Below are positions 1 to 41,696 of a DNA stretch of 41,696 nucleotides, in pieces; positions within the stretch are counted from its first letter, which is position 1; each line of letters starts with the position of its first letter. The notes beneath the pieces are model-generated. The model worked only from the letters and a program-made list of their open reading frames with translations. It made no database searches and was not told where the DNA came from. The translations under genes were made by a program, and so were the position numbers. The stretch spans positions 1 to 41,696 of the forward strand of contig PWMF01000222.1 in the NCBI GenBank assembly GCA_003559215.1. The letters are read 5' to 3'. Origin of the DNA: Natrialbaceae archaeon (GTDB taxonomy: Archaea > Halobacteriota > Halobacteria > Halobacteriales > Natrialbaceae).

Positions 1-1162
1 GGCGGGCGTCTCCCCCGAGGACGTACGATCAGTCGACGACCTCGAGCGGCTGCCGTTCACGACGAAGGAGGACTTCCGCGCCGAGTATCCCGACGGCCTC
101 TTCGCCGTCGACGACGACGAGATCGTTCGCATTCACGCTTCCTCGGGCACTACCGGTAAACCCAAGATCGTCTCCTACACGCAGGAGGACGTCGACGTCT
201 GGAGCGAGGTCGTCGCCCGGTCGCTGGTCGCCGCCGGCGTCGAACCCGGTGACACCGTCCAGAACGGGTACGGGTACGGCCTGTTCACCGGCGGTCTCGG
301 TCTCCACTATGGGATCGAGGAACTCGGCGCGACGGTGATCCCGATCGGCGGCGGCCAGACTCAGCGCCAGGTCGAACTCCTCGAGGACCTGAAGAGCGAC
401 GCCCTGAGCTGTACGCCGTCGTACTCGCTGTACCTCGCGGAGACCGCCCACGAGATGGGCGTCGATCCACGTGAACTCCCGGTGTCGACGGTCATCTTCG
501 GGGCTGAACCCTGCACGGATCCGATGCGCGAGGAGATCGAGGAACGACTCGACGCCACGGGGATCGACATCTACGGGCTCTCCGAGATCATCGGCCCCGG
601 TGTCTCGAACGAGTGCTACGAGGCCCAGGAGGGACTCCACGTCTGGGAGGATCACTTCTACCCCGAGGTGATCGATCCGAAGACCGGCGAACCCCTCCCG
701 GAGGGAGAGGAAGGCGAGCTCGTCCTCACGACGCTGACCAAAGAAGCGCTCCCGGTACTGCGCTACCGGACGGGGGATCTCACGTCGCTTACGCACGACG
801 AGTGCGAGTGCGGTCGGACGATGGTCCGAATGGACAACGTCACGGGCCGGGCCGACGACCTGCTCATTGTTCGAGGCGTCAACCTCTACCCCAGCGAGAT
901 CGAGGACGTCGTCCTCGAGTTCGACGCGGTCGCTCCCTACTACCGTATCGACCTCTACCGCGAGGATAACCTCGATCGGATGGAGCTTACGATCGAACGC
1001 GAGTCGGAGGTCGATGCCGACCTCGAGGAGCTGCGCGACCGCCTTCAGACCCGTCTCTCGAACGTGCTCTCGTTCACCCCGGACGAACTGACGATCGTCG
1101 ACCCCGGCGAGATCGAACGCACCGAAGTCGGGAAAGTCAAGCGCGTCTACGACCACCGATAG
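1..1162 (+). CDS. paaK: Phenylacetate-CoA ligase-like adenylate-forming enzyme (5' truncated by window edge)
   Basis: The reading frame is open from base 2, so the N-terminus (roughly 40-60 residues by comparison with the ~430-residue family) lies outside the window. The 386 visible residues contain the AMP-binding P-loop SSGTTGKP (about visible residues 47-54), the PaaK-type stretch NGYGYGLFTGG, and a C-terminal lid with GRADDLLIVRGVNLYP and a late EVGKVKR lysine region. PaaK enzymes activate aryl acids with ATP and CoA; that aromatic specificity applies here is inference, since close archaeal relatives act on unknown acids. It lies upstream of, and on the same strand as, two acetyl-CoA synthetases, but 700 bp separate it from the next gene, so it is probably its own transcript. 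Confidence 0.9.
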   Translation, partial: AGVSPEDVRSVDDLERLPFTTKEDFRAEYPDGLFAVDDDEIVRIHASSGTTGKPKIVSYTQEDVDVWSEVVARSLVAAGVEPGDTVQNGYGYGLFTGGLGLHYGIEELGATVIPIGGGQTQRQVELLEDLKSDALSCTPSYSLYLAETAHEMGVDPRELPVSTVIFGAEPCTDPMREEIEERLDATGIDIYGLSEIIGPGVSNECYEAQEGLHVWEDHFYPEVIDPKTGEPLPEGEEGELVLTTLTKEALPVLRYRTGDLTSLTHDECECGRTMVRMDNVTGRADDLLIVRGVNLYPSEIEDVVLEFDAVAPYYRIDLYREDNLDRMELTIERESEVDADLEELRDRLQTRLSNVLSFTPDELTIVDPGEIERTEVGKVKRVYDHR

Positions 1163-1223
1163 CGGTCCTGATATCGTTCACCTCCTCGCCAGGCCCGGTT
1201 TCGAAGCAAGTTATACGAGATAC

Positions 1224-1260
1224 GGGAGAAAACCCACGGCTTTAGTCGTGGGTAGCTCAA
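1224..1260 (+). mobile_element. Orphan IS200/IS605 (IS1341-type) end hairpin
   Basis: The bases 1232-1240 (ACCCACGGC) pair with 1245-1253 (GTCGTGGGT) around a TTTA loop, allowing one G-U pair, and are preceded by GAAA and followed by a TCAA end. This is the characteristic shape of the right end of haloarchaeal tnpB-bearing IS200/IS605 elements (the omegaRNA-proximal end). No tnpA or tnpB lies beside it, so it looks like a remnant or a solo end. Confidence 0.6.
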
Positions 1261-1482
1261 TTGCGCTACGATCTTGGTACCTTGCGAGGCGTGCAGAGAC
1301 CAGGGACGCCGGGCTGGTCGTGCTCGACACCAAGACAGTATCGTGGTCTTCCGGGATGATCTGAAGCTCCTGATCGAAACCAAGGAGTGAGGCGTTTCGG
1401 TCCGACCAGCACCGTCGCTGTCGAGGATCCGTTTCGCTGTGGCACCTCCGACACTATAAAGTAAGAAATATGAGTGGTATGT

Positions 1483-1503
1483 AGTAGTATAATTTATACT
1501 ACT
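1483..1503. repeat. 21-bp inverted repeat in AT-rich island
   Basis: AGTAGTATAA and TTATACTACT form two perfect 10-bp arms around a single T. The site lies in the most AT-rich part of the gap before the uspA-like gene, about 360 bp upstream of its start. It has the symmetry of a dimeric regulator's operator, but no adjacent gene start makes it clearly regulatory. Confidence 0.6.
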
Positions 1504-1863
1504 GCTACTGTGGGAGCGAACTATACGATCGGAGTTCGGGATGGATTAGACAGTATAAGTGGATTTAATCCGGTTTCTTCGTTCCATTCCGTCATCCGGC
1601 CACTTTTCCCACCCCTTCCATTTTGGCCTCGAAGACCGGTGTTGCTCGCTAAACGAGGAAAACGTCACGAAACTCGACTCAACTCATATCGTTTAATATA
1701 GTATAAATGAAAACAGATGTGTACTACGGTTAGGGCCGACAGCACGGTGGCTCTTGCCAAAGACGCGGTCCGTCTCGGTGTCGACCGCCAAACAGGTTCA
1801 TCGGCGCGGTCAGGACTGCTCGAGACCGAACATTTACCTCTGCCCTCAGTGTGGGTAGGCGTA

Positions 1864-2352
1864 ATGTCACTGCTCGTTCCGTTCGACGGTTCGGTGCTCG
1901 CGAGGAAGGCACTCGAGCGCGCTTCGACGTTCGGGGACCTGCTTGAGGAAGACATCGTCGTTCTGACGGTTGTTCCGGATGACGAGGAGTACGCTCGGAA
2001 TCGGGGCTGGATCACCGAGGGAGAGCCGTTCGATCCCGAGACGATCGCCGCGGGGATGCAACGGCGCGTCGAGGACATCGCACCGGAGGCAACGTTCCGG
2101 GTCGAGCGCGTCAGTTCCGACGAGCCGACCGCGACGGCGACGACGAACGTCGTCCGCGAGATCAAGCGGATCGCCGGCGAGATCGGCGCCAGCGTCGTCT
2201 TCATCGGTTCGGAGAACGCAGGCTCGGTGATCTCCCCGCAGTCGAGCGTCGGAAGCCCCGTCGCGAACGACCACCGCTACGACGTCTACGTCGTCCGCCA
2301 CTCCGAGAGCGAGGTCGGTGACGTCGAGGACATCGACTCCGTGCGCTCGTAG
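1864..2352 (+). CDS. UspA-family universal stress protein with altered nucleotide loop
   Basis: A 162-residue Usp fold: it opens with the beta-strand SLLVPFDGS, typical of the family, and ends with the final strand VYVVR. In ATP-binding Usp proteins the loop reads G-x2-G-x9-G-S; here it is GSENAG followed by nine residues and GS, so the first glycine spacing is expanded by two residues and ATP binding is uncertain. The ATG at 1864 is chosen because the Usp fold begins there and a TATA-like ATTTAC (1832-1837) lies about 29 nt upstream; a longer frame reaches ATG 1717. It sits ahead of acs and resembles in role the second Usp protein at 11172, at the far end of the acid-uptake cluster. Confidence 0.85.
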   Translation: MSLLVPFDGSVLARKALERASTFGDLLEEDIVVLTVVPDDEEYARNRGWITEGEPFDPETIAAGMQRRVEDIAPEATFRVERVSSDEPTATATTNVVREIKRIAGEIGASVVFIGSENAGSVISPQSSVGSPVANDHRYDVYVVRHSESEVGDVEDIDSVRS

Positions 2353-2448
2353 CGCGACGGGACCGCCTGGAGGCGATCCCGCTCGCCGCTCGAGGGCGGC
2401 GGCCGGAGGAACGCTTATTCGACTGAACGACCTCGGGTCAACTAAGAC

Positions 2449-4425
<1,977 letters not shown>

Positions 4426-4524
4426 TACGCTTCGCAAACGCAACGTTCGCGAAACAGAGATTTCCCTCCGCCCGTCGCCACCTCAACGAGTAACTGCCAC
4501 CTACTCGGGGCTATGCCGATACAG

Positions 4525-4531
4525 TTATTTT
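4525..4531 (+). promoter_or_regulatory. TATA-like box deciding the start of the Bat-like gene
   Basis: TTATTTT is centred 27 nt upstream of the in-frame GTG at 4555, the spacing of a leaderless haloarchaeal promoter. The upstream ATG at 4513 lies before this box and has no comparable element, so the GTG is the better-supported start. Confidence 0.55.
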
Positions 4532-4554
4532 CGCGGACTCAGAATACCCGAAAC

Positions 4555-6813
4555 GTGAGTCTCGAGGAGCCAGAGCCCGCCGCAGTCTCCCGCGAGCAGT
4601 ACGAGTCGCTTCTCGACGCCGCCGAGACCTACCGCGAGGCGCTGGCCGTCCGCTGTTGCGGGGAGGTCGGACTCCGTCCGACCGAACTGACGCGGGTGAC
4701 GGTCGACGCCATCGACCAGGTGCGGACCGATCCGCCCCGGTATCTGCTTCGCCTCTCGGAGTCGCGAGTCGCGTACCTGCCGACTGGGATCGAGCGGGAG
4801 CTGCGGCGGTACGCCCGGAGCAACGGCCTCTCGAGCGACGACCCGGTGTTTTCGGTCTCGGCGCGCCGGCTGCAGATGCTCATCACCGAGGTCGCCGAGC
4901 GGGCGGGCGAGCGACTCGGGGAGCCGGCGATCGAGTCGATCTCGACGGACGATCTCCGGCGATACTTCCTCGAGAGCGCGCTGACCGACCACGGGATCAA
5001 CCCGCTGGTCGTCAAACGGGTCGGCGGCTGGGGAAGCTTCGAGGCCCTCGAGTCCTACCTGCCGAGCCCGACCGATACGGAGATCGTCGACGAGTTCGCC
5101 GCGGTCGAAACGGGCTCGAACGACCGTTCCGGGGGCGAACGGACGGTAAGCGACGGCAGCGTCGTTCGATCGCTGTTCGCGGCGAGCGAGCGCTGCGCGC
5201 TGGTTCGGCTCGACGCCGACGGCTACGTCGATCGCTGGAACCGGAGTGCGGAGTCGGTGTTCGGCTACCGCGCGGGCGAGATCGTCGGCACCCACGTCTC
5301 GACGCTGTACGCCGACGAGGCGGTCGAACGGGGCCGGCCCGATCAGACGCTGACCCGCGCTCTCGAGGAGTCGGGGTACGAGGCCGAGGGCTGGCGCGTC
5401 CGCCGGGACGGAAGCCGGTTTCGCGCGGCCGAGATCGTCACGCCGCTGCGCGACGATCGACACCGGCTGCAGGGGTTCGCGCTGCTGGTCTACGACGTCT
5501 CGGAGTACCACGACCGCCTCGAGGAGGTTCGCTCGGACCGCGAGACGCTCGAGCAGGTGTACGACGTCGCCACTCGTCACCGGGCGCTGACGGACGCGTT
5601 GCTCGAGGCGACGAGCCACGAGGAGGTCGAGACCGAAACCTGTCGCGCCCTCGCCGAGGGACACACCTACGACGTCGCCTGGATCGATCGGACGACCCAC
5701 TCTGATCGCCACGGAAACTGGCGAACAGCCAGCGGGCTCGAGGCAGATCGGGTCGATCGGCTCGTTCCCGAGGACTGGAGCGAGCCGCGTCCGTCGGCTC
5801 CGGATCGAGAGCCCCGCTCCCGCGAGGACGGCCCGGACTCCGAGCTGGTGCGCTCGGGAATCGACGAATCGACCACCGGTCTCGCGGAGACGGCAGACAC
5901 GCGATCCGTTTCGGTCGCGACGGACGTCGAAGCGACGCTCGAGGATGATCCCGGCATCTTCGAGGGCCGCGTCGCGGCAGTTCCGCTGTGGTACGGCGAT
6001 ACGGTGTACGGGCGGCTGTCGGTCGCGACCGAACGGACGGATGCGTTCGGCGAGGCCGAACGGGCGTGGCTCGAGACGATCGGACGACAGGTCGGCTACG
6101 CGATCGCTGCAATCCGCCGGCGGAACCTCCTGCTGTCGGATCGCGTGGTCGAACTCGAGTTCGTCTGCCGGGACGAGGGGTCGTTCTTCGTCGAGACGAC
6201 GCAACGACTCGACTGTCGGTTCCAGCTGGACTCGCTGGTTCCGCTCTCGGACTCGACGCAGTTGTACTACGTCCGCCTCGAGGGGGCGTCGCCGGCCGAG
6301 GTCTTCGAGCGCGCCGAAGAGGATCCGGGGATCAGCGACTGCCGGCTCATCGAGACCTACGAGGACGCCTGCCGGCTCGAGTTCGTCGTCGAGGGCTCCT
6401 CGCCGACGCTGACGCTGACCGAGTACGGCGTCACTGTCTGCGAGGCGCGCTTCGAGGACGGCGTCGCGACGATCACGGCCGAGTGTGCGTCCGACGCCGA
6501 CATCCGGACGATAGTCGCCGGGCTGCGATCGGCGTTTCCCGACTCCGAACTGGCCGGGAAACGCGAGACCGAACGTCCGGTTCAGACCGGCCGGGAGTTT
6601 CGGGAGGGGTTAGAGGAGCGACTGACCGACCGACAGGAGGCCGCGCTGCGGGCTGCCTACTCGGGCGGGTACTACGACTGGCCCCGCGAGAGCACGGCCG
6701 AGGAGATCGCCGACGCGATGGGGGTCTCCTCTCCGACGCTTCACAGCCACCTCCGGAAGGGCCAGCACGAACTGTTGCGGACGTTCTTCGACGACCCGTC
6801 GGGCGAGGAGTAG
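4555..6813 (+). CDS. Bat-like regulator: decayed integrase domain + PAS + GAF + HTH_10
   Basis: A 752-residue multidomain regulator (766 if started at ATG 4513). Residues ~10-175 have a tyrosine-recombinase fold: Arg in GLRPTEL (R41), DDLRR (R135), Trp in GGW (W159) and Tyr in ESYL (Y168) survive, but the conserved His three residues before R135 is Asp, so recombinase activity is doubtful. A PAS domain (~200-315) with WNRSAESVFGY is followed by a GAF-like domain (~345-540), a Bat-specific domain, and a C-terminal HTH_10 (~670-735, LTDRQEAAL then VSSPTLHSHLRK). Bat proteins activate genes in response to oxygen or light. Its position between two acs genes suggests it controls them (inference). 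Confidence 0.88.
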   Translation: MSLEEPEPAAVSREQYESLLDAAETYREALAVRCCGEVGLRPTELTRVTVDAIDQVRTDPPRYLLRLSESRVAYLPTGIERELRRYARSNGLSSDDPVFSVSARRLQMLITEVAERAGERLGEPAIESISTDDLRRYFLESALTDHGINPLVVKRVGGWGSFEALESYLPSPTDTEIVDEFAAVETGSNDRSGGERTVSDGSVVRSLFAASERCALVRLDADGYVDRWNRSAESVFGYRAGEIVGTHVSTLYADEAVERGRPDQTLTRALEESGYEAEGWRVRRDGSRFRAAEIVTPLRDDRHRLQGFALLVYDVSEYHDRLEEVRSDRETLEQVYDVATRHRALTDALLEATSHEEVETETCRALAEGHTYDVAWIDRTTHSDRHGNWRTASGLEADRVDRLVPEDWSEPRPSAPDREPRSREDGPDSELVRSGIDESTTGLAETADTRSVSVATDVEATLEDDPGIFEGRVAAVPLWYGDTVYGRLSVATERTDAFGEAERAWLETIGRQVGYAIAAIRRRNLLLSDRVVELEFVCRDEGSFFVETTQRLDCRFQLDSLVPLSDSTQLYYVRLEGASPAEVFERAEEDPGISDCRLIETYEDACRLEFVVEGSSPTLTLTEYGVTVCEARFEDGVATITAECASDADIRTIVAGLRSAFPDSELAGKRETERPVQTGREFREGLEERLTDRQEAALRAAYSGGYYDWPRESTAEEIADAMGVSSPTLHSHLRKGQHELLRTFFDDPSGEE

Positions 6814-7074
6814 TCGAGGTCGACGATCGACGAACGGGCTCACGGCACGAACCTAGGTCTTTAGCGTCAATCGGCGAGTCGGTGGCGACGCGCCGACGAC
6901 GCGACTCGAGTTCGCCGTCGCGCGACCGAACGGGATCGGTGACGGTCACGATTTCCGGTCGATATCGGGCCGACTAGTTAGAATACTGTCATCCATTCCC
7001 CCGGAATTCGGGGCTCGTTTTGTACAACTAGAGGCGGGCTTTACTATGGCTGTTGTAGACTGAGTGGTTGTACC

Positions 7075-9045
7075 ATGTCACAGGACGACGTCAGTCTGGA
7101 GGCGCGGCTCGAGGAGCAGGACACCTTCGAGCCGCCCGAATCGTTCGTCGAGCAGGCGAACGTAACGGACGAGGGGATTTACGAGGAGTTCGAGGAGAAC
7201 TGGCCGGAGTGTTGGGAGGGGGCAGCCGACCTGCTCTCCTGGGAGCAGGAGTACGACACCGTCCTCGACGAGGGCGATGCGCCGTTCTACGAGTGGTTCG
7301 GTGGCGGGAAGCTCAACGCTGCGTACAACTGCATCGACCGACACGTCGAGTCGGGCGACGGCGACCGAACCGCCATCGAGTGGGAAGGCGAACTGGGCGA
7401 GACCCGTTCCTACAGCTACGAGGAGCTCTTAGAGGAGGTCCAGGCCGTCGCCGCGACGTTCCGCGATCTCGGGGTCGAGGAGGACGACGTCGTCACGCTG
7501 TACATGCCGATGATTCCGGAGCTGTCGGTCGCGATGCTGGCCTGCGCCCGGATCGGCGCGCCCCACTCGGTCGTCTTCGCCGGCTTCTCGGCCGATGCGC
7601 TTGCGACGCGGATGAACTCCGCCGACAGCGAGTACCTCGTTACCGCAGACGGCTACTACCGACGGGGTGACAGCCTCGACCACCTCTCGAAGACCAACGA
7701 GGGGCTCGAGGGTGTCGACCACGAAACTACGACTGTCGTCGTCGATCGGCTCGGCGACGACCTCGATCACGAACTCGAGGACGGCCAGCACGACTACGAG
7801 GAGCTCGTCGCTGACAACCGTGGCGAGACGGTCGAGCCCGTTACGCGGGACGCCGAGGACATGCTGTTCCTGATGTACACCTCGGGGACGACGGGCCAGC
7901 CCAAGGGGGTCAAACACACGACCGCGGGCTACCTCGCGTACACGGCCTGGAGCTCGCAGGCGGTGCTCGACTTAGAGCCCGGCGACACCTACTGGTGTTC
8001 GGCCGACATCGGCTGGATCACGGGCCACTCCTACATCATCTACGGTCCGCTCGCGCTCGGCACGACCACGGTGATGTACGAGGGGACGCCGGATTACCCG
8101 GACAAGGATCGGTTCTGGGAGATCGTCGAGAAGAACGAGGTCGACGTCTTCTACACGGCGCCGACGGCGATCCGGGCGTTCATGAAGTGGGGCAAGGAGT
8201 ACCCCGAGAAGCACGACCTCTCCTCACTGCGCCTGCTGGGAACGGTCGGGGAGCCGATCAACCCCCGCGCATGGAAGTGGTACTACAAACACATCGGCGG
8301 CGAGGAGTGTCCCATCGTCGACACCTGGTGGCAGACCGAAACCGGCGGCCACATGATCACCACGCTGCCGGGCGTCAACGACATGAAACCCGGTTCCGCC
8401 GGTCCCGGACTCCCCGGCGTCGACGCGCGGATCGTCGACGCACAGGGTGAGGAGGTAAGCGCCGGCGAGGCCGGTTATCTCACCGTCCAGAAACCCTGGC
8501 CCGGCATGCTGCGGACGCTGTATCAGAACGACGATCGCTTCATCGAGGAGTACTGGGAGGAGTACTCCGACCCTGACGCGGACGAGTGGGTGTACTTCCC
8601 GGAGGACGGCGCGAAGATCGACGACGACGACTACATCACCGTCCTCGGTCGCGTCGACGACGTCATCAACGTCTCCGGCCACCGGCTGGGGACGATGGAG
8701 ATCGAGAGCGCGATCGTCGGCGTTGAGGGCGTCGCCGAGGCCGCCGTCGTCGGCGGCGACCACGAGGTGAAAGGCGAGGCCGTCTACGCCTACGTCATCA
8801 CCGAGGACGGCTACGAGGGCGACGACGAACTCTCCGAGCAGATCGTCGAGGGCGTCGTCGACGCCATCGGCCCGATCGCGAAACCCGAAGAAGTCATCTT
8901 CACGCCCGAACTCCCGAAGACTCGCTCGGGCAAGATCATGCGCCGCCTGCTCGAGGACATCGCGAGCGGAAACGAACTCGGAAACACGTCGACGCTTCGC
9001 AACCCCGAGGTCGTCGACGATATCGCGGAGCAGGTGCAGGACTAG
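7075..9045 (+). CDS. acs: Acetyl-CoA synthetase, canonical copy
   Basis: A 656-residue AMP-forming acetate-CoA ligase. The P-loop YTSGTTGQPKG starts at residue 268, the pocket motif WWQTETGGHMI and LGTVGEPINPRAW are intact, the CoA-binding SGHRLGT is at 534-540, and the regulatory lysine of TRSGKIMRR is K620. The A7 region reads YFPEDGA where bacterial enzymes have FTGDGA; the ribose-binding Asp is kept. A TTTACTA element about 33 nt upstream gives a short leader. The DUF4212/symporter pair follows after 55 nt, so uptake and activation of the acid are probably linked. Together with the copy at 2449 it flanks the Bat-like gene as a direct repeat. Confidence 0.95.
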   Translation: MSQDDVSLEARLEEQDTFEPPESFVEQANVTDEGIYEEFEENWPECWEGAADLLSWEQEYDTVLDEGDAPFYEWFGGGKLNAAYNCIDRHVESGDGDRTAIEWEGELGETRSYSYEELLEEVQAVAATFRDLGVEEDDVVTLYMPMIPELSVAMLACARIGAPHSVVFAGFSADALATRMNSADSEYLVTADGYYRRGDSLDHLSKTNEGLEGVDHETTTVVVDRLGDDLDHELEDGQHDYEELVADNRGETVEPVTRDAEDMLFLMYTSGTTGQPKGVKHTTAGYLAYTAWSSQAVLDLEPGDTYWCSADIGWITGHSYIIYGPLALGTTTVMYEGTPDYPDKDRFWEIVEKNEVDVFYTAPTAIRAFMKWGKEYPEKHDLSSLRLLGTVGEPINPRAWKWYYKHIGGEECPIVDTWWQTETGGHMITTLPGVNDMKPGSAGPGLPGVDARIVDAQGEEVSAGEAGYLTVQKPWPGMLRTLYQNDDRFIEEYWEEYSDPDADEWVYFPEDGAKIDDDDYITVLGRVDDVINVSGHRLGTMEIESAIVGVEGVAEAAVVGGDHEVKGEAVYAYVITEDGYEGDDELSEQIVEGVVDAIGPIAKPEEVIFTPELPKTRSGKIMRRLLEDIASGNELGNTSTLRNPEVVDDIAEQVQD

Positions 9046-9100
9046 TCGTCCTGTCTTCCTTTCGAAACTACTCACCAACCACGACACGTGATACGTTAAT

Positions 9101-9508
9101 ATGACAGAGAATACCACTCAAGACGCGGACGACGCTGTCGAAACCGACGGCGGGGTCAAGACAGAGGCGTACCTCGACAAGGAGATAAACATCTTCAAGC
9201 CGGCGACGCCGTTCATGCGGGATCACCTGAAGGTAATCTGGATCTCGTTTCTGGCGTGGATCCTCGTCGTCTTCGGCCCGACGACCGCAACCTTCCTGGC
9301 ACCGGAGCTGATGACCGGGACGACGGTCCTCGGCGGCTTCCCGCTGCACTTCTTCCTGGCGGCGATCTTCACGCCGCTTGGCGCGCTGTTGTTATCGGTC
9401 GCCTACGCCATGCAGCGCGATCGCCTCGACACGAAGTACGGGATCTCTCACGAAACCGAGGAGGAGACCGACTCCGGAACGGTCGCCGCCGACGGAGGTA
9501 ACGAATGA
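9101..9508 (+). CDS. DUF4212 small subunit of a sodium:solute symporter
   Basis: A 135-residue protein with an acidic cytoplasmic N-terminus, two membrane helices (about 46-66 and 76-101, the second starting GGFPLHFFLAAIF) and an acidic tail. DUF4212 proteins are the small partner of a particular branch of solute:sodium symporters, and the large permease follows directly, its ATG overlapping this gene's TGA by four bases (ATGA). Translational coupling and a two-subunit transporter are therefore expected. The transported acid cannot be read from the sequence; the neighbouring acs gene points to acetate or a related short acid. Confidence 0.87.
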   Translation: MTENTTQDADDAVETDGGVKTEAYLDKEINIFKPATPFMRDHLKVIWISFLAWILVVFGPTTATFLAPELMTGTTVLGGFPLHFFLAAIFTPLGALLLSVAYAMQRDRLDTKYGISHETEEETDSGTVAADGGNE

Positions 9509-11169
9509 TCGAAGCGATCGACCCGATCGTCATGCAGGAGACGGCGCTGGACGTCGGGGAGTTCAAACTGATCCCGGCGCTGACCGTCGTCGCAATGCTG
9601 GTGTTGTTCCTCGGCGTCGGCTACTTCTTCCGCGTCGCAGCGGTCGACGAGCTGTGGGTCGCCGGCCGCTCGATCGGCTCGATCGAGAACGGGATGGCGA
9701 TCGGCGCCAACTGGATGAGCGCCGCCTCCTACCTCGGCGTCGCGTCACTGGTCGCCCTTTCGGGCTACTTCGGGTTGGCGTACGTCGTCGGCTGGACGAC
9801 GGGATATTTCATCCTGCTGATCTTCCTGGCCGCGCAGTTCCGCCGGTTCGGGAAGTACACCGCCCCCGACTTCGTCGGTGACCGGTTCTACTCCGACTGG
9901 GCGCGCGGAATTGCGGCCTTTACCACCCTCGCGATCGCTTTTACCTACGCGATCGGCCAGGCCAGCGGGATGGGACTGATGGCCCAGTACATCTTCGGCA
10001 TCTCCTATGAGGCCGGCGTCATCGGGTTGATGGCCGTCACAATCGCCTACGTCGCCCTCTCTGGGATGCTCGGTACGACGAAGAACATGGCGATCCAGTA
10101 CACCATCCTGATCATCGCCTTCACGCTCGGCCTGTACGCCGTCGGCTGGACCGAGGGATGGTCGACGGCGCTGCCGTACCTCGAGGCCGGACCGCAGGTC
10201 GCCGAGGCTGCGAGCATCGAGGCCCAGTTCGTCGAGCCGTTCGCTGCGGCCGGCTACTACGGCTGGATCGCGCTCGCGTTCAGCCTGATCGTCGGCACCT
10301 GTGGGCTCCCCCATGTCCTGGTGCGGTTCTACACGGTCGACAACGAGCGGACGGCCCGCTGGTCGACCGTCTGGGGCCTGTTCTTCATCTGCATACTGTA
10401 CTGGGGGACGGCCACCTACGCGGCCTTCGGCGGTCTGCTCTACGACCGCGAGGTCAGCGGCGGCGACGGCTTCGCGCAGATGCTCGGCATCGAGGCCGAC
10501 GCACTCGTCGTGCTGACGGCCCAGCTCGCCGACCTGCCGACGTGGCTGGTCGGGCTGGTCGCCGCGGGCGCCGTCGCGGCGGCACTCGCGACGACCGCGG
10601 GACTGTTCATTACGGCCTCCTCGGCGGCCGCACACGACATCTACACGAACCTCTACAAGGATGACGCGACCCAGCGCGAACAGATGCTCGTCGGTCGCTT
10701 GACGATCATCGGGATCGGTATCCTCGTGGCGCTGATCGGACTCAACCCGCCGGCGCTGATCGGCGAACTCGTCGCGATGTCGTTCGCGATCGCCGGTACC
10801 GTCTTCTTCCCCGTGTTCTTCCTTGGACTCTGGTGGGAGAACACGACCCGAGAGGGCGCACTGGCCGGGATGCTCACCGGTATCGCGCTCTCGTTCGGCG
10901 CGATCGTCAACGACACCGTCGTTCCGATGTACACCGGCGTCGACGAAGCGGCGATTCCCGCGGTCGCAACGTGGCTGCCGGGAACCTCCTCGGCGCTCGT
11001 CGGCGTGCCGGTGGTGTTCACCGTGATCATCGTCGTCTCGCTGGTCACCGACGAACCGCCACAGCACGTCAAGCGACTCGTGCGACAGTGTCACAGTCCC
11101 GAACCGATGAGCCAGATGGAATCGGCCGAAGACGCCGCCGCCGACGGCGGTACCCCCGCAGACGACTAA
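9505..11169 (+). CDS. Sodium:solute symporter, ActP-like large subunit
   Basis: A 554-residue polytopic membrane protein of the solute:sodium symporter family with about 13 helices. The family signature region AGRSIGSIENGMAIGANWMS (about residues 53-72) and the sodium-site helix around AAALATTAGLFITASSAAAH (about 353-372) are present. It starts inside the last codons of the DUF4212 gene. This branch includes permeases for acetate, pyruvate and similar monocarboxylates; acetate is the best guess because of the acs gene upstream. The C-terminal tail is hydrophilic and acidic. The Usp gene begins three bases after its stop codon. Confidence 0.9.
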   Translation: MIEAIDPIVMQETALDVGEFKLIPALTVVAMLVLFLGVGYFFRVAAVDELWVAGRSIGSIENGMAIGANWMSAASYLGVASLVALSGYFGLAYVVGWTTGYFILLIFLAAQFRRFGKYTAPDFVGDRFYSDWARGIAAFTTLAIAFTYAIGQASGMGLMAQYIFGISYEAGVIGLMAVTIAYVALSGMLGTTKNMAIQYTILIIAFTLGLYAVGWTEGWSTALPYLEAGPQVAEAASIEAQFVEPFAAAGYYGWIALAFSLIVGTCGLPHVLVRFYTVDNERTARWSTVWGLFFICILYWGTATYAAFGGLLYDREVSGGDGFAQMLGIEADALVVLTAQLADLPTWLVGLVAAGAVAAALATTAGLFITASSAAAHDIYTNLYKDDATQREQMLVGRLTIIGIGILVALIGLNPPALIGELVAMSFAIAGTVFFPVFFLGLWWENTTREGALAGMLTGIALSFGAIVNDTVVPMYTGVDEAAIPAVATWLPGTSSALVGVPVVFTVIIVVSLVTDEPPQHVKRLVRQCHSPEPMSQMESAEDAAADGGTPADD

Positions 11170-11171
11170 CC

Positions 11172-11627
11172 ATGTACGACACGATACTCGTCCCGACCGA
11201 CGGAAGCGACACCGCCGAATACGCAGTCGAACACGCGATCGACCTCGCCGAGAAGTACGATGCCGACGTCCACGCGCTGTACGTCGTCGACACCAGCGCG
11301 ATCGACGTCAGCCTCGGTACCGAGCAGGTCGACCGCATCCGACAGGGCCAGTTCGGCGACATGCCCGAACTCGAGCAGCGAGCCGACGAGGCGACGGGCG
11401 TCGTCGCGGCGAAAGCCGAGGCCCACGATATTCGCGTCACGGAGGCGGTCGTCGCCGGACAGCCCCACAAACAGATCAGTAGCTACGCGTCGAACAACGA
11501 CGTCGACCTGATCGTCATGGGCTCTGCCGGCCGCAGCGGCGTCCGGCGGGCCCTGCTCGGCAGCGTCGCCGAGCGAACGCTGCGCTCGACGAAGATTCCG
11601 GTGTTGGTCGTCGACAGAGAGGACTGA
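11172..11627 (+). CDS. UspA-family universal stress protein, ATP-binding type
   Basis: A 151-residue single Usp domain that starts with MYDTILVPTDGS and ends with the strand VLVVDRED. The nucleotide loop GSAG-x9-GS around residues 120-134 matches the ATP-binding pattern G-x2-G-x9-G-S exactly, unlike the Usp protein at 1864. It is the last gene of the run acs - DUF4212 - symporter - usp, with only two bases between the symporter stop and its ATG. Usp proteins next to permeases often modulate transport in response to energy state; that role is inferred. Confidence 0.92.
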   Translation: MYDTILVPTDGSDTAEYAVEHAIDLAEKYDADVHALYVVDTSAIDVSLGTEQVDRIRQGQFGDMPELEQRADEATGVVAAKAEAHDIRVTEAVVAGQPHKQISSYASNNDVDLIVMGSAGRSGVRRALLGSVAERTLRSTKIPVLVVDRED

Positions 11628-11665
11628 CTCGCCAGCGGTTCCGCACCGTCACCTTTTCGCCGTTT

Positions 11666-11881
11666 TTACCGTTCGTCCGTCGCCACCTCGAGGCTCGTGA
11701 CGAACCCGAAGTACGCGACGATTCCCGCGAGCATGAACATGTAGTACGCCCAGGTCGGCCCCTCGAGGACCCGGAAGATGATCTCGACCATCGTCACCCA
11801 GCTGACGGCGAAAACCAGATCGACGAAGATCCCCCACCGCTGTTCGCGCGCGTTCTCGAGCCACTCGCCGAAGTTCGTCAT
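11666..11881 (-). CDS. Small membrane protein of unknown function
   Basis: A 71-residue protein with a basic/acidic N-terminus (MTNFGEWLENAREQRWG) and two membrane segments (about 17-36 and 44-62). I do not recognise a function; similar short membrane proteins are common in haloarchaea. The start at 11881 is preferred over the ORF's first codon at 11941 because a TATA-like TTTTCGA (about 11906-11912) sits near -28 and the upstream 20 residues are basic and low quality. It is convergent with the usp gene and divergent from trm56. Confidence 0.65.
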   Translation of the reverse strand: MTNFGEWLENAREQRWGIFVDLVFAVSWVTMVEIIFRVLEGPTWAYYMFMLAGIVAYFGFVTSLEVATDER

Positions 11882-11999
11882 CGGATAGAGGGTTCCGTCG
11901 GCGAGTCGAAAAGCCTGCCGCTGTCTGTTCCCTCGAGACACGCTCGAGTCTCGCTGGCGAAGCGAAACCCCCTAACCCCGGCCGGGACTGAACCGTGGT

Positions 12000-12548
12000 A
12001 TGAACGAGACACCCGAGGTCGCCGTCCTCCGGCTCGGCCACCGCCCCGGTCGGGACGAGCGGATGACGACCCACGTCGGGCTGACCGCACGCGCGCTCGG
12101 GGCCGACCGCGTCTGGATCCCCGATAACGCCGGCCAGTCCCTCGAGACCGTCGACGACATCACCGACCGGTTCGGCGGTCCCTTCGAGGCCGAACTGACC
12201 GATTCGCCCCAGGCGCTGATCCGCGACTGGGAGGGACGGGTCGTCCACCTCACGATGTACGGCGAGCGGATCCAGGACGTCGAGGACGAGATCCGTTCGG
12301 TCCGGGAGGACGACCGGGAGCCGCTGCTCGTCGTCGTCGGCTCCGAGAAGGTTCCGTTCGACGTCTACGAGGCCGCCGACTGGAACGTCGGCGTCACCAA
12401 CCAGCCCCACTCCGAGGTCGCGGGCCTCGCCGTGTTTCTCGACCGGCTGTTCGAGGGCCGCGAACTCGAGCGCGAGTGGGAGGATGCGGATCGCGAGGTG
12501 ATTCCCATGGAGACGGGCAAGCGCGTCGAGTCGCTCGAGGACGGCTAA
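12000..12548 (+). CDS. trm56: tRNA (cytidine(56)-2'-O)-methyltransferase Trm56
   Basis: A 182-residue SPOUT-class methyltransferase that 2'-O-methylates C56 in the T-loop of archaeal tRNAs using S-adenosylmethionine. The family opening VLRLGHRPGRDERMTTHV is at residues 9-26, and the knotted SAM-binding region LLVVVGSEKVPFDVYEAADW followed by NVGVTNQPHSEVAGLA is at about 108-143. It has the normal length for the family. Its TAA stop overlaps, tail to tail, with the stop codon of the miniprotein gene on the other strand. Confidence in the family is high because the motifs are archaea-specific. Confidence 0.92.
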   Translation: MNETPEVAVLRLGHRPGRDERMTTHVGLTARALGADRVWIPDNAGQSLETVDDITDRFGGPFEAELTDSPQALIRDWEGRVVHLTMYGERIQDVEDEIRSVREDDREPLLVVVGSEKVPFDVYEAADWNVGVTNQPHSEVAGLAVFLDRLFEGRELEREWEDADREVIPMETGKRVESLEDG

Positions 12549-12634
12549 ACGATCCCGCTCCCCCAGAGAATCGTCAGTACGGAGCCGAGAATCCCGAGCA
12601 GTCCCGCAATGAGTCCCTTCCGAGCGTCGTCCAT
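12545..12634 (-). CDS. 29-residue leaderless membrane miniprotein
   Basis: The predicted peptide begins MDDARKGLIAGLLGILGSVL and continues to a TAG stop; residues 8-26 form one hydrophobic, glycine-rich helix after a short charged head. The frame is open back to 12727, but a TATA-like CATATAC (12659-12665) lies 28 nt upstream of the ATG at 12634, the spacing of a leaderless transcript, so the short form is preferred. The stop codon overlaps the trm56 stop on the opposite strand by two bases, so both genes must end transcription inside each other. The function is unknown; a short membrane regulator is possible. Confidence 0.55.
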   Translation of the reverse strand: MDDARKGLIAGLLGILGSVLTILWGSGIV

Positions 12635-12658
12635 GCGGTCGGTGTCTCTACCGGAACG

Positions 12659-12665
12659 GTATATG
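12659..12665 (-). promoter_or_regulatory. TATA box of the miniprotein gene
   Basis: CATATAC on the minus strand, centred 28 nt before the ATG at 12634. It stands out from the GC-rich surroundings and predicts a transcript starting at or next to the start codon. Confidence 0.5.
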
Positions 12666-12796
12666 TTTTCTCCGAGACGTAGTGTAATATAATCCATTAC
12701 GCTCGCGGCACGGCCGCGGAACGACATCGTCGCTCGAGGGTGGTCGCCTGGGCTCGCAGGGCAACGGATGCGGTAACTCTACGTTGAGAAGGCGCA

Positions 12797-12830
12797 GTAC
12801 CACGGCCTTCAGGCCGTAAAGGATGTCAAC
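12797..12830 (-). mobile_element. Orphan IS200/IS605-type end hairpin
   Basis: On the minus strand it reads TTGACATCCTTTACGGCCT followed by GA and AGGCCGTGG; 12802-12808 pairs perfectly with 12811-12817. The leading TTGACATCC plus a GC hairpin is a hallmark of IS200/IS605 (IS1341-type) element ends in haloarchaea. No transposase is near. The stop codon of the membrane/winged-helix gene (12826-12828) lies inside it, and the stem could now also act as that gene's terminator. Confidence 0.6.
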
Positions 12831-13476
12831 GGTGAACGGCCGGCCGGAGCAGTCGGAGGGGCCGAAGGAGACGACTGCCGACCACCCGTACTATCGCCGC
12901 CGTCCCGGTCTCGGACTCGTCGAGGGCGTACCCCGTCCCGACCCGCTCGATCGGTCCCGAGTCGCCGACGGTCTCGAGGACGCGCTCGAAGTCCTCGTCG
13001 GGCAGCCCCGTCTGGTCCTGCAGTTCCGCACGCGATAGCGGCCCGTCGGCCTCGCGAAGCTCCCGGAGAACCGCCCAGCCGTGGGCCGAGACGAGGTAGT
13101 ACTCCTCCTCCGAGATATCGCTGTCGTGCTCGCTCGAGCGGTCGACCCCGAGACGGAGGTCGTACAGCGAGTCGAGGCAGAGCCACGCGGCGACGGCGGC
13201 GAGGAGACCGAAGACGACGGAACCGTCACCGATCGCGAGGACGGCGAACACGAGTCCGCCGACTGCACCGAGGACGACACCGGCGGCGGCGTCCGGATAC
13301 CCCCAGGCGTCACAGCCCGCCCTGAGCGCGTCGAGGGCGACGAGTCCGGCCGCGATCGCGATCACCGACCCCGCAGAGAGATCCGTCAGAACGGCGAAAG
13401 CGGCGAGTACGGCTGTGACTCCGACGATCGTCACCGGGTCGAGTTCGTCGCCCATTGCCGCTCGAAACGACGTCAT
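12826..13476 (-). CDS. Membrane protein with C-terminal winged-helix domain
   Basis: A 216-residue protein: about four membrane helices (roughly residues 12-110), then an acidic linker and a winged-helix domain (about 135-200, with LSRAELQDQTGLPDEDFERV as the recognition region). Such proteins may sense a membrane signal and bind DNA, but I know no characterised relative. The ATG at 13476 is chosen because ATATAT at 13503-13508 lies about 29 nt upstream. The last residues (LLRPLRLLRPAVHR) are basic and run into an IS200/IS605-type end, so the natural C-terminus may have been altered by insertion or deletion there. It is divergent from tfe. Confidence 0.72.
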   Translation of the reverse strand: MTSFRAAMGDELDPVTIVGVTAVLAAFAVLTDLSAGSVIAIAAGLVALDALRAGCDAWGYPDAAAGVVLGAVGGLVFAVLAIGDGSVVFGLLAAVAAWLCLDSLYDLRLGVDRSSEHDSDISEEEYYLVSAHGWAVLRELREADGPLSRAELQDQTGLPDEDFERVLETVGDSGPIERVGTGYALDESETGTAAIVRVVGSRLLRPLRLLRPAVHR

Positions 13477-13502
13477 TGATCGGCTGTACGTCATATCAAT
13501 CC

Positions 13503-13508
13503 ATATAT
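13503..13508 (-). promoter_or_regulatory. TATA box of the membrane/winged-helix gene
   Basis: The element ATATAT, in a short AT-rich patch, is about 29 nt from the ATG at 13476. It lies in the divergent region shared with tfe. Confidence 0.5.
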
Positions 13509-13568
13509 CTTTGTGGTTCGCCGGCACCCGAACCGGAGCCGTCGGCTCGGTACGGCGTCGCTCAAAAG

Positions 13569-13576
13569 ACTTAATG
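13569..13576 (+). promoter_or_regulatory. TATA box of tfe
   Basis: ACTTAATG is centred about 28 nt upstream of the tfe ATG at 13601, consistent with a leaderless or nearly leaderless mRNA for tfe and the coupled downstream genes. Confidence 0.5.
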
Positions 13577-13600
13577 GGCCGATCGCGCTACGTGTAGGCA

Positions 13601-14125
13601 ATGGCTTTTGAGGACCTGCTCGAGGATCCGGTCATCCAGAAGTACTTGCACGAGCTGGTCGGTCCCACGGGGATGCCCGTCGCGGCGGCGCCGCCGGACG
13701 GGGAAGTGACCGACGAGGAGCTTGCCGAGGAGCTGGATCTCGAGTTGAACGACGTCCGGCGCGCGCTGTTTATTCTCTACGAGAACGACCTCGCCACCTA
13801 CCGCCGGCTGCGCGACGAGGACTCGGGCTGGCTCACCTACCTCTGGACCTTCGAGTACGACAACATCCCGGAGAACTTAGAGGAGGAGATGTACCGGCTC
13901 CACGGCGCCCTCGAGGACCGGCGCGAGTACGAGCGAAACCACGAGTTCTACCTCTGTGAGATCTGTTCGATCCGCTTCGAGTTCGGCGAGGCGATGGACT
14001 TCGGCTTCGAGTGTCCCGAGTGTGGCTCGCCGGTCGAATCGATGGACAACAACCGCCTGGTCGACGCGATGGACGACCGCCTCGACGACCTCGAGGACGA
14101 ACTGAACATCGACGCGGACGCCTGA
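13601..14125 (+). CDS. tfe: Transcription initiation factor E, alpha subunit
   Basis: A 174-residue TFE: an N-terminal extended winged helix (about residues 1-90, acting with TBP, TFB and RNA polymerase to open the promoter) and a zinc ribbon with C119/C122 and C138/C141 (CEIC and CPEC). The acidic tail is typical of halophiles. Length and architecture match archaeal TFE-alpha. Its TGA overlaps the ATG of the DUF2110 gene by one base (TGATG), so the two are translationally coupled, and a lipoprotein gene follows. Confidence 0.97.
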   Translation: MAFEDLLEDPVIQKYLHELVGPTGMPVAAAPPDGEVTDEELAEELDLELNDVRRALFILYENDLATYRRLRDEDSGWLTYLWTFEYDNIPENLEEEMYRLHGALEDRREYERNHEFYLCEICSIRFEFGEAMDFGFECPECGSPVESMDNNRLVDAMDDRLDDLEDELNIDADA

Positions 14126-14814
14126 TGGTCGTACTCGCAACCAAACTCTACGTCGAAGGTGACGCCCGCGAACGCTCGCTGGACTCGCTTCGCTCGCTGA
14201 TCGGCAACGAAATCGGCGAGCTCGACGTCGAGTTCGACCTCTCGATCCGGGACGACGACTTTCCGGAGGTCTCCCTCGAGGGCGAGGACGCCGTCGTCGC
14301 CGAGAACGTCCTCCGCGAGGAGTTCGGCGAGATCGTCGACGAACTCGAGCCCGGCGAGACCTACGTCGGCACGCTCGAGTCCTGGAGCGACGAGGGGTTC
14401 GTCCTCGACGCCGGACGACCGGTCGAGATCCCGACCGACGAGCTCGGGCTCGGTCCCGGCTCGCCGACCCAGATCCGCGAGCGCTACGGCCTCGTCCAAC
14501 ATCTTCCGATGCGGTTCGTCTACGGCGGTGAGCGATCCGACGGCGAGGGTGAGCCGTCGCGGCTGGCCGACGAAGAACAGGACCGCCTCTACGAGTGGAC
14601 CCGCGGTGACGGCCGGCTCAACGTCAACAGCGCCACGCGCGCCGAGGTCCGAGCGACGCTCAACCGCGCGGGCCACGCACAGGACTACGTCACCGTCGAG
14701 CGCCTCGGCCTGCTCGAGCAGAGCGTGATCTGCACCGAGGGGACGGATCCACCGGGCCTACTCGCGAGCGTCGGCGAGTACCTCCCCGCGGAGCTGCGAT
14801 GTGTCGTTCCCTAG
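14125..14814 (+). CDS. DUF2110 family protein
   Basis: A 229-residue archaeal protein of the DUF2110 family, conserved next to tfe in euryarchaea. The N-terminal third (LATKLYVEGDARERSLDSLR) looks like a small alpha/beta domain, the middle (ETYVGTLESWSDEGFVLDAG, about 78-97) resembles a beta-barrel, and the end has a helix-hairpin-helix-like stretch (LNVNSATRAEVRATLNRAG, about 168-186). These hints and the one-base overlap with tfe suggest a nucleic-acid-linked role, perhaps in transcription, but its function is not established. The downstream lipoprotein gene starts one base after its stop. Confidence 0.85.
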   Translation: MVVLATKLYVEGDARERSLDSLRSLIGNEIGELDVEFDLSIRDDDFPEVSLEGEDAVVAENVLREEFGEIVDELEPGETYVGTLESWSDEGFVLDAGRPVEIPTDELGLGPGSPTQIRERYGLVQHLPMRFVYGGERSDGEGEPSRLADEEQDRLYEWTRGDGRLNVNSATRAEVRATLNRAGHAQDYVTVERLGLLEQSVICTEGTDPPGLLASVGEYLPAELRCVVP

Positions 14815-14815
14815 C

Positions 14816-15589
14816 ATGAATCGGCGGCTCGCTCTCGCGGTGATCGCGGTCGCGCTGCTCGCGACGACGGCCGGCTGTTCGGCGATCTTCGGCGGAATCT
14901 CAGACGAGGAGCTCGACCGCGAGCAGGAGTACGACGACCTGCGGGACAGCGACGCCGACGTCGCCGTCGACATCGAGGGCGGTACCGTTCTCACCAGCGG
15001 CGAGTTCCGCGCGGTGTACGACCTCAACGAGACCGAGGAGCTCTCGCTGTACCGATCGAGTTTCTACACCGAGGACGCTCTCGACATCCACAGCGTCCGC
15101 TACTGGTACCCGAACGGGACCGAGGTGACGGGCTCAGACCTCGAGATCGACCAGGGTCGCTCGAGCACCGAGGTCGAGGTGCCGGACGGAAACGGGACGC
15201 TCGCTTTCTCGGGTAGCGCCGGCAGTCGTACCTTCCAGCTTCCGGCCTACGTCCACGGCTCCTACGAGGTGACCCTCTCCGAGGGGTACCGGACCTCGAA
15301 CTTCCTGTTCGGCGACGTGAACCCCGGCGGGTACGAACGCGAGGTCGTCGACGACCGCGAGCGGCTGGTTTGGGACGAGGTCGACAGCACGATCTCACTT
15401 CGGTACTACCTCACCAGGGACATACCGCTGTTCGCCGGGCTCGTCGGCACCGTCGTCCTGCTCGGCGGCGCCGCGATGGCCTACTACTACCGGAAGGTCC
15501 AGAAGCTGAAAGAACAGCGCGAGGAGATGGGACTCGACGTCGAGCTCGACGACGACTCCGACGACGGGCCGCCACCGGGGATGAAGTAG
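14816..15589 (+). CDS. Membrane-anchored lipoprotein (DUF5803-like)
   Basis: A 257-residue protein. The ATG at 14816 is chosen because it gives a proper lipoprotein signal: NRR pair, hydrophobic core and lipobox TTAGC with the Cys at residue 21; the RR pair suggests Tat export, usual for haloarchaeal lipoproteins. A beta-rich extracytoplasmic domain (about 45-205) is followed by one membrane helix (about 206-228) and a charged tail ending in PPPGMK. An anchor at each end is unusual and reminiscent of haloarchaeal DUF5803 proteins. It is probably the last gene of the tfe operon; convergent with the pilus operon, whose last gene ends 22 nt away. Confidence 0.8.
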   Translation: MNRRLALAVIAVALLATTAGCSAIFGGISDEELDREQEYDDLRDSDADVAVDIEGGTVLTSGEFRAVYDLNETEELSLYRSSFYTEDALDIHSVRYWYPNGTEVTGSDLEIDQGRSSTEVEVPDGNGTLAFSGSAGSRTFQLPAYVHGSYEVTLSEGYRTSNFLFGDVNPGGYEREVVDDRERLVWDEVDSTISLRYYLTRDIPLFAGLVGTVVLLGGAAMAYYYRKVQKLKEQREEMGLDVELDDDSDDGPPPGMK

Positions 15590-15611
15590 CCCAACTGTTC
15601 TTCCTTTCCGC

Positions 15612-16328
15612 TCAGCTCTCGAGCGAGACGGTCGTGACGGTCAGCCGTACCCTCTCCGGCTCGCAGTCGGTCCACTCGTGCTCGAGGTGTTCCCAGGCCC
15701 GCTCGTGATCGGTGTGGGCGGCCGTTATCGAGATGCCGTCGTCGACGTCGGCCGTCCAGTTCGCCCGGTCGACGACGCGCGCCGTCACTGCAACCTGTCC
15801 GCCGGTGTGAACCGCCCGCCCGTCCGACTCGATTCGGACGAGCGAGACGGTCGCCCGCTCCTCGCGACAGGTCGCCGTCGGCTGGCGGCGGAACTGACTC
15901 CCCGCTTCGTCGCTCCGAACCACGGCGCCGCCGTCGTACGCAACCGCCTCCGAACCCGACCGGTACGAGAGCGTTCCGAGTTCGATCGCGCCCTCACCAG
16001 CAACGGGATCGCCGTCGGCGACGACCTCGAGTTCGGTACCTCCCTCGTCGACGACGAGCGTGCCGCCGCCGACCGGTAGCGCGGCCGTTCGACGCTCGAG
16101 CCCGTCGTAGCGGGCGAGTTCATCGAGATCGCTCGCGAGGTGGGTCATCCCTCGCTCGGCCGTTCGAAGCTCCTCGGCCTCCCGTTGATCGTCGAGCAAC
16201 CCGAACCCCGCGACCGAAAGGATCGCGACCGACCCCAATACGATCCCGAGGACGAGTACGAACGAGAGCACCGCCGAGACCCCTCGCTCGTTCGTCGGAC
16301 CGTTCCGCGACGTTCGCTCCCGGTTCAT
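15612..16328 (-). CDS. Pilin-like protein (DUF7289-like), last gene of pilus operon
   Basis: A 238-residue secreted protein. The start MNRERTSRNGPTNERG, then VSAVLSFVLVLGIVLGS, is a class III (prepilin) signal: basic head, cleavage after Gly16, then the hydrophobic stalk that packs in the pilus core. The rest is a beta-rich domain with two Cys that could pair. Its ATG overlaps the stop of the preceding gene by four bases. The protein is one of five consecutive pilin-like products and the largest, so it may be a tip or minor pilin (inference). Confidence 0.8.
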   Translation of the reverse strand: MNRERTSRNGPTNERGVSAVLSFVLVLGIVLGSVAILSVAGFGLLDDQREAEELRTAERGMTHLASDLDELARYDGLERRTAALPVGGGTLVVDEGGTELEVVADGDPVAGEGAIELGTLSYRSGSEAVAYDGGAVVRSDEAGSQFRRQPTATCREERATVSLVRIESDGRAVHTGGQVAVTARVVDRANWTADVDDGISITAAHTDHERAWEHLEHEWTDCEPERVRLTVTTVSLES

Positions 16329-16795
16329 CGATCGCCCCCCTCGAGCGCTACTCGCTCGTCCTCGACGCCGATCTCGATCGGTCCGCCCGGAACGGTGTTC
16401 GGCTCGAGATCGGCCGCGGTCGAAACCGGAACGAGGACGGTCGCGTCGGCAGCGTGTGCGGACAGCCGGAGACAGTCCGCCTCGCCCGCAACTCCGTTAC
16501 AGTCGTCTCGCGCTTCGACGGCGTACCCGGTTCTCGCGACCGTTCGCGGCGCGTCGGCGCGAGCGACCGTTTCGGCGCCCTCGCCGGCGGCGACCCGATC
16601 CGCGGCTTCGATCTCGCCGGCCAGCTCCTGTCCTACCGTCTCGAGCGAGCGCTCGGCGGCCCGTTCGGTTTCGGTCTCGAGGACGGCCCCGGCGCCCGCC
16701 AGCAGGACCGCGAGCAACGCGGCCGAGATCCCGAGCGCGAGGACGTGCGTGACGGCCATCGTGATCCCTCGGTCCACCGTGCCGTCGTCGATCAT
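16325..16795 (-). CDS. Pilin-like protein (DUF7266-like)
   Basis: A 156-residue protein with a short acidic head MIDDGTVDRG, a predicted prepilin cleavage after Gly10, and the stalk ITMAVTHVLALGISAALLAV. After the stalk comes a long amphipathic helix (about 45-75) and a small C-terminal beta domain with a Cys pair (about 101 and 110). Both ends overlap the neighbouring genes by four bases, so it is translated as part of the operon. I know no experimental data for this family; function is inferred from signal and context. Confidence 0.78.
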   Translation of the reverse strand: MIDDGTVDRGITMAVTHVLALGISAALLAVLLAGAGAVLETETERAAERSLETVGQELAGEIEAADRVAAGEGAETVARADAPRTVARTGYAVEARDDCNGVAGEADCLRLSAHAADATVLVPVSTAADLEPNTVPGGPIEIGVEDERVALEGGDR

Positions 16796-17277
16796 GGCTC
16801 GCCCTCCGGACAGCCGACCTCGATCGTCCGCGTCCGCTCAACGCGGCGGTCCGCGGACTCGGCGCTCACGCGTACCGTCGCGTTCTCGATTTCGTACTCG
16901 CCGTCAGCGCGCTCGAGGCCGACGCCTTCGAGTTCGACGTCGACTACCGTCGTACTCGAGTGCACGCGGGCGTCCCGGTATCGGTTGGCGAACGCCTCGA
17001 GGTCGTCGTCGACGGCGGACTCGAGTGTCCCCGCCTCCGTCTCCGTCCGTTCGTCCGCGTTCTCGAGCAGGCAGCCGATCCCCCGCTCGAGTTCCGACTC
17101 GACGACGGCGTACTCGCCGGCGTCGACGCCCGCCTCGGTCGTCGGTCCGGTCTCGAGCGCCCCGATCGCGGCGACGATTCCGAAGACGACGACCGCCAGC
17201 ACGATCGCGCCGAGTACTACCATCTGACCTCGCTCTCGCGGGACTCCTTCGCTCGGACGGCTGGATCCGTCTACCAT
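16792..17277 (-). CDS. Pilin-like protein (DUF7261-like)
   Basis: A 161-residue protein; the frame is open much further upstream but the ATG at 17277 is chosen because it overlaps the end of the previous gene by seven bases and gives a prepilin-like signal: GVPRERG, cleavage after Gly17, then QMVVLGAIVLAVVVFGIVAA. The remainder has a helix with conserved-looking Cys (GIGCLLENADERTE) and a beta-strand domain ending in VGCPEGEP; the two Cys may form a disulfide. Its arginine-rich upstream extension is a shadow of the neighbouring gene. Confidence 0.78.
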   Translation of the reverse strand: MVDGSSRPSEGVPRERGQMVVLGAIVLAVVVFGIVAAIGALETGPTTEAGVDAGEYAVVESELERGIGCLLENADERTETEAGTLESAVDDDLEAFANRYRDARVHSSTTVVDVELEGVGLERADGEYEIENATVRVSAESADRRVERTRTIEVGCPEGEP

Positions 17278-17918
17278 ACGGTCACGCGCACCTCCGCGAG
17301 GGCGTAGACCGACCCGGCGTCGTCGGCCGGCGCGATCGGATACCCCTGGTCCTCGTAGGCTCGCTCGAGTTCGATCCGGTTCCCGTCTGCGGTGAGACGG
17401 TCGTTCTCGTGGAGGGTCACGACGTAACTCGCGGTGACGGCTTCTGCCGACGGCGATCCCTGATCGACCAGCGTCGCCCCGTCGTTCCCGCCGTCGGCGA
17501 CGATCTCGACGTTGTAGCTCCGGTCCTCGTCGCCGAACCGCGCTTCGAGGATCGCACCGAGCGTCGACCGCTCGGCGAAGGCGTCGGCGCTGTACGTTCG
17601 CTCGCCGTTCCCGTCGGCGGGCGGTCGATCCGCGCCGTAGAACGCGCTCTCGCCGGATTCGGCGTCGCCGGCCCACGTTGACGCGTCGTCGTGCCAGCTT
17701 CGAACCGTTGCGGAGAGGTCACCCTCGCCGTCGGCGACGACGAGCGCGTCCCGGATTTCCTGCTGAAGCTGGAACTGCGTCGCTCGGTCCGGATCCTCCG
17801 TCGCCGGCGCGACGAGCGCCGACTGCGCCGCGACGAGGAACGCGACCAGCAGGATCGTCGCGGCGATCGTTCCCTCGAGCGCGTACGCCTGCCCTCTAGG
17901 ACTGTCGATCCCGATCAT
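17271..17918 (-). CDS. Pilin-like protein (DUF7288-like)
   Basis: A 215-residue protein. The start at 17918 makes an ATGA overlap with the preceding stop; a GTG two codons earlier is the alternative. The signal MIGIDSPRG, cleavage after Gly9, leads to QAYALEGTIAATILLVAFLV, whose Glu at position +6 of the mature form resembles the conserved acidic residue of pilins needed for assembly. The mature domain is soluble, acidic and beta-rich. It is one of five consecutive pilin-like genes. Confidence 0.8.
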   Translation of the reverse strand: MIGIDSPRGQAYALEGTIAATILLVAFLVAAQSALVAPATEDPDRATQFQLQQEIRDALVVADGEGDLSATVRSWHDDASTWAGDAESGESAFYGADRPPADGNGERTYSADAFAERSTLGAILEARFGDEDRSYNVEIVADGGNDGATLVDQGSPSAEAVTASYVVTLHENDRLTADGNRIELERAYEDQGYPIAPADDAGSVYALAEVRVTVW

Positions 17919-18406
17919 TTCCACACCCTCACGACGAGCCGGTAGGCGGGCTCGTCCGCTCCGGACTCGAGTTCGAACGACCCCTCGAGCGCGACGATTC
18001 GGGCCGCACTCGCGGCGGACTGGCCGTCGTCGGGCGCCGTTTCCGCCTCGAGAACGGGCGTCCCGTCCGCGCGCTCGAGGGTCGTTCCGTCGAGTCGCTC
18101 GAGGCGAACGCTGCCTTCGTCGGCCGGCCCACCCTCGAGCTCGGGGTGGTGGTCGATCCCGTCGGCTCCGAGTTCGGCGACGAGTCGATCCCCGTCGAGT
18201 TCGTTGTGGGTGGCGAACTCCGCGACGAGTCGATCCGCGATCCGGTCGGCCTGTCCTCGCTCGGCGTCCCCGACAGGGTCGGCCGGCGTCGTGACCGACG
18301 GAATCGCGGCGAAGACGATCGCGACCGCCAGCAGAAAGACGCCGATCCCGACGACGAAGTCCTGGGTCGTCTGGGCACGTGCGCTCGATCGAGGCGCGTG
18401 GCCCAC
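17915..18406 (-). CDS. Pilin-like protein (DUF7287-like)
   Basis: A 163-residue protein with the signal MGHAPRSSARA, cleavage after Ala11, then QTTQDFVVGIGVFLLAVAIV. The RA/QTTxDF pattern is very close to the class III signal of archaeal pilins, with an acidic Asp at mature position +5. The remainder contains a helical stalk and a small domain. It follows the TadC-like gene by one base and is the first of the five pilin-like genes, so it may be the main subunit (inference). Confidence 0.82.
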   Translation of the reverse strand: MGHAPRSSARAQTTQDFVVGIGVFLLAVAIVFAAIPSVTTPADPVGDAERGQADRIADRLVAEFATHNELDGDRLVAELGADGIDHHPELEGGPADEGSVRLERLDGTTLERADGTPVLEAETAPDDGQSAASAARIVALEGSFELESGADEPAYRLVVRVWK

Positions 18407-18407
18407 G

Positions 18408-20426
18408 CTATATCACCACCGCCCAGCCGACGAGTGCGACCGTCGCCAGCGCGAGGGCATACTTCAGCCCGCTCAGGAGGTCGGCGTTCCGAATGTACCC
18501 ACAGAGTGTGCCGGAGATGACCGCCTGCAGGACCACCGCGTGAAACAGCAGGACGCTCAGCGCGTCGGGCGGGACCGCCCCGCCGGACGCCGAGTCGGCG
18601 GGCGCTCCCGGCGTCGCGATCCCGCCGCCGGCCATCGCGTCGAGGAACTGCGTCTCGAGGATCGCGATCACGGCGAACACCGTCAGAAACGTCATGACGA
18701 TGATGACAACCTGCATCCGGGTCCGGGATCGTCGCTCGCGTTCGAGTTCGTCGTGGACCTCGCTCGTTCGAGCTGCGGTGCGAAGGACGGCCGAGATCCG
18801 GTTCGATGCGGCCTGGCTCTCGGCGATCAGTCGCACCGTCCGGGCCAGACGCGGGATCCGGTAGGCGTTCGCGAACTCGACGAGCGCGCGCCGCAGGCTC
18901 GTTCCGTAGCCGACCTTCGCTCGGATCCGTTCGAGCTCTTGACTCAGTTTTCCGGTCCCTCCCTCCGCGACCGATTCGATCGACTCGAGCGGCGTCAGCC
19001 CGGTCTCGTTCGCGCTCGAGAGCTTCCACAGCTCTTCCGAGAGCGTCTCGACGACGGCTGCGCGACGGCGTCGGTTCCACTCGGAGGCGACGGCGAGGGG
19101 ACCGCCGACGACGTACAGCGGGAGGTACGCGTAGACGACCGTCGCCCGGAGCGGGCGTTCGAGCACTCCGCTCCGGTCGATCGGTACCGAACCCATTGCG
19201 ATCGCGACCGTGACGACGGCAAGCGACGCCGGAACGGTGACCGCGAGGGTGTACGACGGGTTGTCCCGGAAGAAGAGATGGGGACGCCGCAGTATCCCTA
19301 CTGCTCGGTCGGTCGCCTCTCGAGACTCGATCCGACTGAAGACGGCGTACTTTCCGGCGAGCTCTTCGACGGACCCGCCGCCGGACGGTCGGCGTTCCTC
19401 GCCGTTCCGAAGGCGGTCGCCGTCGGTTGCGAACGAGAGCGTCCCGTCGCCGGGATCGTCGTGTTTGACGGTCGAGATCAGGACGAGAAAGGCAACCCCG
19501 ATCAGCGGGAGCAACGCGTAGACTGTCAGGTACAGCATCTCGGGCGGAACGTTCGCGTTCGGCAGCAGCTGCACGACGACGGTGACGATGAGCAACAACA
19601 GCGGAAACAGCGAGAGCGTCATGTACAGCTCGCCGAACAGCTCGAGCGTTTCGAGGGTGCGCTCCTGCTCCCGTTTTGCCGTCTGGGCGTGTTTTCGTCG
19701 CTTCTCCTCGAGGAACCGCTCCGTGTCGCCCCCGCTGTCGACGACCGAGAGCAGGTCCGTCAGGAACTGGCTCAGCTCGTCGCTGGGTGTCTCTCGGGCC
19801 CGACGCCTGATCGCCGTCCGGTAGTCGACGCCGAGAGACGTCGCCTCGGCGTGGACGGTTCGAAACTCCCGGGCGACCTCCCCGTAAGCGTCGTCCGCCC
19901 CGGCCATCGCCGCGATAATCTCGAGGCGGTCGAGCCCGCCGATCGACAGGGCGTACATGAACGAGACGGCGTCGGGAAGCAGGACGTCGATCTCGCGTCT
20001 CCGCGCCGAGGCGCGCGCGTGGGGGATCGCGACGAGCGATCCGAATCCGCCCAGAAACCCCAGCGTACCGAACGCGAGACCGGTGGCCGCGACGAGCGTC
20101 GGGAGCCTGAGCGCCTCGAGGAGCGCGAGGATCGTCGGGTTCGGGACGGGGATGCCGAGCAGTTCACCGATGTCGACGATCCCGGTCCCGAACAGACCGT
20201 ACCCGACGATCGCACCCAGGATCGAGAGACAGGCGCCGGCGACGACGCCGGTTCCGATCGCCCGCGAGAGATAGAGTTCGACGGTGTCGTCGATCCGGGC
20301 CTGAGAGAGCTTCCGCTCGAGACGTGCGACGAACCGACCGTCCTCGTCGAAAACCCGCGCGTACACCGGGTAGAAGCGGTCGCCGAGTGCGGTCGTCCCC
20401 GGGGGGCGTTCGGCGCAAAAACTCAT
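18408..20426 (-). CDS. Type II/IV secretion system F (TadC-like) membrane protein, two domains
   Basis: A 672-residue pilus-assembly platform protein. Two T2SSF/TadC domains are present (about 130-310 and 480-600), each a helical cytoplasmic bundle: the first contains LPDAVSFMYALSIGGLDRLE, the second LSEELWKLSSANETGLTPLE, and each is flanked by paired membrane helices. The ATG at 20426 makes an ATGA overlap with the ATPase stop. TadC/GspF proteins transmit ATPase motion to extract pilins from the membrane. The open frame upstream to 20765 is a shadow of the ATPase gene. Confidence 0.9.
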   Translation of the reverse strand: MSFCAERPPGTTALGDRFYPVYARVFDEDGRFVARLERKLSQARIDDTVELYLSRAIGTGVVAGACLSILGAIVGYGLFGTGIVDIGELLGIPVPNPTILALLEALRLPTLVAATGLAFGTLGFLGGFGSLVAIPHARASARRREIDVLLPDAVSFMYALSIGGLDRLEIIAAMAGADDAYGEVAREFRTVHAEATSLGVDYRTAIRRRARETPSDELSQFLTDLLSVVDSGGDTERFLEEKRRKHAQTAKREQERTLETLELFGELYMTLSLFPLLLLIVTVVVQLLPNANVPPEMLYLTVYALLPLIGVAFLVLISTVKHDDPGDGTLSFATDGDRLRNGEERRPSGGGSVEELAGKYAVFSRIESREATDRAVGILRRPHLFFRDNPSYTLAVTVPASLAVVTVAIAMGSVPIDRSGVLERPLRATVVYAYLPLYVVGGPLAVASEWNRRRRAAVVETLSEELWKLSSANETGLTPLESIESVAEGGTGKLSQELERIRAKVGYGTSLRRALVEFANAYRIPRLARTVRLIAESQAASNRISAVLRTAARTSEVHDELERERRSRTRMQVVIIVMTFLTVFAVIAILETQFLDAMAGGGIATPGAPADSASGGAVPPDALSVLLFHAVVLQAVISGTLCGYIRNADLLSGLKYALALATVALVGWAVVI

Positions 20427-22480
20427 TCTGGCGCTCCGGATCGATACCGTTCGAACAGCGACTCCTCGGCCCGCTCGAGCACGTCCGCTGCCGTCCGCTC
20501 CGTCCGGGCCGACGGCTTCGGCCGGGCGGCGCGCGCCTCGGTCTCCGGATCGACGTCGATCGAGACGCTCTCGAGGTTCCGAAACGCCGACAAACGGTCC
20601 TCCAGCTCGCCGTCGGCGACGAGCGAGAGGACCGTCGACGGATCGTTCATAAACGCCTGCACCGTCGCGGCGACGTCGGCGTAGCCGTCGATCCCGTTCG
20701 CGACGAGGTATGCGAGTACTACCCGCCGTTCGAACAGTTCCCGCTCGAGTCGCTTCTCGCTCCAACCCTGATCGAACGCGACCTCCTCGAGTACACTCGA
20801 GGCGCCGACCCGACGGAACTCATCGGTTTCGGCCCGCCACCGGTAGACGTCGCTGACGTTGATCTCGTCCCGGTCGGCATCATAGTGGTTGATCTCGGTC
20901 AGCGTTCGGTTCCGACGGACCGTCCGCCCGCCGACGCTGGTCTGGGCCTGGATCGCGACCAGATCCAGTGCCGTGAACATCGTCTTCGAGACGTCGATCG
21001 GCGCCGTCGTGAACCGCCTGAGAACCTCGTCGACGGAGTCGGCGTGAAACGTCGTATGTGTGGTATGGCCCGTCGACATCATCTGAAACAGCGTCCGCCC
21101 TTCCTCGCCACGGACCTCGCCCATCAGGATGTGGTCGGGACGTTGCCGGAGCGTCGCCTCGAGCAGGTCGAATTCGTCGACGGCCCGCCCGCCGTCGGCG
21201 AACGAGGGGCGGGTGACGCTGGCGATCCAGTTGCGCTGTGGTAACTCGAGTTCCCGGGTGTCCTCGATCGAGACGACCTTCGTGCTCGAGGGGATAAACA
21301 GCGAGACGGCGTTGAGAGTCGTCGTTTTCCCCGAGGCGGTCCCGCCCGCAAACAGCAGGCTCTTGCCGCTCTCGATGGCGAGCCAGAGCAGCGCCACCTG
21401 CTCGAGCGAGAAGGTGTGCCAGTTGACGAGATCGATCGGCGTGAACGGGACGTCCGTGAACTGCCGGATCGTGTAGTTGGTGCCGCGGTCGGCGACCTCA
21501 CGACCGAGGGTAAGCTGGGCCCGCGAGCCGTCGGGCAGGGTCGCGTCGACCTGCGGGCGTCGCTTGCTGATCCCCGCGCCGGATCGCTGGGCGAGCGTAA
21601 CGACGAACTCGTCGAGTTCGTCCGTCCCGTGCCGGACGTTCGTGACGAGCTGTCCGTGGTCGGCGTGGTAGACGAACGCCGGCGACTCGTAGCCGTTACA
21701 GGAGATGTCCTCGACCGCGCTGTCACGTTTGATGCCGTCGATGCGCTCGTAGCCGACGAAATCGCGCGTGAGGTAGTACCGGAGCTTCTCGACCTGTCGG
21801 TCATCCAGGCTCTCCGGGTCCGACGCGAGAATCGCCCGCTCGGGACGGACGCCGTCGTTCCCGCCCGTGTCAGCGTTACCGCCGTCGCCGTCGTCTTCGC
21901 TCGCTCCGAACAGACTCGTGACCGTCCCGAGCAGCCCGTCGCTCCCGCGGGTCGGCTCCCGAACGAGGTCGTACCGCTCGAGTAACGTCCGTAGCTGCGC
22001 CTCGACGACCGCGCGTCGATCGACCGGGTCGTCGGGGCGGTTCCCGTCGGCGTAGCTGATCGTGGTCCGCAGCTTGTCGGCGAGAAACACCCGCAACTCG
22101 AGCTCGATCGGAGTCAGGGACGGCTCGATCAGGTAGTACTTCCGCTCGTTTTCCCGCTCCGAGCGGAAGACGACGACGAAAGCGTAGGGTTCGTTCACCC
22201 AATACCGCTCGAGTTCCGTGAGATAGGGTTTCTCACTGTCGGGGACGGCCCGCTCGAGGTCGTACCGGGTCGCAACCGTCGGCGTTCCGTCCGGCCTCGA
22301 AAAGAAGGCGTCCTCCTCGAGGCCCTCCTGGACGCTGAGAGTTCGATCGTTGACGAGAGCCTCGAGCTCGGCTCCGATCCGGGAGCCGCTCGAGAGCTGT
22401 CGCTCGAGGACGGTGCCGTCCTCGGGCTCGTCGTTCGGACGCCGACGTCGACCGGCCGTCCCGATGTCGTCGGTGTACAT
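20423..22480 (-). CDS. Type II/IV secretion ATPase (pilus assembly, GspE/TadA family)
   Basis: A 685-residue cytoplasmic ATPase powering pilin polymerisation. It has an N-terminal domain of about 250 residues, then the conserved core: Walker A GGTASGKTTT at about 376-385, an Asp box around VSIEDTRELELPQRNW, Walker B LMGEVRGEE, and a His box GHTTHTTFHAD. The start at 22480 is chosen because the TATA TTTTTATACT is 27 nt upstream; the 42 extra residues of the longer frame cross the promoter. It is the first gene of the seven-gene minus-strand operon and divergent from the SDR gene. Confidence 0.92.
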   Translation of the reverse strand: MYTDDIGTAGRRRRPNDEPEDGTVLERQLSSGSRIGAELEALVNDRTLSVQEGLEEDAFFSRPDGTPTVATRYDLERAVPDSEKPYLTELERYWVNEPYAFVVVFRSERENERKYYLIEPSLTPIELELRVFLADKLRTTISYADGNRPDDPVDRRAVVEAQLRTLLERYDLVREPTRGSDGLLGTVTSLFGASEDDGDGGNADTGGNDGVRPERAILASDPESLDDRQVEKLRYYLTRDFVGYERIDGIKRDSAVEDISCNGYESPAFVYHADHGQLVTNVRHGTDELDEFVVTLAQRSGAGISKRRPQVDATLPDGSRAQLTLGREVADRGTNYTIRQFTDVPFTPIDLVNWHTFSLEQVALLWLAIESGKSLLFAGGTASGKTTTLNAVSLFIPSSTKVVSIEDTRELELPQRNWIASVTRPSFADGGRAVDEFDLLEATLRQRPDHILMGEVRGEEGRTLFQMMSTGHTTHTTFHADSVDEVLRRFTTAPIDVSKTMFTALDLVAIQAQTSVGGRTVRRNRTLTEINHYDADRDEINVSDVYRWRAETDEFRRVGASSVLEEVAFDQGWSEKRLERELFERRVVLAYLVANGIDGYADVAATVQAFMNDPSTVLSLVADGELEDRLSAFRNLESVSIDVDPETEARAARPKPSARTERTAADVLERAEESLFERYRSGAPE

Positions 22481-22502
22481 CGTCCGGGCCTGGCCGCCCG
22501 AT

Positions 22503-22512
22503 AGTATAAAAA
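22503..22512 (-). promoter_or_regulatory. Promoter of the pilus operon
   Basis: TTTTTATACT on the minus strand is centred 27 nt from the ATPase ATG (22480), a clear leaderless promoter. On the plus strand the same bases read AGTATAAAAA, a TATA box that could also serve the SDR gene 60 nt downstream. Confidence 0.6.
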
Positions 22513-22569
22513 CTCGAGTTCGGACGGGCGGGAAAGAACTACCCGGTCTGGCTCCCCTACTACGGGACG

Positions 22570-23334
22570 ATGCAGGACATCTTCGATCTCTCGGGACGAG
22601 TCGCACTGATTACCGGCGGCGGCCGCGGCATCGGTCGCGCGATCGCCGTCGAACTCGCGAACGCCGGCGCGGCGGTCGTCCCGTCGGCGCGATCGATCGA
22701 CGAGATCGAGTCGGTCGCGGCGGAGATCCGCGCGGCCGGCGGCGACGCGGTCGCGGCTTCGGCCGACGTAACCGATCCCGACGCCGTCGCCGACGCGATC
22801 GACCGAACGGAGGACGAGTTCGGCGCCGTCGACATCGTCGTCAACAACGCCGGCTTCAACCCTGACGACGCGCTCGGTCGGCCAGAGGACGTCTCGGGCG
22901 AAAGCTTCGACCGCGTGCTCGAGGTCAACCTGAACGGCGCCTACGAGGTGACGCGGGCGGCAGCCCGGTCACTTCGGGAGACCGGCGGCACGGTCGTCAA
23001 CGTCGCCAGCGTCGGCGGCCTCGTCGGCCTCCCCCGCCAGCACCCCTACGTCGCCTCGAAACACGGGCTGGTCGGGCTCACGAGGAGTCTCTCGCTGGAC
23101 TGGGCGCCTGACGTCCGCGTCAACGCGGTCGCACCCGGATACGTCTCGACCGACCTGACCGAGGAGCTCGAGGGCGACCCGGAGCTTCGACGGTCGATCC
23201 TCGAGCGGACGCCCCTCGAGCGGTTCGCGGAGCCGGCCGAGATCGCCGGGCCGGTGGTCTTCCTCGCGAGCGACGCCGCGAGCTACGTCACCGGCGAGGT
23301 GCTCGCGGCCGACGGCGGGTGGACGGCCCGGTAG
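22570..23334 (+). CDS. Short-chain dehydrogenase/reductase (SDR, FabG-like)
   Basis: A 254-residue classical SDR: cofactor loop TGGGRGIG (15-22), NNAG (about 92-95), catalytic Ser in NVASVGG, and YVASK with the Tyr/Lys pair (about 158-162). The end SYVTGEVLAADGG is typical. SDRs interconvert alcohols and ketones with NAD(P)H; FabG-like 3-ketoacyl or hydroxyacyl-CoA reduction is likely given the neighbouring acyl-CoA dehydrogenase remnant, but the substrate cannot be fixed. The cofactor (NADP versus NAD) is suggested as NADP by SARS after beta-2. Confidence 0.9.
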   Translation: MQDIFDLSGRVALITGGGRGIGRAIAVELANAGAAVVPSARSIDEIESVAAEIRAAGGDAVAASADVTDPDAVADAIDRTEDEFGAVDIVVNNAGFNPDDALGRPEDVSGESFDRVLEVNLNGAYEVTRAAARSLRETGGTVVNVASVGGLVGLPRQHPYVASKHGLVGLTRSLSLDWAPDVRVNAVAPGYVSTDLTEELEGDPELRRSILERTPLERFAEPAEIAGPVVFLASDAASYVTGEVLAADGGWTAR

Positions 23335-23548
23335 CGATCGCCCGGTCGTTCGTTCCGGGGTCGTGGTACGGTCGTCAAACTCTCGCCGCCTCGAGCGAGA
23401 CCGACTGCGGCTCTCACGTCCGGGAGTATCTGAACATCGTAAACCTAAATGACTCCACAACCAACCATCTAAAATCAAATGCCGACTAGCTCTTATCGGC
23501 TGAGAACGCTCCGCCCTCTGTACGGAGTGCGCGGCTCGAGTCGGTCGC

Positions 23549-24540
23549 ATGCGATACGACGATTCGGAACGCGCCCGGGAGCTCGCCCGGCGCGCCCGGA
23601 CGCTGATGGACGCGGTCGTCCTGCCACTCGAGCGCGAGCTGGCCGGGGGTGTGAGCGTCTCGGACGGGACCGTCGCCGAACTGCGCGCCGAAGCGCGCGA
23701 ACACGACGTGTACGCGCCACAGCTTCCGACCGAGTACGGCGGGATGGGCGTCGACTTCCGGGACGCGCTTCCGGTGTTCGGGGAGGCGGGCCGCAGCCCG
23801 CTGGGTCCCGTCGCGATGCGGGTCGACGCACCGGACGAGGGAAATATGCACCTTCTCGAGCTCGCGGGCAACGAACTCCAGAGAGAGTCCTATCTCGAAC
23901 CCCTGATCGCGGGGGAGCTCCGGTCGGGGTTCTCGATGACCGAACCGATGCAGGGCGCGGGATCTCTCACGCGGAGATCCGCTACGACGGCGTTCGCGTC
24001 CCCGAGGAGCACCTGCTCGGCGAACGCGACCGCGGGTTCGTCCACGCCCAAGAGCGCCTCGGTCCCGCCCGGCTCACCCACTGTATGCGCTACTCGGGGA
24101 TGGCCCGGCGCGCACTCGAGATCGCGAAGGTGTACCTGGACGCACGAGCGGGTTCGGCTCGAGATTGTCGGCCAAACAGTCGCTGCGCCACCGGATCGCC
24201 GACGCCGAGACGCGGCTCCACGTCGCTCGGACCGCGATCCGGGACGCCGCGGATCGGCGCGGGCGAACGGGCACGGGTTCCGGTGTCGATGTGTAAGGTG
24301 TTCGTCGCCTCGGTCGTCCAGGATGCGGTCGATCTCGCGGTACAGTGCTGTGGCGCCAACGGAATCGGCAGAGATCTCCCGCTGTCGGAGTTCTACGAGT
24401 CGGTCCGACAGTTCCGGATCGTCGACGGCGCCGACGAGGTCCACCGACGAGTGATCGCTCGCCACGCGCTCGAGGACCTCGAGGAAGCCGAACTCGAGCC
24501 CCTTTCCCGCTTCGGCGACCCGGTCGGGAGACGGGGGTGA
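23549..24540 (+). pseudogene. Broken acyl-CoA dehydrogenase (CaiA type), internal deletion plus two frameshifts
   Basis: The N-terminal part (from ATG 23549 to about 23956, LPTEYGGMGVDF and SGFSMTEPMQGAG) and the C-terminal part (from about 23959, GISHAEIRYDGVRVPEEHLL, then RIVDGADEVHRRVIARH) belong to one acyl-CoA dehydrogenase. Between them the FAD/substrate beta-barrel is missing, roughly 70-90 residues against the usual ~390-410. The join changes frame, then one base is lost near 24149, and another shift near 24258 restores the frame. The enzyme would oxidise acyl-CoAs with FAD; this copy cannot. The remnant sits between the SDR gene and tRNA-Arg and once may have worked with the SDR in beta-oxidation. 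Confidence 0.82.
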
Positions 24541-24603
24541 GAAGCGGTGATCTGAAGCGAGCGAGCTACGTGACGCTCACGAGGCGAGCGAAGCGAGTCG
24601 AGC

Positions 24604-24675
24604 GGGCGTGGCGGGATTCGAACCCACGATCAGAAGGTTAGGAACCTTCTGCCCTCTCCGCTAGGCCACACGCCC
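24604..24675 (-). tRNA. tRNA-Arg (anticodon CCT)
   Basis: A 72-nt cloverleaf: acceptor GGGCGTG pairs with CACGCCC, the anticodon stem AGAAGG/CCTTCT closes the loop TTCCTAA with anticodon CCT, and the T-arm contains GGTTCGAATCC. It reads AGG codons. CCA is not encoded. It lies 13 nt after the tatA stop on the same strand, so it may be processed from a shared transcript or use a promoter inside the tatA end. The 3' flank contains short self-complementary repeats (CGAGCGAAGCGAG). Confidence 0.93.
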
Positions 24676-24688
24676 CGTCAGAAAAGTG

Positions 24689-25021
24689 TTAGTTCGGTTC
24701 CGTGTCGGGTTCGGTCTCCTCCTCGGAGGTGACCGGTTCCGTGTCGACGAACTCGTCATCACCGTCGTCGAAGTCGTCAGCCTCACCGAACTCGTCGGTT
24801 TCGCCGAACTCCTCGTTGCCCTCCTCGAAGCCCTCGCGCATCTCCTCGAGTTCCGTTTCGACCTTTTCACGCCCTTTCTGGAATTCGCCCATCGCCTCAC
24901 CCGTCGACCGAGCCAGTTTCGGGATCTTGTTCGCCCCGAACAGCAAGATGGCGATGAAAAGGATGATCAGTAGTTCCGGACCCCCTGGAATAGGGGCAAA
25001 CAGCGGTGCGATTTCTACCAT
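24689..25021 (-). CDS. tatA: Sec-independent protein translocase TatA/TatE family subunit
   Basis: A 110-residue TatA: a short extracellular head, one membrane helix (about 13-31, GGPELLIILFIAILLFGANK), the FG hinge and amphipathic helix IPKLARSTGEAMGEFQKG, followed by a very acidic tail. TatA oligomers form the pathway by which folded proteins, most secreted proteins in haloarchaea, cross the membrane. Start at 25021 is supported by the TATA box 28 nt upstream; the in-frame extension to 25048 would cross the promoter. It stands alone here, without tatC. Confidence 0.95.
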   Translation of the reverse strand: MVEIAPLFAPIPGGPELLIILFIAILLFGANKIPKLARSTGEAMGEFQKGREKVETELEEMREGFEEGNEEFGETDEFGEADDFDDGDDEFVDTEPVTSEEETEPDTEPN

Positions 25022-25044
25022 CTCTATGCGTGGCTTACGGGCTG

Positions 25045-25052
25045 GCAATTAT
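25045..25052 (-). promoter_or_regulatory. TATA box of tatA
   Basis: TTATAATT on the minus strand, centred 28 nt before the tatA ATG at 25021; a clear leaderless promoter. Confidence 0.6.
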
Positions 25053-25434
25053 AACCTTTTTGGACCGGACGGTAAATCAGCGCTCCGGACAGTCAGCGCC
25101 CCGAAACTGCCCGCCGACGAGCGACGCTAAACCGTTCCACCCCGTTCCGCTTTACCTTTCCGTATAGAGCGGTTGATCGGGGTGGTACTCCTCGAGCGGC
25201 TCTGTACGGCTGCAGGCGACCGGCCGTCGATATCTGCGGTGGCCACGACGATATCGCTCGAGCGACCCACCGCCGGGCCGTCGTTCACTCGAGGAAATAG
25301 TTCAGAGTGTTTTCTCGAGGTGTTCGCTCCGTACGGCGGTCGTAGAGATACCGTACTTTCGTAGACCGTGCTTTCGGTTCCTGAAGCCACCGATTTGCTT
25401 TCGGACTGTATTCTTTCCGTTGCCGACAGACCTA

Positions 25435-25442
25435 TTATATAA
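25435..25442 (+). promoter_or_regulatory. Strong TATA-like element with unclear target
   Basis: TTATATAA is 23 nt ahead of an ATG (25462) opening a 30-codon frame, and 108 nt ahead of the GTG of the small unknown gene. It is the most AT-rich point of the surrounding 500 bp. Confidence 0.5.
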
Positions 25443-25546
25443 GAAAGACTGTTAGTCACGTATGTTTAGATTTGCCGGCGAGATCGCGAGACCGGTCTAC
25501 CACCGAGCACTACGCTCGGGGCGACCCGGGGCCACGGGTGGTCCGG

Positions 25547-25762
25547 GTGAGTGATCCAATCGTCCTCGAGTGGACACCGTTGAACGCGTATCGACGCCGG
25601 CTGGTCTTCGAGCCCCGGGAGATCGGCGGGTGGCATCGGACCGAGGAGGAGCGCCGGGACGAGGAGTGGCACGTCGTCGATCACGAGGTCGTTACCCACG
25701 TCGAACTCGACCGCTCGGGTCCCGACGGACCCTCCGGCGTGACGACGTATCGCGGACCGTAA
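25547..25762 (+). CDS. Small hypothetical protein
   Basis: A 71-residue, strongly charged soluble protein. It has a pattern I associate with short haloarchaeal unknowns: a first strand DPIVLEWTP, then YRRRLVFEPREIGGW, RTEEERRDEEWHVV and DHEVVTHVELD, suggesting a small beta-rich fold. The GTG at 25547 is the likely start; a TTG at 25472 gives a 96-residue version whose extra residues look non-coding. No function can be proposed. It lies 130 nt ahead of the peroxiredoxin on the same strand. Confidence 0.5.
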   Translation: MSDPIVLEWTPLNAYRRRLVFEPREIGGWHRTEEERRDEEWHVVDHEVVTHVELDRSGPDGPSGVTTYRGP

Positions 25763-25892
25763 ACCCGATTCGCTCGCGCGGTATCGGGGCCGTCCAAAGC
25801 GACAATCGTCGTCCCGGCGACCGAACCCGGCGCGTTCGAGATCCGTTCCGGGAGCGAAACTGTCTTTCCCGTCTACCCGTAATTCGAGAGTG

Positions 25893-26372
25893 ATGGTAGA
25901 TACCGGAGACGCCGCACCCGACTTTACCGTACCGCTCGCGAACGGCGACGTCGACTCCTTTACGCTCTCGGAGCGCCTCGAGGAGGAGGCGCCGATCGTC
26001 CTCGCGTTCTTCCCGGGCGCGTTCACGGGCGTCTGCACCGACGAGATGTGTACGTTCCAGGACCGGCTCTCGGCGTTCGACGACGTCGACGCCACGGTGT
26101 ACGGGATCAGTCGTGACACGCCCTTTACACAAAACGAGTTCCGCGACCAGAACGACCTCGAGTTCGGACTGCTCAGCGACCTGAACAAGGAGGTCATCGC
26201 GGAGTACGGCGTCGAGATGGACTTCGACGACATGGGCGTCTACGGCGTCGCCAAGCGCTCGGTGTTCGTCGTCGATGCGGACGGCGAGGTCACCTACGCG
26301 TGGGTCAGCGACGACCCCGGCGTCGAACCCGAGTACGCTGAGGTCGAGGACGCCGCCGCCGACGCTGCGTAA
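25893..26372 (+). CDS. Peroxiredoxin (AhpC/TSA family, 1- or 2-Cys)
   Basis: A 159-residue thiol peroxidase that reduces hydrogen peroxide and organic hydroperoxides. The active site GAFTGVCTDEMC places the peroxidatic Cys at 48 and a second Cys at 53, the five-residue spacing of atypical BCP/Prx-Q-like enzymes. The thioredoxin fold follows, with the conserved Arg/Trp region near KRSVFVVDADGEVTYAW. ATG 25893 is preferred over the GTG one codon earlier. The electron donor is not encoded nearby. A run of six T at 26386-26391, just after its stop, may end its transcript. Confidence 0.92.
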   Translation: MVDTGDAAPDFTVPLANGDVDSFTLSERLEEEAPIVLAFFPGAFTGVCTDEMCTFQDRLSAFDDVDATVYGISRDTPFTQNEFRDQNDLEFGLLSDLNKEVIAEYGVEMDFDDMGVYGVAKRSVFVVDADGEVTYAWVSDDPGVEPEYAEVEDAAADAA

Positions 26373-26385
26373 CTACCCGCAGCCT

Positions 26386-26393
26386 TTTTTATC
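26386..26393 (+). promoter_or_regulatory. TATA/T-tract between peroxiredoxin and HD genes
   Basis: TTTTTTAT lies 13 nt after the peroxiredoxin stop and is centred 23 nt before the HD-domain ATG (26413). It can act as a T-rich terminator for the first and a promoter element for the second. Confidence 0.45.
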
Positions 26394-26412
26394 CAGGTAC
26401 CCTCGTGCGGAT

Positions 26413-27228
26413 ATGAGCGATTCGACGACTGACGAGCAGGCGGGCCGCGTCTACGTCCCTACTGCGGATCATCACTTTCCCGACGAGAAGCTAAACGACA
26501 TCCTCGAGTTCATCAAGACCGACGAGGAGATTCAGACCTATCTCGAGGCACAGAACATCAACGCCGTCGACCGGATGCGGTACAACGACCACGGCGCGAA
26601 ACACATCGAGATCGTCCGTAACCGCGCGCTCTGTCTGTACGATCTGCTGAAGGCGGGCGACGTCGAGTTCAACGGCGCCGCAGAGCAGGGGCTGGCGGAG
26701 GCCGACGAGGCGGTGATCGTCGCGCTGGCAGCGACCCTTCACGACGTCGGCCACGTCGTCCACCGCGACCAGCACGCCTACTACTCGATCCCCCTCGCTG
26801 CGGATATCTTAGAGCGAGTCCTGCCGGAGTTCTACGACGTCGCCGACACCGTCCGGATGAAAGGCGAGGTGCTCCACGCGATCCTCTGTCACCACACCGC
26901 CGAAACCCCGCTGACTACCGAGGCGGGCGTCATCCGCGTCGCCGACGCGCTGGACATGGAGCGAGGTCGCTCGCGGATCCCCTACGAGCAGGGCGGTCGT
27001 GGCATCAACACGCTCTCGAGCCAGGCGATCAGCCACGTCACCCTGCACGAGGGCGATTCCCGGCCGGTGATGGTCGAGATCGCGATGACCAACGCCGCGG
27101 GCGTCTACCAGGTTGACAACCTGCTGAAGGCAAAGCTGCGGGATTCGGGACTCGAGGACGAGATCCGGATCGTCGCCGTCAACACCAACGAGAACCACGA
27201 ACAGTTGGTCGAGCGGATCGAGCTATAG
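26413..27228 (+). CDS. HD-domain phosphohydrolase
   Basis: A 271-residue metal-dependent phosphohydrolase. The metal ligands follow the HD pattern: His in DHGAKHIEIVRNRA (about 60-65), H110-D111 in LHDVGHVVH, further His in HAILCHHTAE (about 157-162) and Asp in VADALDMERGRSR (about 178-181). HD enzymes cleave phosphate esters of nucleotides or cyclic nucleotides; the substrate is unknown. The C-terminal ~75 residues form a beta-rich domain. It is 40 nt downstream of the peroxiredoxin and convergent with the winged-helix gene. Confidence 0.9.
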   Translation: MSDSTTDEQAGRVYVPTADHHFPDEKLNDILEFIKTDEEIQTYLEAQNINAVDRMRYNDHGAKHIEIVRNRALCLYDLLKAGDVEFNGAAEQGLAEADEAVIVALAATLHDVGHVVHRDQHAYYSIPLAADILERVLPEFYDVADTVRMKGEVLHAILCHHTAETPLTTEAGVIRVADALDMERGRSRIPYEQGGRGINTLSSQAISHVTLHEGDSRPVMVEIAMTNAAGVYQVDNLLKAKLRDSGLEDEIRIVAVNTNENHEQLVERIEL

Positions 27229-27309
27229 TCGGACAGACTGCCGTACGCCGTTTCTCAGGATACCATTCCGTCCTGCAGTCGCTCCGGGAGCTCGTTCCGA
27301 CGACGGGTC

Positions 27310-27528
27310 TCAGGCGAGCCGGTACCGTCCGTTGTCCCGTTCGACGTGCCCTCGTTCTCGCAGCGTTCGCGCGATCGAGAGCACCGTTCCCTTCTCGACG
27401 TTCAGTGCTGCACAGAGCTCGTCGGCGCTGGCGTCCGGCCACTCCCGCAGGTAGAGGTAGAGCAGCTTCGCCTGTGGCGATTCGAAATCGTCGGGGATCG
27501 AAACGTCGGATCTCGCGTTCAGTTGCAC
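27310..27528 (-). CDS. Winged-helix DNA-binding protein
   Basis: A 72-residue single winged helix: AKLLYLYLREWPDASADELC, a recognition helix EKGTVLSIARTLRERG and a wing HVERDNGRYRL. Small proteins of this kind are transcription regulators in haloarchaea; no ligand domain is present. It starts with GTG at 27528, and TTTTAATA (27553-27560) on the same strand is centred about 29 nt upstream, matching a leaderless start. The targets are unknown; XapX lies divergently 131 nt away. Confidence 0.82.
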   Translation of the reverse strand: MQLNARSDVSIPDDFESPQAKLLYLYLREWPDASADELCAALNVEKGTVLSIARTLRERGHVERDNGRYRLA

Positions 27529-27659
27529 ACTCGTCCCTCCGTTGTTCGACGATATTAAAACCAGTCATCGTCAGCTGTCGAAACCGAAACGAACCCCCGC
27601 TCCTCGAGGGTCGCGAACGAGTCAGGACGCTTTTGTCACCGTTGGCCCTTCGGACGGGT

Positions 27660-27854
27660 ATGAATATTCAGCTCATCGTTCTCGGTCTGCTGACCGGGAC
27701 GCTCACGGGGGCCTTCTTCGCGCTCGTCGACGTCCCGATCCCGGCACCGCCCGAGCTGCCAGGACTCATGGGAATCGTCGGGATCTACCTCGGATACAAG
27801 CTCGTCGAGGCCTCCGGCGTCACGCTCGACGTCTTCGAGTCGATCGGGTTCTGA
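27660..27854 (+). CDS. XapX domain small membrane protein
   Basis: A 64-residue protein with two membrane helices (about 2-24 and 36-51) separated by VPIPAPPELPGLMG, the proline-rich motif of XapX/DUF1427 proteins. These are short integral membrane proteins of unknown role, found widely in bacteria and archaea. The ATG follows a TATA-like CTTTTGTC (27630-27637) by about 27 nt. It is convergent with the amidohydrolase gene, with a 12-nt gap. Confidence 0.87.
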   Translation: MNIQLIVLGLLTGTLTGAFFALVDVPIPAPPELPGLMGIVGIYLGYKLVEASGVTLDVFESIGF

Positions 27855-27866
27855 CGTCGATCGTCC

Positions 27867-29171
27867 TCAGGGGGCGACGTCCAGCCCCGCGGCGAACTCT
27901 CGAGCCCGCTCCCGGATCGCTCCGGCGTCGGCGACGACGACCTCGCCGTCGCGGTGAAGAACCTCGCCGTCGACCATCGTGAACCGGACGTCGTCGCCGT
28001 GGGCGGCGAAAACCAGGTGCGAGAGCACGTCGTGGATCGGCGTCGCGCGCGTGACGTCGGTCTCGAGGCCGACGATATCGGCTTTCCATCCTTCCCGGAG
28101 TTTCCCGACGCGCTCGAAGCCGGCGGCCTCGGCCCCGTTTACCGTCGCCATCTCGAACACCGTTCGCGCGGGCAGGGCCTGGGGCTCGAGCCGATCGACC
28201 TTCTGGAGCAGCGAGGCCTGGCGCATCTCAGTGAACGGGTCGAGCGTATTGTTACACGGCGGGCCGTCGTTGCCGAGCGCGACGTTGACGCCCCGCTCGA
28301 GGTAGTCGAGCACCGGCGCGACGCCGCTGGCCAGTTTCATGTTCGACGAGGGACAGTAGGTAACGTTGGTGCCGGTCTCGGCAAGCACCTCGCGCTCGCT
28401 CTCGTCGGTCCAGACGCAGTGTGCGAGTACGACATCCTCGCCCGTGAGCCCAACCTCGTCGAGCCAGTGGATGTTCCGCATTCCCGTCTCCCGCTCGACG
28501 GTTTCGATCTCGCCGCGGTTCTCGCTCGCGTGGGTGTGGATCCGCACGCCGTCGTAGGCGTCGGCGAGCTCCCGACTCCCGCGAAGACACGCCTCGGTGC
28601 AACTCACCGCGAATCTGGGCGTCACGGCGTAGCGGATGCGCCCGTCCGCGGCTCCGTGGTACCGCTCGATGAGGCGCTCGCTCTCGGCGAGAGCGTCGTC
28701 GGTGTCCTCGAGCAATCCCTCCGGTGCCTCCTGGTCCATCATCACCTTGCCGAGCCGACCGCGGATCCCCAGCTCTCGGGCGGCCTCGAACGCCTCCCCG
28801 GCGTGGGCGACCGAGAGATGGTCGATACAGGTCGTCGTCCCGCTCTCGATCATCTCGAGGTAGCCCAACTCGGCCGCGGCGCGCATTCCCTCGGCCGAGA
28901 GTTCGGCCTCCATGGGGAGGACGTACTCGAAGAGCCAGTCGAGCAACTCGGTGTCGTCGGCGATACCTCGGCCGAGACTCTGGACGGAGTGGACGTGGGC
29001 GCCAACGGTTCCGGGCGCGAGCACGTCACAGGAGTGGCGTTCGTGGTCCGGATACGTCTCGAGACAGTCCGAGCGCTCTCCGACGGCGACGATGACGTCG
29101 TCCTCGACGACAACCGCACCGTCCTCGATTACGGTGTCGGCGTCGGCGACGACGGTTCCCGACAGCAACAT
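27867..29171 (-). CDS. Amidohydrolase / deaminase (5'-deoxyadenosine- or SAH-deaminase-like)
   Basis: A 434-residue amidohydrolase with the TIM-barrel metal site: GAHVHS has H59 and H61, HTHASE lies near 213-218, a further metal His is in LAHCVWTD and Asp in GNDGPPCNN. Relatives include 5'-deoxyadenosine deaminase and S-adenosylhomocysteine/methylthioadenosine deaminase (MtaD), which recycle adenosine by-products of SAM chemistry; also N-ethylammeline chlorohydrolase types. Exact substrate uncertain. A minus-strand TATA-like GATAAGC (about 29198-29204) is about 30 nt upstream. Confidence 0.87.
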   Translation of the reverse strand: MLLSGTVVADADTVIEDGAVVVEDDVIVAVGERSDCLETYPDHERHSCDVLAPGTVGAHVHSVQSLGRGIADDTELLDWLFEYVLPMEAELSAEGMRAAAELGYLEMIESGTTTCIDHLSVAHAGEAFEAARELGIRGRLGKVMMDQEAPEGLLEDTDDALAESERLIERYHGAADGRIRYAVTPRFAVSCTEACLRGSRELADAYDGVRIHTHASENRGEIETVERETGMRNIHWLDEVGLTGEDVVLAHCVWTDESEREVLAETGTNVTYCPSSNMKLASGVAPVLDYLERGVNVALGNDGPPCNNTLDPFTEMRQASLLQKVDRLEPQALPARTVFEMATVNGAEAAGFERVGKLREGWKADIVGLETDVTRATPIHDVLSHLVFAAHGDDVRFTMVDGEVLHRDGEVVVADAGAIRERAREFAAGLDVAP

Positions 29172-29232
29172 ACCCTCTTCCGGTAGCCGACGAAGCGGCT
29201 TATCTCTGTGGATTCGTCGCGTCCGTCGGGCG

Positions 29233-29418
29233 TCAGGGTCGGATCTTCAGCGACGCTACCGAAAGCCCCCACAGGAGACAGATGAAGGTGGCGAACGTGA
29301 CGTAGGCGACGCCGAAAAACCAGATGAGCAACGGGATGTGATCGAGTAGCAGATAGCCGCCGGCGACGAGTATCGGAACGAGAACGGCGTTCACTCGGAC
29401 GAATCGCTCGAGTCCCAT
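29233..29418 (-). CDS. Small membrane protein
   Basis: A 61-residue protein with two membrane helices (about 8-24 and 29-53: NAVLVPILVAGGYLLLDHIP and IWFFGVAYVTFATFICLLWG) joined by a short turn. It has no recognised domain. It lies between the amidohydrolase and sdhA, all on the minus strand, 86 nt after the sdhA stop and its T-tract, so it may be separately transcribed. Confidence 0.62.
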   Translation of the reverse strand: MGLERFVRVNAVLVPILVAGGYLLLDHIPLLIWFFGVAYVTFATFICLLWGLSVASLKIRP

Positions 29419-29485
29419 CTATCCGGCAGAAACGCGAGCGGACACATAGCGCTGCTGGTCTCGGTCGGCGTTCGTGTCGGCCGAT

Positions 29486-29492
29486 AAAAACG
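29486..29492 (-). terminator. T-tract terminator after sdhA
   Basis: On the minus strand, TTTTTAT starts about 13 nt after the sdhA stop codon, which is the usual signal for archaeal transcription termination. It separates the sdh operon from the downstream small membrane protein. Confidence 0.45.
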
Positions 29493-29504
29493 TTCGGATG
29501 CGGC

Positions 29505-31343
29505 TCAGTAGCTGCGTTCCTTCGGCTCGTAGGTCTTCTCGCCCTCGAGGATGACGGGCCGGTAGAAGATGTTCGGCTCGCCGTCCTCCCAGGAGATCAG
29601 CGTGTGCTTGAGCCAGTTCTCGTCGTCGCGCTCCTGGTTTTCCTGGCGCCAGTGGGCACCCCGGAACTCGTTTCGCACGAGCGCGCCCAGCGCGATCGTC
29701 TCGGCGACGTCGATCAGGTTGCGCGTCTCGTAGGTCTGCTGGAGATCGGTGTTGAAGGTGCGAGAGGGGTCGTCGACGTAGACGTTCTGGTACTCCTCGC
29801 GACACTCCCGGATGACCCGCAGCGCCTTTCGGATCCCCTCGTCGGTGCGGAAGACGTTGACGTAGTCGGTCATCGCCTTCTGGAGCTTCGCCCGGATCTG
29901 GGCGTGCTGGACGCCGTCGTCCTTGTCCATCAGGTGATCGACGCGAGCGCGCTCGGCCTCGACGGCGCGCTCGAGGAGCCCGTCGACCTCCGCCGCGACG
30001 CCGCTCCCGTCGGCGGCGACGCCGTCGGCGGTGTCGAGCCCGGCCGAACCGGGCTGGACGGGCAGTTCGGTCTCGGTCTCGTCCTCGACGTCGGGGCCGT
30101 AGCCGGTCTTGATCTCGGCCTCGCCGAGGTCGTCGCCGGCGGCGTGGCGACCCGCGCGCTTGCCGAAGACGATCAGTTCGGGGAGCGCGTTCCCGCCCAG
30201 GCGGTTGCCGCCGTGGACGGAGACGCAGGCGGACTCGCCGGCCGCGTAGAGCCCGGAGATACAGGTCTGGCCGTTCTCGTCGACGTCGATGCCGCCCATC
30301 GCGTAGTGCTGGCCGGGTTTGACCGGCATCGGCTCGACGAGCCCGTCGACGCCCTCGAAGTCCTCCGCGAGGTGCAGAATGTTCTCGAGGCGGTCGAGGA
30401 TGCGCTCCTCGCCGAGGTGGCGCATGTCGAGGTGGACGTACTCGTCGTTGACGCCCCGACCCTCGTTGACCTCGGTGAGTTCGGCGCGGGCGACGACGTC
30501 GCGGGAGGCGAGCTCGCCGGAGTTGTTCGCGTACCCGTACTCGAACATGAATCGTTCGCCCTTCGCGTTGTAGAGGATCCCGCCCTCGCCCCGGACGCCC
30601 TCGCTGATGAGCACGCCCGTCGAGGGGAGCGACGTCGGGTGGAACTGGATGAACTCCATGTCCTCGAGCGGTGCGCCCGCCCGGTAGGCCATCGCGTGGC
30701 CGTCACCGGTACAGGAGACGGCGTTCGTGGTGTGGTCGAACGCCTGTCCCGGACCGCCGGTCGCGAGGATGACGCCGTTGTTGGCCTTGAACCCCTCGAC
30801 GTTGCCCGACTGGACGTCGTAGGCGACGACGCCGTGACACTCCCGGTCGTTCGGGTCGGCGGCGTCGTCGGTGACGAGGTTCATCACGTACCACTCGTCG
30901 TACACCTGAATGCCGCGTTTGACGACCTGTTCGTACATGACGTGCAGCAGGTGGTGGCCGGTCTCGGCGCCGGCGTAGGTCGTCCGCGGGAACGAGAGAC
31001 CGCCGAACGGCCGCTGGGAGACCCGACCGTCGTCTTCGCGCGAGAAGGGCATCCCCCAGTGCTCGAGTTGGATCGTCTCCTCCGGGGCGTCCTGGGCCAG
31101 CGTCTCGGCGGCCGGAGCGTCGGCCAGGTAGTCCGAGCCCTTCATCGTGTCGTAGGCGTGGAGCTCCCAGTCGTCGCCCTCGCGGAGGGCGGCGTTGATC
31201 CCACCCTCGGCCGCGCCGGTGTGGCTGCGGACCGGGTGGAGTTTCGAGACGATCGCCGTGTCGGCGCCCGCCTCGTGCGCTGCGATTGCGGCCCGGAGGC
31301 CGGCGCCGCCGGCGCCGACCACGATAACGTCGTGTTCGTACAT
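29505..31343 (-). CDS. sdhA: Succinate dehydrogenase flavoprotein subunit
   Basis: A 612-residue flavoprotein that oxidises succinate to fumarate. The FAD nucleotide loop GAGGAG is at 10-15, and SHTGAAEGGINAAL carries H41, the residue that binds FAD covalently in the family. The substrate region HPTSLPSTGVLI and the catalytic Arg/His helices further on, plus the second FAD element GNALPE, are intact. The C-terminal domain has the acidic insertion typical of halophiles (about 420-455). It is the last gene in sdhCDBA and begins two bases after sdhB ends, so it is cotranscribed. Confidence 0.97.
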   Translation of the reverse strand: MYEHDVIVVGAGGAGLRAAIAAHEAGADTAIVSKLHPVRSHTGAAEGGINAALREGDDWELHAYDTMKGSDYLADAPAAETLAQDAPEETIQLEHWGMPFSREDDGRVSQRPFGGLSFPRTTYAGAETGHHLLHVMYEQVVKRGIQVYDEWYVMNLVTDDAADPNDRECHGVVAYDVQSGNVEGFKANNGVILATGGPGQAFDHTTNAVSCTGDGHAMAYRAGAPLEDMEFIQFHPTSLPSTGVLISEGVRGEGGILYNAKGERFMFEYGYANNSGELASRDVVARAELTEVNEGRGVNDEYVHLDMRHLGEERILDRLENILHLAEDFEGVDGLVEPMPVKPGQHYAMGGIDVDENGQTCISGLYAAGESACVSVHGGNRLGGNALPELIVFGKRAGRHAAGDDLGEAEIKTGYGPDVEDETETELPVQPGSAGLDTADGVAADGSGVAAEVDGLLERAVEAERARVDHLMDKDDGVQHAQIRAKLQKAMTDYVNVFRTDEGIRKALRVIRECREEYQNVYVDDPSRTFNTDLQQTYETRNLIDVAETIALGALVRNEFRGAHWRQENQERDDENWLKHTLISWEDGEPNIFYRPVILEGEKTYEPKERSY

Positions 31344-31344
31344 G

Positions 31345-32229
31345 TTACCAGAACTTCAGGTTCTTCTTCACTGCCTCCCGTTTGAGCTCCTGAATGTGCT
31401 CGGTCAGGGGGATATCCTTCGGACACACCTCGGTACAGGAGAACTGGGTCTGGCAGCGCCAGACGCCGTGTTCCTGCTCGACGATGCGGAGTCGGTGCTC
31501 CTTGATCTCCTCGTCCTCGCGTTCGTCCATCGCGAACCGGTAGGCCTTGTTGATCGCCGCAGGGCCCAGATACTCGTTGTCGCCGGCCGCGATGTTACAC
31601 GAGGACATACACGCCGCACACCAGATACACCGCGTCGACATCTTGACCTTCTCGCGGTTCTCGCGGGACTGGCGCTGCTCCTCGAGTTCGCCGTCCGGGA
31701 GCTCCTCCTGCTGGAAGTAGGGCTCGACGGCGTGCATCTGGTCGTAGAAGTGGTCCATATCGACGACCAGATCCTTGACGACCTCCTGGTGGGGGAGGGG
31801 TTCGATTCGAACCGGCTGTTTGAGATCCGAGATCTGGGTCTTACAGCCCAGTTGCTGTCTTCCGTTGACGAAGAAGGCGTCGGAGCCACAGACGGCCTGC
31901 CGACAGGAGTGACGGAACGTAAGCGAGGAGTCGAACTCGTCGCGGGCGTACATCACCGCGTCGAGGACGGTCATCCCCTTCTCGAAGGGGACGTAGAAGT
32001 CGTCGAATCGGGGTTCCTGTTTGCCCTCGACCTCGGGGTCGTAGCGGAACACCTTGAGGTGGACCGTTTCGCCCTCGACGTCCGACTCGTCGACGGCCTC
32101 CTCCTGAGCGAGGCCCTGTTCTTTCTCCTTGAGTCGTTCCTGCTGTGGCGACTCCGTGCCCCGAATCTCGGGGTCTTCCGGTGCTTCCTGCGATTCGGGT
32201 TCTTGCGGTTGTTCTTGTTGCGTACTCAT
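31345..32229 (-). CDS. sdhB: Succinate dehydrogenase iron-sulfur subunit
   Basis: A 294-residue subunit passing electrons from FAD to quinone. It has a haloarchaeal acidic N-terminal extension of about 52 residues, then a [2Fe-2S] site (C109, C114, D117, C129; the third ligand is Asp, as in E. coli SdhB), a [4Fe-4S] site CIWCAACMSSC, and a [3Fe-4S] region SCTEVCPKDIP. The order and spacing are standard for the family. The gene begins one base after sdhD ends. It will sit on the cytoplasmic face, bound to SdhA. Confidence 0.97.
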   Translation of the reverse strand: MSTQQEQPQEPESQEAPEDPEIRGTESPQQERLKEKEQGLAQEEAVDESDVEGETVHLKVFRYDPEVEGKQEPRFDDFYVPFEKGMTVLDAVMYARDEFDSSLTFRHSCRQAVCGSDAFFVNGRQQLGCKTQISDLKQPVRIEPLPHQEVVKDLVVDMDHFYDQMHAVEPYFQQEELPDGELEEQRQSRENREKVKMSTRCIWCAACMSSCNIAAGDNEYLGPAAINKAYRFAMDEREDEEIKEHRLRIVEQEHGVWRCQTQFSCTEVCPKDIPLTEHIQELKREAVKKNLKFW

Positions 32230-32230
32230 G

Positions 32231-32596
32231 TTAGGTCCACCCCGCCATGGCGACTGCGACCCAGATACCCTGGGCGATGAGTGCGATTCCGGCGAGTGAC
32301 AACACGGCGAGCACGACCTTCTTTTGCGTGCCTTCCAGCCCCTGGTTGACCAGGGCGTTGTATACGCCGTTGACGCCGTGGAACGTCCCCGCGATCAGGA
32401 ACAACACCATCGTCAGGAAGTACCCGACGTTCTCCATTCGGGCCTGCGTCCCTGCAAATGTTACGTCCGCGGCGTGGTTGACGAAGTGTAGCTGAAAGAA
32501 GTGAAACGCCAGCACGACGATCAGAAACGCCGCGGTGATACGCTGGAGCAGCCATCCAGTGCCACCGCGGGTAAACGAGGAGTAGTGTTCCGCCAT
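32231..32596 (-). CDS. sdhD: Succinate dehydrogenase hydrophobic membrane anchor
   Basis: A 121-residue membrane anchor with three helices (about 14-40, 56-76 and 92-116). Helix 1 contains HFFQLHF and helix 2 is followed by HGVNGVYNAL, where His residues are candidates for haem or quinone contacts. It overlaps sdhC by one base (ATGA-type) and is followed by sdhB. The assignment of SdhD rather than SdhC rests on gene order and length. Confidence 0.9.
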   Translation of the reverse strand: MAEHYSSFTRGGTGWLLQRITAAFLIVVLAFHFFQLHFVNHAADVTFAGTQARMENVGYFLTMVLFLIAGTFHGVNGVYNALVNQGLEGTQKKVVLAVLSLAGIALIAQGIWVAVAMAGWT

Positions 32597-33024
32597 CAGA
32601 TCGCCACCCCGTCCATGAACGTCGGCACGCTCGCGATAGTGATGATACCGGTCAGCACCAGCGAGGCGTAGAAACTCTTATCTTGGGCCGAGAGGCCGAC
32701 GCCGAGGTCGACCATCAGCAGCCGAAGCCCGTTCAAGATGTGGAAGACGGCGACCGCCAGCAGTCCGACCTCGAGCACGCGGATAATGAACAGCGACTCG
32801 AGACCCTGGATCGTCGTCGTGTACACGTCCGTTTCCTGCTGGATCGCCGCCGGGTCCCCGGCCGCTGCACCGATGGCCGTACTCAGCACGGCGATGTGGG
32901 TAAACAGGTAGCCGATCAGCATCCACCCGGTGAACTTGTGGAAGATCCACGCCCACATTCCGGCCGAGAACTCCTTCCAGCGACCGAAGTCCTCGATGAG
33001 ACCGCGATTGTAAGACTGACTCAT
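32596..33024 (-). CDS. sdhC: Succinate dehydrogenase cytochrome b556 subunit
   Basis: A 142-residue membrane subunit with three helices. The signature [20 protein letters not shown] (about 27-46) and [16 protein letters not shown] (about 95-110) carry the His residues expected to bind haem b. The ATG at 33024 is the family-like start (MSQSYNRG); the longer frame to 33087 crosses a TATA TCTATACC (33053-33060) about 32 nt upstream. It is the first gene of the sdhCDBA operon, so this promoter should drive all four. Confidence 0.92.
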
Positions 33025-33052
33025 ACGCTCATGTGGACCGTTTGACCGTGAC

Positions 33053-33060
33053 GGTATAGA
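33053..33060 (-). promoter_or_regulatory. Promoter of sdhCDBA
   Basis: TCTATACC on the minus strand is about 32 nt upstream of the sdhC ATG at 33024, giving a leader of only a few bases. Confidence 0.5.
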
Positions 33061-33113
33061 AGTTGCCTTTATCGCGTCGCTTGCCACAGTCCGCGCCGAC
33101 AGCTTCCAGGCAG

Positions 33114-34211
33114 CTACATCCGGAGCTGCGACTGCGATTCGGTCCCGGTCCCCGTTCGTTCGTTTTCGAGCGCCGTCCGCGTGTCCGGCGAGAGGCCGAC
33201 CAGGTGACAGAGCGGGTTCCCCGGATAGACGACGGGGTTCTCGAGAACGCCGACGATCAACCCCGTAAACGGGGCCTCGACGGTGACGATGTCGTCCATC
33301 TCCTTGAACGGGTTCGTGATGGTACAGATCACGTCCCCTTCCTCGACGAGCGAGCCCCGCCCGTGTTTCATGTCGACGATCCCGCCGGCGTCGGCCCGAA
33401 GCCAGGTCTTCTCGTCGTCGCTGTCGATGACGGTTCGCCAGCCCGGCCAGTGGACGGCGGCGCCCGGATGGAGTCCGAACTCGGCGAACACGCTGGCGAC
33501 GCCGGTCAGCGCACGGTCGATCAGCCGCCGCTGGAAGCGATGGGCCTCGCCCATCTCGATGGTGACCGTCGGGATGCCCGCGTCGGTCGCCTCTCGGCGC
33601 AGGGTGCCGGAGGGTCCCTGACCCGCGATGATGACGTGGGAGCTGAACGCGCTCGCGACCCGAGCGGCGCTGGGATCGTCCATATTCGCCCGCGCGTGAA
33701 GCATGTTGGTCCGTCCCCGCGTCGAGGTGTGAAAATCGATCCCTAGATCACAGGGTTCGATGAAGTTCGTGAAGATCCGGTGAGCCATCCGCCTCGCGCT
33801 GGTCGATCCCTCGCGGCCGGGGAACGAGCGGTTGAGGTCTCGATCGTAGATCGGCAGGTACCGTTCCTGGGCCAGGAACCCGGGAACGTTCATGACGGGG
33901 AGACAGACCAGCGTCCCGTGAAGATCGGAGTGATCCCAGTCGTGGGCCACCTCGCGGACGACTTCGATCCCGTTGAGTTCGTCGCCGTGTGCGGCCGCCG
34001 AGAGGAACACCGTCGGCCCCGAGTGTTTCCCGTTGATGATCGTAACGGGAATCCGAACGGGGTCCCCGAGGTAGGTTTCGCTGATGCCGTACCGAATGTT
34101 CGCCGACTCGCCAGGATCGACCCGGCCCCCATCGTACGTGAACACGTCGTTGTCGATCGGCGGCGAGTCGGACGACTCGCTCGAGTCGTCGGCCGCTTCG
34201 TTACCGCTCAT
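33114..34211 (-). CDS. Succinylglutamate desuccinylase/aspartoacylase-family M14 hydrolase
   Basis: A 365-residue zinc hydrolase. The M14-like zinc site is HGDE (H75, E78) plus H161 in [12 protein letters not shown] supplies the substrate-binding Arg and IEMGE (219-222) the catalytic Glu region. The C-terminal 110 residues form a barrel-like domain ([14 protein letters not shown] resembles a biotinyl/lipoyl hammerhead). The enzyme family removes acyl or aminoacyl groups from amino acids or peptides. The ATG at 34211 is used because the upstream extension lacks family character and crosses the likely promoter. It is divergent from the GNAT gene and may belong with the ATP-grasp gene at 36936 (inference). 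Confidence 0.9.
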
Positions 34212-34332
34212 AGTTGCCCCTTGACCGGAGCCCTCCTGAATCTTTGTTTGCCGCCCCGGGACCGGCGGTGCGCTCGCGAGCCCTCGCCGGGGTCGACCGT
34301 CCGCCAAGGTTGCGTAAGGGAGTTGAAATTCA

Positions 34333-34353
34333 GGGCATAGATTTTGTATGCCC
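34333..34353. promoter_or_regulatory. Operator-like inverted repeat over the GNAT promoter
   Basis: GGGCATA (34333-34339) and TATGCCC (34347-34353) are perfect 7-bp arms separated by seven bases. The spacer and right arm contain the TATA-like TAGATTTTGT (34338-34347) centred about 28 nt before ATG 34372. A protein bound here would block TBP. A second short palindrome GTAC-G-GTAC lies at 34359-34367 over the start site. Confidence 0.6.
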
Positions 34354-34371
34354 GACTTGTACGGTACGGGC

Positions 34372-35124
34372 ATGGAGATACGCGAAGCGACCGACGCCGA
34401 CGCCGACACGATCCGTTCGATCGCCCACGATTCGCTCTCGTCAACCTACACGGACTTTCTCGGTGCGGAAACGATCGACAGCGCCATCGACCAGTGGTAC
34501 GGCGAGGAGTTCGCCGACGACATCGTCGACGATCACTCGCTGATCCTGGTCGTCGAACGCGACGACGAGGTCATCGGCTTCTCTCACAGCGAACTGGTCG
34601 GTCAGCAGTACAGCAACGGCCAGCTGCTGTGGCTCCACATCGACCCCGACGCCCGCGGCGACGGGATCGGTGTCCGGCTGCTCGTTCGCACCCGCGAGAA
34701 GCTCCTCGATACCGGGGCCGACCAGGTCCAGTGTTTCGTCCTCGAGGACAACGAGGGCGGCAACACGTTCTACACGGACCACGGCTTCGAACAGGCCGAC
34801 CAGCGCGAGGTCGAGATCGGCGAGGAGACGTTCACCGAGAACATCTACGTCGAAAGCGAGATCCAGAGCGGCGACGACTGGACCGCTATCGACGAACTCG
34901 AGGTCGACGGGCAGACGGTGTACGTCAGCTACGGCGACGCGGACCGGGGTTCGAAGGCACCGTTCTACGGCGCCTACGAGAGCGAGGACCAGGCCGACCG
35001 CTACGGCTGGCTCTGTGGGAACTGCGATTCGATCGACAACGCGATGGACACGATGGGCCGCATCGAGTGTAACTCCTGTGGCAACCGCCGTAAGCCGACC
35101 CGCTGGGACTCCTCGTACCTGTAG
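34372..35124 (+). CDS. GNAT N-acetyltransferase with C-terminal zinc ribbon (DUF5816)
   Basis: A 250-residue fusion. Residues 1-150 are a GNAT fold: EIREATDADADTIRSIA at the start, LLWLHIDPDARGDGIG with the acetyl-CoA pyrophosphate loop near 100-106, and NTFYTDHGFE late. Residues ~170-250 hold a halophilic domain ending in a zinc ribbon, CGNC and CNSC, of the DUF5816 type. It transfers an acetyl group from acetyl-CoA to an unknown amine, possibly a protein N-terminus or side chain. The ATG at 34372 is preferred over ATG 34348 because the TATA is 28 nt upstream of it. Confidence 0.87.
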   Translation: MEIREATDADADTIRSIAHDSLSSTYTDFLGAETIDSAIDQWYGEEFADDIVDDHSLILVVERDDEVIGFSHSELVGQQYSNGQLLWLHIDPDARGDGIGVRLLVRTREKLLDTGADQVQCFVLEDNEGGNTFYTDHGFEQADQREVEIGEETFTENIYVESEIQSGDDWTAIDELEVDGQTVYVSYGDADRGSKAPFYGAYESEDQADRYGWLCGNCDSIDNAMDTMGRIECNSCGNRRKPTRWDSSYL

Positions 35125-35125
35125 C

Positions 35126-35143
35126 GAACCGACGCGGTTCTTT
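35126..35143 (+). terminator. Hairpin terminator after the GNAT gene
   Basis: GAACCG (35126-35131) pairs with CGGTTC (35135-35140) around an ACG loop, followed by TTT. It starts one base after the GNAT stop codon. Confidence 0.5.
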
Positions 35144-35394
35144 CGGACCGTCGATTCGGCTCGGTTTCGATTCGTCTGGACGCCGCGAGACAGCGACGCG
35201 CTCGAGTAGGCCGTCCCTACCCGCCGAAGCGGTGGTCTCGGACCGTCGGCGTCGATTTCGTTCTCGCGGTTGTCTCCGTCTTCCAAGAGTTGCCCCCGCA
35301 TTACAATCCCTTCCTCGCTGGACGTATCCGACGAGTCGCGGTTTCGCTCCTGACGCCGTAGCACGGCGTTCGGCGATCGCGACCGTCACGACGC

Positions 35395-36864
35395 ATGAAC
35401 AGGCAGGACCACATCGTTCGCGGATTCAAGGCGACGCTAGTCGCGCGGGCGATATACATGATCTCGAGCGCGCTGTTGATGCTCGTGCTGGCGCGCTTTC
35501 TCCTCGATCCCGACGGCTACGGCGCGCTGTACTGGGCGATCGGCGTGCTCGCAGTGATCCAGCTGGTCGCCGATCTCGGCCTCGGTAAGTCGGCCGCACG
35601 ATACTTCTCGGAGTACAGCGAGCGCGATCCGGGACAGATCCCGCACCTGATCCGGACGACGCTGGCGCTGAAGCTCGGACTGCTCGCGGTCGTCACAACC
35701 GGCCTGCTGGTCGGCCACGAGTGGCTCGCCGCCGCGCTCGGCGACCCCGGTGCCGCCCCCTTCCTCGCCGCGGGAGCGCTGTATATCGTCGCCTTCTCCT
35801 TTAGTACCACCTCCCAGATCGCCTTACAGGGGTTCAATCGCTTGGGGTACAGCGCGGCGATCCAGGCGATCAGCGGCGCCGCCCGGCTGCTCTTCGCCGT
35901 CGCGTTCGTCGTGCTTGGAATGGGTGCACTCGGCGCGCTGTTTGGCTACATCGTCGGCTACGCGATCTCGGCCGCGGTCGGACTGACCATCCTGTACCTC
36001 GAGTACTACACCCGGTACGAGCCCGCCGAGGAGTACGAGCCCGGGCTCGCCCGTCGTCTCGCGGAGTACAGCGTTCCGCTGACCGCGACCCGAAGCGCGA
36101 ACGTGATCGACAAGCGCATCGACGTCGTCCTTGTCGGGATCTTCCTGACGCCCGCCGCGGTCGCGTTCTACCAGCTGAGCAAACAGATCGCCGATTTCCT
36201 TCTCGCACCGGCCGAATCGCTCGGATTCACGATTTCGCCGAACTTCGGCGAACAGAAGGCGACCGGCCAGCTCGAGAGCGCCCGCCGGATCTACGAGACG
36301 TCGCTGACGAACGTCCTCCTGTTGTACGTTCCCGCCACGGTCGGACTCGTCATCGTCGCCGACCCGTTCGTGACGATGGTGTTCGGCGCCGACTACGCGG
36401 GCGCGGTTCCGGTCCTTCAGATCCTCGCGGGCTTCGTTATCTTGCAGGCGATCACGAACCTGACTAGCGACAGCTTGGATTACCTCGGTCGGGCCCGCTC
36501 GCGGGCGATCGCGAAGGGGGCGACGTCGGTCGCGAACTTCGGACTCAACCTCGTCCTCATCCCGACCTTCGGGGTCGTCGGCGCCGCCGCGGCGACCGTC
36601 GCGACCCACACCGTCTACGTCTCGGTTAACCTCTACATCGTCCACAGCGAGCTTTCGCTTCGGCTCGAGACCCTCGCACGGACCGTCGGTCGGATCTGTG
36701 CGATTACGGGCGTGATGGCCGTCGCCGTATTGCTCGTGACGCCGCTGATCTCGAACCTCATCATGCTGTTCGTCGCGATCGGACTCGGCGTAGCAACCTG
36801 GTGGGTGCTCGCCGTGACGACCGGGATGATCGACGTTCAGGAAGTTCGTTCAGTCATCACGTAG
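35395..36864 (+). CDS. Polysaccharide/lipid-linked oligosaccharide flippase (MATE/MOP superfamily)
   Basis: A 489-residue protein with about 14 membrane helices of the MOP flippase superfamily. An N-terminal basic head (MNRQDHIVRGFKATLVARAI) leads to LVLARFLLDPDGYGALYWAI, and LAEYSVPLTATRSANVIDKR with IDVVLVGIFLTPAAVAFYQL is the mid-protein signature. These flip lipid-linked sugars for S-layer glycoprotein N-glycosylation or polysaccharide export; no glycosyltransferase is next to it. No clear TATA precedes the ATG, and the 270-bp gap upstream holds only the GNAT terminator. It ends 71 nt before the ATP-grasp gene. Confidence 0.88.
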   Translation: MNRQDHIVRGFKATLVARAIYMISSALLMLVLARFLLDPDGYGALYWAIGVLAVIQLVADLGLGKSAARYFSEYSERDPGQIPHLIRTTLALKLGLLAVVTTGLLVGHEWLAAALGDPGAAPFLAAGALYIVAFSFSTTSQIALQGFNRLGYSAAIQAISGAARLLFAVAFVVLGMGALGALFGYIVGYAISAAVGLTILYLEYYTRYEPAEEYEPGLARRLAEYSVPLTATRSANVIDKRIDVVLVGIFLTPAAVAFYQLSKQIADFLLAPAESLGFTISPNFGEQKATGQLESARRIYETSLTNVLLLYVPATVGLVIVADPFVTMVFGADYAGAVPVLQILAGFVILQAITNLTSDSLDYLGRARSRAIAKGATSVANFGLNLVLIPTFGVVGAAAATVATHTVYVSVNLYIVHSELSLRLETLARTVGRICAITGVMAVAVLLVTPLISNLIMLFVAIGLGVATWWVLAVTTGMIDVQEVRSVIT

Positions 36865-36906
36865 CGTGACGGGCGTCGTTCGGCGGCCTGCCCTCGCTCA
36901 TGAACG

Positions 36907-36916
36907 CTTATCAATA
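36907..36916 (+). promoter_or_regulatory. TATA box of the ATP-grasp gene
   Basis: CTTATCAATA is centred 24 nt before ATG 36936, supporting a leaderless transcript and this start in place of the ATG at 36900. Confidence 0.55.
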
Positions 36917-36935
36917 CCGTTCGTCTCTATACTGT

Positions 36936-38279
36936 ATGGCTGTTTCCGATTCCGTCACTGTCGGCGTGCTGAGCCTTCACACCAGCAAGGAGACGAAAGC
37001 GATACTCAACGCGACCGAGGAGTTAGGTCACGACACCGAGTGGCTCCGCACGGAGAACACGTCGGTTAGCGTCGTCGACGGGAGCGCCACGCTCGAGCCG
37101 TCGGTCGACGTGATCGCGAACCGGATGCTGCTATCGAACACCGAACAGCCCTGTGAGGAGCTCGGACTGGCGAACACCCTCTCGGGACTGGTTCCGATGC
37201 TTAACGGCCCCCAGTCGGTGCTGACGGCGATTCACAAGATGTCGACCGGCACGGCGCTTGCGGCCAACGATGTTCGGGTACCGGACGTAACCCTCGCGTT
37301 GGGTAACGCGAAGCTCAACGAGGCCCGCTCGCGCTACGGCGAGGAGGCCGTCTACAAGACGGCGATCGGTACCCACGGCGGCGGGACCTGGAAGGTCGGC
37401 CGGGACGATCCGATCAACGCGAAGGTCGGCAACCGGTACGCTTTCTTGCAGGAACTCATCGACCGCGAGGACGCGCGCCACCGGGACGTCCGGGTCTACG
37501 TCGTCGACGGGAAGATCATCGGTGCGATGTACCGCTACGCCCCGGACAACGACTGGCGTACGAACGTCGCCCTCGGCGGCGCCGTCGAGAACGCGACCGA
37601 CGACCTCCCCGAGGAGGCCCGCGACATGGCCAAACGGGCCAGCGACGCTATCGGGCTCGACTACGCTGGCGTCGACCTCGTCGAGGGTGAGGAAGGCTGG
37701 TTCGTCCTCGAGGTCAACCCCACGGCCGGCTTCAAGGGACTGTACGAGGCGACCCAGGTCAGTCCCGCACCGTACATCGCAAAGCTCGCGATCGAACGCG
37801 CCGGCGGCGAGGTCGACGACGACCGGGTCAGAGAGCTCTCGGCAGTGCTCGACGACTCGCAGCCCTCGGCCAAGCCGCCCGAGGCGTCGACGTTCGGCGA
37901 GGAGTCCGCGGTGATCGGCTACACCGAGGAGGTCGTTCTCTCGGGAACCAGCGGCTCGAAGACCGTCCTCGCGAAGTCCGACACCGGTGCGACCCGAACC
38001 AGTATCGACACCTCGCTCGCGGCCGACATCGGCGCCGGACCCATCAAATCGATCACGCGGGTCAAATCGGGCAGCAGCAAGACCTCCAAGAGCCGACCCG
38101 TCGTCGACGTCGTCGTCGGCGTCGGCGGCAACCAACACACCGTCACCGCGAGCGTCGAAGACCGCAGCCACATGGACTACCCCGTCCTGCTCGGCCGGGA
38201 CATCCTCGAGAACTACCAGGTCGACGTCAGCCGGCGGATCGATCGCGACGCGCAGGACAGGCCCGAGGAAGAGGAGTAA
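36936..38279 (+). CDS. RimK-type ATP-grasp ligase fused to a retropepsin-like protease domain
   Basis: A 447-residue fusion. Residues ~1-290 are an ATP-grasp ligase of the RimK/LysX type: VYKTAIGTHGGGTWKVG is the glycine-rich nucleotide loop, then VRVYVVDGKIIGAMYRYAP, and the metal-binding end FVLEVNPTAGFKGL. RimK enzymes join glutamate or another amino acid to a peptide or protein amine/carboxylate. Residues ~325-445 are a retropepsin/RimB-like domain (often called ATP-dependent zinc protease) with DTGATRTSID (D349) and YPVLLGRDIL. Bacterial RimK and RimB are separate neighbours; here they are one protein. It lies near an M14 deacylase and a GNAT, a set of tools for making and removing an amide tag. 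Substrate unknown. Confidence 0.9.
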   Translation: MAVSDSVTVGVLSLHTSKETKAILNATEELGHDTEWLRTENTSVSVVDGSATLEPSVDVIANRMLLSNTEQPCEELGLANTLSGLVPMLNGPQSVLTAIHKMSTGTALAANDVRVPDVTLALGNAKLNEARSRYGEEAVYKTAIGTHGGGTWKVGRDDPINAKVGNRYAFLQELIDREDARHRDVRVYVVDGKIIGAMYRYAPDNDWRTNVALGGAVENATDDLPEEARDMAKRASDAIGLDYAGVDLVEGEEGWFVLEVNPTAGFKGLYEATQVSPAPYIAKLAIERAGGEVDDDRVRELSAVLDDSQPSAKPPEASTFGEESAVIGYTEEVVLSGTSGSKTVLAKSDTGATRTSIDTSLAADIGAGPIKSITRVKSGSSKTSKSRPVVDVVVGVGGNQHTVTASVEDRSHMDYPVLLGRDILENYQVDVSRRIDRDAQDRPEEEE

Positions 38280-40888
<2,609 letters not shown>

Positions 40889-40894
40889 TCGAAC

Positions 40895-40910
40895 CGCGAT
40901 CGCTTTTTAT
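40895..40910 (+). terminator. T-tract terminator after katG
   Basis: A run of five T in CGCTTTTTAT (40901-40910) lies about 15 nt after the katG stop and fits an archaeal terminator. Confidence 0.45.
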
Positions 40911-40955
40911 CGGCTCGAGACCTCGTCAGTAGCGACTGCGAGTGACCACTCCTCC

Positions 40956-41549
40956 TCAGTCGGCCTCGTACTCCGCCCAGATGTACCGCGTCGCGACGCT
41001 GCGGTGCGGGCGCCACGTCTCGGCGATCTCGCGCATCTCCGCGCGGGTGAGCTCCTCACCGTCGTCGGCGTACAGGTTCTCGATCCCGCGACGAACCGCC
41101 AGATCGCCAAGCGGGAGGATATCGGGTCGCTCGAGGACGAACAGGAGGTACATCCGTGCGGTCCAGTCGCCGATTCCCTTGATCTCGGTGAGCGCGTCGA
41201 TCACCTCCTCGTTGGTGTGGTCGGCCAACCCGGATCGAGTGTAGTCGTTTGCCCGGAAGGCCTCGGCGGCGTTGCGGACGTACTCGATCTTGCTACGGGA
41301 GAGCCCGGCCTCGTACAGCGCGTCCTCGTCGGCGGCCAGGATGGTCTCGGGCGTTACCTCGCCGTCGAGCACGTCGAACACGCGCTCGCGGATCGCCGCC
41401 GCGCTGGCGGTCGACACCTGCTGGTTGATAATCGAGATGCAGAGTCGCTCGTACTCGGTCCAGTCCGGTTCCTCGTAGGGGTCGTGTCGCTCGACGAGCT
41501 CCGCCATCACGGGATCCCGGCGGAGCACGGGGTGTGCCTCTTCTATCAT
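40956..41549 (-). CDS. DNA-3-methyladenine glycosylase-like HhH-GPD protein
   Basis: A 197-residue base-excision repair enzyme of the HhH-GPD superfamily. Residues ~113-133 form the helix-hairpin-helix with IKGIGDWTARM, and the catalytic Asp is D149 in LPLGDLAVRRG; the helix before carries ISIINQQVST, typical of the AlkA/3mA glycosylase branch. It has no iron-sulfur Cys cluster, unlike EndoIII/MutY. The ATG at 41549 (MIEEAH) is family-like; a GTG at 41573 adds eight residues. Which alkylated base it removes is not deducible. Confidence 0.88.
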   Translation of the reverse strand: MIEEAHPVLRRDPVMAELVERHDPYEEPDWTEYERLCISIINQQVSTASAAAIRERVFDVLDGEVTPETILAADEDALYEAGLSRSKIEYVRNAAEAFRANDYTRSGLADHTNEEVIDALTEIKGIGDWTARMYLLFVLERPDILPLGDLAVRRGIENLYADDGEELTRAEMREIAETWRPHRSVATRYIWAEYEAD

Positions 41550-41628
41550 GCGCAGTGGCTGGATACGAAACACGGTGCCGGGAGCGCATATGCGTCTCGC
41601 TTGCGCGAGGGCGGGCGCAACGACGGCG

Positions 41629-41696
41629 TCACTCGAGGTGGTGGTAGTCGAGTTCGTACCCCGCCTCGAGGGCCTCTCGGATCTCCGGAGATCGGA
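41629..41696 (-). CDS. C-terminal tail of a gene cut by the window edge
   Basis: The minus frame reads SPEIREALEAGYELDYHHLE and then a TGA at 41629-41631, continuous to the last base. The residue composition and coding phase look real, but 21 residues are too few to identify the protein. Confidence 0.5.
   Translation of the reverse strand, partial: RSPEIREALEAGYELDYHHLE

Follow-up and report, generated by a model that had tools for sequence, protein, structure and literature searches.

Introduction

The closest described relatives of the system analysed here are RimK and RimB of Pseudomonas (encoded by rimABK), a RimK-family ligase and a retropepsin-like protease. Bacterial RimB strips glutamate from polyglutamylated RpsF, with both enzymes acting on this target in trans, and for the P. 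fluorescens enzymes detection of poly-α-glutamate required RimK and RimB together (PMC11957791). The same paper describes a hybrid RimBK from Desulfotalea psychrophila that combines RimB and RimK in one protein and for which protease activity was shown (PMC11957791). A further group, the Rlo proteins of Pseudomonas aeruginosa, comprises retropepsin-like cutters of polyglutamate with an ATP-grasp partner (RloC) and a link to osmotic stress; they are secreted and unfused and have an inactive transglutaminase partner (PMC12239564). Within the RimK/RimB literature covered, polyglutamylation is described in bacteria only, on ribosomal protein S6.

A more distant parallel is the cyanophycin cycle (CphA1, cyanophycinase and CphZ), in which an ATP-grasp enzyme synthesises a polymer that is then handled by a protease and by a peptide hydrolase of the M14 family; both polymer and protease differ from those considered below, and cyanophycin is not known to be attached to its synthetase. 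Gene neighbourhoods joining RimK ligases, RimB-like pepsins, M14 hydrolases and GNATs have reportedly been noted in a comparative study of amidoligases. Our own searches for haloarchaeal RimK, or for RimK with desuccinylases or aspartoacylases, brought up no haloarchaeal RimK and no RimK–M14 link among the matches listed.

Here we examine a locus at 33,114–38,279 of a 41,696-nucleotide stretch (the window) from a Natrialbaceae archaeon (assembly GCA_003559215.1, contig PWMF01000222.1, positions 1–41,696, forward strand). An initial annotation had placed an M14 hydrolase, a GNAT, a flippase and a RimK–RimB fusion here, all four of which we find at those positions, and had proposed that they add, remove and acetylate. 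We find that the M14 protein and the fusion form a real unit, with the GNAT and the flippase outside it.

The RimK–retropepsin fusion

The fusion gene (36936..38279, forward strand) encodes a ligase domain (approximately residues 10–288), a linker, a retropepsin-like domain (approximately 330–436) and an acidic tail ending in EEEE. The start at 36936 is preferred to that at 36900 as it matches the starts of orthologues. Both domains lie in one frame, as first annotated: residues 101–275 match RimK (PF08443, 79.2 bits), residues 370–435 match Zn_protease/RimB (PF05618, 42 bits against a cut-off of 27), which places the domain among RimB-type retropepsins, and residues 339–422 match Asp_protease_2 (PF13650, 26.4 bits against 24.3). 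The last of these covers the catalytic motif D349-T350-G351 (37980..37988, forward strand, computed by codon from the start at 36936), which is invariant in 42/42 aligned sequences, namely the window and 41 of 80 named orthologues. When aligned with RimB, the retropepsin domain has four basic positions in common with it. Matches at E < 1e-100 are found in 268 of 292 Halobacteria genomes and this, with both domains in one frame, makes the fusion more than a chance joining; among the matches listed, the best span from residue 7 or earlier to at least residue 438. For three of the 268 genomes (G124, G131 and G202) the E value reaches only 1e-115 to 1e-126, and the copy present there could be a divergent one. 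PF05618 also occurs in the laboratory strain Haloferax volcanii. A virus-borne fusion was rejected, as a pattern search of viral contigs, reaching close relatives only, found no relative.

The protein passes the model for RimK family α-L-glutamate ligases (TIGR00768, 151.6 bits against 143.4) and falls below those for 30S S6-glutamate ligase (NF007764, 59.0 against 331), RimB (NF052261, 15.9 against 200) and LysX (TIGR02144, 112.9 against 275.6). On a tree the ligase domain clusters with LysX/MptN, and a topology that places it with RimK passes the AU test (p 0.158); the haloarchaeal ligase is probably a different RimK branch from that of Pseudomonas. The haloarchaeal version also differs from rimABK in being a single chain with the ligase first, in carrying a glutamate end on the enzyme itself and in having an M14 partner. 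Compared with the Desulfotalea hybrid, the domain order is reversed, RimB being N-terminal there and C-terminal here, where RimK covers residues 10–282 and the RimB-type domain 370–435, and the fusion does not fall within that type. In an AlphaFold model the ligase domain is usable and the retropepsin domain is not (pLDDT about 25).

The M14 partner

The M14 gene (33114..34211, reverse strand) encodes a zinc hydrolase that matches PF24827 with 165.5 bits against a cut-off of 25 and so belongs to the AstE/AspA family. Residues H75xxE78, N127-R128, H161 and E219 are invariant in 39/39 aligned sequences and presumably, from what is known of the family, have zinc and carboxylate roles. Identification as AstE or DoeB was rejected, both equivalog scores being below cut-off (TIGR03242, 24.9 bits against 305.65; TIGR02994, 96.4 against 402.7). 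DoeB-type deacylases are the top matches in a fold search with the modelled structure, which also resembles CphZ (E 1.6e-16, a similarity of fold), the cyanophycin dipeptide hydrolase specific for β-Asp-Arg.

Since the M14 gene and the fusion lie on opposite strands they do not form a single operon, in keeping with the initial annotation. That annotation had named recurrent M14 and GNAT neighbours across Halobacteria as a sign of a system and, when neighbours are tabulated, M14 does recur: 73 of 80 named loci have it no more than 10 kb from the fusion. Across the 292 genomes, 268 have both genes, 21 neither (the 21st genome without M14 being taken as G286, by elimination), three M14 only and none the fusion only. 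Direct adjacency in 33 of the 73 loci means that some co-losses may be single deletions. On a quick SdhA tree of 71 chosen rows rather than all 292 genomes, the named rows of which were originally found via the fusion itself, there are ten supported independent differences in the fusion; M14 follows in 7–8, is unchanged in 2–3 and never goes the opposite way. The fusion in turn follows in 7–8 of eight independent M14 differences (median sign test p 0.008). Eight of the 79 rows initially chosen, two of them loss genomes, were dropped for want of a usable SdhA in the stretch covered. In one genome (G052) M14 and fusion have both gone, leaving a weak fusion relic of 24 residues (E 0.003), whilst the GNAT and flippase between them are retained. 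M14 adjoins three of nine extra haloarchaeal fusion copies (L169, L171, L173) and is near none of the other six, a same-type M14 adjoins two of nine plasmid copies examined (L217, L218), and the genes annotated around a plasmid relative of the M14 (L286) include no fusion.

Unfused trios in other lineages

Outside Halobacteria, 21 strong RimB matches were found, 20 of which had a locus, and in 19 of these 20 RimB is accompanied by RimK and M14 as separate genes. The same trio is present in seven of 14 bacterial plasmid loci examined, drawn from 29 plasmid records with RimB, and, of the 12 top-scoring plasmid M14 matches from outside the haloarchaea, the eight examined all adjoin RimK. With the co-occurrence and co-loss in Halobacteria, this shows the three activities to be inherited together. 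Carriers are marine bacteria and archaea that we take to be methanogens. Mechanosensitive channel genes lie near four of the 14 bacterial loci, which fits an osmotic idea without proving it. The trios share with haloarchaea the same three activities and an M14 signature, E-x-G-E-[AG]-x-R-F, common to both groups in the ten rows displayed and absent from three other M14s; in contrast to the haloarchaeal arrangement, their genes are unfused and co-directional. The one archaeal trio RimK scanned is of the S6-ligase type (479.5 bits). Its identity as MptN, the tetrahydromethanopterin ligase, was rejected on that score and on 168.8 bits against an MptN cut-off of 350, and is also opposed by a separate MptN gene in three trio genomes. 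This three-part chemistry may have arisen on two occasions, each time with a distinct RimK-family ligase. Three bacterial loci with fused proteins (L211, L213, L220) have no M14 within 4 kb, and the two proteins with ends displayed do not finish in Glu-Glu.

Taken together, the recurrence of M14, its co-loss with the fusion and the unfused trios elsewhere make a system that adds and removes glutamate well supported as a prediction; that much of the original proposal stands, whilst the acetylating part, discussed below, does not.

A conserved glutamate C-terminus

A new observation, absent from the initial annotation, is that the fusion has a conserved glutamate end (in the window, EEEE codons at 38265..38276, forward strand). 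The terminal residue is glutamate in 77 of 80 orthologues. In 59 of the 80 the last two residues are Glu-Glu, as they are in 16 of 17 intact divergent copies. The corresponding background is 17.6% (Glu) and 1.3% (Glu-Glu) of 977 neighbouring proteins taken from mechanical ORF calls and partly selected for acidity; on this comparison a chance acidic tail was rejected. Acidic ends are common in haloarchaea, KatG ending in glutamate in 29 of 31 cases. One fusion copy (L177) lacks the tail. The E. coli RpsF (S6) protein, a known RimK acceptor, also ends in Glu-Glu.

Proposed function

That the fusion is kept or lost jointly with M14 and has such an end points to an unstudied archaeal cycle of glutamate chains. 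We propose, with a probability of roughly one half, that fusion and M14 are one biochemical unit making and breaking α-linked glutamate chains, with the ligase acting on its own tail. The RimK domain would use ATP to add L-glutamate onto a C-terminal glutamate. The main acceptor is likely to be the fusion's own glutamate end, so that the protein would serve as primer for the chain it makes, as glycogenin does for glycogen. The retropepsin domain, presumably as a dimer, would cut the chain internally, and M14, anchoring a free carboxylate, might break down the peptides released or trim the stub back to glutamate. The purpose is perhaps a compact glutamate store or an osmotic buffer. Natronococcus has a poly-γ-glutamine cell wall; given the presence of the fusion across the class, a link to this wall was not favoured.

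Alternative explanations

The strongest alternative, in our view somewhat unlikely, is that the pair reversibly glutamylates the C-terminus of another haloarchaeal protein, the fusion's own end being a regulatory mimic or a site of secondary self-modification. The bacterial enzymes provide a precedent for action on a separate target. Further, RimK and RimB of the unfused archaeal trios have no Glu-Glu end, indicating that the acceptor there is something else and that the family can use other acceptors. Against this, the sole target sought, S6 (PF01250), was above cut-off in none of six archaeal genomes (three haloarchaea of one genus and three archaea with the unfused trio), a departure from Pseudomonas as far as the three haloarchaea go. 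Eleven of 14 controls, ten bacteria and the archaeon M. acetivorans, match, ten of the 11 over cut-off; the H. volcanii control gave no match. A mimic, moreover, need not sit at the exact terminus of tails of widely differing length.

It is less probable still that the tail acts in the manner of LysW, as an amino-group carrier that is part of the enzyme: the ligase would tether an amino acid to the glutamate at its own end for a biosynthetic step, and M14 would release the product. The ligase domain does group with LysX (support 95/87), a LysX/ArgX–LysW complex is the top match in a model-based fold search (with RimK a close second), four fusion copies without the protease motif retain Glu-Glu, and M14 enzymes of the AstE/AspA family free amino acids from amides. 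This would, however, leave the retropepsin domain without a job despite its invariant motif, and in the window's own genome another gene scores above cut-off as LysX; inspection of recurring neighbours by eye revealed no pathway of this kind.

The succinate dehydrogenase genes adjoining M14 (29505..33087, reverse strand) raise a third, very improbable, explanation: M14 is a desuccinylase or deacylase of succinate metabolism and its link to the fusion positional. M14 is co-directional with sdhC and, in the window, 26 bp upstream of it (aligned spacing 27–247 bp in most loci), and AstE is a desuccinylase. The M14 protein nevertheless scores poorly as AstE, and all eight of the non-haloarchaeal plasmid matches examined adjoin RimK. 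SdhC is kept in 24/24 genomes that have lost the fusion, 21 of which lack M14, which puts sdh outside the unit.

The GNAT (34348..35124, forward strand) was correctly described as carrying a zinc-ribbon-like C-terminus: it combines Acetyltransf_1 (42.8 bits) with DUF5816 (PF19133, 124.7 bits), with four cysteines in two CxxC pairs. Its annotated start at 34372 is an internal ATG, however, the open frame beginning at 34348. The flippase (35395..36864, forward strand) is of the polysaccharide type (PF13440 and PF01943, about 80 bits). The GNAT is present in only 40 of 80 fusion loci and the flippase in 37; apart from one distant GNAT match (38%), both are restricted at the locus to genera we take to be Natrialbaceae and to Haloarchaeobius. 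At 36 of the 80 loci M14, GNAT and flippase are all present no further than 10 kb from the fusion (one such flippase being only 27% identical), yet this narrow range and the survival of GNAT and flippase in G052 without M14 and fusion leave acetylation unsupported, so both were rejected as members and the four-gene system is the least credible reading of all.

Significance

Our fullest picture, offered tentatively, is of a self-primed archaeal poly-α-glutamate synthase-protease, at once ligase, cutter and its own primer, with a dedicated M14 peptidase, giving most haloarchaea a switchable glutamate polymer. Potassium and glutamate are abundant in cells adapted to salt, so tying up and releasing glutamate could matter for osmotic control. 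The vague annotation "RimK/LysX family protein" becomes a directly testable prediction about the C-terminus of one protein. If true, a haloarchaeal version found across the class and carrying its acceptor within the enzyme would represent the archaea's own reversible glutamate-chain chemistry.

The RimK–RimB fusion and its neighbours

The window is assigned to a Natronococcus-like haloarchaeon, since the four best named relatives of its RimK–RimB fusion (36936-38279, forward strand) come from Natronococcus (92–96% identity). The gene order is succinate dehydrogenase (sdh) genes, an AstE/AspA-type M14 hydrolase (33114-34211, reverse), a GNAT (34348-35124, forward), a flippase (35395-36864, forward), the fusion, a catalase-peroxidase and an AlkA-like HhH-GPD glycosylase (40956-41573), the last of which lies, on either strand, within 10 kb of the fusion in 69 of 80 named loci. 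M14 is 26 bp upstream of the co-directional sdh genes (33087-33114) and may therefore be part of a common transcript with them. Elsewhere in the window, an acyl-CoA dehydrogenase-like gene (23479-24540; family assigned by eye) is partly readable in two overlapping frames and looks like a frameshift or assembly error.

The fusion joins a RimK-type ATP-grasp ligase (151.6 bits against the general RimK family model, cut-off 143.4) to a C-terminal retropepsin-like domain (42 bits against PF05618, cut-off 27), for which structure prediction was poor. An alignment of 42 sequences, made up of the window's and 41 of the 80 named orthologues, shows no variation in ligase residues K141, D247, E259 and N261, which we take to be ATP and metal residues, or in the retropepsin motif D349-T350-G351. 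The M14 residues H75xxE78, N127-R128, H161 and E219, presumably concerned with zinc, carboxylate and catalysis as in the family generally, are kept in 39 of 39 aligned sequences. Structure comparison of the M14 model places DoeB-type deacylases closest in fold, with a CphZ match further down.

Within 10 kb of the fusion, and with several of the 80 named loci being short contigs, M14 is found in 73, SdhC in 68, GNAT in 40 (including a distant match, L083, 38%), flippase in 37 (including a distant match, L067, 27%) and KatG in 32. M14 and the fusion are head to head, with aligned starts 110-246 bp apart, in 33 of the 73 loci and are separated by 1.0-4.8 kb with GNAT or flippase in between in 39; the remaining locus is arranged differently. 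In the initial annotation, recurrent M14 and GNAT partners were to count in favour of a system; M14 does recur, and GNAT is not counted as part of the unit.

Joint presence and loss in the Halobacteria

A survey of 292 genomes across the class (77 genera) detected the fusion at E below 1e-100 in 268 (best match in the other 24, 1.6e-27) and M14 at E up to 1e-50 in 271. All 21 genomes without M14 (20 listed directly, the 21st, G286, by elimination) fall within the 24 without the fusion, and SdhC is retained in all 24. Three of the 292 genomes (G110, G168, G184) have M14 without the fusion and none has the fusion without M14. When mapped on a tree of SdhA (71 chosen rows, of which 19 lack the fusion), fusion presence changes 12 times on the best tree and 10 times on supported branches. 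M14 follows the fusion in 7-8 of 10 supported independent pairs, stays the same in 2-3 and does the opposite in none; the fusion follows M14 in 7-8 of eight independent M14 pairs. The M14 matches in G238, G287 and G288 each contain one TGA, which may reflect alignment beyond the true stop.

Adjacent genes can be deleted jointly, so the details of individual genomes matter. G052 has lost both M14 and the fusion, of which a weak 24-residue relic persists at the original place, and still has the intervening GNAT and flippase. Only an M14 relic is seen in G114; in G110, G184 and G168 a nearly full-length M14 match has a fusion relic next to it; and both genes are retained, distant from each other, in G029, G064, G213, G045 and G075. 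The core proposal of the initial annotation, a system that adds and removes glutamate, holds as a prediction for M14 and the fusion but not for GNAT and flippase, both of which remain in G052. That M14 occurs alone and the fusion never does fits a writer that would be intolerable without its eraser. Against this, six of nine extra fusion copies have no M14 in the stretch examined (their genomes carry M14 somewhere), and none of the annotated genes around an M14 relative on a Halomontanus plasmid is a fusion.

The unfused trio in other archaea and bacteria

A survey of 392 genomes from the phylum detected PF05618 in 138, with 21 strong matches (over 100 bits) outside Halobacteria. In the 20 such loci examined, a stand-alone RimB of ~160 residues is followed by RimK in all 20 and M14 in 19, the genes overlapping or nearly overlapping in the loci read. 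These archaea are taken for methanogens, because MptN, the tetrahydromethanopterin ligase, scores above cut-off in three of them. RimK from one of these archaea scores 479.5 bits on the bacterial S6-ligase type model, and the five that were placed on the tree cluster with bacterial RimK.

In bacteria, 14 of the 29 plasmid records that carry RimB were examined: seven loci hold RimB, RimK and M14 together, three an apparent RimB–RimK fusion without M14, two RimK and RimB without M14, one RimB and a partial RimK without M14, and one a RimB-like gene alone. Among the 12 best non-haloarchaeal plasmid M14 matches, the eight examined all adjoin RimK, one without RimB. Of the M14s compared, ten from trios and haloarchaea share the motifs D-L-N-R-[SC]-F-P-G and E-x-G-E-[AG]-x-R-F, unlike AstE of E. 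coli and two further haloarchaeal M14s; on the tree the ten may or may not form one clade. MscS-type channel genes lie within 4 kb in four of the 14 bacterial loci (L210, L216, L224, L225; magnesium transporter genes accompany them in three). Six of the 14 are without annotation, and a search of the six with one MscS-type channel as query gave no match. Such channel genes near bacterial trios hint at an osmotic role.

On the tree, the ligase domain of the fusion clusters with LysX and MptN (95/83), apart from bacterial RimK. The branches concerned are long and placement with RimK is not rejected (AU p 0.158), so that assembly of the three-part chemistry on two occasions is a possibility only.

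A glutamate C-terminus

Beyond the last conserved GRD, the fusion has a tail of 13 to 42 residues that ends in Glu in 77 of 80 orthologues (66 of 69 distinct tails) and in Glu-Glu in 59 (49 of 69). For comparison, 977 other called proteins from these loci include 172 with a terminal Glu and 13 with a terminal Glu-Glu. KatG ends in Glu in 29 of 31 cases and never in Glu-Glu, which shows that a conserved terminal Glu is by itself weak evidence. Eighteen divergent or plasmid copies were checked, one of them broken (L231); 16 of the 17 intact copies (the exception is L177) end in Glu-Glu, on tails that are mostly short and differ. Universal stress protein genes lie near the plasmid copies L227, L229, L231 and L232. 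Four of the 16 have lost the D[TS]GA motif and yet keep Glu-Glu, among them L188, a second fusion in the window's own genome (contig C95, 4955-6280; 54% identical), so the protease is probably not all that this end serves.

The Glu-Glu end is absent from the three bacterial RimKs, two fused bacterial RimBKs and unfused archaeal RimKs and RimBs inspected. E. coli RpsF ends in Glu-Glu. No ribosomal S6 scored above cut-off in three haloarchaeal genomes (one genus) or three genomes with the unfused trio; the 14 controls gave matches in ten bacteria and in M. acetivorans, ten of these eleven over cut-off, and none in H. volcanii.

The tail might instead be a built-in carrier, as in LysX/LysW. LysX-type ligases, judging from structure titles, likewise act on a carrier protein, its C-terminal Glu being the attachment site; a carrier role for the fusion's tail is an unlikely alternative.

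A proposed make, cut and finish cycle

In Pseudomonas (PMC11957791), RimB takes Glu off polyglutamylated RpsF and stimulates RimK, and free poly-alpha-Glu is detected only with both enzymes present; CphZ-like M14 enzymes are reported (PMC10206079) to hydrolyse dipeptides released from cyanophycin. Bringing together this RimK–RimB coupling, a Glu acceptor in cis and an M14 whose model also matches CphZ, we propose that the haloarchaeal pair may make, cut and finish alpha-linked glutamate chains. Placing RimK and RimB on one chain would make their coupling permanent, and the fusion's glutamate end would be an acceptor in cis for the ligase, priming taking place on the enzyme itself. The cycle builds on domains, residues, inheritance and an end sequence that are directly observed, from which we infer its substrate, linkage, self-modification and purpose.

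The gene trio may already figure in the comparative amidoligase work to which the initial annotation refers. Among the literature matches listed, which cover subscription journals thinly, none described a haloarchaeal RimK–RimB fusion or a RimK–M14 link. RimK/RimB-type systems are already known from bacteria; what is new is the fused, class-wide archaeal form with its built-in acceptor-like end, which is open to direct test.
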